From Psychrobacter glacincola (GTDB taxonomy: Bacteria; Pseudomonadota; Gammaproteobacteria; Pseudomonadales; Moraxellaceae), in contig LIQB01000002.1 of NCBI GenBank assembly GCA_001411745.2, positions 125,892-189,891 on the forward strand: a stretch of DNA of 64,000 nt, written 5' to 3'. Each line of letters starts with the position of its first letter. Positions within the stretch are counted from its first letter, which is position 1. Below, one piece after another: positions 1-64,000 of the stretch. The notes beneath the pieces were generated by a model. The model saw only the letters and a program-made list of their open reading frames with translations, did no database searches and was not told where the DNA came from. The position numbers and the translations under genes are program-made.

Positions 1-3000
1 CCAAGTTCAGTACGGCGTGCACTGTTAATGAGCCTTTCTACCCCAAAGCTACCTGCTTCTTCAAATACAGTAAAGTCTCTGCCATCATAGTCCTTGGCTC
101 GAATACTGGCACCAGGTTGGCTACTTGGGTTCGGCCATACAAACGTTGTCCACGCTTGAGTCCCCATGCGATAACGCAACTGCTGACCATCGACCACAAT
201 GGTATATTCAGTCAAACCGCTGACGGGTAATGGCATGATTTGAAAAGTGGTTTGATTGGCAGCGCCACCAGTATTATTCGCACCAGCAGCACCTGGGCTA
301 TTACTACCCGTATAATTGGTAAAGTAACGGCCAAAATCAGCGACAAACTGCGGGTTGAGACCCAAACCTGCACCATTCCAGATTTTACTGGAGATTTGAT
401 CGCCGCGGCGAATGATAAAGGGCGATAACGTTTCATTGACGAATCGCGCCACATAGCCATCTTCGCCGAAGAATTGACCGATCTCTGCAGGCGTCGCTTC
501 TAAGTTTGCATTGGCGGTAAAGGGATACTTACTGCCTAAATTATCGAGGAAAGGCTTATAGACCTGCGCTTTCCAAACTTTATTAATCTCTGCCTTGGTG
601 GGCGTCAGCAGCATATTAAATGAACGAGTCAGTGGCTCACTCAACAACGGACGAACCAGCTGTTTTATTTCAGAGTTGGCTTGACTTAGGATCTGCTCAT
701 CTAATATTTGTAGAGATTTGGTTAACTCTGAGCCTTCAGGGCTGAGGGTTTGTGAGGCAAACAACAAGGCATCAGGGCCGATGTCATCACTACGAGCGAT
801 ATTGTTAAAACGGGTTCTGATATCGCCTAAACTGACTAAATAGCTGTCTAATAATGACAGATCCTGATTTTCTTCTCTTGGCGTTACTAGCGCATGTATA
901 GAGGAGAATTCTTGAGCAATCACACCTGAGCTTGCTTGTGCTACAGGCGCGGCGTTACTAGAGCTTCCACCATTATTCATCGCAGCTTCTGCTTGCCGCA
1001 GCTCAGCAGGGCTTTGACGCAGGATAGTTTGCTTAAACCAATTGACAAATGAGCGACGAGATTCGCCACCATTGCCAGCTGCTTGATTAGCCGCTTTATT
1101 GTCCCATTGAGTTTGGCGATCTACTGTCTCAAACAGGGTTTTTAACGGTGACTCTGCGGCATTGGACAGCTGATTTAATAAGACCGCATGATCATCGAAG
1201 CCTGTGCTATCCCGAACATACACTTGAGATAAAAAACGTTTCCATTCACTGATATATTCTTGCTTATAGCGATTGACCAGATATTGTCGTATCTGTTCAG
1301 GACTGCCCGTCAAGGTAAGGTCATCTTGGCTGCTGGTGGCCAACACCCAATCATCGGCGACCACTCTCGTAGTGGCAGCTTTATCAATCTCATCACTGAC
1401 GAAAGTATCCCATGCCTCTTTAGTAAAAGTGCCTGAAATGACATAGCTACCAAGCAGTGCTTCATTAGCATTGTTTTGCGTAATCTGCGCAACCGTGACC
1501 GATGGGAAGCGGGCAGATGCGCGCATTTTAATCTCAGAGTAAACCCGCTCACGAGCAGGTTGACCTTTGCTAACCTTGGATAAATTGCTACGGGTTTTGT
1601 CTATCAGCCCTAAGTCATTTTGAATCAATGGAAAGGCGGGGTCGTCGACATGAGCCAAGGTAAAACTCAAGATACGCTCAGCTTGGCGAATCATCTTGTC
1701 ACGCGGCATGTCAGCGCGATTGGCTTCGAGCCAGTTGCGCCAAAAACGGGTCATCTGATCACTCAAATGACTGGCCTCTAAATTGTCATGATTGCCAAGC
1801 ATGAGATAAGCTTTAAGCGCGTTATAAGCATCTTCAACGTCTGTGGGGTCCGACTGGATATAAGCATCATTAACGGCAGCATCAGAGGTGTCATCAGTGC
1901 TTGAGTCTTCTGTACGGACTTCTAATTGATCGGCATTGGTATTTACTTCGGTCAAAAACGTTTCGATATTTTGTTTGGTTGGCGCTAAGACGATGATGCT
2001 GATACCGTTGTAATACTCTGCTAGCAATTTTTGCTTAAGCTTATCGCCTTGATAGAGGCCAAAACTCAAAGACAGCGGCTTGTCGTCTTCATAGCCTTCA
2101 AGCTGCTCGATTCGACTTTGTAGAATATTGAGCGACTCAAGCTGAGATTGTAAATCACCGTTAGAATTTTTTTGTAGCGCTGCGACTTGCTGTAAGTCAG
2201 CCACGACACGCTCAGTGAGCTGTTTATTATTGGCATAAGACCATGTCCACAGACCGACAGCCGCACACAAAGTCACGACAGCAGCTAGCGTCGCAAGCGC
2301 ACGATGACTACGCTTGTGTCGGTTTTTATGCTGCTTGACCAAATGCTTGTCTTTTAGAATGACTTTAGAAAATAGATCTTGTAAAAAATAAGGCTTGTCT
2401 GCGGCTTCTTGCTGCGCATTGAGCGGTATCGCAGGTGGGTGCAAATCGTAATTTTGCACCATTTGCAACGTCATTTGGCTACTAACTTGCCCGTCCTGCA
2501 AGGCGCTGGTAAAGTAAAAGCCACGCAATATGGGCTTAAATTGGAAAGGGTTGTCCTCAAACAACGCATGCATCAGCGTCCGTATCATGGGACGTAACGA
2601 CTGAAACTCCATTGGGAAAGTCATTAGACTGGGAGATACCGTGCGCTGATGACGCAAGGATAGCTTAGTGGTGCTCAAATCTTTTAGACCATTGACCAAG
2701 ACGCCAAAATGCTCTTCGAATACGTTAGTGATATTGATATTTTCTGGGTCTTCAGGGTAGGGGATGGTCGCGCCCCATACTTGGCTGCGCTCTTCTTGCT
2801 CATAGTCATTAAAGAAATCACGGAAGCCTGAAATCAAATCCATTTTAGTAAAGACCACATAGACAGGCGCATAAACTTCTAACTGTTCCGTTAAGTCTTG
2901 CACACGGCTGCGCAGATTCTTGGCCAAATCCAACGCATAGTTTGGATCGTTTTTGGTGAGTTCGGCGATACTGACCGCGATGATGATGCCATTGATCGGT

Positions 3001-3632
3001 GCTTTAGGTCGATTCTTTTTGAGTAGGCTTAAAAATGACAACCATTCTGAGCGATCTTCTTCATAAACGGAGTAACGTCCAGCGGTGTCGAGCAAAATAC
3101 CTTCAGTCGAAAAAAACCAATCGCAGTTACGTGTACCGCCGACGCCTTTAACGGATAGCTTGTTACCTTGTTCCATAAAGGGGAATTTTAAGCCAGAGTG
3201 TAGCACTGCAGAGCTTTTGCCTGCCGCGGGATTACCAATGACCATATACCACGGCAGCTCATATAACGCCGCTTTGCCTGTTTGATCGCCTATCTTAGAT
3301 TTGCGAATAGTTTTAATGGCCTCTTGCATTTGCTGACGTAGCGCTTGCACTTCTTGAGCGTTTTCATCTTTGGCCACATGAAGGCTATCGTCACCTTGGC
3401 TCTCGTTGCCATTATCCTCCACTAAGTTTGCCAGCTCATCTGAGGCAAGCTTACGTTTTTTCCACAGGTAATAGCCAAGCGCCCCCAGCACCGTACATGT
3501 GATTAGGACGCCAATGATTATGACAAAGGTTTTAATAGCCACATAATCATAAAGTAAGACTAGAGCGACTATGAGCCCCAGCGCCAATAATACTCTTGGG
3601 TTATAGATAAGATGAAAAAACCTTGAAAACAT
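1..3632 (-). CDS. tssM: Type VI secretion inner-membrane protein TssM (IcmF family), partial at the window edge
   Basis: The reading frame stays open from an ATG at 3632 down to the window edge (about 1210 codons), so only the last part of the protein is missing. The N-terminus has two hydrophobic segments (about residues 13-33 and 36-57) and a charged cytoplasmic stretch. A Walker A motif, GNPAAGKSS, follows near residue 150, and then a GTPase-like domain with DTAGRYS. A long periplasmic region follows, and near the edge there is an IcmF C-terminal beta domain (RMGTQAWTTFVWPNPSSQPG). In T6SS, TssM forms the membrane-spanning core complex with TssL and TssJ. It lies directly downstream of the gene at 3699-5495 and probably shares its transcript. 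Many TssM proteins lack an intact Walker motif; this one keeps it. I am very sure of the family. Confidence 0.95.
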   Translation of the reverse strand, partial: MFSRFFHLIYNPRVLLALGLIVALVLLYDYVAIKTFVIIIGVLITCTVLGALGYYLWKKRKLASDELANLVEDNGNESQGDDSLHVAKDENAQEVQALRQQMQEAIKTIRKSKIGDQTGKAALYELPWYMVIGNPAAGKSSAVLHSGLKFPFMEQGNKLSVKGVGGTRNCDWFFSTEGILLDTAGRYSVYEEDRSEWLSFLSLLKKNRPKAPINGIIIAVSIAELTKNDPNYALDLAKNLRSRVQDLTEQLEVYAPVYVVFTKMDLISGFRDFFNDYEQEERSQVWGATIPYPEDPENINITNVFEEHFGVLVNGLKDLSTTKLSLRHQRTVSPSLMTFPMEFQSLRPMIRTLMHALFEDNPFQFKPILRGFYFTSALQDGQVSSQMTLQMVQNYDLHPPAIPLNAQQEAADKPYFLQDLFSKVILKDKHLVKQHKNRHKRSHRALATLAAVVTLCAAVGLWTWSYANNKQLTERVVADLQQVAALQKNSNGDLQSQLESLNILQSRIEQLEGYEDDKPLSLSFGLYQGDKLKQKLLAEYYNGISIIVLAPTKQNIETFLTEVNTNADQLEVRTEDSSTDDTSDAAVNDAYIQSDPTDVEDAYNALKAYLMLGNHDNLEASHLSDQMTRFWRNWLEANRADMPRDKMIRQAERILSFTLAHVDDPAFPLIQNDLGLIDKTRSNLSKVSKGQPARERVYSEIKMRASARFPSVTVAQITQNNANEALLGSYVISGTFTKEAWDTFVSDEIDKAATTRVVADDWVLATSSQDDLTLTGSPEQIRQYLVNRYKQEYISEWKRFLSQVYVRDSTGFDDHAVLLNQLSNAAESPLKTLFETVDRQTQWDNKAANQAAGNGGESRRSFVNWFKQTILRQSPAELRQAEAAMNNGGSSSNAAPVAQASSGVIAQEFSSIHALVTPREENQDLSLLDSYLVSLGDIRTRFNNIARSDDIGPDALLFASQTLSPEGSELTKSLQILDEQILSQANSEIKQLVRPLLSEPLTRSFNMLLTPTKAEINKVWKAQVYKPFLDNLGSKYPFTANANLEATPAEIGQFFGEDGYVARFVNETLSPFIIRRGDQISSKIWNGAGLGLNPQFVADFGRYFTNYTGSNSPGAAGANNTGGAANQTTFQIMPLPVSGLTEYTIVVDGQQLRYRMGTQAWTTFVWPNPSSQPGASIRAKDYDGRDFTVFEEAGSFGVERLINSARRTEL

Positions 3633-3698
3633 GCGTGCTACCTAGTGTGAACTTAAGATAATAAAACGAGTATTTACCACGACAAAGCACCATTAAAA

Positions 3699-5495
3699 CT
3701 ACGACTCAGATGTTGGAGAAGAGTCTAGCAACCAAAGCATATTAGAGTGCTTATGTTGAGTAATTAAAAACAATCTGTCTGACTCTTGTTGGTCTTCTTT
3801 GGCTAAGTCAATGAATAACGATAAGCTGATAAATGGCTTCAACCAATTATTCAATGGCATATAATGCCCTAAATGATGCTCGTTTACCAGAGCGCCTTGT
3901 GCTATAAATGCTTCAAGAAAGCTCATATACGTTGATAAGTCATAGGGCTGCTTTAATGGATTAATGTCAGATATGGCGGTAATGGCCATGTCTGTTATAG
4001 CAACATTAGTCTTGTATTTTTCTTTGCTGTTGATGTCAGACGATTTTTTTGCGGGATTTACTGTCTGTTTATCAGGGGTTTTTAGCGTGGTCGTATCGGT
4101 CGGTGACAGTGAAAGCATATTGTCTATTAATAGACTTTTGATAGTCGTTAAATGATTCAAATAGCGACGTTTATCACTCAAAAGCTTAGTGCGATGAGCT
4201 GTACCTATCTCCGTTAATAAAATACGGGTATTAGCGTCAATATTGAGTAGCTCTTGAGCCGCTTGATTCGAGAATAGCAACAGCGCACCCGCCTCAGTTG
4301 GAATGACATTGGTCATTTGCTCAGCATACAAATGAGTGTCTAACCATTCTTCACTTATCTGTGAATCTGCAATGAGAATTAAGCAAAGATCCGGCGCAGT
4401 TGATTTAGATAAAGGCAGCAGATGTCTATTGATGAAATCTGCAGGTGTGGCAATTAGGGTATTGTTAGCGCTATTATCTGCTATGGTGTTTGCGATGTCA
4501 GTGCTGTCAGTTATGATGGTCGTAATAGCAAGCCGTGTATCAGGAATACCGTAAGTTGCTAACTGTTCTTTTATGGTCGCGATTAAAAATGCTGAATCGG
4601 CGCTGGCAGGCAAGCATAGATAGATAGGAAGATTGGTTAAATGACCAGCAGAGGCTGCTGTCATTTTGTCATCACCGTTCTCTTTACGGCTGTTATTTTC
4701 ACTATTTACTTCGTTGGCACTCACCAAATAATGTTGCTGCCATTCGGGATGAATATGAATGGCTGCGTTGGACTGAGTCGTATCTTGTTGGTGATGTTGG
4801 TAAAAGTATTCGGCAAGGCTAGACAGCATCTCCTCGCTCAAGACTAGCTGCTCATAAATTAATGCCTGTAAACGCAAGGTAGTATCATTTAACGCGGCTT
4901 TACGTTCAGTAAATCTCTCATCATCGAGATGGCTATCTAAACTACTATCTAAATCATTGTCTAAATTACTGTTCGAATCTAAATAACGGTCTGAATAGCT
5001 ATCGTCAAACTCTGAATCTGCTGAATAGGCATCAGAGATATTAGAATATGGTAGGGCGGCGGCATCAGGGAGTCTTGCAATCGGTTTGACCAACATTGGC
5101 ATACCATCAATATCTGTCAAATCCTCACTCAATACGGTTAGGTCTGCGTCATTGTCCACCACCTCAGACCAACAGTCTCCTTCTGGTAGGCAGACACGGC
5201 TATAGATAAATAACTGATAAGTATTGGGCGGCTTAATAGCGTCTGTTTTATCTGTTGTTCCATCGAGTATCTCTGGTGAATCGGTTGTTTTTTTATCTAG
5301 TTTTTTTTGCCACCATGAGAGCGCCATGATAGAGCCAAGAAACAATAAAGGGATGGTAACAAACCATAGTAATAAGCCAGATGAGGTCAGCTGTCGCGCA
5401 TTGTCTTTAAAGTACATCCAGACCAAAATGAGATACAACACCAAAATCATGACTAAAACAGATCGGCCGTATGACAGTATTTTTTTTGCGCCCAC
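3699..5495 (-). CDS. T6SS-linked two-TM membrane protein of unknown function
   Basis: This 598-residue protein starts at GTG, supported by GGGAG nine bases upstream. Two hydrophobic segments (about residues 8-28 and 40-60) are followed by a long soluble region. That region contains an acidic low-complexity stretch (about residues 155-195) made of loose Asp/Ser/Asn/Leu repeats. A central part looks alpha/beta, and the C-terminal part is helical. I do not recognise a family; it lacks the TagF motif pattern and any visible catalytic motif. It is the gene immediately upstream of tssM, 66 bases away on the same strand, and faces tagX across a 0.4-kb divergent promoter region. I infer an accessory subunit of the T6SS membrane complex, probably one of the lineage-specific T6SS proteins seen in Moraxellaceae, but this rests on context only. 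Confidence 0.75.
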   Translation of the reverse strand: MGAKKILSYGRSVLVMILVLYLILVWMYFKDNARQLTSSGLLLWFVTIPLLFLGSIMALSWWQKKLDKKTTDSPEILDGTTDKTDAIKPPNTYQLFIYSRVCLPEGDCWSEVVDNDADLTVLSEDLTDIDGMPMLVKPIARLPDAAALPYSNISDAYSADSEFDDSYSDRYLDSNSNLDNDLDSSLDSHLDDERFTERKAALNDTTLRLQALIYEQLVLSEEMLSSLAEYFYQHHQQDTTQSNAAIHIHPEWQQHYLVSANEVNSENNSRKENGDDKMTAASAGHLTNLPIYLCLPASADSAFLIATIKEQLATYGIPDTRLAITTIITDSTDIANTIADNSANNTLIATPADFINRHLLPLSKSTAPDLCLILIADSQISEEWLDTHLYAEQMTNVIPTEAGALLLFSNQAAQELLNIDANTRILLTEIGTAHRTKLLSDKRRYLNHLTTIKSLLIDNMLSLSPTDTTTLKTPDKQTVNPAKKSSDINSKEKYKTNVAITDMAITAISDINPLKQPYDLSTYMSFLEAFIAQGALVNEHHLGHYMPLNNWLKPFISLSLFIDLAKEDQQESDRLFLITQHKHSNMLWLLDSSPTSES

Positions 5496-5912
5496 TTATT
5501 TAAACTCCCTATTTGTTGGGTTGTTATTATGATTATTACCATGTAGACAAGCTTTTCGATCCAAATTTTGTGATATCTATAAGCTTATTTTTACTATAAT
5601 AGTTAACTTTATTTGTCTTTTTTATGATTCGGTTGTAATGATAGGAATCGCTTTGAAAATATTGTTAAACTATAAAATCGATAACCAGTGAGGGTTTTAG
5701 GCATTATTAAGTAAATTTTTATAATGAAATAGTATTTTTAAGTTGTCTGTAGATAAGCTAATGGATAGAAATAAATAAAAATTAGTGTAATTAAGTTAGC
5801 TTTATTTTAAAAGGAGATGATTTGTCTATATAATACTGACGAAATCATAATTATCAACGCCTGTTTATTATTATTTTGTTTTTATCGTCTCAACTGTCGC
5901 TGACTCTTGCCT
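5496..5912. promoter_or_regulatory. Divergent promoter region between the two T6SS transcription units
   Basis: This very AT-rich gap of about 417 bases separates the leftward unit (598-residue protein, tssM) from the rightward one (tagX to tssL). It must hold promoters for both. Several AT-rich -10-like hexamers are visible, but none stands out with a good -35 box. I see no gene, and no clear operator in it. Confidence 0.5.
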
Positions 5913-6962
5913 ATGATTTACTTGACTGTATCGGCCTTTACATTGCTCTCTATCCTCATGATGGTCATGCTTTTTGATCGGCAGCTATGTGGGCGACTAT
6001 TAGATAAGGTAATGGTGTTTTTTCATCGATTGCCTAGCCTAAAATTCAAGCGTCCATCAATAAAGACACCAAAGAAGGCATTTCATTATCGTATCAAGCA
6101 GTTTATTCGTTTTATTTCGGATATAGATGTTTCTCGTATTCCAGTGATATCGGCATTGTCTTTTTTGATTGTCATAGCAACGGTTGGATTGTGTTATGCC
6201 CTGATTACCAATCATTCTCTGGAGGTTTATCATGCCAACGATACCGTGGCTAGCATGACAAATTTGCAAATCAGTCAACTACTCATAGGAGAGCGTCTGC
6301 GTCCGCCGTCGCCTCCGCCAGAGGAGCTATTTGCTGAACTAGAAGCTGAGGTTGCAAGCTATCAAGCTGACAAGACAGAGGAAGGATATTGGCCAGATAA
6401 TCAGACAAATATACCTCAGATTGATAGGCCGCTCATGCTCCCTGAGCCTGACTTGTCTGACTTAAACACGCAAGATCATAGCACGGGCTATTCAGGTGAC
6501 ATGTTGGCTACACATCTAAACAACGGTCATATCAATATCAAAAATGCTGACCGTAATTGGCAACAAATGAACTCGGACTTTGTTCAACGGCTGTTGACTG
6601 TGTATAAAGTAATGAGTGACCAATATGGCTATGACATGGTGCTGTTAGAAGGCTATCGTAGCCCTGCAAGGCAAGCAAGACTATTGAGAAAAGGCACTCA
6701 TGTAACGAAGGCAGGATCATACAAGAGCTATCATCAGTTTGGTTTGGCGGGCGATAGCGCCTTTATCAGAAATGGTAAAATTGTCATAAGCGAAAAGGAT
6801 CCTTGGGCAATGCGGGGCTATAAATTATATGGTAAAGTAGCCAAATCTGCCGGACTTGTGTGGGGTGGTGATTGGCGTATGATGGATCTTGGGCATGTCG
6901 AGCTGCGCAAAAAAGGCGTGCTCGGTCGCCCAGAAATGGCTGAGATTTTGACCAGTCAATAA
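5913..6962 (+). CDS. tagX: TagX-like peptidoglycan hydrolase of the T6SS (M15 peptidase fold)
   Basis: A membrane-anchored peptidase of about 349 residues. A hydrophobic N-terminus (residues 1-20) and a second TM segment (about 75-100) are followed by a Pro/Glu-rich linker and a C-terminal M15-type domain (about 190-345). The likely zinc ligands are in SYHQFGLAGD (His274, Asp281) and DLGHVEL (His328), with an upstream EGYRSPARQ motif. In Acinetobacter, TagX is a zinc-dependent L,D-endopeptidase that opens peptidoglycan for T6SS assembly. The same position beside tssK/tssL and the same fold support that role here. The ATG at 5913 is preferred; a TTG two codons upstream is possible, and neither has a clear Shine-Dalgarno. 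Family confidence is high; exact bond specificity is inferred. Confidence 0.85.
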   Translation: MIYLTVSAFTLLSILMMVMLFDRQLCGRLLDKVMVFFHRLPSLKFKRPSIKTPKKAFHYRIKQFIRFISDIDVSRIPVISALSFLIVIATVGLCYALITNHSLEVYHANDTVASMTNLQISQLLIGERLRPPSPPPEELFAELEAEVASYQADKTEEGYWPDNQTNIPQIDRPLMLPEPDLSDLNTQDHSTGYSGDMLATHLNNGHINIKNADRNWQQMNSDFVQRLLTVYKVMSDQYGYDMVLLEGYRSPARQARLLRKGTHVTKAGSYKSYHQFGLAGDSAFIRNGKIVISEKDPWAMRGYKLYGKVAKSAGLVWGGDWRMMDLGHVELRKKGVLGRPEMAEILTSQ

Positions 6963-6993
6963 TGATAATAATAAGCTAAGGTAAACTGAAAGT

Positions 6994-7677
6994 ATGAATA
7001 AATGTATGACATTGCCAGTATCATTAATCGCCGCCACTTGCTTGCTAAGTGGTGCGATCGCCGGATGCAGCACTGATAAATTGAGCAAGTCAAATGACAA
7101 GGTATCGGCATTGGCAGGCGAGCCTCCTATAGATGCCATGAGCCATATCGTTGATAATGGCAAAAATAGTGCTGATTTGCAAAGTCTAAAAGCACAGCTA
7201 GAGCTGCAGCAACAGCAGCTGGCGACCATGAGTGCTGAGCAGCAAGCATTACAAGAAAAACTGAAGCGTCAGCAGATTACTCTAAATATCAAACCCACCA
7301 CTAATGCCAATGCAGGGCGTACCAAAGTAGGCACAGCAAGTACTGCCTATATCGCATTTTTGGAAGAAGAGAGCCAGTTTACGGATATTGAAGCGCTGGC
7401 TGCCAAAGAAATCAGTATTATCCCAAATCGTGAGAGCAGTCTGACCGTGAACATTCCACAAGACGCGCGCTTTATCGCTATTAAAGTGGGGCTGAGATAT
7501 ACCAAAAAGCGCTCACAGTTTCTTATCCCACTTGCCAGTCTCAATTTTGATACGCCACTGGCGATCAATATTGGTGGATGCGATGTCAGCATTACTGAGG
7601 GTGTTGACCCAGCACTGGCACCTACATTTACTACCAAACTTAAATATTATCAGCAGCCACTAGTCAGCTGTTCTTAG
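6994..7677 (+). CDS. TssJ-like outer-membrane lipoprotein of the T6SS
   Basis: A 227-residue lipoprotein. A type II signal ends in the lipobox IAGC (Cys25). Residues 60-95 form a Gln/Glu/Leu-rich coiled coil, and the C-terminal ~115 residues read as a beta sandwich. TssJ is the lipoprotein that anchors TssM to the outer membrane, and it commonly precedes tssK and tssL, as here. The C-terminal part (SIIPNRESSLTVNIPQDAR, then a conserved-looking GLRY) resembles TssJ in pattern, but identity is low and the coiled coil is unusual. Acinetobacter systems are often described as lacking a recognisable TssJ, so this may be the divergent equivalent. It lies 31 bases after tagX and 9 bases before the tssK start, so it is surely in the same operon. 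Confidence 0.65.
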   Translation: MNKCMTLPVSLIAATCLLSGAIAGCSTDKLSKSNDKVSALAGEPPIDAMSHIVDNGKNSADLQSLKAQLELQQQQLATMSAEQQALQEKLKRQQITLNIKPTTNANAGRTKVGTASTAYIAFLEEESQFTDIEALAAKEISIIPNRESSLTVNIPQDARFIAIKVGLRYTKKRSQFLIPLASLNFDTPLAINIGGCDVSITEGVDPALAPTFTTKLKYYQQPLVSCS

Positions 7678-7686
7678 GAGATTGTC

Positions 7687-9033
7687 TTGAGTAAACACAG
7701 GGTATTATGGGGAGAAGGGTTGTTTTTGCGACCCCAACATTTTCAGATTCAAGACACTTATCATGACTCGCAACGCGCTTTGAGTATGATGCTGGTGCAT
7801 CCTTATGCTTATGGAGTATCTGATGTTCAGATTGATAAGCAACTTTTGGAAAGCAATTTACTAAGCTTTCAAAGTATTTATGCGGTATTGCCCGATGGTA
7901 CGATATATCATGCACCTCGTACCGACACTTTACCGAAAGCCATTACCTTAGATACCCAAGACAATGGCGATGAAGTTTTCGTATTTTTGAGTTTAGAGAT
8001 TGTCCATAGTGGCGGCAGCAATATACAGACGGATCGTAGTGACAATCCAACACGCTATGTAAGGGGTGCTATTGAGGCACAAGATCTATATAGCCAAGCG
8101 GCTGAAGCAGTCATTGACGTGATTAAACTGTCGCCAAATTTGCAGTTAAGTTATTCTGCGCAAGCGCCTAGCCAAGATACCGTGTCCTTATTGGTAGCCA
8201 AGCTCGTGCGTACCACTCAAGGCATCTATCAAGTCGATGATGATTATATCGTCCCAAGTGTGCATATTACGAGTAACCCTGCGCTTGTTGGTCACGTATA
8301 TCGTTTGATGACGATGATTAATACCAAGTCCACGTCACTGTATGACCATCATCGTCAATCTAACAATGACTTACTGGAGTTTCGCTCCTCAGATATTGCC
8401 TCTTTTTGGCTATTGCATACGCTAAATACCGCATACTCTCAGCTCAGTCATTTATATAATAATGCCAAACTACATCCAGAACGCCTTTATGAAGCATTAT
8501 TAAATGTCGCCAGCCAATTGGCTACTTTTAGCTCATTATATAAGGTGGGCGACTTACCTTCTTATCATCACGATAATGCCAATGACTCATTTGTTAGTAT
8601 CATTTTGATTATTCGTGAGCTACTCAATACCGTCATTGCCAGTAACTTTATCTCGATTCCATTACGTCAAAATAAGCCATCTTATTATACAGGCGAGCTA
8701 AGTAGTGACAAGATCACGCGTGGCTCACAGCTGTATCTGTCTGTTAGCTCATCATTGCCGATGCACGAGCTCATCGATATCGTACCACGCCGATTTAAAA
8801 TTGCGACGCCTGACTCAGTAGAGAAACGTGTGTTGTCAGCGCTGCCAGGCTCTTCTATTTCACATGTCAGCCAAGTACCCAGTGCGATACCAGTGAGACC
8901 AGGCTTTAGCTACTTCACCATCGAACCGGTAGGCGAGCTATATGACGAAATGCTCAAATCTGAATCTATCTGTATTTATGTGCCAAATGGTTTTGATGAT
9001 TTAAAAATAGAGCTGATGGCTATCGTACAGTAA
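7687..9033 (+). CDS. tssK: T6SS baseplate subunit TssK
   Basis: A 448-residue TssK. The signature VLWGEGLFLRPQHFQIQDTYHD is at the very N-terminus; it matches the family's VLW.EG.FLRPQHFQ pattern. The rest has the usual shell and neck domains and a C-terminal receptor-binding region ending FYTIEP-like (SYFTIEPVGELYDEM). TssK trimers connect the baseplate to the TssL/TssM membrane complex. The start is a TTG, chosen because AGGAG sits about seven bases upstream and the family motif begins immediately after it. It is 9 bases after the lipoprotein gene. A short repeat remnant separates it from tssL. Confidence 0.96.
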   Translation: MSKHRVLWGEGLFLRPQHFQIQDTYHDSQRALSMMLVHPYAYGVSDVQIDKQLLESNLLSFQSIYAVLPDGTIYHAPRTDTLPKAITLDTQDNGDEVFVFLSLEIVHSGGSNIQTDRSDNPTRYVRGAIEAQDLYSQAAEAVIDVIKLSPNLQLSYSAQAPSQDTVSLLVAKLVRTTQGIYQVDDDYIVPSVHITSNPALVGHVYRLMTMINTKSTSLYDHHRQSNNDLLEFRSSDIASFWLLHTLNTAYSQLSHLYNNAKLHPERLYEALLNVASQLATFSSLYKVGDLPSYHHDNANDSFVSIILIIRELLNTVIASNFISIPLRQNKPSYYTGELSSDKITRGSQLYLSVSSSLPMHELIDIVPRRFKIATPDSVEKRVLSALPGSSISHVSQVPSAIPVRPGFSYFTIEPVGELYDEMLKSESICIYVPNGFDDLKIELMAIVQ

Positions 9034-9080
9034 TTCTTTTTGTCTCTAGAGGTGCTGAGGTTGCAAGATGAGTATGCACT

Positions 9081-9111
9081 AGGGCGCGCCCTCATTTTGA
9101 GAACACGCCCT
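9081..9111. repeat. Remnant of the MITE-like repeat (terminal sequences only)
   Basis: About 31 bases between tssK and tssL match the two ends of the ~173-bp repeat seen at 25948, 33215 and 56431: a left end like AGGGCG..CCTCATTTT next to a right end like GAACACGCCCT. The interior is missing. This looks like an internally deleted copy. It sits inside the T6SS operon and could fold into a small hairpin. Confidence 0.6.
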
Positions 9112-9147
9112 CAATAGTATTTGAAATAATAAGCATTAGGAATAATC

Positions 9148-9960
9148 ATGTCAGGGAATAATTCAATGGGTTCTGCACCTTCGTTGTTAGATTCAGGCGA
9201 AGTGGCTTCAAAGGTCTCAGCAACTGGTCTAGATAAGCGTATCAGTAGTCAGTCGCTGGTAGACATCATGTATGACGGTTTTTACTTGGTGTTTTTATTG
9301 CGTAATCATTATTTCAGTACAGAGCCGCGACAATTTCGTCAAAAAATATATGATTTTTTAGATAAGTTCGAGATGAATGCGCGCAAAAAAGGATTTCTGT
9401 CAGAAGATATCCATGAAGCCAAGTATGCGTATTGTGCGTTGATTGATGAGACCATCATGACCTCGCAAGAGCCAGAGTTTCAAACTATCAAAGATGCTTG
9501 GGAGCTAAATCCTTTGCAGTTGGATTTATTCGGCTCACAAATTGCTGGTAATGAGTTCTTTGAGCGTTTAGATGGGCTACGCGAGCAAGGAGAGAGGCGT
9601 CTACCTGCTCTGGAGGTCTATCACTATGCGATGCTACTTGGTTTTCAAGGGAAGTATCGTTTAGAAGCACCCGAGAAAATTCGTTATCTTATCTCACGCT
9701 TAGGGGATGAAATTGAGCATCTACGGGGTAATAAGAACGAGTTTTCGCCTTTTTGGGCGATACCTGATCAAATCAAACACACGCTCACGAGCGAAACGCC
9801 ACTATGGGTCATACTCACGGTCATGGCAGTGTTGTTGACCGCGATATTTGCGACCATGTGGCAGTTTACCAATAGTTTCTCGAATGAGCAGCTGTCAGCA
9901 TACGACAATGTGATTCAAGAAAACAAAGAGCAAGCTCATATCTCAATTTTTCTACCTTAA
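9148..9960 (+). CDS. tssL: T6SS inner-membrane protein TssL (DotU family)
   Basis: A 270-residue DotU-type TssL: a cytoplasmic helical domain (about residues 35-205, with FRQKIYDFLDKFE and the YCALIDETIM motif typical of the family) followed by one C-terminal TM anchor (about 222-244, VILTVMAVLLTAIFATMW) and a short periplasmic tail. There is no OmpA-like peptidoglycan-binding extension. TssL pairs with TssM and contacts TssK. The start has AGGAA six bases upstream. It is the last gene of the rightward T6SS unit before a strong terminator at 10135. Confidence 0.95.
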   Translation: MSGNNSMGSAPSLLDSGEVASKVSATGLDKRISSQSLVDIMYDGFYLVFLLRNHYFSTEPRQFRQKIYDFLDKFEMNARKKGFLSEDIHEAKYAYCALIDETIMTSQEPEFQTIKDAWELNPLQLDLFGSQIAGNEFFERLDGLREQGERRLPALEVYHYAMLLGFQGKYRLEAPEKIRYLISRLGDEIEHLRGNKNEFSPFWAIPDQIKHTLTSETPLWVILTVMAVLLTAIFATMWQFTNSFSNEQLSAYDNVIQENKEQAHISIFLP

Positions 9961-10134
9961 TTATTTTCCTTACTTTAAATGCTAACTTTTTTAACAGTTT
10001 TTATTTCAGCTGCGTACGTTGTGCTGAAATAGAAACCGTTAGGACAGCAAGGTAATGGGTGTTATATCGTTGGTTACTTATTTTTCTACTGAGTTTTATA
10101 TAAGTTTCTTCATGCCAATAAAAATAATAGCCAT

Positions 10135-10166
10135 AAAAAAACCCTCATCAAAGAGATGAGGGTTTT
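10135..10166. terminator. Bidirectional intrinsic terminator after tssL
   Basis: A perfect 9-bp stem (ACCCTCATC / GATGAGGGT) with a 5-base loop, flanked by an A-run on the left and TTTT on the right. It can stop rightward tssL transcription and leftward transcription from the tRNA-Asn side. Confidence 0.85.
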
Positions 10167-10219
10167 GGCAAATGCCATAATTGAATTAAAGATAATTCAA
10201 GAAATTTACAACTAAAATG

Positions 10220-10295
10220 TGGCTCTCCAACCTGGGCTCGAACCAGGGACACACGGATTAACAGTCCGTTGCTCTACCAACTGAGCTATTGGAGA
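10220..10295 (-). tRNA. tRNA-Asn (anticodon GTT)
   Basis: Read on the minus strand this 76-base unit folds as a tRNA: acceptor stem TCTCCAA/TTGGAGA, D arm with AGCTCAGTTGGTAGAGC, anticodon loop CTGTTAATC giving GTT (Asn), T arm GGTTCGAGCC, discriminator G and an encoded 3' CCA. No integrase or attachment-site duplication is visible beside it. Confidence 0.97.
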
Positions 10296-10493
10296 ATAAG
10301 CTGCAAGTATTTAAAACCTTACAACGAGCCTTAGAAGTCTCTAACGAGTTCTTGCTAAGTGGGGCGTATTCTAGCAAAAATAAAAAATACGTCAAGCCTT
10401 TTTTGCATAATTATCAAAGATAATTATTTTAATAAGGGGATAAGGCTTTTTTCGAGGTTTTTTGCCAAAAAAACTCCCAATTGTGAGATGAAT

Positions 10494-10527
10494 AAAAAGA
10501 CGCCACATAAAGGATAGGTGGCGTCTT
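10494..10527 (-). terminator. Intrinsic terminator of the aminotransferase gene
   Basis: A 10-bp perfect stem (AAGACGCCAC / GTGGCGTCTT) with an 11-base loop. On the minus strand it is followed by a T-run. It lies 68 bases past the stop codon of the gene at 10595. Confidence 0.85.
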
Positions 10528-10594
10528 CGTTTATAAGCACATGTTTAAGCACATACTTAAGCGTAGTAATTTTAAGACAGTGGCTGTTTATTTA

Positions 10595-11797
10595 TTATTC
10601 AGCAATGTCTAAATCAGCTACCGCTTTTTCGATACGTGATAAGGCGTCTTTTAGCGTTGCTTCATCAGTCGCGTAAGAGATGCGCATATAGCCACCAAGA
10701 CCAAAGGCGTCACCAGGCACCACTGCTACGCCAACCTTCTCTAACAGCCATGCTGAAAATTCAGTACATGATGACAGACCAGCGGCTTTGATGAGTGGTT
10801 TGATGTCAGGATATACGTAGAAAGCGCCATCAGGACGCAGGCAGGTAATACCTTTAATCGCGTTCAAACCATCAACGACTAGATCACAACGCTTTTCAAA
10901 GGCTTCTACCATCGGCGTAAGTACATTTTGATCACCACTAATAGCGGCTTCGGCAGCCACTTGGCTGATCGATGTTGGGCATGAGGTTGACTGTGATTGT
11001 ACTTTTTTCATCGCCCCAATCAGCTTGGCAGGGCCACCAGCGTAACCAATACGCCAACCAGTCATCGCATATGCTTTTGACACGCCATTTAAAATAATTG
11101 CCCGATCTTTTAGCTCAGGTGCTGCATTCAGAATATTGTAGAACTTATCGCCCGTCCAGCGGATGTGCTCATACATGTCATCTGACACAACATAAATTTG
11201 TGGGTGCTTTTTCAGCACGTCAGCGATGGCTTTTAGCTCATCCAACGTGTAAATCATACCGGTTGGGTTAGAGGGGCTGTTTAGTACCAGCATTTTAGTT
11301 TTGTCAGTGATAGCGTCTTCTAATTCCTCAGCGGTGATTTTGAAATATTGCTCAGCGGGGCATTTGACGATGACTGGCACACCTTCTGCAATGATGACCA
11401 TGTCAGGATAGCTGACCCAGTAAGGTGCCGGAATGATGACTTCATCACCTGGATTGATAAAGGCTTGCGCAAGGTTAAAAAATGATTGTTTACCACCGAC
11501 CGATACTAGGATTTCATTGGGCTCATAGCTGATGTTGTTGTCACGTTTGAACTTCTCAATAATGGCTTTTTTGAGCTCTGGCGTACCATCGACAGCGGTG
11601 TATTTGGTAAAACCGTCATTAATGGCATCGATGGCTGCTTTTTTGATGTGCTCTGGCGTATCAAAATCAGGTTCACCCGCACCCAGACCGATTATGTCTT
11701 TACCAGCTGCTTTTAGCTCTTTGGCTTTATTGGTAATCGCTAGCGTAGGCGATGGCTTGATGTTGTTGACGCGGTCAGAGAGGTGCAATTCGCTCAT
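10595..11797 (-). CDS. PLP-dependent aspartate aminotransferase (class I, subgroup Ib)
   Basis: A 400-residue aminotransferase of the aspC/aatA type found in many bacteria. Visible motifs are GLGAGEPDFDTPEHI near the N-terminus, the substrate-side PAPYWVSYPDM, NSPSNPTG, and the PLP lysine in NGVSKAYAMTGWRIGY. A C-terminal Arg in YMRISYA binds the substrate carboxylate. It should interconvert aspartate and oxaloacetate in the cytoplasm. The ATG at 11797 has AAGGATC upstream. It is monocistronic, between its own terminator and a long upstream gap. The exact amino-acid range cannot be read from sequence. Confidence 0.92.
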   Translation of the reverse strand: MSELHLSDRVNNIKPSPTLAITNKAKELKAAGKDIIGLGAGEPDFDTPEHIKKAAIDAINDGFTKYTAVDGTPELKKAIIEKFKRDNNISYEPNEILVSVGGKQSFFNLAQAFINPGDEVIIPAPYWVSYPDMVIIAEGVPVIVKCPAEQYFKITAEELEDAITDKTKMLVLNSPSNPTGMIYTLDELKAIADVLKKHPQIYVVSDDMYEHIRWTGDKFYNILNAAPELKDRAIILNGVSKAYAMTGWRIGYAGGPAKLIGAMKKVQSQSTSCPTSISQVAAEAAISGDQNVLTPMVEAFEKRCDLVVDGLNAIKGITCLRPDGAFYVYPDIKPLIKAAGLSSCTEFSAWLLEKVGVAVVPGDAFGLGGYMRISYATDEATLKDALSRIEKAVADLDIAE

Positions 11798-12338
11798 GAG
11801 AGATCCTTTTTATAGTGGAGTGGGATTGGTGAAGCGCTATCATTAATTGTATAACGTTTGAGATGTCATTAGGACACGATATCAGGCAGTTTCAAAAACT
11901 GTCGCAAGGGAAGTTGATTTTTGAAAATAAATAACCGTTAATAAAGACAAGCGCTTTTAACAGGTTGGATATTTTCATGATAAATACGCTGACTAATCAG
12001 CCCTTTAATGTAAAGCTATTTTTGATTTTTAGTATTGTAGCATGTCGTAATTAGGCTGTCTTATAAGGCTAGTAACATAAAACGACAGACCTAAGAGCAA
12101 TTTTCCCAGTGCGCGAGAGTAGACAGGTTCAGTCAATTAAGAGACGCATTGATTGCGAAACCACAACAATAAATCGATAGCCTTGCGCTATGATTGTTTA
12201 GATTTAATAAATAAAATGGATGATACCTTAATAAAAAAAGGTTAATACCATCAGCTGACTAAAGATGATAAGCAAGTATTTGACACCTGAATGCATGGTG
12301 AATTTTGTACTATCAGCACAAATAAAAGGACGTTTACG
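11798..12338. other. Intergenic region without a recognisable gene
   Basis: About 540 bases between divergent genes. It must contain promoters for the aminotransferase (left) and the lipid-modification operon (right). A TTGACA at 12280 is a possible -35 box for the rightward operon, but no -10 box sits at good spacing. I see no RNA gene, repeat or convincing coding frame. Confidence 0.5.
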
Positions 12339-13076
12339 ATGACTGACTTTACTAAGAAATTACATATACTTATTACTGGCGCGACGTCTGGTATTGGCAA
12401 TCAATTGGCAAAAGACTATCTACTAGACGGTCATCATGTCTATGCCGTTGGTCGAGACGATAGCGCATTGGCTGAGCTTGAGTCACTAGGCGCAGAAACG
12501 GTTGACTTAGATCTCATGGATCGGGATAAAGTTATCGACGCTTTTGGAAAAATTGAAGAGGTTGATTTGGCGATTTGTGGCGCTGGCATGTGCGAATATT
12601 TGGACATGCCAAACTTCGATAGCGCCTCATTTATGAAAGTGATGTCGGTAAATATGGGTACGTTGTCACATGCTATCGAAGGGATATTGCCAAAGCTAAT
12701 CGCCTCAAAAGGTCGTCTGGTTGGCATTGGTTCAGCATCTGCTTATGTGACATTTGCTCGTGCCGAAGCTTATGGCAGCTCAAAGGCTGCCATCCATTAC
12801 CTCATGAAAACTTTGCAAATTAGCCTTGCACCGCATGATGTGTCGGTAAGCTTGGTCGTGCCTGGTTTTGTCGAGACGCCAATGACTAAGCAAAACGATT
12901 TTCCCATGCCCTTTATCCAAACAACAGCGCAGGCAAGCAAAGCTATTCGTGATGGTATCGCGAGTGGTCACGATGTGATCGAATTTCCCAAAAAGCTCAC
13001 TTTACCGCTAAAGGTATTGGGTACGTTGCCAGATTTGGTGTGGCAGCAAGTCAGTGAAAAAATCAATAAAAAATAG
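12339..13076 (+). CDS. Short-chain dehydrogenase/reductase in a lipid-modification operon
   Basis: A 245-residue classical SDR. TGATSGIG near residue 12 binds the dinucleotide; a catalytic Ser in GIGSASAY and YxxxK in YGSSKAA complete the active site. A downstream PGFVETPM loop closes over substrate. The ATG at 12339 is chosen because AAAAGGA lies eight bases upstream; the longer frame from 12291 adds sequence with no family resemblance. It is the first gene of a same-strand run with an FAD oxidoreductase, DUF1365 protein, Cfa-like methyltransferase and DUF2177 protein. An SDR is a usual companion of that set. Its substrate is unknown; a fatty-acyl or lipid intermediate is inferred from neighbours. 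Confidence 0.88.
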   Translation: MTDFTKKLHILITGATSGIGNQLAKDYLLDGHHVYAVGRDDSALAELESLGAETVDLDLMDRDKVIDAFGKIEEVDLAICGAGMCEYLDMPNFDSASFMKVMSVNMGTLSHAIEGILPKLIASKGRLVGIGSASAYVTFARAEAYGSSKAAIHYLMKTLQISLAPHDVSVSLVVPGFVETPMTKQNDFPMPFIQTTAQASKAIRDGIASGHDVIEFPKKLTLPLKVLGTLPDLVWQQVSEKINKK

Positions 13077-13133
13077 CTTATATTGAAAAATTGCAAAAAA
13101 CAAATTACTAAAAATATGGAAAGGAACGCATCA

Positions 13134-14855
13134 ATGCTGTTTAACCGCCGTAAACGTAAGAACCTAGAGACAGTCTCTCATGAAGCCAGCAGCCTCTCAA
13201 AACAGACGACTAACGCTCAAGCTAAAAAACGTATTGCTATCATTGGCTCAGGTGTATCAGGATTGACTTGCGCTCATTATCTGGTGGCGCAACATGAAGT
13301 GACAGTGTTTGAGGCTAATGATTATATTGGCGGTCATGTAAATACCATCGATGTGGCGCTACAAGACGGCAAAAAAGCAAAGAGCAGCAATGTGGAAAAC
13401 AGTGCCATAGATACTGGCTTTATCGTCTTCAATGAGCGTACTTATCCCAATTTCTTTCGTCTACTGCATGAGCTGCAAGTGCCGTTTCAATCGACTGACA
13501 TGAGCTTTTCGGTAAAGAATACGGCGCGCCATTTTGAATACAATGGTCACACGCTCAATACTTTATTATCGCAGCGTAAGAATGTTTTCAATCCAAAGTT
13601 TTGGCAATTTATCAAAGATATTCTACAGTTCAATAAACATATCAAGCAGCTACGCCAAGACTACGAAATAGCACGTGTTAAAGGGCAAGATGTTAGCATT
13701 TTTACTGAGCAAACACTGGGCAGCTATCTCACAGAAAAAAGCTATGGCAAGCTGTTTATAGATAACTATTTGCTGCCAATGGTTTCTGCCATTTGGTCAA
13801 CCAGTCTGCATGAAGTACAAGACTTCCCACTGGTGTTTTTTGCACAGTTCTTTGACAATCATGGCTTGCTTGATGTGGTTAATCGTCCGCAGTGGTTTAC
13901 GATTAGAGGTGGCTCAAAACAGTACGTCAATAAGTTGATTCCACGCTTCATCAAAGTGGGCGGTAAGGTGAGAGTAAACAGTCCAGTCCAGTCTGTGGTT
14001 CGCGATGGTGAGCAAGTATTATTGACGGTTAAAAATAAAAGCATTACTGACAACAATATCGAAAGCTTAAACGAAAAATTGGTATTTGACGAAGTTATCT
14101 TTGCTTGTCATGCAGACACCGCGCTCAAAATTTTAACAGACGCCAGTAAGGATGAAAATGAGGTGCTGAGTCATTTTCGCTTTACCAAAAATACCGCCGT
14201 ACTGCATACCGATGTCAGTGTCCTACCGAACAAGCCATTGGCGTGGGCCAGCTGGAATTATCTGATTGATGAGAGTCTCGCAAATCAAAAAGCGCAAACA
14301 TCAGCAAAACCAGTGCTGACTTATCACATGAATATTCTGCAACGCCTGACCAAAAAGCACAATTATTTGGTTACGCTGAATCCAGAAACCGTTCATGACA
14401 ATATTGATGATAAGCACGTCATCAAGCGCATCGATTATAGCCATCCTGTGTTTGATAAAGCGATGATTAAGGCGCAAAGCAGATGGTCGAGTATCTCTGG
14501 TAACGGCATGCACACACATTTTTGCGGTGCCTATTGGCTTAATGGTTTTCATGAAGATGGCGTACGTAGCGGTCTACGTGTCTGTCAGGCGCTCGGCCAT
14601 AATATTGCCATAAAAGACGAGGTTGATCCGACTCATCTACCTGATGCCGAGAGCGCACATACGCCGTTTCGTTATAAAGACCTGCCGGTAAAGGCAGATA
14701 GCAAATTGCGCACACTTAATAAGCGTGAGGTGGTCACGGCGCTTACCAATCAGGAGCTGATTGAGTACATTGAACGTTTACAACCGACTGTTAAAAATGA
14801 TGAACCAAAGCGAAAGCGTCGCTTATTTGGTCGTGAGATCAACGAACATTATTGA
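13134..14855 (+). CDS. FAD-dependent amine-oxidase-like oxidoreductase (COG2907 type)
   Basis: About 573 residues. After a basic N-terminal extension a Rossmann dinucleotide site appears (IAIIGSGVSGLTCAHYL, then FEANDYIGGHVNT), followed by TGFIVFNERTYPNF. The fold continues to a C-terminal LNGFHEDGVRSG motif that contacts the flavin. The start at 13134 has AAGGAA about eight bases upstream; the tracked TTG at 13083 does not. Homologues sit beside DUF1365 and a cyclopropane-synthase-like methyltransferase in many proteobacteria, often under ChrR/RpoE-type singlet-oxygen control. A desaturase-like step on membrane fatty acyl chains is the likely role, by analogy with furan fatty acid pathways. 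Its stop is 10 bases before the next start. Confidence 0.88.
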   Translation: MLFNRRKRKNLETVSHEASSLSKQTTNAQAKKRIAIIGSGVSGLTCAHYLVAQHEVTVFEANDYIGGHVNTIDVALQDGKKAKSSNVENSAIDTGFIVFNERTYPNFFRLLHELQVPFQSTDMSFSVKNTARHFEYNGHTLNTLLSQRKNVFNPKFWQFIKDILQFNKHIKQLRQDYEIARVKGQDVSIFTEQTLGSYLTEKSYGKLFIDNYLLPMVSAIWSTSLHEVQDFPLVFFAQFFDNHGLLDVVNRPQWFTIRGGSKQYVNKLIPRFIKVGGKVRVNSPVQSVVRDGEQVLLTVKNKSITDNNIESLNEKLVFDEVIFACHADTALKILTDASKDENEVLSHFRFTKNTAVLHTDVSVLPNKPLAWASWNYLIDESLANQKAQTSAKPVLTYHMNILQRLTKKHNYLVTLNPETVHDNIDDKHVIKRIDYSHPVFDKAMIKAQSRWSSISGNGMHTHFCGAYWLNGFHEDGVRSGLRVCQALGHNIAIKDEVDPTHLPDAESAHTPFRYKDLPVKADSKLRTLNKREVVTALTNQELIEYIERLQPTVKNDEPKRKRRLFGREINEHY

Positions 14856-14865
14856 AGAGAATGCT

Positions 14866-15846
14866 ATGTCTATTGAAACCGACACGCCTAATAAGCTGTT
14901 ACCCCATCAGTTGTTCCATGGGACGACTTGGCACAGTCGGTTACTGCCAAGTGTGCATAAATTTGCGTATCCATACCGTTATTGGGGCATCAATATCAGC
15001 GCATTGGCTAAAGGGCTGGAGCTTCCTGAAGTAAGTATAGGTATGAGTAGTAAAAATAAGCTTTTAAAAAAGTTGCTTTCAAAAGGGCGTCTGGTCAAAG
15101 GATTGCCATTATTTTCAGCAAAGAAAAAAGCCTTGCAGCAGTTTTGTCCTGATGATTACTTACAAGGTCTACCTTTACAAGAGTTAAATAGCCTAAGTGA
15201 TTGCTTAATGAATGATAAGCAGGATAATTGTCGTTCAAATTCTGTTCAAGCACTTAATCATCGCTTAAACCAAGCGTTTACTGAGCAAACGGGTAGTGCG
15301 CCAACAGGCGATATTATTGGGATGCTCGTTTGCCGCAATGCGGGTATATATTTTAGTCCAGTCAATTTTTATTTAGGTTTCGATGAGCAGCAGATACCGT
15401 CCCATTTATTGGCTGAAGTCTCTAATACACCATGGGATAAGCGCCATTATTATGGGTTTACACTCAATGGCGCAAATACTGAATTTTGTCATAATAAAGA
15501 TTTTCATGTCTCACCTTTTAACCCGATCGATCAGCTATATCGTTGGCAGGTTAAGGTAAAACAACAGCTGGATAATTGCTTGCAAGTTCGTATTGCTATC
15601 GATATCAGCGATGAGCGCGGTGAGGTATTAAAAACGGGTATAAAAATGGCTGGCGTTCCAATGACCGCCATAACGATTCGCAACAGTTTGCGAAAAAATC
15701 CGCTACTGAACATGACCTCTGTAACTCGTATTTATTGGCATGCTTTCAAGCTTTATGCGATCAAAAAAGTGCCTTATATTCATTATGGTGAAAAACTGGC
15801 CGATAGCCAACAGAACAGAGCACCGACTCCAAAAGATATTCTTTGA
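14866..15846 (+). CDS. DUF1365 family protein
   Basis: About 326 residues with the family's N-terminal signature LFHGTTWHSRLLPSVHKFAY and a later ISPVNFY-like motif (YFSPVNFYLGFD) and FHVSPFNP. The ATG at 14866 is used because GAAGAGA is just upstream and the conserved motif starts at about residue 15. The longer frame overlaps the previous gene. DUF1365 proteins have no fixed biochemical role. Their constant pairing with the flavoprotein upstream and the methyltransferase downstream makes a lipid substrate-handling function the best inference. The gene ends 83 bases before the next start. Confidence 0.88.
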   Translation: MSIETDTPNKLLPHQLFHGTTWHSRLLPSVHKFAYPYRYWGINISALAKGLELPEVSIGMSSKNKLLKKLLSKGRLVKGLPLFSAKKKALQQFCPDDYLQGLPLQELNSLSDCLMNDKQDNCRSNSVQALNHRLNQAFTEQTGSAPTGDIIGMLVCRNAGIYFSPVNFYLGFDEQQIPSHLLAEVSNTPWDKRHYYGFTLNGANTEFCHNKDFHVSPFNPIDQLYRWQVKVKQQLDNCLQVRIAIDISDERGEVLKTGIKMAGVPMTAITIRNSLRKNPLLNMTSVTRIYWHAFKLYAIKKVPYIHYGEKLADSQQNRAPTPKDIL

Positions 15847-15929
15847 TCGTTTAAGGGCTAACGATCAGCCAAAGAAATTTATCAGCTTAACGCTTAAGCA
15901 TAGAGCATTTAAACAAGGATGAATATACG

Positions 15930-17426
15930 ATGTCAGCACGACCAACCGACCGAGCACCCGTTTCGACATTAGGAAAATTGACCGCACAGATGAGTAAGGT
16001 CGTCAATGAGAGCGCCATTTTTCAGCCCGTCAGTGCGGGAATGAATAAATTGGCAAGAAAACTCATCTTTCGCGCATTAGCGCATATCCAGTTTGGTAGC
16101 TTGACCATAGTCGAAGCATTCGATGAGCAAGCACCTAATACCGTCAGCTTTGGTAAAGTATCCGATAGTGTCGCGAGCAGTTCGGCAGTGGGTCGCCATT
16201 CACTACACGTTACCTTGATGATTCATGATCCTACTGTCTATCGGCAGCTGTTGCTTGGCGGCTCTATTGCGCTAGCAGACAGCTATATCAATGGTGAGTG
16301 GGATACGGACGATTTGACCGGGCTGATTCGGTTGGCAGCGCGTAACTTGGCGGTGTTGAATAAGTTAGAGAACCGCTTTGCAGGTGTGAGTAAGGCGTTT
16401 GAAAAAGCGAAGCATCGGCTACGCAGTAATGATCAGTCTGGTGCCAAGTCCAATATTTTAGCGCATTATGATTTGGGCAATGATATGTATCAGCGGTTTT
16501 TGGACGATACGATGATGTATTCAGCAGCAGTATATCGTACGCCTGATGTATCACTGAGCGCAGCACAGCAGCATAAACTGGCGCTCATTTGCCAGCGATT
16601 ACAATTGACGCCTGATGATCATGTGATAGAAATTGGCACAGGGTGGGGTGGTTTCGCTATTTATGCCGCCATACATTATGGCTGTCACATAACGACGACG
16701 ACCATCTCTGATGCCCAGTATGATGAGGCGCAGCGCCGAGTCGATGCGGCAGGACTGTCTGATAAAATTACCCTGCTGAAGCAAGATTATCGTGAGCTGA
16801 CAGGGCAGTATGACAAGCTAGTCAGTATCGAGATGATTGAAGCCGTTGGGCACGAGTACTTACCGACGTTTTTTGCCAAATGTAATAGCTTGCTCAAACC
16901 CACAGGGCTGATGGTGCTGCAAGCGATTACTTTTAACGATCAAAACTACCAAGATTATGTTAATTCAGTCGATTTTATCCAGACGCATATTTTTCCTGGT
17001 GGTTGTTTGCTGTCTAATCAAGAGCTAAATACGCAGTTTACGGAACAAACCGACATGGTTATCAAGCAGCTACATGATTACGGTTTTGACTATGCTCATA
17101 CCTTGCGCGACTGGCGTGCGGCGTTTATGGCACAGCGTGAAGAAATTAAGGGGCTTGGTTATGATGATGCCTTTATTCGCTTGTGGGATTTTTACTTTTG
17201 CTACTGCGAAGGTGGATTTTTAGAGCGTACTATCGGCGTGGTACAGTTGACCGCAGTGAAGCCGGATAATATTGATGTGATGCATTTCTCTGATTTGTCT
17301 TCTCATGACACTCTGACCGATGAGCAAAGCAGCCGCCTGATTCACGATATTATGAATTCTCATGAAAGCGGTAATGCCAACAACGGTGATGGCCAAGACG
17401 CCTCCAAACGAAACATAGCGTCTTAA
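15930..17426 (+). CDS. Cyclopropane-fatty-acyl-phospholipid synthase family methyltransferase
   Basis: A 498-residue SAM-dependent methyltransferase. An N-terminal domain is followed by HYDLGNDMYQRFLDDTMMYS (the Cfa signature), the SAM site VIEIGTGWGGFA, then EMIEAVGHEY with the catalytic Glu region, and the C-terminal DYAHTLRDWRAAF motif. It is longer than typical Cfa because of an extended N-terminus and a Ser/Asn/Asp-rich tail. It should add a one-carbon unit to unsaturated acyl chains of phospholipids. The operon context matches the variant that, with the flavoprotein, makes methylated or furan-type fatty acids rather than stand-alone stationary-phase Cfa. That choice is an inference. Start ATG at 15930 follows ACAAGGATG. 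Confidence 0.93.
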   Translation: MSARPTDRAPVSTLGKLTAQMSKVVNESAIFQPVSAGMNKLARKLIFRALAHIQFGSLTIVEAFDEQAPNTVSFGKVSDSVASSSAVGRHSLHVTLMIHDPTVYRQLLLGGSIALADSYINGEWDTDDLTGLIRLAARNLAVLNKLENRFAGVSKAFEKAKHRLRSNDQSGAKSNILAHYDLGNDMYQRFLDDTMMYSAAVYRTPDVSLSAAQQHKLALICQRLQLTPDDHVIEIGTGWGGFAIYAAIHYGCHITTTTISDAQYDEAQRRVDAAGLSDKITLLKQDYRELTGQYDKLVSIEMIEAVGHEYLPTFFAKCNSLLKPTGLMVLQAITFNDQNYQDYVNSVDFIQTHIFPGGCLLSNQELNTQFTEQTDMVIKQLHDYGFDYAHTLRDWRAAFMAQREEIKGLGYDDAFIRLWDFYFCYCEGGFLERTIGVVQLTAVKPDNIDVMHFSDLSSHDTLTDEQSSRLIHDIMNSHESGNANNGDGQDASKRNIAS

Positions 17427-17527
17427 CAAGTTGCGTTTCAACAGGTAGTGTCTTAACAAACACTGACTTAACAAGCGCTGATGGAAACAAGCTGGGATTA
17501 AAAAACGCTAATTAAAAGGATGTGGTT

Positions 17528-17938
17528 ATGGGTTATGTATTTATATATCTGGCTGCTGTGCTTATATTTTTGGGTATTGACGCAGTTTGGCTCAAGACCA
17601 TGACTGGCTTATTTTATGAAAAGCGTATCGGGCATCTGCTTGCCGATGAGCCAAACATGATTGCTGCTGGTGTTTTCTATATGTTTTATCTACTGGCTCT
17701 CTGTATTTTGATTTTATATCCACAAATTAAAGCAGGCGCTTCGATTGGTCATATATTCTTGCTTGGTGGCCTAATAGGGCTGATGGCTTACGGTACTTAT
17801 GACTTTACCAGTTTAGCGTTGTACAAAGGTTTTACACTGGATACAGCGTTGGTTGATTTTGCTTGGGGCGGTATCTTGACAGGTTCAGTGAGCGCCATTG
17901 TTGCTTGGCTTGCTTATCGTTTTCATTGGTTGAGCTAA
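17528..17938 (+). CDS. DUF2177 family membrane protein
   Basis: A 136-residue protein with about four TM segments (around residues 3-23, 40-60, 70-90 and 105-128) and the family-like FLGIDAVWLK near the N-terminus. The ATG at 17528 has AAAAGGA seven bases upstream; a GTG two codons earlier is less likely. DUF2177 proteins recur at the end of clusters with Cfa-like methyltransferases and the flavoprotein above, so it probably serves the same membrane-lipid pathway. The reaction is unknown. The region 17427-17521 before it has short Leu/Ser-type repeats of TTAACAA but no gene. Confidence 0.85.
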   Translation: MGYVFIYLAAVLIFLGIDAVWLKTMTGLFYEKRIGHLLADEPNMIAAGVFYMFYLLALCILILYPQIKAGASIGHIFLLGGLIGLMAYGTYDFTSLALYKGFTLDTALVDFAWGGILTGSVSAIVAWLAYRFHWLS

Positions 17939-18064
17939 AGTTAAATAGCTTAAGATTTACATAACCTAGACCATTCAATGACAGAGTGCCGTTTGTGCTC
18001 TCTTGTGAGCTGCTGTATAAATGATACTTACTATTAACACGCTCTAAATCATTCAAGGATTTTT

Positions 18065-18610
18065 ATGCCGCAATACAATACCAGCTCGACTGCCAAAAAA
18101 GCCCCATTAAATCATGAGCTATATATGTCGATACTCATGACGCCTGATATGGCGAATTTTATTGGCAATGTGCATGGTGGTGATTTGCTTAAGATGCTTG
18201 ATCAAGTCGCTTACGCTTGCGCCAGTCGCTATAGCGGCAATTATGTGGTGACGCTGTCTGTCGACCAAGTGATGTTTCGTGAGCCTATATATGTTGGCGA
18301 ATTGGTCACCTTTGCGGCAAGTGTTAATTATGTGGGAAATACTTCAATGGAGGTCGGCATTCGCGTCGAAGCAGAAGACGTTCGAGCCCGTACCGTACGC
18401 CATACCAACAGCTGCTATTTTACGATGGTCGCTATCGATGATAATGGCAAGCCCACACCTGCGCCGCCACTTGATATCAAAAATCCCATGCAGCAATGCC
18501 GCGCTGATGCCGCACTAGAGCGTAAAAACCTGCGTCTGGAAAGCTCACATCGACCTAGTTGTGATATCGGGGATATGGTTGGTGAGCTGGCTAATTCTCA
18601 TGATCGTTAA
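18065..18610 (+). CDS. Acyl-CoA thioesterase, hotdog fold (YciA-like)
   Basis: A 181-residue single hotdog-domain protein. NFIGNVHGGDLLKMLDQVAYACASRY contains the Asn-His-Gly-Gly and Asp that make the active site, followed by VTLSVDQVMFREPIYVGELVTF. This is the pattern of cytosolic acyl-CoA hydrolases of the YciA group. The start has CAAGGA eight bases upstream. It is on the same strand as the lipid operon but 126 bases downstream, so it may be separately transcribed. Acyl-chain preference cannot be predicted. Confidence 0.9.
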   Translation: MPQYNTSSTAKKAPLNHELYMSILMTPDMANFIGNVHGGDLLKMLDQVAYACASRYSGNYVVTLSVDQVMFREPIYVGELVTFAASVNYVGNTSMEVGIRVEAEDVRARTVRHTNSCYFTMVAIDDNGKPTPAPPLDIKNPMQQCRADAALERKNLRLESSHRPSCDIGDMVGELANSHDR

Positions 18611-18716
18611 GATGAATAGACCCTGTATAGTCAGTTAAAATGCTTTCAATATACGGTCTATTGATCTGGTTAAATATATACATATCTGCGTTCAAAAAGC
18701 CTATATCGAGATTATT

Positions 18717-19838
18717 ATGAGCTTAAAACCATCGGAAGCCGAGTCACCTACGCCTATTTCTCATCAGCCAGCGCCGTGTAGTAGCCGTGCTCGGGGTGCT
18801 GGCACGCTCATTAAAGACACCACTTCTGATGGTAATTCTCACTCTGTATTAGGCGGTTCTGCTAAGTCGATAACCAATAAAGACCAGCAACATTCCGCTT
18901 CATTGGTAACGGTATTAATTGCCGTTGGAGCCAACATTATCATTGCGATTGCCAAAACGGTTGCAGCATTTATGACGGGTTCTGCTTCTATGATCGCAGA
19001 GTCAGCGCATTCGTGGGCAGATGCAGGTAACGGTACTTTATTAATTGTCGCCGAGAAAAAGGCGATCAAACCTGCTGATGAAAGCCATCCCCTCGGCTAT
19101 GGCAAAGAAGCTTATGTCTGGTCGATGATTGCCGCTTTTGGTGTCTTTATGGCAGGTTCGATTGTCTCCATTTATACCGGTATCACCGAGTGGAATGCTG
19201 CGGAAAGCGAGACCAACTATACCATCGGTTTTATTGTATTGGCGATTGCGTTTGTGCTCGAAGGGTTTTCGTTAGGGCAAGCTTACTTACAAAGCAAAAA
19301 GCATGGTGAAGCGATAAATGTCAGCGCCATTGGCTATGTGGTCGATACGTCAAATCCAACTTTACGTGGTGTATTCTTTGAAGACTTGGCAGCTGTCATC
19401 GGCTTGGTTGTCGCTGCTGCTGCCATGGGTATGCATGCTTACACGGGACAGCCGTTTTGGGATGCGCTCGGCTCCATCATTGTCGGAATATTATTGGGTG
19501 CGGTAGCCATCTTTTTAATTAGCCGCAACCGTGACTTTTTGGTCGGTTATAAAGTATCAGAGAGGATACATGGCTATGCATTGAGCGAATTACTCAATCA
19601 TCCAGATATCGATAGTGTGTCGTACTTACATTTGGAGTGGGTGGGACCCAAAAAGATATTTATGGTGGCAGCAGTCGATATCGCTGGTAATCAAAAAGAA
19701 AAAGAGATTGCCCAAAAATTCGAAATTATTGAAAGTCAGTTCCGTGCCAATCCTTTATTTCAGGAAGCTATCCTGACATTATCTGTACCCAATGCTGAAA
19801 CTTTGAGCTTACCCAATAGTTATAATCAAGATGCCTGA
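18717..19838 (+). CDS. Cation diffusion facilitator family metal transporter
   Basis: A 373-residue CDF protein. After a hydrophilic N-terminal ~65 residues, TM1 and TM2 include SASMIAESAHSWADAGN, holding the metal-site HSxxD; then SHPLGYGKEAYVWSMIAAFG. TM5 carries FFEDLAAVIGL with the second metal-site Asp. A cytoplasmic C-terminal domain of about 90 residues follows. CDF proteins export Zn, Fe, Mn or similar divalent cations using protons. The motif spacing is like the SLC30A9-type subgroup, but the metal is uncertain. It ends 15 bases before the next gene, suggesting co-transcription. Confidence 0.9.
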   Translation: MSLKPSEAESPTPISHQPAPCSSRARGAGTLIKDTTSDGNSHSVLGGSAKSITNKDQQHSASLVTVLIAVGANIIIAIAKTVAAFMTGSASMIAESAHSWADAGNGTLLIVAEKKAIKPADESHPLGYGKEAYVWSMIAAFGVFMAGSIVSIYTGITEWNAAESETNYTIGFIVLAIAFVLEGFSLGQAYLQSKKHGEAINVSAIGYVVDTSNPTLRGVFFEDLAAVIGLVVAAAAMGMHAYTGQPFWDALGSIIVGILLGAVAIFLISRNRDFLVGYKVSERIHGYALSELLNHPDIDSVSYLHLEWVGPKKIFMVAAVDIAGNQKEKEIAQKFEIIESQFRANPLFQEAILTLSVPNAETLSLPNSYNQDA

Positions 19839-19853
19839 TAAAGAGAAACTAAC

Positions 19854-20561
19854 ATGAAACTAAGTCTTCAGTCTGCTATAGAGAGCCCTGTTGGGCGTTC
19901 AATCATGGTTCGCTCATTAAGTATGACCGTTATTACTATTAGCGCAGTAGCCAGTCTGACTCAAGCACAGGCTGAGCTGGTAATTCATAGTGAGCCTGCT
20001 CAACAGCAGAGTGTAAGCATCAATAGAATAAGTGCGAATAGCGCTTCTATTAACAATACCGCTTTTATGAATAATAATATCTCCCCAACAGATACGTCTA
20101 TCGTGAAGCTGATGGAAGTGATGCACATTGATGAGCAAATAGAATCTATCGTTAACGGGCAACAAGCGGCTATCGATGCTATCAATGTACAAACGCAAAA
20201 TCGTACTGAGTCAGTAGGTGATGGTAACTTAAATAAACGCCAACAGGCGCTACAAGAGCAGATTCAAAAAGTGCTGGGTCAATATGCCAAGATAATGACC
20301 AATACTATCGGCGATACCACTGACAAGCATACGTTGACGCAAGCATATATTAACGCGGCAAAAACTTACTATACGCAAGCGGAAGTTGATGCTCAAATTG
20401 ATTTTTATGATACGGTGATGGGTCAAAGTATCTTGTCGAAACAGCCACAGATTACAGCAGCATTTCTAAAGCAATCTTTGCCTGAGGATACCAGTGAGAC
20501 AGAGGCGCAGCTGGGTGAGCTTTTACCGCAGATGCAACAAATAATCCAAGGTGTTTTTTAA
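19854..20561 (+). CDS. Secreted DUF2059 family protein
   Basis: A 235-residue protein with an N-terminal signal peptide (hydrophobic core about residues 20-38, likely cleavage after AQA). The mature part has a variable Asn/Ser-rich stretch and then a helical DUF2059-type domain: MEVMHIDEQIESIVNGQQ and the C-terminal YYTQAEVDAQIDFYDTVMGQSIL. The domain is common in periplasmic proteins of unknown role. The start has AAGAGAAA upstream. An IS630-family element is inserted just after its stop codon, between the gene and a probable terminator at 21561. Confidence 0.82.
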   Translation: MKLSLQSAIESPVGRSIMVRSLSMTVITISAVASLTQAQAELVIHSEPAQQQSVSINRISANSASINNTAFMNNNISPTDTSIVKLMEVMHIDEQIESIVNGQQAAIDAINVQTQNRTESVGDGNLNKRQQALQEQIQKVLGQYAKIMTNTIGDTTDKHTLTQAYINAAKTYYTQAEVDAQIDFYDTVMGQSILSKQPQITAAFLKQSLPEDTSETEAQLGELLPQMQQIIQGVF

Positions 20562-20651
20562 CTGACAGCTAATAACTGATAATTTAGCTATAGTCAATCT
20601 TAGATAAAACCGATACAATATTTATAACTAATTCATTTAGTGAAACAAACG

Positions 20652-20990
20652 ATGACCTATTCAATCGACTTTCGCAAACAAGTGTTACGAAGCATTAAAG
20701 ACGGCATGACCATTAGAGAAGCAGCTAACTTTTATCAGCTTAGCACAAGCTCGATTCACAGCTGGCAGCAGAGCTTAGTTCCTAAAACCACCAGAAATAA
20801 AGCACCGACTAAAATATCAAATCAAGCCTTATTGAAAGATGTTGAGCAGCATCCAGACGATTATATGTACGAGCGAGCACGGCGTTTAGGCTGTAGTAAA
20901 TCAGGTATAGAAGCCGCATTAAAACGGCTAGGTATCAGTCAAAAAAAAGACCTTAGAACATCCAAAAGCTTGTTTGATAAAAAGAGCTAA
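20652..20990 (+). CDS. IS630-family transposase, N-terminal frame (helix-turn-helix)
   Basis: About 112 residues. FRKQVLRSIKDGMTIREAANFYQLSTSSIHSWQQ is the helix-turn-helix that binds the IS ends, followed by a second small helical domain ending RARRLGCSKSGIEAALKRLGIS. The natural continuation (KKKTLEHPKA) is in the +1 frame from a run of eight A at 20941-20948, so this frame reads on into 13 unrelated residues before stopping. The ATG at 20652 is preferred over GTG at 20640. The full enzyme needs slippage at the A-run, or this copy is inactivated by one extra A. Confidence 0.85.
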   Translation: MTYSIDFRKQVLRSIKDGMTIREAANFYQLSTSSIHSWQQSLVPKTTRNKAPTKISNQALLKDVEQHPDDYMYERARRLGCSKSGIEAALKRLGISQKKDLRTSKSLFDKKS

Positions 20991-21495
20991 GTATCTCAAT
21001 AATTTAAATGATTATATGACTCAAGGCTATCCCATCGTTTATATGGATGAAAGCGGTTTTGAAGCTGAAACTATCAGACCTTACGGATACTCACCGAGAG
21101 GCAAACCCTGTATCGACAGCTACAACTGGCAAGCAAAAAAGCGTACTAATGTCATCGGTGCTTTGTATAAAAAGATGCTATTTGCGCTTGATTACTTTGA
21201 ACAAAATATCAACAGCCATATATTTTATGACTGGTGCAAGTTCACGCTAATTCCAAGTCTCAAGACTAAATGCGTGATCGTTATGGATAATGCCCGCTTT
21301 CATAAGAGCACGCGTATTCAAAAACTACTGAACAGGCACGGTAATCGTATTCTATGGCTGCCACCCTACAGTCCTGATCTAAACCCCATTGAAAAAAAAT
21401 GGGCTCAAGCTAAGTTTCTACGCCAAGGGTGGATGGAGAATAATCTGCCTGAACTATTTTATGATATGGGCTGTTCCAGTTTTATTGTGGATTGA
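20974..21495 (+). CDS. IS630-family transposase, C-terminal frame (DDE catalytic domain)
   Basis: About 173 residues as an independent frame, but the family sequence continues upstream to the A-run at 20941 without a stop. The catalytic triad is visible: Asp in YMDESGF, Asp in VIVMDNARFHKS and Glu in DLNPIEKKWAQAK. Expression alone would need the weak TTG at 20974, so fusion to the upstream frame by slippage is the more natural reading. The reading is otherwise intact to the right inverted repeat. Confidence 0.85.
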   Translation: MIKRAKYLNNLNDYMTQGYPIVYMDESGFEAETIRPYGYSPRGKPCIDSYNWQAKKRTNVIGALYKKMLFALDYFEQNINSHIFYDWCKFTLIPSLKTKCVIVMDNARFHKSTRIQKLLNRHGNRILWLPPYSPDLNPIEKKWAQAKFLRQGWMENNLPELFYDMGCSSFIVD

Positions 21496-21560
21496 CTATA
21501 TTTTAAAGCCCGTTTCTGAGCGCGAATCTTAAAGTTATTACACATACATTAGTACACACA

Positions 21561-21590
21561 AAAAAGGTCACTATAAAAGTGACCTTTTTT
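21561..21590. terminator. Bidirectional intrinsic terminator
   Basis: An 11-bp stem (AAAAAGGTCAC / GTGACCTTTTT) with a 7-base loop. It serves dps on the minus strand and probably once ended the DUF2059 gene on the plus strand, before the IS inserted between them. Confidence 0.88.
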
Positions 21591-21638
21591 GCTGATATAG
21601 ACTGTCTTATTGATATGTCTGGTTTGAGTACAAAGATA

Positions 21639-22121
21639 TTATTTCTTTGGTGCATTGGCACCGATGAACCATGCATCTTTATCGACAGTACGGCTTATTT
21701 CCGTTAATAAGTCAGCGGTATCTTCGTCACCCGCATCACCAGCAGTATTAATCCCTTCACGCAATGATGCCGCAATGGTCTTATAACGATTGGTAAGCTC
21801 ACGAACATGCTGATCAACTTCAGTGATATCAGTAGGGTAAGTCTTTAAGATAGAGTCCTCAACGACGCGTTTAGAAATACCATTGGCTTTACCACCAAGG
21901 ATAACGATGCGTTCAGCAACCGTATCATAAGCTTCAGTCAAGCGACCATAAGTATCATCTAATAACTGATGAACACCGATAAAGCCAGTACCTTGCAAAT
22001 TCCAATGACATTGCTTACTGTCCATACTCAAATCAATGAGATTCGCTAGATTAGCGTTCAATAAGTCGATCATTTTCTTTGCGGTTGCGTCATCTATTCC
22101 ACTTGCGTAACGTTCTCTCAT
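21639..22121 (-). CDS. dps: Dps DNA-protecting ferritin-like protein
   Basis: A 160-residue Dps. The ferroxidase-site motif is clear: SKQCHWNLQGTGFIGVHQLLDDTYGRL, with His, Asp and Glu positions of the inter-subunit iron site. Helices through DEDTADLLTEISRTVDKDAWF complete the four-helix bundle. Dps dodecamers oxidise iron with peroxide and coat DNA in stress. The ATG at 22121 has GGAG six bases upstream. The upstream region shared with uvrB holds an inverted repeat that might be an operator. Confidence 0.95.
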   Translation of the reverse strand: MRERYASGIDDATAKKMIDLLNANLANLIDLSMDSKQCHWNLQGTGFIGVHQLLDDTYGRLTEAYDTVAERIVILGGKANGISKRVVEDSILKTYPTDITEVDQHVRELTNRYKTIAASLREGINTAGDAGDEDTADLLTEISRTVDKDAWFIGANAPKK

Positions 22122-22330
22122 GTTCTACTCCGTTATGTGTATTATTTTAATGAAAATCTCATTTGTTGTTATTGGTATCTTAGTAACCAACTACTTGCTG
22201 ATTCGTTATAAATAATAGCAGCTTAAATGAAGATTGAAAGCCTCAAGCGTTAGGCTTTATTAGGTGGTCGTGTAATGAGTTTGTTAATCATGAAAAGCTT
22301 TGTAAATTTAGTAGTTGCTGTGTGCGTTTT

Positions 22331-22361
22331 TTATAACGAAGGTACTATTTATTCGTTATAA
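22331..22361. promoter_or_regulatory. Inverted repeat in the dps/uvrB intergenic region, possible operator
   Basis: TTATAACGAA and TTCGTTATAA form a perfect 10-bp inverted repeat with an 11-base spacer. A third copy, ATTCGTTATAAATA, lies at 22201-22214 and matches 22351-22364 over 14 bases. The whole 371-base gap between the divergent genes holds nothing else I can identify. Repeated palindromic sites between two stress genes suggest a regulator, which I cannot name; they do not look like a LexA box. Confidence 0.45.
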
Positions 22362-22492
22362 ATAGGGCGCGTGACGTCATGTCTAGATGCTAATATTGTA
22401 AGAGAAGATGACAAGATAAAACCCTTAATTACCTTTAAAAACCCTAGCTTAGACCCCACATTGTTATAAACCTTCAGAAGAAGAAAGCCATT

Positions 22493-24604
22493 ATGCGAAT
22501 GCCTGAACCGCGCTCGTCGCGTCAGTTAAATCAATTGGCCACTCAGCTACAGGGCGAAGCTGAAATTAGTGGTGTCAATGCGTCTGGGACGCAAATATCA
22601 AGTCGTGCTTTTGAGATGGTCACCGAATTTGAGCCAGCAGGAGATCAACCCCAAGCGATTAAAAAGCTCGTCAACGGTATTAATTCTGGTATGGATGAGC
22701 AGTTACTTTTGGGAGTGACGGGCTCTGGTAAGACCTATACTATGGCAAAGGTCATCTCTGAGACGCAGCGTCCAACTATTATTATGGCTCATAACAAAAC
22801 GCTTGCCGCGCAGTTATATGGTGAATTTAAATCGTTCTTTCCAAATAACGCGGTTGAGTATTTCGTCAGCTATTATGACTATTATCAGCCGGAAGCCTAT
22901 GTCGCGGCAAGTGATACCTTTATCGAAAAAGACAGTGCCATCAACGATCATATCGATCAGATGCGTCTGTCAGCGACGCGAGCACTATTAGAGCGCCGTG
23001 ACGCGATTATTGTTGCCTCGGTATCGTGCATTTATGGTTTGGGTGATCCAGAAAGTTATTTAAAAATGCTGCTGCACGTCGTCGTTGGGGACAAAATCGA
23101 TCGCACTGCTACCATTAAGCGCCTCGTTGAAATGCAATATACGCGCAATGAGCTAGACTTTGGCCGCGGTACGTATCGGCTGCGTGGCGAGTTGTTAGAT
23201 ATTTATCCTGCTGAGTCTGAGCAGCTGGCGGTACGTGTGCATTTATTTGACAATGAAGTAGAGAAAATTACTTGGTTTGATCCATTAACAGGTAAAACGG
23301 TACGTAGCGTACCGCGTATTACTATTTATCCAAAATCGCACTATGTAACGCCGCGCAATAAACTAGAAGCTGCCAGTCATACCATCCGTGCTGAGCTAGA
23401 GCCACGCTTGGAGTATTTCCGTGACAATAATAAACTGATTGAAGCACAGCGTCTTAAAGAGCGTACCCAGTATGATCTTGAGATGATTCAACAGCTTGGC
23501 TACTGTAATGGTATCGAAAACTACTCGCAGCATCTCTCCGGTCGTCCATCAGGAGAAGCACCGCCGACCTTATTTGATTATATTCCAGAAGATGCACTGC
23601 TGTTCCTTGATGAGTCACATGTCACTGTTTCGCAAATCGGTGCAATGTATAAAGGCGATAGATCACGTAAAGAGAACTTAGTCAATTATGGTTTCCGTCT
23701 GCCAAGTGCTATGAATAATCGTCCGATGAAGTTTGAAGAGTGGGAGCGTATCAAGCCTAAGACTATTTATGTCAGTGCTACGCCTGCATTGTATGAGCTT
23801 GAACACAGCGAGCAAGTCGTTGAACAAGTCGTCCGTCCAACGGGTTTGATTGACCCTGAGATTGAGATTCGTCCTGTATTGACGCAGGTCGATGATGTGT
23901 TATCAGAGATTACCAAGCGCCGAGAAAAAGATGAGCGCGTGCTGATAACTACCTTGACCAAGCGCATGTCAGAGGATTTGACCAGTTATCTAAAAGAGTA
24001 CGACGTCAAAGTTGCTTATCTGCACTCGGACATCGATACCGTTGAGCGGATGCAAATCATTCATGAGTTGCGGACTGGTGTGCATGATGTACTGGTCGGT
24101 ATTAACCTATTGCGTGAAGGTTTAGATATGCCAGAAGTGTCATTGGTCGCAATATTTGATGCCGATAAAGAGGGCTTCTTGCGTTCTGAGCGTGCTTTGA
24201 TTCAGACCATTGGACGAGCCGCGCGTCACATCAACGGTAAAGCCATTCTGTATGCTGATCGCATCACTAATAGTATGCAAAAGGCGATAGACGAGACCGA
24301 TCGTCGCCGTGAAAAACAAGTGGCATTTAACCTTGAGCATAACATCACCCCAAAAGGCGCGCGTCGCAGTATCACGGATAAAATCGATACAGGTGACGAT
24401 CAGAATGCCAATGACAATCAAGTGATTCCAATCAAGAGCAATCTGCCTGATGTCGATATTAGCATCTTACGCAGTCCTGATTTGCTGGCGAAAGAAATCA
24501 ATCGTCTTGAAAAGCTTATGAAGCAGATGTCGCGTGACTTGAAATTTGAGGATGCAGCGAAAACGCGTGATAAAGTGCTAGAGTTAAAGGCGCATTTGAT
24601 CTAA
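22493..24604 (+). CDS. uvrB: UvrABC excinuclease subunit B
   Basis: A 703-residue UvrB. Helicase motifs are intact: GVTGSGKT (Walker A), the beta-hairpin [18 protein letters not shown] (Walker B), and [18 protein letters not shown] near the end of the helicase core. A C-terminal UVR motif ([25 protein letters not shown]) binds UvrC. UvrB verifies lesions during nucleotide excision repair. The conserved start ([17 protein letters not shown]) is reached only at about residue 40, so the N-terminus carries an extension of some 35 residues over E. coli UvrB; a purine-rich AGAAGAAAG supports the ATG at 22493. A terminator follows. Confidence 0.97.
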
Positions 24605-24645
24605 GAGGTTATTTGAACTGCCGTTAATATCAGTTTGTATATAAC

Positions 24646-24683
24646 AAAAAGGTGAGTTGCTAATGGCGCAGCTCACCTTTTTT
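24646..24683 (+). terminator. Intrinsic terminator after uvrB
   Basis: AAAAAGGTGAG pairs with CTCACCTTTTTT, with an additional inner TGC/GCA pairing, followed by a T-run. Confidence 0.85.
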
Positions 24684-24843
24684 ATGGTCTTCTTATGACC
24701 AAGATAGCCTCGCTTTTGTTCGAGATTATTAATAACTAATAATTGGTCATATCAAAACTTGTGTTTATACCAAATGCCCCTTAATATGATATCAATAAGC
24801 AATATGAACTTATAACAACGGACGTTGAGGCACATAATCCATC

Positions 24844-25896
24844 ATGCAAAATAATAAATGCTTAGAATTAAATGCGAATGAAAACTCACTAGGTATGGCA
24901 GATTCTGCCAAACAAGCCATTATAGAGTCTTTAGGTGAGGGCTTTCGTTATCCAGATAATCCACGCGCGGCGCTCATTAGCAAAATTGCCACCATCCATG
25001 GTGTGGCAGAAAACCAAGTCTCCTTAGGCAATGGCTCGACTGAAAATATTCGAGCTACCTTACAAATGTTGCAAAACAAAGCATTGAAAGAGGGTAAGCA
25101 GTTTCAAATGGTGATTCCTGTGCCAACGTTTGATTGTGCAGAGATGTATGCAAATTCCATTGGCGTGCCTGTGGTCAAGATACCATTAACTGCTGAAAAC
25201 TATGATTATGATTTTGATGAATTACAAAAAGCAGCTGACGATTTTGATGGCATCAGCCTACTTTATATTTGCAATCCAAACAACCCAACTGGCATCATTA
25301 CATCAACGCAAAAGCTTAAAACTTGGATAAGTGATGCACCAGATAACCATTACTTTTTATTAGATCAAGCTTACTTGGAGTATGTGTCAGATCCAAGCTT
25401 TGAGAGCGGTATTGAGTGGGTGAAACAAGGGTTATCAGACAATCTTATTGTTATTCATACTTTCTCAAAGTTATGTGCCTTAGCCGGTATGCGAGTGGGC
25501 TACGCGGTTTCTAACCCGCAAGCAATCGAGGCTGTCGAAGCGTTTATGTCTATGGACAACACCAACTTGTCAGGTGCGGTTGCTGCTATTGCCACGCTAA
25601 ATGATACCAAGTTTTTAGCGCTAAGTTTGCGCAATACCAATCAGTCGCGCCAGATGATTGAGACAGTATTAGATGACCTTAGATTGCGTTATTTACCCTC
25701 ACAGACCAATTTTATTTTTCATGAGATAAAAGGTGATTTAAAAACTTATATCGATAGAATGCGCGACCATGGCATCAAGGTTGGTCGCGAGTTCCCACCT
25801 GTTACAGGTTTCAACCGTCTAACACTTGGAACGCCTGATGAGATGGCAGCATTTATTAAAGTATTAAAGCTGTTCCGTGAAAAAGGCTGGGTCTAA
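24844..25896 (+). CDS. HisC-like PLP-dependent aminotransferase, first of a tandem pair
   Basis: A 350-residue class I/II aminotransferase resembling histidinol-phosphate aminotransferase and threonine-phosphate decarboxylase. It shows ELNANENSLGM at the N-terminus, SLGNGSTENI, NPNNPTG, and the PLP lysine in HTFSKLCALAGMRVGY. The position that is usually DEAY reads DQAY here. A C-terminal FNRLTLGTPDEM holds the phosphate/carboxylate-binding Arg. No his genes are nearby, so the substrate is unknown. There is no signal peptide. A paralogue of the same length, about two-thirds identical by eye, follows at 26444, separated by a MITE-like repeat. Confidence 0.85.
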   Translation: MQNNKCLELNANENSLGMADSAKQAIIESLGEGFRYPDNPRAALISKIATIHGVAENQVSLGNGSTENIRATLQMLQNKALKEGKQFQMVIPVPTFDCAEMYANSIGVPVVKIPLTAENYDYDFDELQKAADDFDGISLLYICNPNNPTGIITSTQKLKTWISDAPDNHYFLLDQAYLEYVSDPSFESGIEWVKQGLSDNLIVIHTFSKLCALAGMRVGYAVSNPQAIEAVEAFMSMDNTNLSGAVAAIATLNDTKFLALSLRNTNQSRQMIETVLDDLRLRYLPSQTNFIFHEIKGDLKTYIDRMRDHGIKVGREFPPVTGFNRLTLGTPDEMAAFIKVLKLFREKGWV

Positions 25897-25947
25897 GTAG
25901 TGCATTAAAAAATTGCTAATTTGAAATATCGATAAACTAGCAAGACT

Positions 25948-26120
25948 AGGGTGTGTCCTTAATTCAGTCGATTACTTTCTAAATGGGCTAAAAATAGCTA
26001 AATTTTGCCAAACATCGTCAAATAGCTTCTTAATATCTCGATATTATTTGCGCTACTTTCCTTGTTTAACGGCAATTTATCTCATGTTTATCACCATTTT
26101 TAAAATGAGGACACGGCCTA
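25948..26120 (+). repeat. MITE-like repeat, copy A (~173 bp)
   Basis: Terminal inverted repeats (AGGGTGTGTCCT at left, complement of AGGACACGGCCT at right) enclose about 150 non-coding bases. It is highly similar to copies at 33215-33387 (inverted) and 56431-56602. CT and AG flank the element, so the borders read CTAG. It lies between the first aminotransferase gene and its likely terminator. Confidence 0.85.
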
Positions 26121-26151
26121 GTATTAGCAAAAATGTTAAGAATTTCACAAA

Positions 26152-26182
26152 GTGAGTTGCCTATAGGGTGGCTCTTTTTTAT
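26152..26182 (+). terminator. Probable intrinsic terminator displaced from the first aminotransferase gene
   Basis: GAGTTGCC pairs with GGTGGCTC (several G-T pairs) followed by TTTTTTATTT. A related AGTTGCCTA sequence follows the second paralogue near 27535, which suggests the terminator belonged to the duplicated unit before the repeat inserted. Confidence 0.5.
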
Positions 26183-26443
26183 TTAACGGATACTATCAAT
26201 AAGTGAGCATCTTACTCATAACATCTGCTAACGAGTTTCATCGCTCAGAGCGCTTGTAATCAGGGTAAATGCCACTTACCATAACCATTATTATCCGAAT
26301 GCATCTCACCATCCATATATAAACCCTACTAAATAATCAGAGTAGCAAAAAAGACGAGCGCAAGTGCTACGTCCGCTGGCTGAGCGAGTTTGACATTGTT
26401 CATCGCAAATTTGGTATGGGTATCAATTAGGCGTATTACTATT

Positions 26444-27496
26444 GTGCTTACCAATTCATTAATAGAATTAAACTCTAACGAAAACTCATTGGGCATGGCA
26501 AACTCTGCCAAAAAAGCGGTTATCGATGCTTTAGATATCGGCTTTCGTTATCCAGATGACCAGCGTGCAGCTTTAATCACTAAAGTTGCGAAAATTAATG
26601 ACGTGACTGAAAGTCAAATATCTCTAGGTAGCGGCTCCAGTGAGAATATCCGCACCGTCGTACAAATGCTGCAAAACAAAGCGTTAAGAGAAGGCAGAAA
26701 CTTCCAAGTAATTGTGCCGCACCCAACCTTTGCTTATGCGGAATTATATGCAACCTCTATCAATGTGCCGGTGGTAAAAGTAGCACTGATGCCTGAAAGC
26801 TATTCTTTTGATTTACAAAATATGCAAAAAGTGGCTAATGATTTTGATGGTATAAGCTTGTTTTATCTCTGCAATCCCAACAATCCAACAGCGACGATTA
26901 CTGACACAGATGAGTTAAAATCGTGGATAGGAACAGCACCAGACCATCATTATTTCTTGCTAGATGAAGCCTACTCAGAATATGTCACTGACCCAAGTTT
27001 TGAGAGTGGGATTGCGTGGATAAGAGAGCAGCGCTCAGACAATATTATCGTGGTTCGGACTTTCTCCAAACTGTGTGCGCTAGCGGGTATGCGTGTCGGC
27101 TATGCAGTTGCCAGTCCGCAAATGATCACTGAGCTAGAGGCGTTTATCTCAGTGGATAACACCAATCTGTCTGGTGCTGTCGCCGCGATAGCAACCTTGA
27201 ATGATGAGGCGTTTTTGGCGTTGAGTTTGCATACTGCCAATCAATCGCGTCAGCTGGTTGAGCAGACATTGGATGAGCTTGGTCTACGCTACTTACCATC
27301 ACAAGCCAGCTTTATATTTCACGAAATCAAAGGCGATGTACAAACCTATATCGATAGAATGTGCGACCATGGCATCGCTGTTGGTCGCGAGTTTGCGCCT
27401 ATCACTGGCTTTAATCGCTTGACGCTTGGCAGACCTGATGAGATGGCAGCGTTTGTTGAGGTGTTGAAATCGTTTCGTGAGAAAGGCTGGGTGTGA
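26444..27496 (+). CDS. HisC-like PLP-dependent aminotransferase, second of a tandem pair
   Basis: From the GTG at 26444 the product has 350 residues, exactly the length of the paralogue at 24844, and the two align end to end without gaps by eye. This is why I reject the longer frame from TTG at 26390. Motifs: ELNSNENSLGM, SLGSGSSENI, NPNNPTA, LLDEAYSEYV, and the PLP lysine in RTFSKLCALAGMRVGY. Compared with the first copy it restores Glu in DEAY but has Ala instead of Gly in NPNNPTG. The substitutions suggest the two may prefer different substrates. No pathway neighbour helps to name one. Confidence 0.83.
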   Translation: MLTNSLIELNSNENSLGMANSAKKAVIDALDIGFRYPDDQRAALITKVAKINDVTESQISLGSGSSENIRTVVQMLQNKALREGRNFQVIVPHPTFAYAELYATSINVPVVKVALMPESYSFDLQNMQKVANDFDGISLFYLCNPNNPTATITDTDELKSWIGTAPDHHYFLLDEAYSEYVTDPSFESGIAWIREQRSDNIIVVRTFSKLCALAGMRVGYAVASPQMITELEAFISVDNTNLSGAVAAIATLNDEAFLALSLHTANQSRQLVEQTLDELGLRYLPSQASFIFHEIKGDVQTYIDRMCDHGIAVGREFAPITGFNRLTLGRPDEMAAFVEVLKSFREKGWV

Positions 27497-27773
27497 TTAA
27501 GCCAGATAGAGTAGTTTCATCATTAGAAAAGGGGAGTTGCCTAGTTTGCCATTTCCTTTGTTTATTGCAATAGGATAAAGAAGCCACAGCTAACATTCTA
27601 TTTTTACCAACATCAAACGCAGTTTTACATATCCTGTCTTAAAAAATATCACGTCATCTTATAGTATTTATTTATAAGGCACGAACTAACAAGCATGCAG
27701 TCGAATGCTTGGTAATAGTCATAAAATCAGGCGTGCTAACGTATATTATAATTTTAAGGTCAAGGATATATCC

Positions 27774-28151
27774 ATGTTTGATATCAAATCATTTTTTAAG
27801 AGAGAAGTAGAAAAAAAACTCATCAATGTAGACGATTATATTTTTATGCCTGAGCGAGTAGAGATGGAGCTAGAGGGCGGAGTATTAAATTGTGTACTCA
27901 ACAGTGATGGTCGAGTCGATATTTTTTATAGTAAGCAAGGCGTGACAGAGGTCGGCTCGGCATCACGTAAGCATCCCTTTACGGCATTCGAAACTGAACT
28001 ATATCATGGCGTTTATGATGACGTTATTAATGATTTGATCAAAGAAGTAGACAAGATTATTGATGGCTCTTCTAAGTATTTTAGCCGCAGTAAAATACTG
28101 CCCTTTACAGCAGCTTTGTCACAGAATCCAGTTGACAAAAACAAGTTCTAA
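27774..28151 (+). CDS. Hypothetical protein
   Basis: A 125-residue protein starting MFDIKSFFKREVEKKL. I do not recognise a family. It has no signal peptide or TM segment, is rich in acidic residues and aromatic beta-like segments, and ends in a basic, disordered-looking tail. The ATG at 27774 has CAAGGA about eight bases upstream, so I prefer it to the tracked start at 27705. It is followed by a strong terminator, so it is a stand-alone gene. Confidence 0.7.
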   Translation: MFDIKSFFKREVEKKLINVDDYIFMPERVEMELEGGVLNCVLNSDGRVDIFYSKQGVTEVGSASRKHPFTAFETELYHGVYDDVINDLIKEVDKIIDGSSKYFSRSKILPFTAALSQNPVDKNKF

Positions 28152-28195
28152 GCCAAGTTAATAAGATAAGTGGATGGTACAAAGACTTAGCAATA

Positions 28196-28229
28196 AAAAG
28201 GGTGGGTTATTTATAACGCACCCTTTTTA
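28196..28229. terminator. Bidirectional intrinsic terminator
   Basis: AAAAAGGGTG-GTTAT pairs with ATAAC-CACCCTTTTT around a very short loop. It can end the plus-strand gene at 27774 and the minus-strand lipoprotein gene at 28305. Confidence 0.85.
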
Positions 28230-28304
28230 TGGTCTTATTTTAATGTCTTAAAACTTGAATGTTGTGCAACCATATCTACTACACATCAGTAGATATATCA
28301 TATT

Positions 28305-28694
28305 TTATTTCATAAAACTGGTATAGCAACTTTGTAGAGATTTTGCGACGACTTTCGTGACCAGCTGTGTGCGATATTGCGAATCGATAGCAGCATTGCC
28401 CAATTCAACGAGTGTCACTTGCTGCGGCGCTTGCTCACTGACGCAGCCACAAACATTACTTTTTACGGCTTCTTGTTGTGTATCGGTCATAGCCACGCTA
28501 GCCACACGCCAAGCAGTTTGCTTTTCAATCTGACTGCGGCATTGGTTATCAATCGCTGATTTAAAGACATTCATACCAATCTCATTTGCAGTACCGATAG
28601 CAGTACCTGCATTATTGTTCATGCCACCAGTCGTCGTGCATCCAGATAGAGCAAGGGTAGCGAGCATAGCCGTTGATATTAAGATTTTTTTCAT
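28305..28694 (-). CDS. Small lipoprotein of unknown function
   Basis: A 129-residue lipoprotein: a charged start, hydrophobic core and lipobox LSGC (Cys19), with a Thr/Gly/Asn-rich linker. The mature part has three further Cys residues (in NQCRSQ, NVCGCVS) and one near the C-terminus (QSCYTSF), likely forming disulphides in the periplasm. The ATG has AAGGATC upstream. I see no named domain. Confidence 0.8.
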   Translation of the reverse strand: MKKILISTAMLATLALSGCTTTGGMNNNAGTAIGTANEIGMNVFKSAIDNQCRSQIEKQTAWRVASVAMTDTQQEAVKSNVCGCVSEQAPQQVTLVELGNAAIDSQYRTQLVTKVVAKSLQSCYTSFMK

Positions 28695-28890
28695 GGGTCT
28701 GATCCTTTAAGATTTTTATTGGTTTGAAGGTTTATGCTTAATAAAAACTGGCATTTGGTACGAGTTGATGTTTGCTAGTTGACATGTATTTTTTCCAAGC
28801 AGGTCGTATATTATCAGCAAAACTTATCAATAACACCACCAACTATTATTAGTATTGAATAAAGCTTTTTTTTATCAAAGCTTGACGTTA

Positions 28891-29124
28891 TTAATCCAGC
28901 CACGCATAGGGGTGATAATATGCATAGGCTTTATAACCAATATAGCCGACAATCATCAATAAACCACCGACGATAAATAACCAAGTGGTGAGGTGTTCCC
29001 ACGAACAATCATCAAGATGGTCATTAAACGCCGCCGAAATACTGGCGATGAAAAGAATGAGGCAACCTAGTAGCAGTATCAGTGTTGACGTGAGCTCATA
29101 ACTATCTATGCTAAAGTTTGGCAT
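28891..29124 (-). CDS. Small two-TM membrane protein
   Basis: About 77 residues with two hydrophobic helices (about residues 12-32 and 47-67) separated by an acidic loop (DHLDDCSWEH) and an aromatic C-terminus (YKAYAYYHPYAW). The ATG at 29124 is preferred over the TTG at 29136. No family is recognised. The hydrophobic pattern supports a real gene, but ribosome-binding evidence is weak. Confidence 0.55.
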   Translation of the reverse strand: MPNFSIDSYELTSTLILLLGCLILFIASISAAFNDHLDDCSWEHLTTWLFIVGGLLMIVGYIGYKAYAYYHPYAWLD

Positions 29125-29191
29125 ACCATAATCCAAGAATAAAATTTATCTTACTTTAACGAGTTCATTAACTGAGAGAGGTGAAATATTC

Positions 29192-29302
29192 ATGAAGTAT
29201 TGCTATATTTGGGTAGCGTGTTTATTATTTTCCACTGTTAATGCTATGCATCGAGATATCATGAAACATGCATGGACAGGAATATTTATTTCATCAAAAT
29301 AG
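29192..29302 (+). CDS. Possible 36-residue secreted peptide, or remnant of a longer gene
   Basis: An ATG preceded by GAGAGAGGTG at good spacing opens a 36-residue frame with a convincing signal peptide (MKYCYIWVACLLFSTVNA). The mature part would be only about 18 residues, stopping at TAG 29300. Either it is a tiny secreted peptide or it is the truncated 5' end of a decayed gene. It overlaps the start region of the next frame. Confidence 0.35.
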   Translation: MKYCYIWVACLLFSTVNAMHRDIMKHAWTGIFISSK

Positions 29303-29328
29303 GTTTCCTAAATTCAATTAGAGATTCA

Positions 29329-29643
29329 ATGGATAAAAAGCTATCAATACCCTGTCTTTTAATTGCTTTGACACTCAGCCTTTTTTTTATAAGAAGTGTA
29401 TATGTGATGTCTGATTATCACGTACAGCAGTGTCATTGGAAAGGCTCTACATCAAAAGTCATGGGAGATGGATTTAGTTTTGATAACGATGTTCGGCTCA
29501 AAGATGGCGTCATTTTCATAAAGAACAAACCAGCGGCAAAAATAATGGTTAGAAAGTATCGTCCTTATGCAGATAACATTATTATAATTAGTGACATAGA
29601 GTATTTTGAGTTAGAGATGTATTATGAAAAAGGCTATTATTAA
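29329..29643 (+). CDS. Hypothetical membrane-anchored protein
   Basis: About 104 residues from the ATG at 29329: a basic start, one TM or uncleaved signal segment (about residues 5-25), then a hydrophilic domain with DGFSFDNDVRLKDGVIFIKN and an aromatic C-terminus. No family recognised. Ribosome-binding evidence is weak (AGAG upstream), and the tracked start at 29272 is an alternative. A terminator follows 37 bases later. Confidence 0.5.
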   Translation: MDKKLSIPCLLIALTLSLFFIRSVYVMSDYHVQQCHWKGSTSKVMGDGFSFDNDVRLKDGVIFIKNKPAAKIMVRKYRPYADNIIIISDIEYFELEMYYEKGYY

Positions 29644-29680
29644 ATTGAAAAATTAAACCCATATATACGTAGCTCAGCAT

Positions 29681-29718
29681 AAAAAAACCAGCTAAGGCAA
29701 TGGCTCTTAGCTGGTTTT
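29681..29718. terminator. Bidirectional intrinsic terminator
   Basis: A 13-bp stem (AAAACCAGCTAAG / CTTAGCTGGTTTT) around an 8-base loop between convergent genes. Confidence 0.88.
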
Positions 29719-29752
29719 ATCTTATAAAGTTGATGTCAGTTTTTTAACTGTT

Positions 29753-30268
29753 TTAGACATTTTTACCGTGTTGCTTTTGCTGAATGTCTTTTGCGAGCTT
29801 GTAGCACTCATTGATGTGGTCATTGGCGATTTTTTTGAAAATCATATAGCCCATTGTAGCAGCAACCATTTGACCCCCTAATGGGATAAATTTCGTTACT
29901 TGTTTGGCAGCGATACGACCACCAAAGCCTTGTACGGTCTTTTTAACAATACCACGTGTCGCCATCAACCCTGCAAAATCGACAGTACGATCTTTTAATG
30001 CACCCCAATGAATGGCTCGTGATTCTAAATCAACTGCCGCCTTACGATCTTCAAGTAAGCCAAATCGCTCGCTAATGTCAGGTAATAGTTGAGTAAGCAT
30101 ACCTGCATCTACTGCGACATCAAAAAATGGTACAGGAACGATGGCAACACCAGCAGAATATTTGGCGCGTTTTTTAACCAGCTTTTGACATTCTTTTTTT
30201 ACTTGTTCAAGATCCAAGCTAGGGTCAATGGTATTTGGTAACTTTTCAGCCAGTGGTGTGGTTTTCAT
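29753..30268 (-). CDS. DUF697/YcjF-like protein
   Basis: A 171-residue protein. AKYSAGVAIVPVPFFDVAVDAGMLTQLLPDI and the C-terminal KFIPLGGQMVAATMGYMIFKKIANDHI match the pattern of DUF697-type domains: two amphipathic or hydrophobic hairpins with VPxPFxD and Gly-rich motifs. These domains often follow GTPases, but no GTPase gene is adjacent. The start has AAGGATG upstream. Function unknown; membrane association likely. Confidence 0.65.
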   Translation of the reverse strand: MKTTPLAEKLPNTIDPSLDLEQVKKECQKLVKKRAKYSAGVAIVPVPFFDVAVDAGMLTQLLPDISERFGLLEDRKAAVDLESRAIHWGALKDRTVDFAGLMATRGIVKKTVQGFGGRIAAKQVTKFIPLGGQMVAATMGYMIFKKIANDHINECYKLAKDIQQKQHGKNV

Positions 30269-30575
30269 AAAGCATCCTTATAAATGGTTAAAATAAAAAA
30301 TCAAATCTCAATAGATAGCAAGTATCTCAGTTGCTTACCATTTTATGGATTTCTGAGCGGCATACAATCATTGCTTTGTAGCAAAATGCAGAAAAATGCA
30401 GTCGCTATACACCGTTTTTGTAAATGAAATATTATGCATATTATATGGATAGAGTATGAGTTGTTTACTCTATGCTAGTATTAAAATATGGTTTATCACA
30501 ATGTACTGCAACAAAAAACGATAAACCAAGCCGCCAAAAATTGTCATTGTGACCCTCTGCTAAAGCCAGTAGAAT
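30269..30575. other. Intergenic region
   Basis: About 307 bases between divergent genes. A short direct repeat AAAATGCAG...AAAATGCAG occurs near 30382. Otherwise I see nothing beyond the expected promoters for recJ and the DUF697-like gene. Confidence 0.5.
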
Positions 30576-32411
30576 ATGCACATGCTAAATTTAACCCCCC
30601 GTTATACCAGCACTCGCATCGACGAGTTGCCCGCCGCGCTGCAACCACTTGCCGCCCAATCATTGACGCTTGCCCGCTTATACGCAGGTCGCGGCATTAC
30701 TCAGCCTGATGAGCTAGAGACGCAACTCTCTGCGCTATTGCCAGCCGAAATGCTACATGGTGTCACCGAAGCAGTGCGTCTATTAGACGTCGCCATCGAT
30801 GACGGTCAGCGTATCCTTATCGTGGGTGATTTTGACTGTGATGGTGCGACCAGTACCGCATTAATGATGCGTGCGCTTACAAAAATGGGCGCAGTCGTTG
30901 ACTTTTTAGTGCCCGACCGATTTAAGTACGGCTATGGTTTGACACCAGAAATTGTCGAATTGGGTATTGAGAAGTATCATCCTGAGGTGATAGTGACCGT
31001 CGATAACGGTATCTCAAGCCATGAAGGCGTGGCACGTGCGCAAGCCGATGGCATCACTGTGATTATTACCGATCATCATTTGACGACCAAAGAAACACCG
31101 CCTGCGGAGGCTGTGGTTAATCCCAATCAGCTCGATTGCCACTTTAGCAGTAAAGCGCTCGTAGGGGTAGGCGTGGCATTTTATGTGCTTGGACGCTTAG
31201 CCAAGCTGCGCCGCGAAGCCGGTAAATCTACCGTGCAAGTGAGTCAATATTTGGATTTGGTGGCATTAGGGACGATTGCTGACGTTGGGGTGCTTGATAA
31301 AAACAATCGCATTTTAGTGCATCATGGACTGGCGGCTATCCGCCAAGGGCGCTGCTCGCTCGGTATCTTGGCACTCCTTGAACAAGCAGGGCGAGATCCT
31401 AAACAGTTGCAGGCACAAGATTTTGGGTTTGTCTTAGGACCTCGTATCAATGCCGCTGGTCGTATGGATAATATGCGCATCGGTATTGAGTGTTTGTTGA
31501 CGGATGACTGGAGTACGGCGCAGCGTTTGGCGCAAGAGCTTGAGCAGTTAAACCGGGCGCGTCGACAGGTAGAAGGTGAGATGCGCGCGCAAGCGGATAA
31601 CATCGTACAGACATTAGCCGCTGCGGATACAGACATGGACGATGAGGCTACGGCGGATAACCGTGAAAGCGGCGATGTTATTGTTCAAAATAGATCTGAG
31701 AAAAAGACGAATAATAATCATAAACGCAGTATCGTTTTATATCAAGATGATTGGCATCAAGGCGTCATCGGCATTGTCGCTGGACGGTTAAAAGAAAGTC
31801 ATTATTTGCCAAGTATCGTCTTTGCTCCTGCGGACACAGAGCGTACCGCTGAAGATGACCCTATCAAAGGCTCGGCGCGTTCTATCGCTGGCGTGCACAT
31901 TCGTGATGCGATTGAGCAGGTTGCCGAGCGCCATCCTGATTTAATCAGTCATTTTGGTGGTCATGCGATGGCAGCAGGCTTAACGATCAAACGTCGTAAC
32001 TTCGATGGGTTTGTTATGGCTTTTAATGACGTCATGGCACAGATGGATAATGAAGTGTTTGCTGAGCAAAAATTCACTGATGGCGAGTTGCAGGCGAGTG
32101 ACTTTAGCTTGTGGTTTGCTGAACACTTAGCTGATGCCAATATTTGGGGTCATGGCTTTGCACCGCCAATATTTGATGGGGTCTTTGAAGTGTTAAGCTT
32201 TAAGATATTAAAAGATAAGCACCTTAAGCTTTCGCTGCGTTACCCTGATGTGCAATATCCGATTGAAGCAATTTATTTTAACTTTGATAGCGAGATATGG
32301 GATTATCGTGCAGAAAAAGTGCATGTACTATTTCAGCTAGACATCAACGAGTGGAACGGCAAACAAAGTCTACAGTTGATGGTAAGGGATTTAGCAGTCG
32401 TACAGGAATGA
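30576..32411 (+). CDS. recJ: Single-stranded-DNA-specific exonuclease RecJ
   Basis: A 611-residue RecJ. DHH-superfamily motifs are intact: ILIVGDFDCDGATSTAL (motif I), VTVDNGIS, IITDHHLTTKE (DHH), and GPRINAAGRMD. The DHHA1 motif SHFGGHAMAAG is present in the second half, followed by the OB-fold region ending in SLQLMVRD. RecJ degrades 5' ends of ssDNA in recombination and mismatch repair. An acidic, Asn/Lys-rich insertion at about residues 347-382 lies between the two catalytic lobes and is probably a flexible linker. It ends shortly before a terminator. Confidence 0.96.
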   Translation: MHMLNLTPRYTSTRIDELPAALQPLAAQSLTLARLYAGRGITQPDELETQLSALLPAEMLHGVTEAVRLLDVAIDDGQRILIVGDFDCDGATSTALMMRALTKMGAVVDFLVPDRFKYGYGLTPEIVELGIEKYHPEVIVTVDNGISSHEGVARAQADGITVIITDHHLTTKETPPAEAVVNPNQLDCHFSSKALVGVGVAFYVLGRLAKLRREAGKSTVQVSQYLDLVALGTIADVGVLDKNNRILVHHGLAAIRQGRCSLGILALLEQAGRDPKQLQAQDFGFVLGPRINAAGRMDNMRIGIECLLTDDWSTAQRLAQELEQLNRARRQVEGEMRAQADNIVQTLAAADTDMDDEATADNRESGDVIVQNRSEKKTNNNHKRSIVLYQDDWHQGVIGIVAGRLKESHYLPSIVFAPADTERTAEDDPIKGSARSIAGVHIRDAIEQVAERHPDLISHFGGHAMAAGLTIKRRNFDGFVMAFNDVMAQMDNEVFAEQKFTDGELQASDFSLWFAEHLADANIWGHGFAPPIFDGVFEVLSFKILKDKHLKLSLRYPDVQYPIEAIYFNFDSEIWDYRAEKVHVLFQLDINEWNGKQSLQLMVRDLAVVQE

Positions 32412-32453
32412 TAGCATTATCTTATTATAAGATACTCAACCAGTAGCAAATAT

Positions 32454-32486
32454 AGCGTCGACTTTGTTTAAGGTTGACGCTTTTTT
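32454..32486 (+). terminator. Intrinsic terminator after recJ
   Basis: AGCGTCGAC pairs with GTTGACGCT, followed by TTTTTT. It just touches the stop codon of the convergent gene at 32485. Confidence 0.8.
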
Positions 32487-33150
32487 AGTATTTCCATTCG
32501 ATGATTGGAAACTGCCAGTCATAACGAATGGCGAGCATGCGTAAGGTAAAAATAGTACTCATAGTAGCGATGTCAGCAATCCAAGCTGTCACACCCAGAT
32601 TGTGTAGTGCAAAATAGAGGATGCCGCCAGCCAAAGCTGCCGAAATATAAATCTCTTGCTGCAACACCAGCGGAATCTCATTGCAGATCATATCGCGGAT
32701 GATACCGCCGACAATGATGGTGATCACCCCAAGTAATAATGCCACGGGCACATTTGCACCCATACTATCGGCAACCTTGATACCGATTAAGGTAAAAACT
32801 GACAGTCCAATAGTATCTGAGAGTTTGAGGAACTTATTAACGCGTTTAGAGTTGGGATGAAAGAATATTTGCATCACTAATGAAGAGAGGGTGATAACAG
32901 TCAGGTAGCTCATATCCACCATCCAAAATAGTGGATGGCGATCTAAAATGACATCACGCACAGTACCGCCACCAATAGCGGTGACAATAGACACCAGTAA
33001 ACAACCAAAAACATCGAAATTTTTATGTTTTGCCAGTATCGTGCCTGAAATACTACAAGCGATAATACCAATCATATCAAAAAGATAAATGAGAGAGCGT
33101 GGGTCAAACGTAGTGATTAGTGCTGAAGGGTTCAATGCGATAGCCAGCAT
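32485..33150 (-). CDS. TRIC/UPF0126 family membrane protein, first of two paralogues
   Basis: About 221 residues with seven predicted TM segments arranged as two repeated halves. Each half carries the family's glycine motif: TAIGGGTVRDVIL and IIVGGIIRDMI, both with GG.xRD. YadS-type proteins of this family are homologous to trimeric intracellular cation channels; in bacteria some relatives are linked to glycine use. The ATG at 33150 is preferred to the upstream TTG. A second copy, roughly half identical, lies at 33412 on the same strand, with a MITE-like repeat between. Confidence 0.85.
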   Translation of the reverse strand: MLAIALNPSALITTFDPRSLIYLFDMIGIIACSISGTILAKHKNFDVFGCLLVSIVTAIGGGTVRDVILDRHPLFWMVDMSYLTVITLSSLVMQIFFHPNSKRVNKFLKLSDTIGLSVFTLIGIKVADSMGANVPVALLLGVITIIVGGIIRDMICNEIPLVLQQEIYISAALAGGILYFALHNLGVTAWIADIATMSTIFTLRMLAIRYDWQFPIIEWKY

Positions 33151-33214
33151 GAGCAAGTCTCACTAAGTGTGTATGATGATTGTCTGATTATTATAAGCCA
33201 ATGCAGTAGAGCTT

Positions 33215-33387
33215 AGGGCGTGTCCTCATTTTAAAAATGGTGATAAAAATGAGATAAATTACCTTCAAACAAGGAAAGTAGCGCAAATAATATCGAGATA
33301 TTAAGAAGCTATTTGACGATGTTTGGCAAAATTTAGCTATTTTTAGGCCATTTAGAAAGTAAACGATTGAATTGAGGACACGCCCTA
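33215..33387 (-). repeat. MITE-like repeat, copy B (~173 bp, inverted relative to copy A)
   Basis: Begins AGGGCGTGTCCTCA and ends with its complement TGAGGACACGCCCT. The interior matches copy A on the other strand nearly base for base (for example AATATCGAGATATT in the middle). It lies in the 261-base gap between the two TRIC paralogues, upstream of 32485. Confidence 0.87.
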
Positions 33388-33411
33388 GTGTTTAAACCAT
33401 ATATATCAGTC

Positions 33412-34047
33412 TTATTTCACCAAACGTATAGAAGGCAGGTGCCAATCAAAACGTAATGCTAGCATCCGTAAAGCAAAGATAACGCCCAGCATAACAAACT
33501 CGTTCAACCCAGCATTTACACCCAAACGATCAAGCAGTAGATAAGTGGTCGAACCTACAATACTAGCAGAGATATAAATCTCGCGTTGAAGTAACAGTGG
33601 TATCTCATTACAGATGATATCGCGTAGCAGACCACCAATAATAGCCGTCCAAACCCCCATCATAATAGCGATAATAGCTGACATATCTTGTGTCAATGCT
33701 ATCTTAAAACCGATCACGCTAAAAGCCGCCAACCCAATGGCATCAAACAGCTTCAATGCCTTATCAATCTTATGATACAGATGAAAGAATATTTGTAAAA
33801 TAAGCGATGTCACTGTGATGACGATCACATAATTGAGGTCAGTCATCCAAAAGAGCGGATGACGGTCTAGCGCCATATCACGTAGTGTACCGCCGCCGAT
33901 AGCATTGACCATCGCAACCAAGATACAGCCTGCAATATCAAAGCCTTTGTGCTGTGCCAGCAATGTACCTGCGATCGCACAAGCAATCACACCAACCATA
34001 TCTAATAAATATAATAAAATATCAGGAAAAATTAAATCATTAACCAT
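33412..34047 (-). CDS. TRIC/UPF0126 family membrane protein, second paralogue
   Basis: A 211-residue protein with the same seven-TM, two-repeat plan. The two glycine motifs are NAIGGGTLRDMAL and AIIGGLLRDII, and LDRHPLFWM and CNEIPLLLQREIYISAS are shared with the neighbour. The ATG at 34047 is clear. The pair probably arose by tandem duplication followed by substantial divergence. The ion or metabolite transported is unknown. Confidence 0.85.
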   Translation of the reverse strand: MVNDLIFPDILLYLLDMVGVIACAIAGTLLAQHKGFDIAGCILVAMVNAIGGGTLRDMALDRHPLFWMTDLNYVIVITVTSLILQIFFHLYHKIDKALKLFDAIGLAAFSVIGFKIALTQDMSAIIAIMMGVWTAIIGGLLRDIICNEIPLLLQREIYISASIVGSTTYLLLDRLGVNAGLNEFVMLGVIFALRMLALRFDWHLPSIRLVK

Positions 34048-34168
34048 GATTATATTACCAATATAATGGCCATCAAAATAGATTGGCTGGGCTGGGCTGG
34101 ACTAGTTTGGTTTTGAAGTTGTTTATATCAATAATTTAAGTAGAGTTAACCTAACTTTAGGTAGTAGT

Positions 34169-35323
34169 TTAGCCATCTTTTGCAAATAGAATAAGCCCAA
34201 CAATAATCAGAGCAATACCTATTAAACCCATCGCTGATGGCAAAGTATTATTGAGCAATAGCATACCGCCAATTAAGGCAAATATCACTTCACTTGCCTG
34301 AGTGGCATCAACCCCAGCCACTTCGCTTGAAGTTTCCGCTTTTTCACGGGCATATAAAAAGATACTGGTTGCCGCCACGCCTGCCAATAGAGCCACAAGT
34401 AAGGTATTGAATACCTGCTTAGTATCAGGCAAATCCGGATGAACGACAAGACCCAAAACCAACCAAAATGGCAAACTGCCCAAGGTCATTAACCATACTT
34501 TGTTAAAGGCATTTTGTAGGAGGGTGGTTTTGATAGCAGGTATACGTGCGATTAAAGTTTGCAGCAAAGAGCTCGGCAAGGTTTGAGTGGGGTGGTTAAG
34601 GTTTAAGGAATCGACCGCGTCCGCCGTATAACTTATATCGGCTGACAATGCAGGTGCTTCTGTAATAAGTGAGGTAGTTTTTTTACTAATCTCGTTGGCT
34701 TGGATATCAATTTTTTGAGTGCTGGTAAGCTCGGCACTACGCTTGCGCGCATTGTAAGATACCTGCCAAACCAACTGGTTACCAATGGGATAGCTAAAGG
34801 CGGCTATTAGGGCAGGCACGGCACCATAAAGCAGCATATCTTTCATAGGCACTGCATCAGTATCTAGCAAAGAAGCGGCATGCAGTCCTTCACTGATATT
34901 GACCAGTACCACACCAGCAAATACTAATAACGCATATGCAATGAATTTTTTATCAAAACGTTGTCCGAATGCTAGCAAAACGAGTAGGCTTGCGACCACT
35001 GTAAACATAAAAGTCGCGGCGACTACCCAGCCTGCGACATGATCAGCCGCGTAACAGATTCCTGTATAAAAAATTCCAAAACCAATACTGCCCGTAATAC
35101 ACCAAAAGCCCCAATGTTGACGGAATATAGTCATCAGCTCTGTAATACGCCCAAAACCATGCTGCATAATTATAATAGCCGTGAGTATTAGCCACATAAA
35201 TGCATAGCGAAGGCTAGCTGACCAAAACCAATGCCCACCAGCCGCACTCATAACTTCGTTTAACACAAACGTCGAGCTAAAAAATGCCCCCGATAATAAG
35301 CCCAATAAAATGAGTTTGACCAT
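34169..35323 (-). CDS. Drug/metabolite transporter superfamily exporter (EmrE-like)
   Basis: A 384-residue membrane protein with about ten hydrophobic helices, starting with VKLILLGLLSGAFFSSTFVLNE. It matches the multidrug-resistance efflux (EmrE-type) branch of the DMT superfamily. Between the two five-helix halves sits an unusually long hydrophilic insertion of about 75 residues (about 195-270), Ser/Thr/Asp-rich. The ATG follows GATAGGAATATAGGT. The substrate cannot be predicted. Confidence 0.82.
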   Translation of the reverse strand: MVKLILLGLLSGAFFSSTFVLNEVMSAAGGHWFWSASLRYAFMWLILTAIIIMQHGFGRITELMTIFRQHWGFWCITGSIGFGIFYTGICYAADHVAGWVVAATFMFTVVASLLVLLAFGQRFDKKFIAYALLVFAGVVLVNISEGLHAASLLDTDAVPMKDMLLYGAVPALIAAFSYPIGNQLVWQVSYNARKRSAELTSTQKIDIQANEISKKTTSLITEAPALSADISYTADAVDSLNLNHPTQTLPSSLLQTLIARIPAIKTTLLQNAFNKVWLMTLGSLPFWLVLGLVVHPDLPDTKQVFNTLLVALLAGVAATSIFLYAREKAETSSEVAGVDATQASEVIFALIGGMLLLNNTLPSAMGLIGIALIIVGLILFAKDG

Positions 35324-35384
35324 ACCTATATTCCTATCCTTGGGTCGCTATTTATGTTGAATATCCGTTTAGATGGTTGGGCTA

Positions 35385-36116
35385 TTATTTGCCTTTAGCA
35401 TCTGCCCAGATGATTTTATGCAGTTGCAATTGGAAGCGTACGGGCAGCGCGTCAGCCAACATCCATTCTGCAAGTTCGCGCGCCAACACAGGTACATCGG
35501 GGCTGACTTCTTCGTCGATATCCTCTGCGACATTAAACATCGGCGAAAACCAAACCGTATCGACCAATTCATTTAATTTATGCTCAGACAGCTTGATTTT
35601 TGCCCAGTCGTAATCTTCACGATTCATAATGACAAATTTAATTTGGTCATGCTGAGTGAGGTGGTTGAGATTTGACCATAGATTCTTATCGACTTCGCCT
35701 GAGCTTGGCGTTTTGAGATCCATGACTTTACTGACCGCTTTTGGCACGTTTGCTACCGTGAGCGCGCCTGCGGTTTCAAGCGAGATTTCATAACCGTCGC
35801 TCAGTAAGCGCTTCATTAGCTCAATGGCGTTCGGCTGAGCTAAAGGCTCGCCGCCAGTCAGACAAATACGCTTGCAAGGATAGCTTTTGATGGTCTCTAT
35901 AATGGTTTCTAGCGACTGCCGCTCGCCGCCAGTAAAGGCGTATTCAGTATCGCAATAGACACAGCGAAGTGGACAGCCAGTCAAGCGTACAAATATCGTT
36001 GGCAAGCCTGAGGTCAGCGCTTCACCTTGCAAAGAATAAAAGATTTCTGTCAAACGTAGACCTGCTTCAGGGTCAGTGACAGGAATGGCGGCGGTGCGTA
36101 ATAGTGATTCACTCAT
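35385..36116 (-). CDS. queE: 7-carboxy-7-deazaguanine synthase QueE
   Basis: A 243-residue radical SAM enzyme. TEIFYSLQGEA and the cluster-binding CPLRCVYCDTEYAF (CxxxCxxC) identify QueE, together with CLTGGEPLAQP and a C-terminal RFQLQLHKIIW. It converts 6-carboxytetrahydropterin to 7-carboxy-7-deazaguanine in queuosine biosynthesis. No other que gene is visible here. The ATG at 36116 is at the family's usual position. Confidence 0.95.
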   Translation of the reverse strand: MSESLLRTAAIPVTDPEAGLRLTEIFYSLQGEALTSGLPTIFVRLTGCPLRCVYCDTEYAFTGGERQSLETIIETIKSYPCKRICLTGGEPLAQPNAIELMKRLLSDGYEISLETAGALTVANVPKAVSKVMDLKTPSSGEVDKNLWSNLNHLTQHDQIKFVIMNREDYDWAKIKLSEHKLNELVDTVWFSPMFNVAEDIDEEVSPDVPVLARELAEWMLADALPVRFQLQLHKIIWADAKGK

Positions 36117-36263
36117 AATATGTCAAATACAGTTAAAGATTGCTAATGGGATGAGGCATTTATCAATCGTAATAAAAAGGCAGGTTCAGGTATGGGCGTT
36201 TTGCGTTTGGATAAAGCCAAACCAAAAAAAGGGATTATAACGCACCACCCTCTATTAAGCTGC

Positions 36264-36297
36264 AAAAAAGACGCTGAAGTTTTCTTCAGCGTCTTTA
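36264..36297 (-). terminator. Intrinsic terminator of dapD
   Basis: A 13-bp stem (AAAGACGCTGAAG / CTTCAGCGTCTTT) with a 4-base loop. On the minus strand a T-run follows; on the plus strand the tail is short. Confidence 0.88.
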
Positions 36298-36357
36298 ATA
36301 AAGAGTATCTGTCGCTGTCCGTACGGTTTGGGTACGAGACTATAAGTATTGGAAATA

Positions 36358-37179
36358 CTAGGCTAAACGTAATAGCTCATTGACTGATGTTTTAGCGCGG
36401 GTTTGTGCATCGACTTTTTTGACGATGATAGCAGCATATAAGCTATGCGTACCATCTTCTGATGGCAAGCTACCCGGTACGACAACAGAGCCTGCTGGTA
36501 CACGGCCACGATGAATCTCACCAGTTTCGCGATCATAAATGCGCGTTGATTGACCAATAAATACACCCATCGAGATAACAGCGCCTTCTTCGATGATTAC
36601 GCCTTCAACGATTTCAGAACGTGCACCGATGAAGCAATTGTCCTCAATAATTGTTGGATTCGCTTGTAATGGCTCTAATACACCGCCGATACCAACGCCA
36701 CCTGATAAATGCACATTTTTACCAATTTGGGCACATGAACCCACGGTCGCCCACGTATCTACCATCGCGCCTTGATCGACATACGCGCCGATGTTGACAT
36801 ACGACGGCATCAATACCGCACCTGCTGCGATGAACGAGCCTTTACGAGCAACAGCGGGTGGTACAACACGTACGCCTGATTCTTTGAACTGTGCTTCGGT
36901 CCAGTTGGCAAACTTAGTCGGAACTTTGTCATAGAATTGTACATGTTCGCCCGCTGCCTGAACATAGTTGTCGTTTAAGCGAAAAGAGAGCAAGACGGCT
37001 TTTTTTGCCCACTGATTGACGACCCATTCGCCATCCTTTTTTTCTGCAACGCGCAATGTACCGTTATCTAGTTGCTCAAGCACTTGATTAATAGCATCAC
37101 GCACGTCCTGTGGCATCGTGCTTGGGCTGTATTCGTTGCGTTTTTCAAAGGCTTGTTCGATGGTTTGTTGTAATGACAT
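36358..37179 (-). CDS. dapD: Tetrahydrodipicolinate N-succinyltransferase
   Basis: A 273-residue DapD. A helical N-terminal domain is followed by a left-handed beta helix with hexapeptide repeats (for example [36 protein letters not shown]) and a small C-terminal lobe. It succinylates tetrahydrodipicolinate in lysine and meso-diaminopimelate synthesis. The start at 37179 ([12 protein letters not shown]) has AGGAACC upstream; the tracked frame begins 11 codons earlier without support. It has its own terminator. Confidence 0.96.
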
Positions 37180-37322
37180 AAAGGTTCCTAAAGTTAGTGG
37201 AAAGTAAAGCATATATTATCGTTAAATAACTCGCATGATTTGGCGTAAAAACTTGCTTGCCGTATTGTCGCTAATTTGGCGACTTTTAGCAAACGAGTTA
37301 ACCGCCAAGATGAGCGCTGCTG

Positions 37323-38279
37323 TTAATTGTCTGAGCTATGGCTTTCTATCCATTCTAAGATATCTTCATAGACTGTTTGGTGGTCTTTTTCATGCAAAGG
37401 CTCATGACGCATATTTGGGTAGAGTTGAATATCTACTTGACTGAAATTTTGCTTGTTTAAGCGCGTGACAATTTTGCGGATGCCGTTGCCCATATCTCCA
37501 ATAGGATCATCTTCGCCACTGATAAATAGCATCGGGAAGTTTTTTGGAATAGTCATTGCCCAGCCTTTGTTTAAGCCAGTTTCCATCAGAAAGAATAGTG
37601 TCATAAAGCCATTGTTGGTGAAATCAAAGCCCGTCAATGGATCTGCTTCATAGGCTTCAATGGCGGCAGGATTTTCAGTTAACCACGCAAATTCTGATGA
37701 AGAGATGCGATCTTCAAGCTTACTATTCAAGACTTTATTCATCACCTTGGCAAATATTGCATTTGGTTTTTTAGGTGCTACTTTTGCCAGTACTTTATTG
37801 ACTGGGAGTAGCACTTTAGTCAAGGGGTTGGCATCTGCTGTACCCATCAAAATAGCACCTGTAAAATTGTGTGCATGGTGCTTTAGGACATTACGCACAA
37901 TAAACGAGCCCATAGAGTGACCCATTACAAAGTGTGGCACGTCAGGATGGCGGTTTTTTAAGCTATCTGCCATGACAATGACGTCTTTTAGCAGGGACTG
38001 TACTGGATGCTCTTCACCAAAAAAACCTAAATCTGCTGATGTTTTGACGGTTTGTCCGTGACCAAGATGGTCATAAGTTGCCACTGCGATACCATTATCC
38101 GCTAAAAACTGAGCGAAGTCTGCGTAACGTCCGCTATGCTCTGCCATACCGTGAACAATCAGTAACGTGGCTTTTACCGCTGTGTTTTCATGGCTTGGTT
38201 CAAAAAAATTATGATGCAAGTAATGAATATTATCGGAGGAGAGAATGTGGTCGTTACCTGTATCGGTGTTGGTACTCAT
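37323..38279 (-). CDS. Alpha/beta hydrolase, monoacylglycerol-lipase-like (serine aminopeptidase S33 type)
   Basis: A 318-residue hydrolase. The oxyanion region is LLIVHGMAEHSGRY; the nucleophile elbow is GHSMGS; the Asp is in SGEDDPIG and the His in NMRHEPLHE. This is the classic lysophospholipase/monoacylglycerol lipase pattern. There is no signal peptide, so it is probably cytoplasmic. The ATG has AAGGAACC upstream. The exact ester substrate is not predictable. Confidence 0.88.
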   Translation of the reverse strand: MSTNTDTGNDHILSSDNIHYLHHNFFEPSHENTAVKATLLIVHGMAEHSGRYADFAQFLADNGIAVATYDHLGHGQTVKTSADLGFFGEEHPVQSLLKDVIVMADSLKNRHPDVPHFVMGHSMGSFIVRNVLKHHAHNFTGAILMGTADANPLTKVLLPVNKVLAKVAPKKPNAIFAKVMNKVLNSKLEDRISSSEFAWLTENPAAIEAYEADPLTGFDFTNNGFMTLFFLMETGLNKGWAMTIPKNFPMLFISGEDDPIGDMGNGIRKIVTRLNKQNFSQVDIQLYPNMRHEPLHEKDHQTVYEDILEWIESHSSDN

Positions 38280-38414
38280 ATAGGGTTCCTTAAACAGTTT
38301 TAATGAATGTTTTTAATAAATAGCTTTAATGGTTTATCATCTTAATGAATAGCAGGCATGACAATTTGAAATCACCTGCTAAAATTTGGCTTATTATACG
38401 GCGCTTACCATGAA

Positions 38415-40154
38415 CTATTGTACTGGACGTTGGTAAATCGTTTGACCTTCTTTAATGGTTGTGATGACTTTGATGTCTTTTAGCTTGCTTGCCTCTATGG
38501 TTAATGGGTTGGCATCCAAGATAACCAAATCAGCCAGTTTCCCTGGCGTCAAAGTGCCTTTGCTGTCTTCTTCAAAATACTCATAAGCAGCATTGCTGGT
38601 AATGGCTTTTAACGCTTGATACGGCGTCGCTCGCTCATTTTTACCAATGATTTTACCTGAGCGCGAAGTGCGATTGACTGCTGACCAGACTGTAAATAGC
38701 GGGTCAACAGGTGTCACTGTGTCATCAGAGTGATTGGTGTATCTAAGTCCCATTCTATCAGCAGTGGCAATCGGGCTTGAAAAGTCGGCACGTTTTTTAC
38801 CTAAGTTTTTAACGTGTACATCTCCCCAAAAGTAAGTATGGTTGGTAAAGAAGGACGGCACCATATTGTATTTTTTGAATGCGGCTAGCTGATCAGGTCG
38901 GGCAAATTGAGCATGGATGGGCACAGTACGGCGATCTTTATCAGCTGCTTGACCAGTCTTTTTGACGGCATACTCGTGTGCCTTGATGAGCATATCGGTT
39001 GCGCCATCACCATTATTATGGATAAAGAGCTGATTGTCACGAGCATAGGCTTTGACAAACATCTCGTTCAGCTCATCTTGGCTGACACTTGGTAAACCGC
39101 GGCAGCCCTTTTCACAATCTGGAACTGGCGTGAGATAAGGTTGGCTAAAATAGGCGGTCTTGCCTTGTGGCGAGCCATCTGCAACGATTTTGGTACCCTG
39201 TACTTTAAAACCATTTTGATAGGCTTTCCATACGAAGTTTTTATCAGCCAAATTCTCATCTAAGTCACTCACTCCTGCCAGTGCGACCAAGTCAATTTTA
39301 AGTTTGCCTGCATCGGCCTGTTTTTGAAAAAACTGAATAGTGTTTCGAGCCGTTGAGCCATTGTGTGCCGTCGTTATGCCATTCTTTGCATAATAATCTT
39401 GCGTCTGCTCAAAGAATTTGCCTTGATTCGGCGCTAACACTTCTAGCATATTGCGCACGAACGGATACATCGCCGTTTCTTGTACGAGACCGTTTGGTTC
39501 ATTAGAGCCTTTAATTCGAGCAATATTACCGCCTGGTGGATTTTTACTGTCAGCAGTGATATTCATCATGGCAAGCGCCTTACTGTTTGCGACGCCCATA
39601 TGACCACTCGTGTGTTGTAAATACACTGGGTTATTTGGTAATACTTTATCAATCTCACTTTTGGTCGGATGACGCCCCTCAGCGAGCTGAGTTTCATCAT
39701 AACCCCAACCAAAGATCCAGTCGCCATCAGCAATGTTATTGTCCACTTTATACTCTTTTAGCGTTTGCATCATTTTGGGAATACTATCGATTTGACCGAT
39801 GGGCGGCGGGTTGAGATTGACCTGACCCATGGTGTTCGACACCATGTCAAAATGACTGTGCGGATCGATAAAGCTGGGTAATAAGGTTTTATCTTGTAGA
39901 TTAATCTGTGCGGCATTTTTATATTTCGATTGCGCCTCTTGTAAATTGCCCACATAGGCAATCTTGCCCGCTTGGGTGACTAAGGCTTCAGCCATTTGCG
40001 GCTGATCACCCTCCATCGTGATGATGTTGCCATTGTAATAGACAGTTGCTGAGTTGCTCATATCCTTGGGCGCGTTCTGCATGGTAGTGCAACCTATGAC
40101 ACTCATTAATCCAATGCTCAGTACAGTTGGTTTTAGTAATGTGTTCATATTCAT
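38415..40154 (-). CDS. Amidohydrolase-3 family lipoprotein (YtcJ-like)
   Basis: About 579 residues. The start at 40154 has AAGGATAAC upstream. The signal peptide ends in the lipobox VIGC. The mature protein is an amidohydrolase: the metal-binding HxH is in SFIDPHSHFD, with later His ligands in PIHAQFARP and TNHSDDTV, and the C-terminal LTPGKLADLVILDANPL that closes the beta sandwich. Relatives cleave N-acyl or other amide bonds. A lipid anchor would place it in the periplasm or on the outer membrane. Substrate unknown. Confidence 0.88.
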   Translation of the reverse strand: MNMNTLLKPTVLSIGLMSVIGCTTMQNAPKDMSNSATVYYNGNIITMEGDQPQMAEALVTQAGKIAYVGNLQEAQSKYKNAAQINLQDKTLLPSFIDPHSHFDMVSNTMGQVNLNPPPIGQIDSIPKMMQTLKEYKVDNNIADGDWIFGWGYDETQLAEGRHPTKSEIDKVLPNNPVYLQHTSGHMGVANSKALAMMNITADSKNPPGGNIARIKGSNEPNGLVQETAMYPFVRNMLEVLAPNQGKFFEQTQDYYAKNGITTAHNGSTARNTIQFFQKQADAGKLKIDLVALAGVSDLDENLADKNFVWKAYQNGFKVQGTKIVADGSPQGKTAYFSQPYLTPVPDCEKGCRGLPSVSQDELNEMFVKAYARDNQLFIHNNGDGATDMLIKAHEYAVKKTGQAADKDRRTVPIHAQFARPDQLAAFKKYNMVPSFFTNHTYFWGDVHVKNLGKKRADFSSPIATADRMGLRYTNHSDDTVTPVDPLFTVWSAVNRTSRSGKIIGKNERATPYQALKAITSNAAYEYFEEDSKGTLTPGKLADLVILDANPLTIEASKLKDIKVITTIKEGQTIYQRPVQ

Positions 40155-40682
40155 TACGTTATCCTTAAAGGTGATTTGATGCTTACATCCGTGTGTCATA
40201 AGCATTGGTACGTGGTGGGTTTTCTATATTCTAAAAGTATTTATATTTTATCAGTGAATGTTGTTTTAAAAGATAGGAATGTTGCAACCAATTTAGCGAT
40301 AAAGCCTTGTGCGGTCAATGCTATTTAAGAGTTTTGCACTGACAACTGTGGCATTGCCAATTGGAGGAGAAGGTCGATCTATAAAGCTGCTGAATATAGT
40401 ATCTTAAAAGCCAAATTGACAAGTGCTGTATGACATCCTACGAGACGTCATGCTCATTTGGAATAAAAGATGAAAATTACGATATTAGTTGTCAATATTG
40501 TTTCACAATCAGGTATGATTAATTAGATAAAACGTAAAGTGACAAGGCTGGAAATGAGATGATAATTTTATGAAATAGTCATAAGAAGCAATTGCTTGCG
40601 TATGAATTTGTCTTTTTTAACCTTTTATTTTTGCGTTATTCTTCTTGCTTTAGAGGTGCTACTAACAGGGTTTTATACCATT
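40155..40682. other. Long intergenic region upstream of the arsenosugar-type operon
   Basis: About 528 bases between divergent genes. It must contain promoters for both directions. I see no RNA gene, repeat or convincing ArsR-type inverted repeat. A frame continuing arsS upstream to 40596 encodes a hydrophobic stretch, but it is not conserved-looking. Confidence 0.45.
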
Positions 40683-41681
40683 ATGAAATCAACTATCGAA
40701 TTACTCGAGCACACGGATTTCCCAGCGATCAAACGTCGTGAGTTAACCACGCTACAGGTCAATATGGGTTACTTATGCAATATGTCTTGTGTGCATTGTC
40801 ATGTGGCTGCCAGTCCTTACCGCACAGAGATGATGTCGCGTGAGTTGGTTGAGTTGATTCTAGAAGTCTTGCAAGCACAAAATATCGAGACGCTTGATTT
40901 AACGGGCGGTGCGCCTGAGATGCACGAAGACTTTAAGTATTTGGTCACAGCCGCACGTGCCTTGGGTGTAAAAGTAATTGATCGCTGTAATCTGACTATC
41001 TTGATGGAAGACGGCTTTGAGGATATGGCGCAGTTTTTGGCAGACAATGCGGTCGAAGTGGTGGCTTCAATGCCCTGTTATTCATTAGAAAATGTCGATA
41101 AGCAGCGCGGTAAAGGCGCATTTGATGACAGTATATTGGGATTGCATAAACTCAATGCGCTTGGCTACGGCAAGAAAGGTTCAGAGCTCACGCTGAACCT
41201 TGTCTATAATCCGCAAGGTGCGACGCTGCCACCCAATCAACAGCAGCTTGAAGCAGATTATAAGCGCGAGTTAAAAGTGCATTTTGATATCGAATTCCAT
41301 CAGTTATTTGCCTTGACCAATATGCCCATTCAGCGTTTTGGTGCGGTGCTATTGGCTAAAAACCAATTCCATCCCTATATGGATTTGCTCAAAGCCAATT
41401 ACGTGGCCGCCAATTTAACCGAAGTCATGTGCCGATCGACCATCAGTGTTAATTGGTTAGGAGAGTTGTTTGATTGTGACTTTAACCAGCAATTAGAGAT
41501 TCCAGTGCCCAACAAGTCCCGTCAGCATCTAGGCGATTTATTAACGCAAAATCCTGCTGGCGATGACATTGCCATTGCAGATCATTGCTATGGCTGTACG
41601 GCAGGGCAAGGAAGTAGCTGCGGTGGTGCGCTAGAAAAAGAGACAACAGATCAGACGATAGAAGAAATATCCTCGATTTAA
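40683..41681 (+). CDS. arsS: Arsenosugar biosynthesis radical SAM protein ArsS
   Basis: About 332 residues. The radical SAM cluster motif is MGYLCNMSCVHCHV (CxxxCxxC), followed by LDLTGGAPEMHEDF and RCNLTI. The C-terminal DUF3641-type region ends in a Cys-rich cluster (HCYGCTAGQGSSCGG). ArsS transfers a 5'-deoxyadenosyl group to dimethylarsenite, the committed step to arsenosugars. The ATG at 40683 gives the usual family N-terminus; the longer frame from 40596 adds a hydrophobic segment that I think is not translated. The next three genes follow closely and match its usual partners. The As-methylating ArsM is not in the window. Confidence 0.9.
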   Translation: MKSTIELLEHTDFPAIKRRELTTLQVNMGYLCNMSCVHCHVAASPYRTEMMSRELVELILEVLQAQNIETLDLTGGAPEMHEDFKYLVTAARALGVKVIDRCNLTILMEDGFEDMAQFLADNAVEVVASMPCYSLENVDKQRGKGAFDDSILGLHKLNALGYGKKGSELTLNLVYNPQGATLPPNQQQLEADYKRELKVHFDIEFHQLFALTNMPIQRFGAVLLAKNQFHPYMDLLKANYVAANLTEVMCRSTISVNWLGELFDCDFNQQLEIPVPNKSRQHLGDLLTQNPAGDDIAIADHCYGCTAGQGSSCGGALEKETTDQTIEEISSI

Positions 41682-41693
41682 CCGGAGTCAATC

Positions 41694-42542
41694 ATGTCAG
41701 TATTTAATAGTACAAGACTTAATAGTAAAAGCCTTTTTTTAAGCAGTGGTTTATTAATCAAAACGGCAGTGACCACTTCTATCCTGTTAGCCAGTATGGC
41801 AAGTTATGCGGATTTTAATCACAGCACTTGGGATAGCTTACTTAATAAAAACGTCACCATGACCAATGGTGGCAAAGCCTCAGTCGTTAATTACAACGGT
41901 ATGAAAGCGGATCAAAGCAAACTTGATAGCTACATGGCGGCGACTGGTAAAATCAGCCAGTCGGAATTTAACGCTTGGAGTAAAGATGAGCAATTGGCAT
42001 TTTTGATCAACGTCTATAACGCTGGCACTGTAGAGCTAGTCTTGACCAAATATCCTAATATTAAGTCGATTAAAGATATCGGCGGTATATTTGGTTCGCC
42101 ATGGAAACAAGATTTTGTCACTCTATTAGGCAAAAAGCGTTCGCTTGATGACATCGAGCACAATCTAATCCGTGGCTCCAAACGCTACAACGAACCACGT
42201 ATTCACTTTGCCGTAAACTGTGCGAGCATCGGCTGTCCAGCCTTATCAGATGATGCTTTTACAGGGAGTAAATTAGATAAACAATTAGAGCAAGTGACGA
42301 GTAAATTCCTTGCGGATAGCAGTCGCAACCGTTTCAAAGGTAATACGTTAGAGGTATCACCAATTTTTAAATGGTATAAGAAAGATTTTGAGACTAACTG
42401 GCGCGGCACTAATGATTTAGAAGGGTTTTTGGCTCGTTACAGCTCGTCTTTAGGGCTTAATAAGTCGCAAACGGCTGAGCTAAAAGCAGGAAAAATGAAG
42501 ATTGGTTATACCGATTATAATTGGAGCCTTAATAAGAAATAA
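41694..42542 (+). CDS. Secreted DUF547 family protein
   Basis: A 282-residue protein with an N-terminal signal peptide (cleavage probably after SYA, near residue 39) and a DUF547 domain: FLINVYNAGTVELVL, then IEHNLIRGSKRYNEPRIHFAVNCASIGCPALSDDAF. The paired Cys/His in NCASIGCP are conserved in the family. It starts 12 bases after arsS, so it is co-transcribed. DUF547 proteins often accompany arsenosugar genes, but their job is unknown; an exported enzyme is likely. Confidence 0.87.
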   Translation: MSVFNSTRLNSKSLFLSSGLLIKTAVTTSILLASMASYADFNHSTWDSLLNKNVTMTNGGKASVVNYNGMKADQSKLDSYMAATGKISQSEFNAWSKDEQLAFLINVYNAGTVELVLTKYPNIKSIKDIGGIFGSPWKQDFVTLLGKKRSLDDIEHNLIRGSKRYNEPRIHFAVNCASIGCPALSDDAFTGSKLDKQLEQVTSKFLADSSRNRFKGNTLEVSPIFKWYKKDFETNWRGTNDLEGFLARYSSSLGLNKSQTAELKAGKMKIGYTDYNWSLNKK

Positions 42543-42572
42543 TGGTAATAACAAGTAAGAGTACTGCTAACT

Positions 42573-43292
42573 ATGACGGCTATGGCAACGGTTTCTATCA
42601 TTATTCCAGTACTCAATGAGGCAAATAATTTGCCTTTATTGCTTGATAATATCAACAAGCTAAATCCAAACCCGCAGCAAGTGATATTGGTCGATGGTGG
42701 CTCAACAGATAATTCTATTGCCATAATCCGCAGTTTTATTAATAAGGTAATGCCTGATAATGATCGTAACATTGATTGGCAAATGACTAAGTCTAAAGCA
42801 GGGCGTGCGCTGCAAATGAATACAGGCGCAGCGTTAGCAACTGGTGAGGTATTGCTTTTTTTGCACGCCGATACGAAATTGCCAATGGATGCTATAGAGA
42901 GTGTTTCTGAAGCGATGAAACGGGCAGAGTGGGGACGTTTTGATGTGCAAATAGCCAGTCGTCAACCGACACTGCGATTGGTCAGTCAAATGATTAATTG
43001 GCGCTCACGGTTGAGCGGAATCGCGACAGGTGACCAAGCCATTTTTATTAGCCAATCTTTATTTGAGCGAATTGGTAATTATCCTAACCAAGCCTTAATG
43101 GAAGATATTGAGCTTTGCAAACAGTTAAAAGGTATTGCTAAACCTGCTTGTTTAAAAAGTAAAGTCATCACATCAGCAAGACGTTGGCAACAGCACGGCA
43201 CTTGGCGGATCATTATTTTGATGTGGCATCTACGCTTTGATTATTGGCGCGGCGTATCGGCTGATAATATCAAAGCGCGTTATTATAAATAA
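42573..43292 (+). CDS. Family-2 glycosyltransferase of the arsenosugar type (TIGR04283-like)
   Basis: A 239-residue GT-A glycosyltransferase: ATVSIIIPVLNEANNL at the start, ILVDGGSTDNS for nucleotide binding, FLHADTKLP as the DxD-like metal site, and GIATGDQAIFISQSLFERIG. These features fit the short glycosyltransferase family that clusters with arsS. It probably acts on the sugar-arsenic intermediate or on a glycerol-type acceptor. Context strengthens the name; activity is inferred. A second ATG three codons in is possible. Confidence 0.87.
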   Translation: MTAMATVSIIIPVLNEANNLPLLLDNINKLNPNPQQVILVDGGSTDNSIAIIRSFINKVMPDNDRNIDWQMTKSKAGRALQMNTGAALATGEVLLFLHADTKLPMDAIESVSEAMKRAEWGRFDVQIASRQPTLRLVSQMINWRSRLSGIATGDQAIFISQSLFERIGNYPNQALMEDIELCKQLKGIAKPACLKSKVITSARRWQQHGTWRIIILMWHLRFDYWRGVSADNIKARYYK

Positions 43293-43309
43293 AAGAATAA
43301 GCTCTTACC

Positions 43310-43948
43310 ATGAATAAAAACCAACAAACTTGCATTATTCTCTTTGCCAAATTCCCCGCACAGGGTATGGCAAAAACGCGCTTGCAGCCGGCGCTTGGTA
43401 TTGAAGGTGCCGCGCAAATGGCACGTAGACTGCTATTGCATAGTATAGAACAAGCCGTCGCTACTGGCTTCACGGTTGAGTTATGTGTCAGTCCTGCGCC
43501 GACAGATCCATGCTGGCAAGCGCTTAATTTACTTGACTCGCTGCAATGGTCAGCACAAGCAGATGGTGATTTGGGTTTGCGTATGTTAACCGCCAGTCAG
43601 CAAGCATTAGCACGTTTCGAGCACGTTATCTTGATAGGTACGGACTGTCCGAGTCTTACAACCATTCGTATTCGACAGGCTGCCCAGCAGTTAGAAACAC
43701 AAGTTAGCGTGATGATTCCCGCTTTTGATGGTGGTTATGTACTGTTTGGCTTTAAGCAAGTTGATGCTCGCTTATTTAGCACTATCGAATGGAGTACAGC
43801 GAGCGTAGCAAAGATTACTCAACAGCGCTTGGCAGAATTGAGCTGGTCTGTAAAGTTGCTAGCGCCTTTGCCTGATATCGATGAGCCTGAAGATTTACCG
43901 TATTTACCTGAAGGTTGGCTTGATGATTGCAAGTTTATTGAGAACTAA
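43310..43948 (+). CDS. DUF2064 nucleotidyl/glycosyltransferase-like protein of the arsenosugar type (TIGR04282-like)
   Basis: A 212-residue protein with a GT-A-like fold. CIILFAKFPAQGMAKTRLQPALG resembles a nucleotidyltransferase signature loop; LIGTDCPSL is the metal-binding region, and VSVMIPAFDGGYVLFGF is typical of DUF2064. It follows the glycosyltransferase by 18 bases, so the four genes form one operon. The family regularly pairs with the TIGR04283 type. It may activate a sugar donor, by analogy. A terminator hairpin follows. Confidence 0.85.
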   Translation: MNKNQQTCIILFAKFPAQGMAKTRLQPALGIEGAAQMARRLLLHSIEQAVATGFTVELCVSPAPTDPCWQALNLLDSLQWSAQADGDLGLRMLTASQQALARFEHVILIGTDCPSLTTIRIRQAAQQLETQVSVMIPAFDGGYVLFGFKQVDARLFSTIEWSTASVAKITQQRLAELSWSVKLLAPLPDIDEPEDLPYLPEGWLDDCKFIEN

Positions 43949-43987
43949 TAACTGAGAACGTCTTATCATTTGAAATTTTTAGGTATT

Positions 43988-44049
43988 AAAAAGCCATCGA
44001 GCTATTTTGTTGACCCTATTAGGTTGATTATAGTTCGATAGCTTTTTGG
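43988..44049. terminator. Imperfect long hairpin between convergent genes, probable bidirectional terminator
   Basis: AAAAAGCCATCGAGCTAT pairs with ATAGTTCGATAGCTTTTT, 16 of 18 positions, around a 24-base loop. A- and T-runs on both sides suit termination in both directions. Confidence 0.65.
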
Positions 44050-44068
44050 TAATCATAAACTGATATGG

Positions 44069-44962
44069 CTAAGGCAATATTGCTGAAAGTCTGGTTTTAG
44101 TCTCTTCACTCATCGTCTCTACTGGCGTGACTAACGCTTGAGCTAAAGCTGTATGGGCAATAGAGTCAGGCTGTTCTGCTGCTAGTAGGGTGACCGCCTG
44201 CTTAATCACTGCTTGAGCATTTTCAGCATTTTTCATTAGGTTTTTTATGGCATAGTCTGCACTAACGGCTTCTTCGGTAGGGTGCCAACTATCAAAGTCT
44301 GTGACCAATGCTAGCGTTGCGTAAGCCATACTTGCTTCACGAGCAAGCTTAGCCTCTGGCATATTGGTCATACCGATGATGTCCGCTTGCATCTGCCGAT
44401 ACCAGTGTGACTCTGCACGAGTGGAAAACTGCGGCCCTTCGATACAGATATACGTGGCTTTTGCATGACATTGACCTTCGGCTATCTGCGCCTGAGTATA
44501 AGCACGCGTTAGAATATCCGCGACTTTAGGACATAAAGGATCAGCCATCGCGACGTGTGCCACTGCACCTTCCCCAAAGAAACTGCTGTTTCGATACTTA
44601 GTCATATCGATCATTTGATCGGGAATGACCATATCTAAGGGCTTAAGCGCGTCTCTTAGTGATCCCACCGCCGATACCGAAATGACGTAGCGTACCCCCA
44701 AGGTTTTTAGCGCATAAATATTAGCTCGATAAGGCACTTCGGAAGGGGTGAGTTTGTGACCTTGACCATGACGAGTTAGAAAAGCGACCTTTACGCCATT
44801 CAATTCACCTAAGACAATATCATCAGAGGGTTTGCCGTAAGGCGTCGATATGCTGACACTGCGTTTATTGGTTAAATCTTGCATCTGATAAAGACCACTA
44901 CCACCAATGATGGCGATATCGGCAGATACTGCCGCTGACTTTTCTACACTAGATATTGTCAT
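44069..44962 (-). CDS. 5'-methylthioadenosine phosphorylase family protein
   Basis: About 297 residues. ADIAIIGGSGLYQM opens the fold, TRHGQGHKLTPSEVPYRAN binds phosphate, and GMTNMPEAKLAREASMAYATLALVTDFDSWH is the substrate-pocket region in the form typical of MTA phosphorylases. The expected reaction is phosphorolysis of 5'-methylthioadenosine to adenine and methylthioribose-1-phosphate. The ATG at 44962 has GGAAAA upstream. It converges on the arsenosugar operon; such an enzyme could also remove adenine from 5'-dimethylarsinoyl-adenosine, the ArsS product. That link is only inference. Confidence 0.9.
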   Translation of the reverse strand: MTISSVEKSAAVSADIAIIGGSGLYQMQDLTNKRSVSISTPYGKPSDDIVLGELNGVKVAFLTRHGQGHKLTPSEVPYRANIYALKTLGVRYVISVSAVGSLRDALKPLDMVIPDQMIDMTKYRNSSFFGEGAVAHVAMADPLCPKVADILTRAYTQAQIAEGQCHAKATYICIEGPQFSTRAESHWYRQMQADIIGMTNMPEAKLAREASMAYATLALVTDFDSWHPTEEAVSADYAIKNLMKNAENAQAVIKQAVTLLAAEQPDSIAHTALAQALVTPVETMSEETKTRLSAILP

Positions 44963-45420
44963 AAAGGTTTTCCATATTTTTAGAGTAACAGATAACGTTG
45001 CCAAGATATGTGGTGACGAATTTGCAAATTTAGATGGGATCTACTTTAAGTAAGCTGCCTTATGAGACAACTGCTTAGGGTTTATATATAAAATATAATA
45101 TAATAAATCCTACAGTATGATGAAAATGCATTAAGAACGACCATTTAGTCATTTTATATCAGTATTTTTTGGTCAAATAACCTCGTTTGTATTTAGATGA
45201 TTATAAAGGTTTACAATAGACACAGACTTTGTTTAAATGAATTGTCTAATGAAACATTGTTCCGCATAGCAAAACTATATTTGGCTATTGATTCATTACA
45301 AGAACTGCTGCGCCTTCACTTAAATAGCTTCGCATATAAAGTGTGAGTGTAGAGGGAATCTGGATGGCAGTTTATTTATAGCAAGAATTGCTATATTATT
45401 ACAGGTCTGTAACGCATCAC
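44963..45420. other. Intergenic region upstream of the TAXI-TRAP operon
   Basis: About 460 AT-rich bases before a tandem repeat. I see no gene or RNA. It must contain the promoter of the MTA phosphorylase gene on the left and perhaps part of the TRAP operon promoter on the right. Confidence 0.4.
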
Positions 45421-45459
45421 TATTGATATATTGATATATTGATATATTGATATATTGAT
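45421..45459. repeat. Octanucleotide tandem repeat (TATTGATA, about 4.9 copies)
   Basis: Four perfect TATTGATA units and a fifth ending in G. It lies 42 bases before the start codon of the TAXI receptor gene, in the place where a promoter is expected. Confidence 0.9.
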
Positions 45460-45501
45460 GTCGTTAAGTGTATTAACTCGATTATTTCAAGGATGAATTC
45501 A

Positions 45502-46521
45502 ATGCTCAACTCTCTAAAATCCCCGTTACTTTTATCAGCAATGTTAAGCGCCACTTTAGGTCTAACGGCATGCTCATCACCAAGTTCAGAAAGTACTGAC
45601 AGTACGGCAACAGATAGCGCTACTACTGACACTGCCGCCGACAAGCTTGACACCAAGTTTCTTACCATCGCCACTGGCGGAGCATCTGGCCCTTATAACA
45701 TCATCGGCACTTCATTATCAGAGGTCTATGTCAAAACCTTTGGGGTCAACTCAAAAACGCAAACCACTGGCGCTTCAGTCGAAAACGTCAATCTATTGAC
45801 CCAAGGAAAGGTTGACATGGTGTTGGCGCTTAGTGATGTGGTCACCGATGCGATCGAAGGCAAAAATAACTTTGATAAGCCGATAACCAACATCCAACAG
45901 ATTGCAGTCTTGTACCCTAATGTGGTGCAAATTGTCACCACCAAAAAATCTGGCATCAAAAATATTGAAGACCTACGTGGTAAGCGCATCGCTGTGGGCG
46001 ATCAAGGCTCTGGCACAGAAGTAAATGCTCGGACGCTATTAGAAGGGTTTGGTATCACATATGATGATGTGACCGTTGATTATTTAGGCTTTGCGGAAGC
46101 AGCGGACGGTATGAAAGCGGGTAAAATTGAAGCAGCTTTCTTTAGTAGTGGTTTGCCAAACTCTTCATTGATGGAGCTAGAGCAGGGTCTAGACTTACAG
46201 TTGATCACCATCAATCAAGACAAGTTAAAAGAAATCATCGCAACCAAGCCTTACTTTAAGACCTTTGAGATTCCTGCTGGCACTTATGGCAATGACGCCG
46301 CGATTCCAACCGCAGCAATCATGAATGCTCTATTGGTTAGCTCTGAGTTGTCTGAAGCAGATGGTTACAAGCTGACCAAAGCATTATTTGACAATTTAGA
46401 CGGTCTAAAAACAGCGCACCAAGCGGCCAATGATATTAGCTTAGCAACCGCTCGTGAAGGTATGGTCGCACCTATCCATCCTGGCGCTAAAAAGTACTAT
46501 GATGAGCAAGCAGCTAAATAA
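45502..46521 (+). CDS. TRAP transporter solute receptor, TAXI family, lipoprotein
   Basis: About 339 residues. The start at 45502 is chosen because AAGGA lies eight bases upstream; it overlaps the earlier ATG at 45493. The signal ends with the lipobox LTAC, followed by a Ser/Thr/Asp-rich linker (SSPSSESTDSTATDS). The TAXI domain is clear: LTIATGGASGPYNIIGTSLSE, then GKRIAVGDQGSGTEVNARTLLEGFGI and FFSSGLPNSSL. It delivers a ligand, often glutamate or a dicarboxylate, to the TRAP permease encoded downstream. It overlaps the next gene by about 20 bases. Confidence 0.93.
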   Translation: MLNSLKSPLLLSAMLSATLGLTACSSPSSESTDSTATDSATTDTAADKLDTKFLTIATGGASGPYNIIGTSLSEVYVKTFGVNSKTQTTGASVENVNLLTQGKVDMVLALSDVVTDAIEGKNNFDKPITNIQQIAVLYPNVVQIVTTKKSGIKNIEDLRGKRIAVGDQGSGTEVNARTLLEGFGITYDDVTVDYLGFAEAADGMKAGKIEAAFFSSGLPNSSLMELEQGLDLQLITINQDKLKEIIATKPYFKTFEIPAGTYGNDAAIPTAAIMNALLVSSELSEADGYKLTKALFDNLDGLKTAHQAANDISLATAREGMVAPIHPGAKKYYDEQAAK

Positions 46522-47062
46522 GCGTTTAGGGTTATTGATTGGCGTGGCAGGCATTGCCGCGCTGGTTTTTTTTACGCTATGGCATCTCTTTGTCCGTCAG
46601 CCTGTGGTGGAAGTGCGTGTCGCAGGCATCGATGGTGCTAATGATAAAGTTTGCTATTTTGTCGAGCCAAATTTTCAATTGCGCTGGATACACTCTGTAG
46701 AAAAACAATGGTGGGAAGAGCAATACCAACGTATAGACAGCAGTAGTACAGAAGACGCTACATTGCTGCTGACCACCACTTATTTTGAAGCTTTTGGGGC
46801 GGGCACACCCTCAACCGAAGCGCTTGCTACGATACAAAAACCTGGCTATCTGGGTTATCAAATCAATGAGAAATTGCCTAAGCTCAATTGGGTGGTCTCA
46901 CGGCTTACCAAAGGTGAGATTGACTATGGTAACTACCAGATGCTCATTCATCGCTGGGTGCCAGACTATTCTGAAGTAACGATCATGCCGAAAACGTATG
47001 GTTTCATTGATAGATTTAACAAGGATTTGTGTCATGAACTCCCAAGTGATGGATCACAATAA
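46499..47062 (+). CDS. DUF1850 protein of the TAXI-TRAP operon
   Basis: About 187 residues from ATG-ATG at 46499/46502; the upstream tracked start lies well inside the receptor gene. An N-terminal TM anchor (about residues 9-29) precedes a domain with CYFVEPNFQLRWIHSVEKQWWEEQYQ, the signature of DUF1850. DUF1850 genes are commonly inserted between TAXI receptor and permease genes. They may help assemble or regulate the transporter; the mechanism is unknown. It overlaps both neighbours, so translation is probably coupled. Confidence 0.85.
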   Translation: MMSKQLNKRLGLLIGVAGIAALVFFTLWHLFVRQPVVEVRVAGIDGANDKVCYFVEPNFQLRWIHSVEKQWWEEQYQRIDSSSTEDATLLLTTTYFEAFGAGTPSTEALATIQKPGYLGYQINEKLPKLNWVVSRLTKGEIDYGNYQMLIHRWVPDYSEVTIMPKTYGFIDRFNKDLCHELPSDGSQ

Positions 47063-49124
47063 TGTGACAACGATGTCAGATAACCATATCAATAACGACT
47101 TGCCTATACATTCCAACACGGATGCTGATACTCAGGTCGACGCTGAACTCGAGGCGCAAGCCCACAATAAAGCCATATTAGAGAAGTATGATAGAGAATC
47201 CATCACAAGGCACATCACTCAAGGACCAGTGAAGTATTTTATCGTTGGACTTTGCATTTTATATTCACTGTTTCATTTATATATCACCTTTAATCCCATG
47301 CCAGCGCTGCTACAGCGCTCTGTACACGTGGGCATTGGTTTTGCCTTAATTTTCTTAATTTTCCCCGCAAGTAAAAAAAGCAGCCGTCAGCGCGTTGCAT
47401 GGTATGACTGGATTTGGTTTGCCCTGTCTTTATCTGGAATGGCTTATCTGATATATGAATATCAAGATATCGTGACCTCACGTGGCGGTATGGCCAATCA
47501 GATGGATGTGATATTTTCGCTGATTACGGTGGTCTGCGTATTAGAAGGCAGTCGCCGTATCACAGGTTGGATTTTACCGATATTGGCAGGGATATTTTTG
47601 GCGTATCCGTTTGTTAGCCATTTAGACTTTATGCCTGATAGGCTGCTGACGCGTCCTTATGACATGGGTGATATCTTTGGTCAATTATTCCTAAAAACCG
47701 AAGGCTTATACTCTGTTGCGATTGGTGCATCGGTCACTTTTATCTTTTTATTCATTCTTTTTGGTGCATTCTTAGCGCGCTCGGGAATGGGGCAGCTGTT
47801 TAATGATTTGGCATTGGCAATTGCGGGTCATAAAAAAGGCGGGCCTGCAAAAGTGGCGGTCATCTCTAGTGGTTTTATGGGCAGTATTAATGGCTCTGCT
47901 TTGTCAAACGTGGTCAGTACTGGTGCCTTTACCATTCCGCTCATGAAAAAGGTTGGTTACCACAAAGATTTTGCAGGTGCCGTTGAGGCGAGTGCCTCTG
48001 TTGGCGGGCAAATATTACCGCCGATTATGGGCGCGAGTGCCTTTATCATGGCGGAGACAACAGGCTTGCCGTATAGCACAATTGCGTTGGCGGCCTTATT
48101 GCCAGCGATATTGTATTATCTGGGCGTCATTGCGCAGGTGCATTTTCGCGCTGGTCGTCGTGATCTAAAAGGTATCGCTAAAGAAAGCTTACCAGCTGTC
48201 AAAGAAGTGTTAAAAGCCCGCGGTCATATGCTGCTACCGATCGTATTTTTGATTTTCTTATTAATCAGAAATGTGCCCGTCGGATATGCAGCGGCTTATA
48301 CCATTGGTTTTACTGTCGTAGTTAGTATGCTGCGAAAAGAGACTAGAATGGGTTTCTCTGACATTTTGGGTGCATTAGAAGATGGCGCACGCCAGTCGCT
48401 CGCGGTAATGGCTGCTTGTGCAGTCGTCGGTATTATCATCGGAGTCGTGAGTCTAACCAGCTTTGGAACGGTGATGACCTCATCAATTGTCACACTTGGT
48501 GCAGGGTCGTTATTTTTCACGCTCATTTTGACCATGCTTGCCTCGATGGTATTGGGCATGGGACTACCGTCTATTCCTGCCTATATTATTACAGCAACGA
48601 TGGCAGCACCAGCCTTAGCTGGTTTTGATATTCCAATTTTATCAGCGCATATGTTTGTTTTTTACTTTGGTATCTTTGCCAATATTACACCGCCTGTGTG
48701 TCTAGCCGCCTTTGCTGGTGCGGGCATATCTGGTGGCGATCCGATGAAGACAGGGTTCTTATCTCTCAAATTGGCACTCGCCGGATTTATCGTGCCGTTT
48801 ATGTTTATCTATAGTCCAGCGATGTTAATGATTGATCCTACTGGGCTTGCGGTAACTGCTAAGGACTTCCCGCTACCACCTATTATCGATATTATCACGG
48901 TAGTATTGACGTCAATTACGGGTGTTATCGCACTTAGTGCAGCATTAGAGGGTTATTTTAAAAGCGATATGAGCCCAGTAACACGCGTTATTTTGGCAAT
49001 CGGAGCTTTGCTGTTAATCTATCCTGGAGTAATGACTGGTCTAGTGGGTGGCGTGATCGTTATTGCTATCGCCATCCTTAATACTAGAAACAGTGGCGAG
49101 CCAACGCCAACTTTAACCATTTAA
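47034..49124 (+). CDS. TRAP transporter permease, fused DctQM type
   Basis: About 696 residues with some 16-18 TM segments. The start at 47034 has AAGGA eight bases upstream. The N-terminal ~60 residues are hydrophilic (acidic); a DctQ-like four-helix part (about 65-200) is fused to the large DctM part, which has SGFMGSINGSALSNVVSTGAFTIPLMKK and MLASMVLGMGLPSIPAYIITATMAAPAL. These are signatures of the TRAP 4TM/12TM fusion used with TAXI receptors. It imports its solute with Na+ or H+. A strong terminator follows. Confidence 0.95.
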   Translation: MNSQVMDHNNVTTMSDNHINNDLPIHSNTDADTQVDAELEAQAHNKAILEKYDRESITRHITQGPVKYFIVGLCILYSLFHLYITFNPMPALLQRSVHVGIGFALIFLIFPASKKSSRQRVAWYDWIWFALSLSGMAYLIYEYQDIVTSRGGMANQMDVIFSLITVVCVLEGSRRITGWILPILAGIFLAYPFVSHLDFMPDRLLTRPYDMGDIFGQLFLKTEGLYSVAIGASVTFIFLFILFGAFLARSGMGQLFNDLALAIAGHKKGGPAKVAVISSGFMGSINGSALSNVVSTGAFTIPLMKKVGYHKDFAGAVEASASVGGQILPPIMGASAFIMAETTGLPYSTIALAALLPAILYYLGVIAQVHFRAGRRDLKGIAKESLPAVKEVLKARGHMLLPIVFLIFLLIRNVPVGYAAAYTIGFTVVVSMLRKETRMGFSDILGALEDGARQSLAVMAACAVVGIIIGVVSLTSFGTVMTSSIVTLGAGSLFFTLILTMLASMVLGMGLPSIPAYIITATMAAPALAGFDIPILSAHMFVFYFGIFANITPPVCLAAFAGAGISGGDPMKTGFLSLKLALAGFIVPFMFIYSPAMLMIDPTGLAVTAKDFPLPPIIDIITVVLTSITGVIALSAALEGYFKSDMSPVTRVILAIGALLLIYPGVMTGLVGGVIVIAIAILNTRNSGEPTPTLTI

Positions 49125-49164
49125 GACGTTGCGGTTAAAGGTTTTAATAATTCATTAAAGTCAT

Positions 49165-49205
49165 AAAAAAGGGTGAATAACATAAAATGTTATTCACCCT
49201 TTTTA
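49165..49205. terminator. Strong bidirectional intrinsic terminator
   Basis: A 16-bp stem (AAAAAGGGTGAATAAC / GTTATTCACCCTTTTT) around a 7-base loop between convergent TRAP permease and lipA genes. Confidence 0.92.
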
Positions 49206-49251
49206 CATGCTCAACTTAATTTTTAAGTATTAGCTCATTAAACCCCGACAC

Positions 49252-50295
49252 TTAGCAGCCAAGTTTGCCTTCTGCTGCCAATGCTTTTTTACTACGGATT
49301 GGCGCTGGGCAGTCTTCGCCGTAGTACTGACGATCGGCAAAATAGCTTGAGCGTACCATTGGGCCTGCCCAAATGTTAAAGAAGCCAATTTTTTTACCAT
49401 AATCCATATAACGCTGGAACTCGTCTGGATGGACATAACGATCGACAGGCGCGTGGTTTTTACTGGGTTGCAGATACTGACCAACCGTAATCATATCCAC
49501 ATTATGCGCTTTTAGGTCATCAAGCAGCGCATAAATCTCTTCTTCAGTCTCACCAAGACCGACCATAAAGCCGCACTTGGTCGCGATATCAGGGCGACGC
49601 TCTTTATAGAGTTTGAGCAAATCTAACGAATGCTGATAGTCAGAACCTGGGCGGAAGGCTTTATATAAACGAGGCACGGTTTCGATGTTATGGTTAAAGA
49701 CATCTGGCGGTGTTTCAGTTAACAAGTCTAGCGCGATATCCATACGACCACGGAAATCAGGCACCAATATTTCAATGAGGCAATTCGGGCTAAGTGCGCG
49801 AGATTCATTGAGCACTTCAACGAAATGCATCGCGCCGCCATCTTTTAGATCGTCACGATCCACAGAGGTGATTACCGCATACTTAAGCTGCAAACCTAAA
49901 ATAGTCTCGGCAGTGTGACGCGGCTCATCTGCATCTAGCTCATTAGGACGACCATGACCGACGTCACAGAACGGACAGCGACGGGTACAGATATCACCCA
50001 TAATCATAAAGGTCGCCGTACCATCAGCGAAGCACTGCGGTAGGTTAGGGCAGGCCGCTTCCTCACAGACGGTATAGAGCTTTTGCTCACGCAAGGTGGC
50101 TTTGATACGAGCTACTTCAGCGGGCGAGGACATTTTAACCCGAATCCAATCTGGCTTTTTCTTTGCCTCGATGGTCGGAATCACTTTAATTGGGATACGG
50201 GCAACTTTATCGTAGCCACGTAGCTTTTCGCCTTGAATGGCTTTTTTAGGTTTGACCTTGGCAGCAGGCACATGTGTTTGTACGGCAGTTGTCAT
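49252..50295 (-). CDS. lipA: Lipoyl synthase
   Basis: A 347-residue LipA. The auxiliary cluster motif is [12 protein letters not shown], and the radical SAM motif is [10 protein letters not shown] (CxxxCxxC). A conserved RSSYFAD with the serine ligand lies near the C-terminus, followed by a family-typical KALAAE. LipA inserts sulphur into octanoyl groups on lipoyl domains. A Lys-rich N-terminal extension of about 40 residues is slightly longer than in E. coli. No lipB is adjacent. Confidence 0.97.
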
Positions 50296-50469
50296 AATAA
50301 AGTATCTCTTAACCCTTTATAGTATAAGGGTTTATGGAATTATTAGAATGTGTTGTGAGTGAGGACATTATAGCAGAAACTTAGGGGCTAATTTTCAATG
50401 AATAATGTTTAACTGATCATTTTGAGGTGGATCATTAAGGCTACTATGGTTTGTCTCGCAACCATAGTT

Positions 50470-50925
50470 TTAAATATCTATATCAATATCCAACTCATTC
50501 AGGATTTCTATGGCAGCACGAAACGCTTCTTGAGTGGCAGGTGCCCCGCAATAAGGCAAGCTGTGCATTAATACTTCTCGAATCTCAGCGACACTTGCGC
50601 CATTATTGATGGCACCTCGAATGTGCCCTTTTAGCTCAGTGGGGCTTTTTTGCGCAATTAAAAAAGCGATGGTGATTAATGAGCGATATTTGCGTGGCAA
50701 TACTGAGTCATCTTGCCATGTGCTGCCCCAAGCGTGCTCAATAATCCAGTCTTGTAATGGTTGGGTAAATCCAGTCGTGCTGTCAAGCGAGCGTTTGACA
50801 TGCGCTTCACCCATCACGTCAGTGCGAACTTTGAGACCGTTTTGATAATTAGCGTTGCTCTTTATATGGCTGTTTTCCATATCGCTGTTTTCCCTATTTT
50901 TGTTTTCCATTGCACCACTATCCAT
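50470..50925 (-). CDS. Carboxymuconolactone decarboxylase family protein (PcaC-like)
   Basis: A 151-residue protein. The N-terminal ~35 residues are polar, with a repeated ENxxxxNSxMEN pattern. The domain then runs TGFTQPLQDWIIEHAWGSTWQDDSVLPRKYRSLITIAFLIA, with GHIRGAINNGASVAEIREVLMHSLPYCGAPA, matching gamma-carboxymuconolactone decarboxylase. No other protocatechuate genes are near, so a stand-alone role or an AhpD-like activity is also possible. The AhpD CxxC is absent. The ATG has AAGGATA upstream. Confidence 0.85.
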   Translation of the reverse strand: MDSGAMENKNRENSDMENSHIKSNANYQNGLKVRTDVMGEAHVKRSLDSTTGFTQPLQDWIIEHAWGSTWQDDSVLPRKYRSLITIAFLIAQKSPTELKGHIRGAINNGASVAEIREVLMHSLPYCGAPATQEAFRAAIEILNELDIDIDI

Positions 50926-51365
50926 ATCATTATCCTTAATGTTTATTCATTTAATATATGGTTAATAAAAGCTGTTTTTTCAAGCGCTATTTTTCTAAGT
51001 GATATTTTCTCTAAGCTATCGTATCAAGATGATATTTTATCAAATAATATCCTACAAAGCGTCTAGCAGTCACAGCGTATTTATTTACTCATAAATCGAG
51101 GGGTGCTTGACTAAAATGACAAGCTGTATATCGATTGTGCAAGGCTGCTCAATCATATTGTTGATGGTACTATTTATATAATAAATGTTCAATATGAGCC
51201 CTTTATAACCGCTTTATGAGCCTTTTAAAGGCTGAGCCATTAACATTTAGGGCGTTTTAAGCTATGATTGCACCAATAATTATTTCATCTAGTATATAGA
51301 CGCAGGCGGTCATGCTGACTACCCACGTAATGTACTAATACTCCCAACTGACGAGGACGACTATT
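50926..51365. other. Intergenic region upstream of acnB
   Basis: About 440 AT-rich bases. It carries promoters for the two divergent genes, but no distinct operator, repeat or RNA is visible to me. Confidence 0.45.
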
Positions 51366-53969
51366 GTGTTAGAAGCTTATCGTAAACATGTCGAAGAACG
51401 TGCTGAGCTAGGAACGGTTCCGCTACCACTGAATGAAAAACAAGTAGCAGAGTTGGTCGAACTACTAAAGAATCCACCAGCAGGCGAAGACGCGTTCTTG
51501 ATGAACCTGCTAGAAAACCGTATTCCTGCTGGCGTTGACCAAGCGGCTTACGTTAAAGCGGCGTTTTTAGCAGCGATCCTTAAGGGTGAAACCTCTTCAC
51601 CACTTATTAGCAAGCAAAAAGCCGTTCAAATCCTAGGCACGATGCAAGGTGGCTATAACGTTCAACCATTGGTTGCGGCACTGGATGACGCGGAAGTGGC
51701 ACAAGATGCTGCTGAAGCGTTAAAAAAGACGTTGCTGGTGTTTGACGCATTCAATGACGTGACTGAAAAAGCAGAAGCGGGCAATGCTATCGCTAAAGAA
51801 GTGGTTCAATCTTGGGCTGACGCTGAATGGTTCTTGAACCGTGATGCTGTACCAGAAAAAACCACTTACACGACGTTTAAAGTGACTGGCGAAACCAACA
51901 CCGATGACTTGTCGCCTGCGCAAGATGCGTGGAGCCGCCCTGATATCCCATTGCATTCATTGGCTATGCACAAAAACTCTCGCGACGGCATCACTGCTGA
52001 CGAAGAGGGCGTTGTCGGTCCAATGAAGCAAATCGAAGCGTTAAAAGAAAAAGGCCATCCACTCGCTTATGTTGGTGACGTGGTAGGTACAGGCTCTAGC
52101 CGTAAGTCTGCGACCAACTCAGTATTGTGGCTGATGGGCGATGATATCCCTAACGTGCCGAACAAACGTGGTGGCGGTTTAGTACTTGGTAACAATATTG
52201 CACCTATCTTCTTTAACACCATGGAAGATTCTGGCGCATTGCCCATCGAAAAAGTAGCCGTTGATAACTTAAACATGGGTGATGTGTTTGACATCTATCC
52301 GTATGAAGGCAAAATCACTAAGCATGATTCAGATGAAGTGCTGTCTACGTTCAAATTGAACTCACCAACATTGCTTGATGAAGTTCGTGCTGGCGGTCGT
52401 ATTCCATTGATCGTTGGTCGTGGTTTGACCAATCGTGCTCGCGCGTACATGGGTCTTGGACATTCAGATATCTTTGCTAAGCCAGAAGAGCCAGTTGATA
52501 CGGGTAAAGGCTTTACCCTAGCGCAAAAAATGGTCGGTAAAGCTTGTGGTCTAGAGGGCGTACGTCCGGGCATGTACTGTGAGCCTAAAATGACGACTGT
52601 AGGATCGCAGGATACGACTGGTCCGATGACTCGTGATGAGCTAAAAGATTTGGCTTGCCTAGGTTTCCAGGCAGATCTAGTAATGCAGTCATTCTGTCAC
52701 ACTGCCGCTTATCCAAAGCCAGTTGACGTTGAAACTCAGCATACACTACCTGACTTTATCATGAACCGTGGCGGCGTAAGCTTACGTCCTGGTGATGGTA
52801 TCATTCATAGCTGGTTGAACCGTATGCTACTTCCAGATACCGTTGGTACTGGTGGTGACTCGCATACGCGTTTCCCAATGGGTATCTCATTCCCAGCAGG
52901 TTCTGGTTTAGTAGCATTCGCAGCAGCGACTGGTGTTATGCCACTTGATATGCCTGAATCTGTCCGTGTACGCTTCGTTGGCGAACGTCAGGCTGGTATC
53001 ACGCTACGTGACCTAGTACATGCGATTCCTTATCAGGCGATCAAAGAAGGTCTATTGACCGTTGATAAGAAAGGCAAAATCAACGAGTTTAACGGTCGTA
53101 TCTTAGAGATCGAAGGTCTAGAAGACTTGACCGCTGAGCAAGCATTTGAGCTATCTGATGCCTCAGCTGAGCGTAGTGCTGCTGGTTGTACCATCACTTT
53201 GTCTGAAGCGTCAGTGACTGAGTACTTAAACTCAAACATTACCCTTCTAAAATGGATGATCTCAGAAGGCTATGGCGATGCGCGTACTATCAGCCGTCGT
53301 ATCGAGCAGATGCAAGAATGGCTAGCGAACCCAAGCCTATTGCGCGCTGATGCTGATGCTGAATACGCCATCGATATGACGATCGATATGAGCACCATCA
53401 AAGAGCCTATCCTTTGCTGCCCGAACGATCCAGACGATGCAAAAACGTTGGCTGATGTCGCCGGCGATACCATTGATGAAGTGTTCATTGGTTCATGTAT
53501 GACTAACATCGGTCATTTCCGCGCTGCGGGTAAACTGCTACAAGACGTACCAGCAGGTAGTTTGAAAACTCGTCTATGGATTGCGCCGCCGACTAAGATG
53601 GATGCGCGTCAGTTGATGGAAGAAGGTTACTACAACATCTACGCTCAAGCCGGCGCTCGTACTGAGATGCCAGGTTGTTCACTATGTATGGGTAACCAAG
53701 CACGTATCGCACCGAAATCTACTGCGGTATCAACCTCAACTCGTAACTTTCCGAACCGTCTAGGTCAAGGCGCTAACGTATATCTAGCTTCTGCAGAGCT
53801 TGCAGCGGTCGCAGCGGTACTTGGTAAATTGCCAACCAACGAAGAATATCAGCAGTACGCTGGTATGCTTGATAGCATGGGCGAGGAAGTGTATCAGTAC
53901 ATGAACTTCGATCGTATGGATTCTTATACTGAAGAAGCCGACAAAATTAACGTTGCTCAATTGACCTAA
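51366..53969 (+). CDS. acnB: Aconitate hydratase B
   Basis: An 867-residue AcnB. The N-terminal HEAT-like domain starts [16 protein letters not shown]; the swivel domain has [17 protein letters not shown]; the catalytic core has [42 protein letters not shown], and the 4Fe-4S cysteines in [13 protein letters not shown] and [11 protein letters not shown]. It interconverts citrate and isocitrate and, in apo form in other bacteria, can bind mRNA. The start is GTG with GACGAGGACG upstream. It is followed by a terminator and is monocistronic. Confidence 0.98.
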
Positions 53970-54010
53970 TCTTGGTTCAAATTTAAGTTAAACGTTTTTA
54001 AGTTTTAAAG

Positions 54011-54044
54011 AAAAACCCTGTATCGTCATGATGCGGGGTTTTTT
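54011..54044 (+). terminator. Intrinsic terminator after acnB
   Basis: ACCCTGTATC pairs with GATGCGGGGT (two G-T pairs), followed by a T-run. Confidence 0.85.
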
Positions 54045-54158
54045 GTTATGTTACAAGTTCAAAAATATCAATAAGTCTTTGCAAACTTTTATTGAGTAAT
54101 TATAATGTAAGCTGCTCATTAATTCTTAATCAGCGACTTTCACCTTTAGAGACTAAAA

Positions 54159-54614
54159 ATGACAAATCCGATAGAAAGTAGAAGTATGCTTGATAAAGCG
54201 ACGCCGCCACCTTTGAATAACTCTGTAATGAATAATAATCATAGCGCTGAAGCAAACTATGGCATCATCGACTGGTTCAAAAAAGGCTTGAGAAATTATA
54301 CCAATTTCTCCGGTCGCGCAAGGCGCAAAGAGTATTGGTATTTTTTTCTAGTACAGATGGGAGTGGTCATCATTGCTATGATACTAGATGCCATCATATT
54401 CAGCTCAGAGACAGGTTTATTTTATATAGTCGCAGCGCTGGGTTTATTTCTGCCTGGGCTTGCCGTGACTATCCGCCGCTTACATGACACGAGCCGCTCA
54501 GGATGGTGGTTTTTGATAGGCGTTGTCCCACTGATAGGCTCCATTATACTACTGGTATTTTTAGCAAGTGATACCAAGCCTGAAATCAATCAATGGGGCC
54601 CGCCAGCAAAATAA
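54159..54614 (+). CDS. DUF805 family inner-membrane protein
   Basis: A 151-residue protein. After about 40 polar residues, NFSGRARRKEYWYFFLVQM and the later LAVTIRRLHDTSRSGWWFLIGVVPLIG mark DUF805. Three to four TM helices are predicted. The family is widespread in bacteria with no established function. The start is weakly supported by AGAGACT. It stands alone. Confidence 0.88.
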   Translation: MTNPIESRSMLDKATPPPLNNSVMNNNHSAEANYGIIDWFKKGLRNYTNFSGRARRKEYWYFFLVQMGVVIIAMILDAIIFSSETGLFYIVAALGLFLPGLAVTIRRLHDTSRSGWWFLIGVVPLIGSIILLVFLASDTKPEINQWGPPAK

Positions 54615-54677
54615 TCCGTTTGAAAACAGGTGCCAATCGTTAATAGAATTGCTTATACCTGTTTACAAATGTGATAA

Positions 54678-54800
54678 CTGATTTTTTAACCTATCTTCTG
54701 TATAATATAAGGGCAGGCGGAAACCGTGGCTCTGTAATGAATCTATCTTTTCTATCTCGGGACGGACCGATACTTTGATAGGCACTTTTTTATTTACGCT
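54678..54800 (+). promoter_or_regulatory. Promoter and structured-looking leader upstream of the PACE-type exporter
   Basis: TATAAT at 54701-54706 is a perfect -10 box; CTGATT 17 bases upstream is a poor -35. Transcription would start near 54713, leaving a leader of about 100 bases. The leader contains GGCGGAAACCGT and then CTATC-TCGG-GACGGA-CCGA-TACTTT-GATAG, which can fold as a two-part stem, followed four bases later by TTTTTT. It resembles an attenuator or riboswitch layout. I do not recognise a known riboswitch class. Confidence 0.4.
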
Positions 54801-54820
54801 TAAGTGCTTTGGAGTTTTGG

Positions 54821-55264
54821 TTGATTACTTTATCCCCACTCAAACGTCGTATCGTCTATGTGACTATTTTCGAGCTTATCGCTATCATTTCTTCTACTTT
54901 TGTATTGATGAAGCTGAGCGGTAGCGACGCGGCAGAATCCTTACCAGTTGCTGTGATGGTGTCATTGGCAGCGGTGATTTGGAACTTCTTATACAATACA
55001 GCTTTTGAAGCGTGGGAACGTCGCAAGCAGGTGGCAAAGCGTACCTTACTCATTCGCAGTGCGCATGCTTTAGGATTTGAAGGCGGATTGGTATTGATTT
55101 GCTTACCACTTTATATGATTTGGTATGATGTTGGTTTAATCAAAGCCTTTATGATGGAAGCAGCGTTACTGCTATTTTTTTTGGTTTATACCTTTATCTT
55201 TACCTTGGGTTTTGACAAGATGTTTACCTTACCGCATCACTATAAGACAGCCTCTGATTCTTAA
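54821..55264 (+). CDS. PACE family multidrug efflux protein (AceI-like)
   Basis: About 147 residues with four TM helices arranged as two similar halves. Each half begins with a basic/aromatic segment and carries a conserved acidic residue: RRIVYVTIFELIAI and RTLLIRSAHALGFEGGLV; VIWNFLYNTAFEAWE is the family's motif. PACE proteins such as AceI export chlorhexidine and short diamines with protons. The TTG at 54821 is preferred because GGAG lies six to seven bases upstream; TTG at 54809 is the alternative. The leader described upstream may control it. Confidence 0.85.
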   Translation: MITLSPLKRRIVYVTIFELIAIISSTFVLMKLSGSDAAESLPVAVMVSLAAVIWNFLYNTAFEAWERRKQVAKRTLLIRSAHALGFEGGLVLICLPLYMIWYDVGLIKAFMMEAALLLFFLVYTFIFTLGFDKMFTLPHHYKTASDS

Positions 55265-55325
55265 GAGTTAAAAGTGTCAGTTAAAGATATGTTTAATACG
55301 GAATTTTCTTGATATCGTATGACCT

Positions 55326-55357
55326 AAAAAAAAGGCTGCCATTAGGCAGCCTTTTTG
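55326..55357. terminator. Bidirectional intrinsic terminator
   Basis: An 11-bp stem (AAAAGGCTGCC / GGCAGCCTTTT) with a 4-base loop, A-run left and T-run right, between convergent genes. Confidence 0.9.
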
Positions 55358-55389
55358 ATGATAGCGCAAAACAGAGTGTGATCAGGTTA

Positions 55390-56187
55390 TTATTTACCTT
55401 GATAAACCGGCTTACGTTTTTCCATAAAGGCGGTAATACCTTCTTTAAAATCATCCGTTTTAGCAAGCATGGTCTGTTGATCCACTTCCATATCGAGCGC
55501 TTCATTGAGACCCATATAAGCGTGCGTATTAATCATATGCTTCATTGATGCCAATGCTTTTCCGGGCAGATTGCTCAGGCGCGTTGCCAATGCCAATACG
55601 CTAGCATCCAGCTCGTCGCTACTGACCACATCATTAACCAAGTTTAAGCGTGCCATATCTTCCGCTTTGAGTTTATCTCCAAGCATGACCATCTCAGTGG
55701 TTTTTGCCACACCGATCAATTGATTCAGTAAATAAATGCCGCCAGCATCTGGTATTAGACCGATATTGACAAAGGCTTGCACGAATTTGGCATTATCAGC
55801 GGCTATGCGAAAATCACAAGTCAGTGCCAAGTTCATGCCAGCACCTGCCACTGCGCCTTCTAATTTGGCGATAATAGGCTTATGAATATTACGCAACTTT
55901 AAGCTAATCTCAGCGACTTCGCCAACCATAAAGTTTAGCTTATTCGACAGCGCCTCGCTTTCCATGCCGTTTTCTAACATCTCACCGATATGCCCGCCAC
56001 TTGAAAAGTTATTGCCTGCGCCTTGCAGGATGATGACTCTGACGTCTTTGTCTTCATCTGCATTCGTCAATGCATTCATCATGGCATCTTTGAGCACTGT
56101 GCTAAAGGCATTCAGTGTTTTGGGATCGTTCATCGTGATGGTTGCGATATGGTTTTCTACTTGATATTCGACGAGAGGGTGTGACAT
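55390..56187 (-). CDS. Enoyl-CoA hydratase/isomerase family protein
   Basis: About 265 residues from the ATG at 56187, which has AAGGATATC upstream; the tracked frame starts 29 codons earlier. Crotonase motifs: NFSSGGHIGEM (first oxyanion loop), KLEGAVAGAGMNLALTCDFRIAADNAKF (second), and NIGLIPDAGGIYLL. The position of the first catalytic Glu is occupied by Ala-Gly (GAVAGAG), and the second motif reads LIPDAGG with Asp, so it may be an isomerase or PaaG-like hydratase rather than the FadB type. No beta-oxidation genes flank it. Confidence 0.88.
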   Translation of the reverse strand: MSHPLVEYQVENHIATITMNDPKTLNAFSTVLKDAMMNALTNADEDKDVRVIILQGAGNNFSSGGHIGEMLENGMESEALSNKLNFMVGEVAEISLKLRNIHKPIIAKLEGAVAGAGMNLALTCDFRIAADNAKFVQAFVNIGLIPDAGGIYLLNQLIGVAKTTEMVMLGDKLKAEDMARLNLVNDVVSSDELDASVLALATRLSNLPGKALASMKHMINTHAYMGLNEALDMEVDQQTMLAKTDDFKEGITAFMEKRKPVYQGK

Positions 56188-56430
56188 GGTTGATATCCTT
56201 AATTGAGTTTTCTGTAAAACGCTTTTGGTAACACTAGCTATTGGCAGTAAATGTGACAAATAATGCAATGGCAAATACTATAGCAGTTTGAGCTTATTAT
56301 AAAAGCAGGATCTGTGCGCGCTTAAGACATGATTCAGGTATGGTGTTTTTTGCTGCTATCATATTGCTAAAATTATTAAACCTACCATTCAAAAATAAGG
56401 CTACTATCTGTAGAAAGGTTGAATTATGCT

Positions 56431-56602
56431 AAGGCATGTCCTCAATTCAATCGAGCATTCTCTACATGGGCTAAAAATGGCTAAATTTTGCCAAACTGCG
56501 TCAAATAGCTGATGAATATCTCGATATTATTTGTGCTATTTTCCTTGTTTGGTGGCAATCTATCTCATTTTTTTACCATTTTTAAAATGAAGAGACGCCC
56601 TA
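56431..56602 (+). repeat. MITE-like repeat, copy C (~172 bp)
   Basis: Same orientation as copy A, with the same interior (GCTAAAAATGGCTAAATTTT, ATATCTCGATATTATTTG) and ends AAGGCATGTCCTCA and AAGAGACGCCCT. It has more substitutions than copies A and B, and its terminal repeats are no longer perfect. It lies 56 bases before a hydrolase start. Confidence 0.85.
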
Positions 56603-56658
56603 GAAGGCAGGTTTTAAAAGACTGATTTTTTATTTATTAAACCAACAAGGAAGTGGTT

Positions 56659-57471
56659 ATGCCAATTATTAATGTCAATAATGTTGAACTTTATTACGAA
56701 GACAGCGCGCCAAACGATAAGCAAAAACCCATCATGGTATTTGCCCACGGTCTGCTGTGGAATACACACCTATTTGACAAGCAAGTTGAGTATTTTAAAG
56801 CCGGTTATCGCTGTATTACGTTTGATTTTCGGGGACAAGGGCAGTCTGAAATAACCAAGTCTGGCTATGATATGGAAACCTTAACCGAGGATACATTGGC
56901 ATTATTAAAGGCACTAGATATTCATAAATGCCATTTGTTAGGGTTGTCGATGGGTGGATTTGTCGCCCAGCGTGTCGCACTCAAATGCCCTGATTTATTG
57001 CTGTCGCTTACCCTGTTAGAGACTTCTGCTGATCCTGAAGATCCCAAAAACGTGCCGCAGTATCGTAAGCTGGTCAAAGCCATTCGTTGGTTGGGTCTCA
57101 AACGCGTGAGTAACAAGGTCATGCCTATTATGTTTGGCAATACTTTTTTGACAGATAAGTTGCGTAAGTCTGATCGTAAGCAGTGGTTAACGATGCTACA
57201 AGGCAATCGCAAAGGCGGAGTCATTAAGGCAACGATGGGCGTCATTGAGCGGTCAGGCACCTACGATCAGCTAGGAAGTATTATGGTGCCGACATTAATC
57301 GTGGTCGGTGATGAGGACACAGCAACCCCTTATTCAAAGGCTGAACGTATGCATTTTGCGATAGCAGGGTCTAAATTGGCAGTGATCAAGGGCGCTGGTC
57401 ATACTGCCACCGTAGAAGAGCCTGAGCAGGTCAATCGAGTGATTAACACCTTCTTAGCGGACTGTGTCTAG
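56659..57471 (+). CDS. Alpha/beta hydrolase
   Basis: About 270 residues. MVFAHGLLWNTHLFD is the oxyanion loop, FDFRGQGQS a conserved turn, GLSMGGFVAQ the nucleophile elbow with Ser, GDEDTATPYSKAE the Asp loop, and GAGHTATVEEPEQV the catalytic His. This is the pattern of PcaD/BioH-like or haloperoxidase-like hydrolases. The start at 56659 has AAGGAAG upstream, better than the tracked GTG. No signal peptide. Substrate unknown. Confidence 0.88.
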   Translation: MPIINVNNVELYYEDSAPNDKQKPIMVFAHGLLWNTHLFDKQVEYFKAGYRCITFDFRGQGQSEITKSGYDMETLTEDTLALLKALDIHKCHLLGLSMGGFVAQRVALKCPDLLLSLTLLETSADPEDPKNVPQYRKLVKAIRWLGLKRVSNKVMPIMFGNTFLTDKLRKSDRKQWLTMLQGNRKGGVIKATMGVIERSGTYDQLGSIMVPTLIVVGDEDTATPYSKAERMHFAIAGSKLAVIKGAGHTATVEEPEQVNRVINTFLADCV

Positions 57472-57544
57472 TTTTGAGTTGGTCTTGAAATAGCCTTAAA
57501 TAAGGCATCGTTTTAATAGTAATAGAGTGATGAAATCTTTGTGC

Positions 57545-57585
57545 TAAAAAAAGCCGTTATCACATTCAAGATAACGGCTTTTTTA
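57545..57585. terminator. Bidirectional intrinsic terminator
   Basis: A 15-bp stem (AAAAAAGCCGTTATC / GATAACGGCTTTTTT) around an 8-9-base loop. It separates the hydrolase gene from the leftward operon ending at 57638. Confidence 0.92.
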
Positions 57586-57637
57586 TTGAGCGCATGTAAG
57601 AGATTATATTTGAAGGTAGTAACTTTAAATTATTTAT

Positions 57638-58714
57638 TTATAACCGTGCCGTATAGTCATTATTACCGTCATCAAGAGTGCCACATGCCTCGGCACGATT
57701 GACGATTTCTGTTGCCCAAGCGCGATGGGTAGCAGGCTCTAGCATGGTATTATTATATTTAAACACCGCTTTCGCCTCGCTATGCAAGATTGCTTGCGCC
57801 TCATCTAAAATGCTCAATGGTACGCAATAGGCTTGTTGCACCAGCGCAATTTGGCTTGGATGAATGACCGTTTTGCCAACCAATCCTAAGCTAACATCGC
57901 GGGTTAGCTCTTGCATAAATAGCGTTGGCTGATCCAAATATTCAAAGACGGGCGCTGTCAAATAAAAGCCATGCGGCACAAAGCAGCCGAGCAGCTGATA
58001 GGCAAGGGTGCCGATAGGAGTATCATAAACGATGCTGTTTTTGGGACGGCGCAAACGCAATGCTGCAAATAAATCATTGCCACCGATACGCAAGGCAAAT
58101 ACAGGCTGGCTAAAGGCTTCTTTAAAACCAATGGCCAATTCCTGATTATGATGCGGATTAAATAACGCTGCGGTTTCAAGCGTCGGCATCAATAATTGCT
58201 CAGTACTCAGATTTTGACAGGCCATACGCCAATTAGACAGACTATACATATCGACTTTTGGCATGACAAAGCCATCAATCAAATCGATATGGGCAAAACC
58301 TGAGAGCTGCTCTAACATCGCTGGATGACGCGGGCGTATAAATACCAGCGGGCGTGTTGGTTGTTCAATCTGAATGTCGGCATGTTTTGATGGGTCATTG
58401 ATGCTATCGACATGCGTCGCCCATGTATGCAGCAACGTTTGCAAGCGCTCAAGTGCCAGCTCAACATCATTATGGCTGACGGCATCTTCTAGGCAGATGA
58501 TAATACTATTAATCGTTGGTAATTTATCGCGCTTAATGACTTGCCAAATATCTTGGCGAGTTGCTGGCATGTATAGGCTAGCCCCCAACTGATACGGGTG
58601 ATGCGCATGTGGTTTGAGCATCGCATGACGCTCAGTAATGAGGTGAGCGTAAGACTGGGTATTTTGATAAAGAGTAGACTCGTTGTTTTGCATATCTGAC
58701 ATAATTGGCATCAT
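57638..58714 (-). CDS. CitE-like TIM-barrel C-C bond lyase of the Ter-associated metabolite module
   Basis: About 358 residues of the HpcH/HpaI aldolase or citrate-lyase beta type. Recognisable parts are LGASLYMPATRQDI near the start, IICLEDAVSHNDVELAL with the acidic metal site, FVMPKVDM, MPTLETAALF, LRIGGNDLFAALRLRRP, and GLVGKTVIHPSQI. This is the variant (called C-C bond lyase) that accompanies StiP/TRSP phosphoribosyltransferases in tellurite-resistance gene neighbourhoods. It is the last gene of the leftward operon, 198 bases beyond the StiP-type gene. The start is one of two adjacent ATG codons; the Shine-Dalgarno is unclear. The exact reaction is unknown. Confidence 0.85.
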   Translation of the reverse strand: MMPIMSDMQNNESTLYQNTQSYAHLITERHAMLKPHAHHPYQLGASLYMPATRQDIWQVIKRDKLPTINSIIICLEDAVSHNDVELALERLQTLLHTWATHVDSINDPSKHADIQIEQPTRPLVFIRPRHPAMLEQLSGFAHIDLIDGFVMPKVDMYSLSNWRMACQNLSTEQLLMPTLETAALFNPHHNQELAIGFKEAFSQPVFALRIGGNDLFAALRLRRPKNSIVYDTPIGTLAYQLLGCFVPHGFYLTAPVFEYLDQPTLFMQELTRDVSLGLVGKTVIHPSQIALVQQAYCVPLSILDEAQAILHSEAKAVFKYNNTMLEPATHRAWATEIVNRAEACGTLDDGNNDYTARL

Positions 58715-58915
58715 CAATAGTGATAAGTGAATGGGTATAAAACCTAAGAAGTATCATCAAGTGGCATGGCTCAGCAGCAATGACCGCAAACCCAAAAATA
58801 CGTTTGGTAATGTCAAATTCGTTTAGCCGACAAGAAGGAGTAGTTTTACTTTTTTCTTTCGCTGCTTTGAGTTTGAGACGGGTCTGGTTTATAAAAACCG
58901 CGAGTGTAGCAATGA

Positions 58916-60112
58916 TTAATGGTCTTCGCTACGTTGCTTGATAAGCGTGATGGCTTGATAGGGATGTATTTTATCACCTAATACACTAACAATGATATTT
59001 CGCTGGGCACATAAATGTCTTAGCAGTATGGTATCAGGATGGTCAGCGCTGGCTAATAGTATGCGTTCAGGGTCACGGCGCAATATCGCCCGTGTTGCCT
59101 CTGCAATCGTTGGCTTAATGCGGTTACGATTGCTGATAGCGTAGTCTGCTGCCAGCTTGTCGATTAAAGCAGCTGTCTGATAGCGCGGCTGCTGAAACGT
59201 CGGAAAGCATTGCAAAGATGGGGCTAATGCACGGCGCGCTGCATCGATATGAGTGATGAAAGCTAAGCTATGGTCGACCTCAATTAAGTTATCATAAAAC
59301 ACGCTGCGGTGTAGCCCCAATGCTGGCTCGGTATATAAACTTCGCGAAATCAGTCCTGATACCGTACTATTTAATAGCCCTGACGGAATTAGCCAGTCAT
59401 CGATACTAGCTGCAAGCCAAGCAACGCCAGCTGGATCAGCCAGCGTTAATAAGGGAATAACACCTGCGCCTTGATGAAAGATATTGGCAAAGTTTGCATG
59501 GCTAGGATCGCTAAATTTTTCTAAACTATGAGCAAGCTCTTGATAAATCGCGCCTTTGCCTGTCCAGCCGTCAACAAATACGATAGGACTGTCTGGATGA
59601 GCATTCAATATCATGTGTAACGCAACTGGATCAAGTCCGCGGTCGCGAATGATGCTGATTCCATAATGCATGCTCGGCAAAGTAGAGCTGCTATTAACGT
59701 CTGCTAACGCACGCTGCAACAAAACGCCAACTGGCAAACCTGCGCGCACCAAACTGACTAAGACTAGCGGGCGCTCATTACTAACGATATGTTCATTTCG
59801 AGATTTTTGAAAAATGTGATGTAGCGTATAAGCCAAATTAGCAATATCAGTGGCAGTCCTCTCAGCTCCTTGCTCTAATGCTTGCGTGTATAGCTGCTCA
59901 TGCATAGCAGTAGGCGCTTGCTCCAAGGTCAACATATCAGAATAATGACGTTGCCCACTTTGAATAAGTGCTTCTTTTTGGCTCACAGGCACATCGGCGA
60001 CCGCGTCTTTAGCGACTATATCGAGCAGTACGGTCACATCACTGGCAAGATAGCTGCCTGAGCCATATGCTGCTAATTTTTGAACATTAGGGTTTGTTAT
60101 ATGATGGGTCAT
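58916..60112 (-). CDS. StiP-type phosphoribosyltransferase with C-terminal PELOTA-like domain
   Basis: A 398-residue protein. GSYLASDVTVLLDIV leads in; LVLVSLVRAGLPVGVLLQRAL is the PRTase core with the family-specific arginine, IRDRGLD follows, and FVDGWTGKGAIYQEL is the PRPP-binding loop form. The C-terminal ~80 residues, RILLASADHPDTILLRHLCAQRNI, resemble the PELOTA/L7Ae-type RNA-binding fold. Databases often name this family cysteine protease StiP, but the fold is that of a phosphoribosyltransferase. Comparative genomics predicts it makes a nucleoside-like metabolite with the other operon products. The gene ends 63 bases before the HAD start upstream. Confidence 0.88.
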   Translation of the reverse strand: MTHHITNPNVQKLAAYGSGSYLASDVTVLLDIVAKDAVADVPVSQKEALIQSGQRHYSDMLTLEQAPTAMHEQLYTQALEQGAERTATDIANLAYTLHHIFQKSRNEHIVSNERPLVLVSLVRAGLPVGVLLQRALADVNSSSTLPSMHYGISIIRDRGLDPVALHMILNAHPDSPIVFVDGWTGKGAIYQELAHSLEKFSDPSHANFANIFHQGAGVIPLLTLADPAGVAWLAASIDDWLIPSGLLNSTVSGLISRSLYTEPALGLHRSVFYDNLIEVDHSLAFITHIDAARRALAPSLQCFPTFQQPRYQTAALIDKLAADYAISNRNRIKPTIAEATRAILRRDPERILLASADHPDTILLRHLCAQRNIIVSVLGDKIHPYQAITLIKQRSEDH

Positions 60113-60175
60113 AAAATAATTTCTACTTCTATAAACGGCGGCGATTATTGTTTTTATTTAGGAGGGATTAAGTGT

Positions 60176-61003
60176 TTAGAATGATTGAGAGCTAAGTCGT
60201 TCATGTAACTGACCATGATTGGGCATACCATACCAGTCAAGCAGCTGTAAAAATGGTAAATCTGCCAGACTGTCACCAAAGCCAAAGCTTGGTCGTTGAC
60301 TGTCTAAATGATTAGCTAACAAGAACTGTACCGCATGGCGCTTATGAACTGCGTGCGGCAATATCGCTAGATTATTCGCATTCACGTGCACATAAAAATC
60401 CTGCTCAAAGTCTCGTATTAACGTTGGCAGTTTTGCAGCGAGATCTACTAATGCTTGATGGTCTTTTTGCCCATGTTTGATAGCCAGATAAATGGTTAAT
60501 TCTCTATTATCAGCGCCATCACTAAAGCTATCGATATGCGGTGTAAAGACCAGCTGGCTACTGTCATTTTTGCTGTGATTCGCGAATAGCTGGCTCAGCT
60601 GCTGCAATTTTTCTTGCAATGGCGCAAGCTTATTATACATATGCTGTTGCCACTGGGCTTGTAACATACCGTCTTTGTCAAGAATAATCGCGCCATGAGT
60701 CAAAACTTGCCAGCTATCAAAAGGCAGTTTTACGCGCTGGATTTCACTACGGTCACGTGCCGTCACTACGATTAGATCAGTGCTAGCAAGTAGCCAGTTA
60801 AAAAACGTGGCTTGGCGCTGACTCATAAAACTTAATGGCTCGCCTTGTTTGTTAACGGTTGCGCAAACTAAGTTTTCAGCTTCAGTGGTGGGTAAGTCCC
60901 ATGCGTCAATTTTACGCTGAGTTTGAAAAAGCGTATCGTCCAAATCCATTAGCGCGTAAGGCTTAACGATATCAGGATTGGCTTGAAAGAATGGGCTGGT
61001 CAT
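60176..61003 (-). CDS. HAD-superfamily hydrolase of the Ter-associated metabolite module
   Basis: A 275-residue HAD phosphatase. The nucleophile motif DLDDTLFQTQRK is at residues 19-30, motif II is VVTARDRSE, and motif IV is SFGFGDSLADLPF. The cap region is inserted between motifs II and III. HAD proteins of this kind are part of the predicted metabolite pathway with the PRTases and the CitE-like lyase. It would remove a phosphate from a sugar or nucleotide-like intermediate. It lies between the two PRTase genes on the same strand, with gaps of 63 and 82 bases. Confidence 0.88.
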   Translation of the reverse strand: MTSPFFQANPDIVKPYALMDLDDTLFQTQRKIDAWDLPTTEAENLVCATVNKQGEPLSFMSQRQATFFNWLLASTDLIVVTARDRSEIQRVKLPFDSWQVLTHGAIILDKDGMLQAQWQQHMYNKLAPLQEKLQQLSQLFANHSKNDSSQLVFTPHIDSFSDGADNRELTIYLAIKHGQKDHQALVDLAAKLPTLIRDFEQDFYVHVNANNLAILPHAVHKRHAVQFLLANHLDSQRPSFGFGDSLADLPFLQLLDWYGMPNHGQLHERLSSQSF

Positions 61004-61085
61004 AAAGGTGTCCGTAAGGGTTGAATGTGAAAAGCAGAGCGGGATTTAGAGGATAGTTGTAAGAAGACAGTTCTTATAAAATAAT

Positions 61086-62414
61086 TTACAGCGTCGGATC
61101 CACCACTAATACATTCTCCAAACCTTGCCACATAGCATCGACGCTATCAGCGGACGTTTCCACACACAAGACAATCAAATCCCAATCGCTAGGTGTAACG
61201 TTATACGCAAAGTTGGTCATACCAAGCCCATAATTATCATTAAAACTTAGCATCGAGGTAATTGCGCCACCAAGCGCAATCGGTGAACGGGTTAACGCAC
61301 TAAAATTAACCGTATTCTTACTATTCTCTACATGCGTATTTTGCGCAAGCCATTCCGCCAATAAAAACGGTAACCAAACAAACTCATTACTGCCCAATAC
61401 TAAGATACGCTGTGGCAACTGTTCTTTATCAAACGGCTCTTTCTCAGGTTGAGCTTGCTTGTTAAAAACATTAAAGGCAGTTTGAAACCTCAAAAGATAA
61501 TGATCAAACCCATCAGTGCTATCTAGGGTTGGGAAACGTCCCCAATTACCAGTATTACCTAGCGCCTGACTGCCTGCCTCAGTTGTATCGACCGACGGCA
61601 TCGTGATCGGTTCAGGATTGGGCGCATCTGTCCAAGTCCATGCACCAGACAGTAGATGATGACGTTGAAAGTGGATATTGGGCAGGCGTTTTGCGATTTG
61701 ATCAGATACAGCTTCATTGGCATCGGCTGCATTCTGTTTCTGGTTTAAAGACCAATCAACCAAAGTGGTAAGACGTACTTGCTCTAGTTGGTCAAGTCCT
61801 GCGTTACGAAGGGCAGTGACGACATTAACGCAAGTATTGCCCGTCGATGCTTCATCATCCACCATAATCAAGGTTTTGCTTGCTAGTAATTGCGCTTGGG
61901 TCACTGTATCTGCACTTTGATAAATGAGATGCTGGCTGGCATGACTGTGGTCTTCGCTGAAAGTGGTTAATAAAGAGTCGCTGCTACTGTCCTTATTGTC
62001 ATCATGTTGCGCATGCCGCGTAGAGTTCAATAGTAAGGCTTTGGGGTAACGCGTTTGTAGCGCTTGATGTACCCCCGCAGATAAGCCAACCGCCGTCTCT
62101 GCCATACCGATGACTAAAATCGGCTCAGGCAAATCGCTAGGAACCAAATTCGCCAAGTCAGTAAAAGCATGACGCATGGTGCTAGGAGCCACTGGAATAT
62201 GACGACCTAATACTTTTGAGACAAACAAAAAGGCACGTTTTGGGTTAATGCGTTGTGCAAATCCAAGTAAGTCTTCTAATTGATAATCGTTACTTGGTTC
62301 TGCCCCATTTTTCGTAGTGGCTGAATTGGTTTGATAGGTTAAATCAAGATTGCCGCGTGGTAGGGTAATGGTGCAGACATAGCTTTTTTTCATGGAAATA
62401 CTGTTTGTAGTCAT
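61086..62414 (-). CDS. Phosphoribosyltransferase with TRSP domain (Ter-associated)
   Basis: A 442-residue protein. The N-terminal half is a type I PRTase fold: LEDLLGFAQRINPKRAFLFVSKVLGRHIPV, ILVIGMAETAVGLSAGVHQAL, and TLIMVDDEASTGNTCVNVV, which is the PRPP-binding loop (VVDDExSTG-type). The C-terminal half contains RILVLGSNEFVWLPFLLAEWLA and VTPSDWDLIVLCVETS, matching the TRSP-type domain. Together with the StiP-type enzyme it should build the predicted nucleoside-like compound. A second ATG seven codons in is possible. It starts 26 bases after the TerB/J gene, so they are co-transcribed. Confidence 0.88.
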   Translation of the reverse strand: MTTNSISMKKSYVCTITLPRGNLDLTYQTNSATTKNGAEPSNDYQLEDLLGFAQRINPKRAFLFVSKVLGRHIPVAPSTMRHAFTDLANLVPSDLPEPILVIGMAETAVGLSAGVHQALQTRYPKALLLNSTRHAQHDDNKDSSSDSLLTTFSEDHSHASQHLIYQSADTVTQAQLLASKTLIMVDDEASTGNTCVNVVTALRNAGLDQLEQVRLTTLVDWSLNQKQNAADANEAVSDQIAKRLPNIHFQRHHLLSGAWTWTDAPNPEPITMPSVDTTEAGSQALGNTGNWGRFPTLDSTDGFDHYLLRFQTAFNVFNKQAQPEKEPFDKEQLPQRILVLGSNEFVWLPFLLAEWLAQNTHVENSKNTVNFSALTRSPIALGGAITSMLSFNDNYGLGMTNFAYNVTPSDWDLIVLCVETSADSVDAMWQGLENVLVVDPTL

Positions 62415-62439
62415 ATAAAGGTTTCAACGTTATTGAGTG

Positions 62440-63513
62440 CTAAAATCGTAGTGTTTCTTTTGCAAGGTTTAGTTCTTGAGCTTTTTCTTGAAGTACCAGT
62501 TTCACAGATTCAGGTAAGTGAGTGTATTTGTCAGGATGAAAGTCTTTGATCTTTAACCTATAAGCTCTACGCATTTCTTCGATAGTAGCTCCTTCTAACA
62601 AACCAAGAATCTTTAATGCTTTTAGATTATCAGAAGCTTCTGTAGGTTTGTCTTGGTTTTTAAGGGTTTCAAAACCAGAGTAAACATCCTCTAATATTTC
62701 ATTGCTAATGCCCATTAATTTGCTCAGATTTTTAATCTCTGCTAGACCTTTTTCTATATGTAACCATTTTCCTGACTCTAAGTTATTGATTATTATTCGA
62801 GCTGATGCATAGAAAATAGTATTCTTGTCATTAGTAGTATTTGCTCTATTATTGAAATCCTTAACACATTCTCTCAAATCTATTGAAGTACCTGATAAGA
62901 TTTTCATTTGATTTTTTAAAAAATCTCGTTCTTCTGGATTGCTTTCTATGTGATTTGAAAAAACATTTTTGATAACTTTAATGTTGTCTTTAGACCAAGA
63001 TTTTGAATCATTAGAATCACCTTTTTTTATGGAGTAGTAAGCCAAAATTTTTATTGTAGGAATGAACCATTCCATAAGTAAAAAAGAGCTAGAGCTTATA
63101 CGAATTTCCTCTTGAGATTTGAGTTTATCGAGAATAACGCCATCTTTTAAAAGCGTAATATTAAACTCTAAGGTGATATCTTTATTTCTAGGCAAAATTA
63201 AAGCATTGATAGGCACACTTATTGAATAAGGACCATTATTATCGTTATTGCGAGCACCAGTTATAAAGTTACCTTCTTCATCATTAAAAATATCATAATA
63301 ACTTTTTACATTTTGTCCCTGATAAGCAAGTTCAAGAATAACAACTTCTGTTCCATAAGGAATAGTATCCATACTTAAGTGTAGATACTTGCCCTCTAGC
63401 TTCGTAGTATAGGAATAGTTTCTAGTGGCAGTATTATCTGAAACACTTTCATCATCATTTGACAAAGCACCTATTATGAAAAAAACAGCAACTAAAATTA
63501 TTATATAAATCAT
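62440..63513 (-). CDS. Membrane-anchored TerB-like/J-domain protein
   Basis: A 357-residue protein. Residues 1-19 form a TM anchor. About 30-140 is beta-rich, with EGKYLHLSMDTIPYGTEVVILELAYQG and PYSISVPINAL; I cannot match this part to a family. About 150-290 is helical with TerB/DjlA-like spacing. The last 60 residues are a J domain with the HPD motif in RRAYRLKIKDFHPDKYTHLP. It resembles DjlA in overall plan (TM, TerB-type middle, C-terminal J) with an added beta domain. It is the first gene of the leftward operon. Base composition is more AT-rich than its neighbours, which may mean it was acquired separately. Confidence 0.78.
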   Translation of the reverse strand: MIYIIILVAVFFIIGALSNDDESVSDNTATRNYSYTTKLEGKYLHLSMDTIPYGTEVVILELAYQGQNVKSYYDIFNDEEGNFITGARNNDNNGPYSISVPINALILPRNKDITLEFNITLLKDGVILDKLKSQEEIRISSSSFLLMEWFIPTIKILAYYSIKKGDSNDSKSWSKDNIKVIKNVFSNHIESNPEERDFLKNQMKILSGTSIDLRECVKDFNNRANTTNDKNTIFYASARIIINNLESGKWLHIEKGLAEIKNLSKLMGISNEILEDVYSGFETLKNQDKPTEASDNLKALKILGLLEGATIEEMRRAYRLKIKDFHPDKYTHLPESVKLVLQEKAQELNLAKETLRF

Positions 63514-64000
63514 ATCTATTTGCTTACTTTAGTTATTAATTTTTATTGGAATTTTTTCTTACATTTGTACTAAAATTTTTGCTTTGTATATATAGTTTTA
63601 AATAAAAAAGGTGTAAGTATTATCACATGCTACTAGAATTAATGCTCTGTGCTTGCTGTACCTACGTAGATAGAAGTTGCTAAAAACTCATTTGAGTAGC
63701 GGTGTATACTTTTGAAAGTTGGGTAACTATAGCTTTCTAATTATTTAGGTTAGATTTTATCAAGGTTAAAATCTTAAAAATATAGTGTAGCTCAACACTT
63801 GTTATTTCTAAGCCGGGTTATTATGATAGCGCGTATCGAAATAATCAACTACTAAATAAATCAAGTGTTTAGATGTATTTATTTAAGGTTTGTCGACACT
63901 ATAGTGAATCATTAACCCTGACAACCTACTAACCACAAAGCTCCGCGACTTTGTTTGCTTAATTGCGGCGTGGTCAGCGGCGCAGCTGTCGTGCGTAACA
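63514..64000. other. AT-rich region upstream of the TerB/J operon
   Basis: About 487 bases. It should contain the operon promoter. The last ~90 bases are distinctly more GC-rich and carry a minus-strand frame that ends at a TAA (63912-63914) and runs off the window. That may be the 3' end of another gene, but it is too short to support. Confidence 0.35.

Follow-up and report, generated by a model that had tools for sequence, protein, structure and literature searches.

The window, by which we mean the whole analysed stretch of 64,000 nucleotides, carries near its right-hand end five genes that are all read leftward (minus strand), and the open reading frames that the initial annotation had placed here were confirmed for each of them. 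The leftmost, a CitE-like C-C bond lyase gene (57638..58717), matched C-C_Bond_Lyase (PF15617, E 6.6e-97); its NCBIfam RipC/citE matches were weak and below cut-off, and its sequence matched citrate lyase 3qll and malyl-CoA lyase. Next to it lie the genes for a StiP PRTase-fold protein with a C-terminal PELOTA domain (58916..60112; PF11202, 1.5e-79; PELOTA_1 PF15608, 6.5e-23), for a HAD hydrolase (60176..61003; Hydrolase_3 PF08282, 24.9 bits against a cut-off of 20.9) and for a PRTase_2-TRSP protein (61086..62414; PF15609, 2.4e-52; TRSP PF12500, 7.1e-17). The DLDDTLFQT motif of the HAD hydrolase and the TLIMVDDEASTGNT motif of the PRTase_2-TRSP protein were conserved among the aligned locus sequences, which were complete open reading frames from 81 stretches (74 for the PRTase, 77 for HAD, 77 for StiP, 73 for the lyase, 75 for ATP-grasp and 48 for the protease), incomplete ones having been dropped.

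The predicted structure of the StiP protein was of middling quality (mean pLDDT 67.7), with parts resembling HGPRT and L7Ae-type folds. Structural alignment of this model placed HGPRT-type chains at the top of the list, the best with a Z of 9.1 (not far over the 7 to 8 that the aligner calls common) and an rmsd of 3.3 over 144 residues, and Foldseek returned nothing at E 0.001 or better (best E 8.3e-03). On its modelled fold, StiP would belong among the PRTase-fold proteins. A sequence search of solved structures at E<=0.01 gave no match for PRTase-TRSP or StiP. The PADLOC anti-phage library yielded zero hits for the lyase, StiP, the HAD hydrolase and the J-domain protein described below, and PRTase-TRSP matched a generic PRTase entry there weakly (E 5.8e-4).

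The fifth gene (62440..63513, minus strand) is AT-rich (GC 0.306) and encodes a J-domain protein with an N-terminal hydrophobic helix (PF00226, 28.1 bits against a cut-off of 27.8), the HPD motif of which (H326, P327 and D328) was invariant across 8 sequences. The initial annotation had read this gene as encoding a TerB/J-domain protein; Pfam upheld the J domain, together with the lyase, StiP-PELOTA, HAD and PRTase-TRSP assignments, whereas a profile scan at E<=1 gave no TerB match. The AlphaFold model of the J protein was poor (pLDDT 45.9), with a middle region predicted to be helical, and a PDB profile search returned J-domain chains and, aligned to residues 226-288 with an E of 0.021, the hypothetical protein 2fb6; the remaining matches, cytochrome c peroxidases among them, were at chance level. 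One scan of genome contigs revealed three loci, all of them in Psychrobacter, and no relatives outside this genus, in which the gene was present in 8 of 105 genomes and missing from the other 97. In the locus, the J protein represents an occasional insertion into a slot and an optional accessory, and the reading of it as a TerB protein is not supported.

On its downstream side the leftward unit is closed, as had been proposed, by a terminator hairpin followed by a T run (about 57551..57580, minus strand, dG -22 kcal/mol); the 60-base terminator stretch had a z of -6.3, and the hairpin was absent from the list of a simple terminator scan. At the other side, the window contains no complete ter gene, in line with the initial annotation, but its positions 63912..64000 (minus strand) are the last 89 bases of a TerD-trypsin fusion gene that runs on past the window (L002:6804-8048). 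Compared with the PADLOC anti-phage library, the product of this gene matched RT-Protease_XI (1.9e-18) and, weakly, HamA (1.3e-4), both over its trypsin part. Extending the sequence bore out the suggestion that ter genes might lie past 64000, where the order runs TerD-trypsin fusion, ATPgrasp_Ter, a reversed two-TerD gene, a TerZ-like TerD, AIM24, TerD, TerC/DUF475 and TerD. Up to about 9 kb past the window, this amounts to three single-TerD genes, the two-TerD gene, the TerD-protease fusion, TerC/DUF475, AIM24 and ATPgrasp_Ter, and five of the seven TerD matches found genome-wide lie on contig C3 within that distance. The adjoining TerC-family membrane protein (C3:196857-197684) matched TerC with 46.3 bits and scored higher with DUF475 (386.3 bits), while a TerF-like TerD-vWA protein was encoded on a different contig (C4; L007:727-2022; PF10138, E 6.5e-77). 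The Ter association claimed for the enzyme set held, with Pfam matches above cut-off for all five enzymes (ATPgrasp_Ter, PRTase_2-TRSP, HAD, StiP-PELOTA and the C-C lyase). The TerB profile PF05099 was unmatched in this genome and had weak matches in 2 of the 105 genus genomes, and Rfam gave zero matches at gathering score in L002. No ter gene was visible in the window because the locus is cut by the window end, and the locus looked trimmed because of that edge; nothing is missing. It is highly probable that the five leftward genes are the biosynthetic side of a chromosomal Ter locus that is complete, in a genome that is very probably that of Psychrobacter glacincola BNF20, and the follow-up settles the question in favour of an ordinary complete Ter locus except for TerB.

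Gene order was kept in other Psychrobacter genomes, being unbroken in 70 of 81 locus stretches when 11 core genes were counted and second TerA-query hits, flanking genes, the protease and the J gene were ignored; seven of the 11 stretches with a broken order (from six genomes) were clipped at the 20-kb stretch boundary. These loci were taken from 78 of the 98 StiP-positive genus genomes (the present one included) and from genome G103, and in the 20 StiP-positive genomes left out StiP and the best TerD lay on different contigs (12 genomes) or on the same contig (8 genomes). Across the genus, ATPgrasp_Ter, PRTase-TRSP, HAD, StiP PRTase-PELOTA and the CitE-like lyase follow each other in this fixed order beside the TerD/TerC/AIM24 half. 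Moreover, StiP was present in 98 of 105 genus genomes and strong TerD in all 98 of these, and in the family sample strong TerD accompanied PRTase_2 above cut-off in 60 of 60 genomes, the respective tables having been compared by eye. Across 149 genomes, there were 0 cases of PRTase_2 above cut-off without strong TerD. Seven sampled family genomes had strong TerD while PRTase_2 was not above cut-off, and the TerD half is therefore able to exist without the enzymes. The genus also provides natural experiments, in that the enzyme half has been deleted naturally in G103 (the enzyme genes are lost from its locus, ATP-grasp is a fragment and the TerD half is retained) and genome G006 carries its enzyme and TerD halves on a single contig with about 2.5 Mb between them. 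A variable gene slot was seen between the ATP-grasp and PRTase genes.

Ter-dependent stress response systems with a predicted nucleoside-like signal were reportedly described by Anantharaman, Iyer and Aravind in 2012. Under the scheme published for Ter systems, PRPP would be converted by both PRTase-fold proteins into a nucleotide-like molecule, the lyase and the ATP-grasp ligase might supply and attach a small group, either acyl or amino, and phosphate removal by the HAD enzyme would then yield a nucleoside-like metabolite. This metabolite, or metal, could be sensed by the TerD-family proteins, while TerC and its sub-membrane partners might act on envelope or metal balance and thereby confer resistance to tellurite and other stress; the TerD-protease and the J protein would be optional accessories. 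We lean slightly towards the view that the enzyme half makes a nucleoside-like metabolite acting with the TerD/TerC half. The ter genes close to the window end, the kept gene order, the co-occurrence of StiP and PRTase_2 with strong TerD, the pairing of enzyme and ter genes repeated on E. coli and Pseudomonas plasmids, the loss in G103, the conserved motifs, the PRTase-like and L7Ae-like parts of the StiP model and the tellurite MIC of BNF20 were counted for the overall reading of the locus, and the separate predicted promoters, the split in G006, the genomes with TerD and without PRTase_2, the absence of a TerB profile match and the middling StiP model against it. The titles and abstract openings listed by searches of open-licence PMC literature revealed no identified Ter metabolite, which is a weak negative.

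The absence of a complete ter gene from the window had suggested a trimmed Ter system, in which the enzyme module would have the membrane TerB/J protein as its sole Ter partner. However, TerD, TerC, AIM24 and ATPgrasp_Ter lie no more than about 9 kb past the window end, strong TerD accompanies StiP throughout the genus, and the J protein is confined to a few genomes and lacks a TerB match; the trimmed module was rejected on the adjoining ter genes and the genus and family co-occurrence, and we give it practically no credence. The J protein might instead be a divergent TerB replacing the terB that BNF20 lacks, given its place within the Ter locus, its J domain and its helical middle region, and given that the authors of the 2018 report found terB absent and supposed that another product mediates resistance (main text of PMC5822837). 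This idea appears improbable, as TerB profiles fail, the model is unusable at its pLDDT, the PDB profile search gave J domains and chance-level others, and most genus genomes do without the protein. Still less probable is that the enzymes constitute a pathway of their own that is parked beside the ter genes, such as a salvage route for bases or nucleotides that has no connection to Ter. While the separated halves of G006, the occurrence of TerD without PRTase_2 and the individual promoters predicted for the BNF20 ter genes (i.e. a cluster and not an operon; main text of PMC5822837) would fit with such a pathway, PRTase_2 above cut-off was always found with strong TerD and enzyme and ter genes are also found together on plasmids of E. 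coli and Pseudomonas.

Genes of various kinds occupy the gap that separates ATP-grasp from PRTase in the Ter locus of Psychrobacter. They encode a TerD-HtrA-type protease (which a Pseudomonas plasmid carries at the corresponding position), the membrane J-domain protein, another TerD-like protein, NYN/OST-HTH proteins and an Mrr-type nuclease. This gap could, speculatively and with low likelihood, be a cargo slot for interchangeable effectors answering to the Ter metabolite, in which case Ter would be a signal with swappable effectors, as in some defence systems.

The Ter locus of this strain is already known, its ter half having been published in 2018 for the Antarctic strain BNF20, which very probably has the same genome as examined here. 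According to the main text of PMC5822837, that cluster spans contig positions 189,803-204,267, of which 189,803 is the stop end of our TerD-trypsin gene, and it shares with the present locus a reversed terA and the presence of TIGR00266. The published stretch excludes the five enzyme-side genes (C3:183,529-189,404), and that main text contains none of the terms 'phosphoribosyl', 'ATP-grasp' and 'biosynthetic'. Because the published cluster ends just before the enzyme half, a tellurite-phenotyped strain (published MIC 2.3 mM) has an adjacent metabolite module that the main text of PMC5822837 leaves undiscussed. On the E. coli plasmid pRHBSTW-00304_2, ATP-grasp, PRTase (39.0% identity to the PRTase here), an ORF at the HAD position, StiP and a CitE-like lyase likewise adjoin terZ-A-B-C-D-E, although the halves there are divergent, terB, terW and a vWA gene are present, and the ATP-grasp-PRTase gap is empty. 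Plasmid p1 of Pseudomonas sp. 4810-S13 has the same order of ATP-grasp, TerD-trypsin, PRTase, a gene at the HAD position, StiP and lyase, and its protease (32% identity over 410 columns) matches TerD and Trypsin_2; unlike the locus here, p1 carries terB, a further HAD gene past the lyase, and all of its genes on a single strand. The same logic is predicted for Ter-dependent stress response systems as restated in a passage of PMC7824862, where PRTase/HAD enzymes would produce a nucleoside-like signal, TerD and TerB would be the sensors and TerC the membrane part.

In the window (C3:125892-189891), the five leftward open reading frames at 57638-63513 matched Pfam families as follows: a C-C_Bond_Lyase gene at 57638-58717, a StiP plus PELOTA_1 gene at 58916-60112, a HAD hydrolase gene at 60176-61003, a PRTase_2 plus TRSP gene at 61086-62414 and, at 62440-63513, a J-domain gene (J gene) whose match was barely above the Pfam cut-off. 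These are the families named in the initial annotation, save for the TerB part of its "TerB/J" protein: the J domain stood, but TerB gave no match at E≤1, and the TerB profile (PF05099) had zero matches in the whole source genome. The downstream terminator claimed there was recovered: at ~57551-57580 a strong hairpin precedes a T run and closes the leftward unit, although a simple pattern scan left it unlisted.

The initial annotation had proposed either a trimmed form of the tellurite-resistance (Ter) module, with the TerB/J protein as its only Ter partner, or ter genes beyond 64000, the last base of the window. The second option was borne out in the stretch past that base (L002). A gene for a 414-aa TerD-trypsin (HtrA-like) fusion (L002:6804-8048), with its stop end at window 63912, covers window 63912-64000 and continues beyond. 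It is followed by genes for an ATPgrasp_Ter protein (115.2 bits), a 430-aa TerA-like protein (two TerD stretches; gene on the opposite strand), a TerD protein designated TerZ-like here, an AIM24/TIGR00266 protein and then, in this order, a TerD, a TerC/DUF475 membrane protein and another TerD; an RlmKL-type methyltransferase and an MscS-type channel (names assigned by eye) lie farther out. The adjoining ter set that the initial annotation named as refuting its reading is present, although TerB is absent and the arrangement is not terZABCDE. The window edge cuts through what is an ordinary Ter locus, complete and already in print. Five of the seven TerD matches in the genome fall within the stretch past 64000, and of the remaining two, one belongs to a TerF-like TerD-vWA gene on contig C4 (C4:294,374). 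It adjoins a gene for a 377-aa protein whose HSDR_N_2 match was under the cut-off, the pair occupying L007:727-3274.

The ter cluster of P. glacincola BNF20, very probably the same genome, was reported in 2018 at 189,803-204,267 of one contig, with an extra terZ within 286,133-301,767 of another (PMC5822837). Its start is C3:189,803, the exact stop end of the TerD-trypsin gene, and the TerF-like gene falls inside the extra-terZ region. That report describes a reversed terA, a TIGR00266 gene, an absent terB and individually predicted promoters, and gives a tellurite MIC of 2.3 mM for BNF20 versus 0.004 mM for E. coli BW25113. The PRTase/HAD/StiP/lyase genes (enzyme half) lie just outside the published coordinates; because "phosphoribosyl", "ATP-grasp" and "biosynthetic" have 0 occurrences each in the main text of that paper, the enzyme half appears to be undiscussed there.

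Comparison with other genomes spoke against the trimmed form. StiP was found in 98 of 105 Psychrobacter genomes, in all 98 of which TerD was matched too (E≤4.6e-86), and in a family sample of 149 genomes every one of the 60 with PRTase_2 over the cut-off carried TerD at 1.2e-83 or better. Among the seven StiP-less genus genomes, six had a single TerD match apiece, all weak (1.5e-13 to 2.4e-14); the seventh, G103, had five TerD matches. In the family sample, seven genomes carried strong TerD with no PRTase_2 over the cut-off. On these sequence matches the dependence looks one-way, in that the enzymes would accompany TerD, and TerD would not be bound to the enzymes. The StiP match was split in two pieces at G048:C36:35047-35843, with one in-frame TAA inside, and at G078:C15:34476-35432, where an assembly error is possible in either case.

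Gene order was examined in 81 stretches of up to 20 kb from 79 genus genomes, and 70 of them had every gene in the order TerD-TerC-TerD-AIM24-TerZ-TerA(reversed)-ATP-grasp-[slot]-PRTase-HAD-StiP-lyase. Of the other 11, seven (six genomes) end at the 20-kb limit; the rest comprise one from G077 (TerA match missing), two from G006 and one from G103. In G006 (L090 and L091) a distance of ~2.5 Mb separates the enzyme half from the TerD half within one 3.7-Mb contig, or less if it is circular. In G103 (L092, ~13495) the ATP-grasp match stops inside the gene and the next base opens a match inside a downstream hydrolase gene; the TerD half is retained, PRTase, HAD, StiP and lyase are missing from the stretch, and StiP is missing genome-wide. 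Motifs kept in at least 97% of rows were TLIMVDDEASTGNT in PRTase, DLDDTLFQT in HAD, DGWTGKGAIY in StiP and QPGSSGSPL in the TerD-trypsin protease. The natural deletion in G103 and the variable slot between ATP-grasp and PRTase are the parts worth passing on.

With the core query genes, the slot could be scored in 77 stretches. TerD-trypsin was present in 48, alone (38), with the J gene (7) or with a second TerD-like gene (3); the latter stood alone in 3, and 26 held no query gene. Further slot genes encoded a weak-V4R-match protein, an MHYT protein, an MFS transporter, a RidA (Ribonuc_L-PSP) repeat protein, NYN/OST-HTH proteins and one Mrr-type restriction nuclease (L073:8448-9626 in G074; PF04471, E 6.8e-19), the last between ATP-grasp and the TerD-protease. 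Other gaps of the locus carried genes for glutaminase, a Vut_1 transporter or an oligopeptide-type ABC transporter, or, between TerZ-like and TerA-like in G014, a Shedu SduA gene (L039:12735-13970; PADLOC E 1.9e-148). The ABC transporter was matched in the one scanned copy of a 7-kb five-gene insert that separates PRTase from HAD in five genomes (L067, L078, L086, L089, L093). Many of these cargo genes look metabolic, and this counts against reading them as effectors. The J gene occurred in 8 of 105 genus genomes at 98-100% identity, its three named relatives being from P. immobilis and P. glacincola. Its GC content was 0.306 versus 0.437-0.463 in the four neighbouring window genes, and in five compared J-less stretches the protease and PRTase matches were separated by a spacer of ~50-60 bases. 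We read the J gene as a recent insertion and not as the Ter partner of the enzyme module.

In structure comparison, StiP model residues ~66-288 aligned with HGPRT-type PRTases (best Z 9.1) and ~310-395 with L7Ae-type and ribosomal-protein chains and YlxQ, the model itself being middling (mean pLDDT 67.7; best Foldseek E just 8.3e-03). The Pfam name of StiP speaks of a "cysteine protease", but these alignments fit a putative PRTase that carries an RNA-binding-type tail. A published proposal (restated in PMC7824862; mentioned in PMC12054061) has TerD-type proteins sense a nucleoside-like product, and StiP, PRTase_2-TRSP, ATP-grasp, lyase and HAD together would be consistent with it; no described product was met in listings of open-licence papers.

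PRTase relatives occurred in 2554 plasmid records, each below 60% identity. Among phage records, three matched, from two Acinetobacter phages, in agreement with the Ter system reported in phage ME3 (PMC7824862). On an E. coli plasmid, terE-D-C-B-A-Z adjoins ATP-grasp, PRTase, an ORF at the HAD position (no match in a Pfam scan), StiP, lyase and TerW, and on a Pseudomonas plasmid a 32% identical TerD-trypsin protein occupies the same slot as in Psychrobacter.
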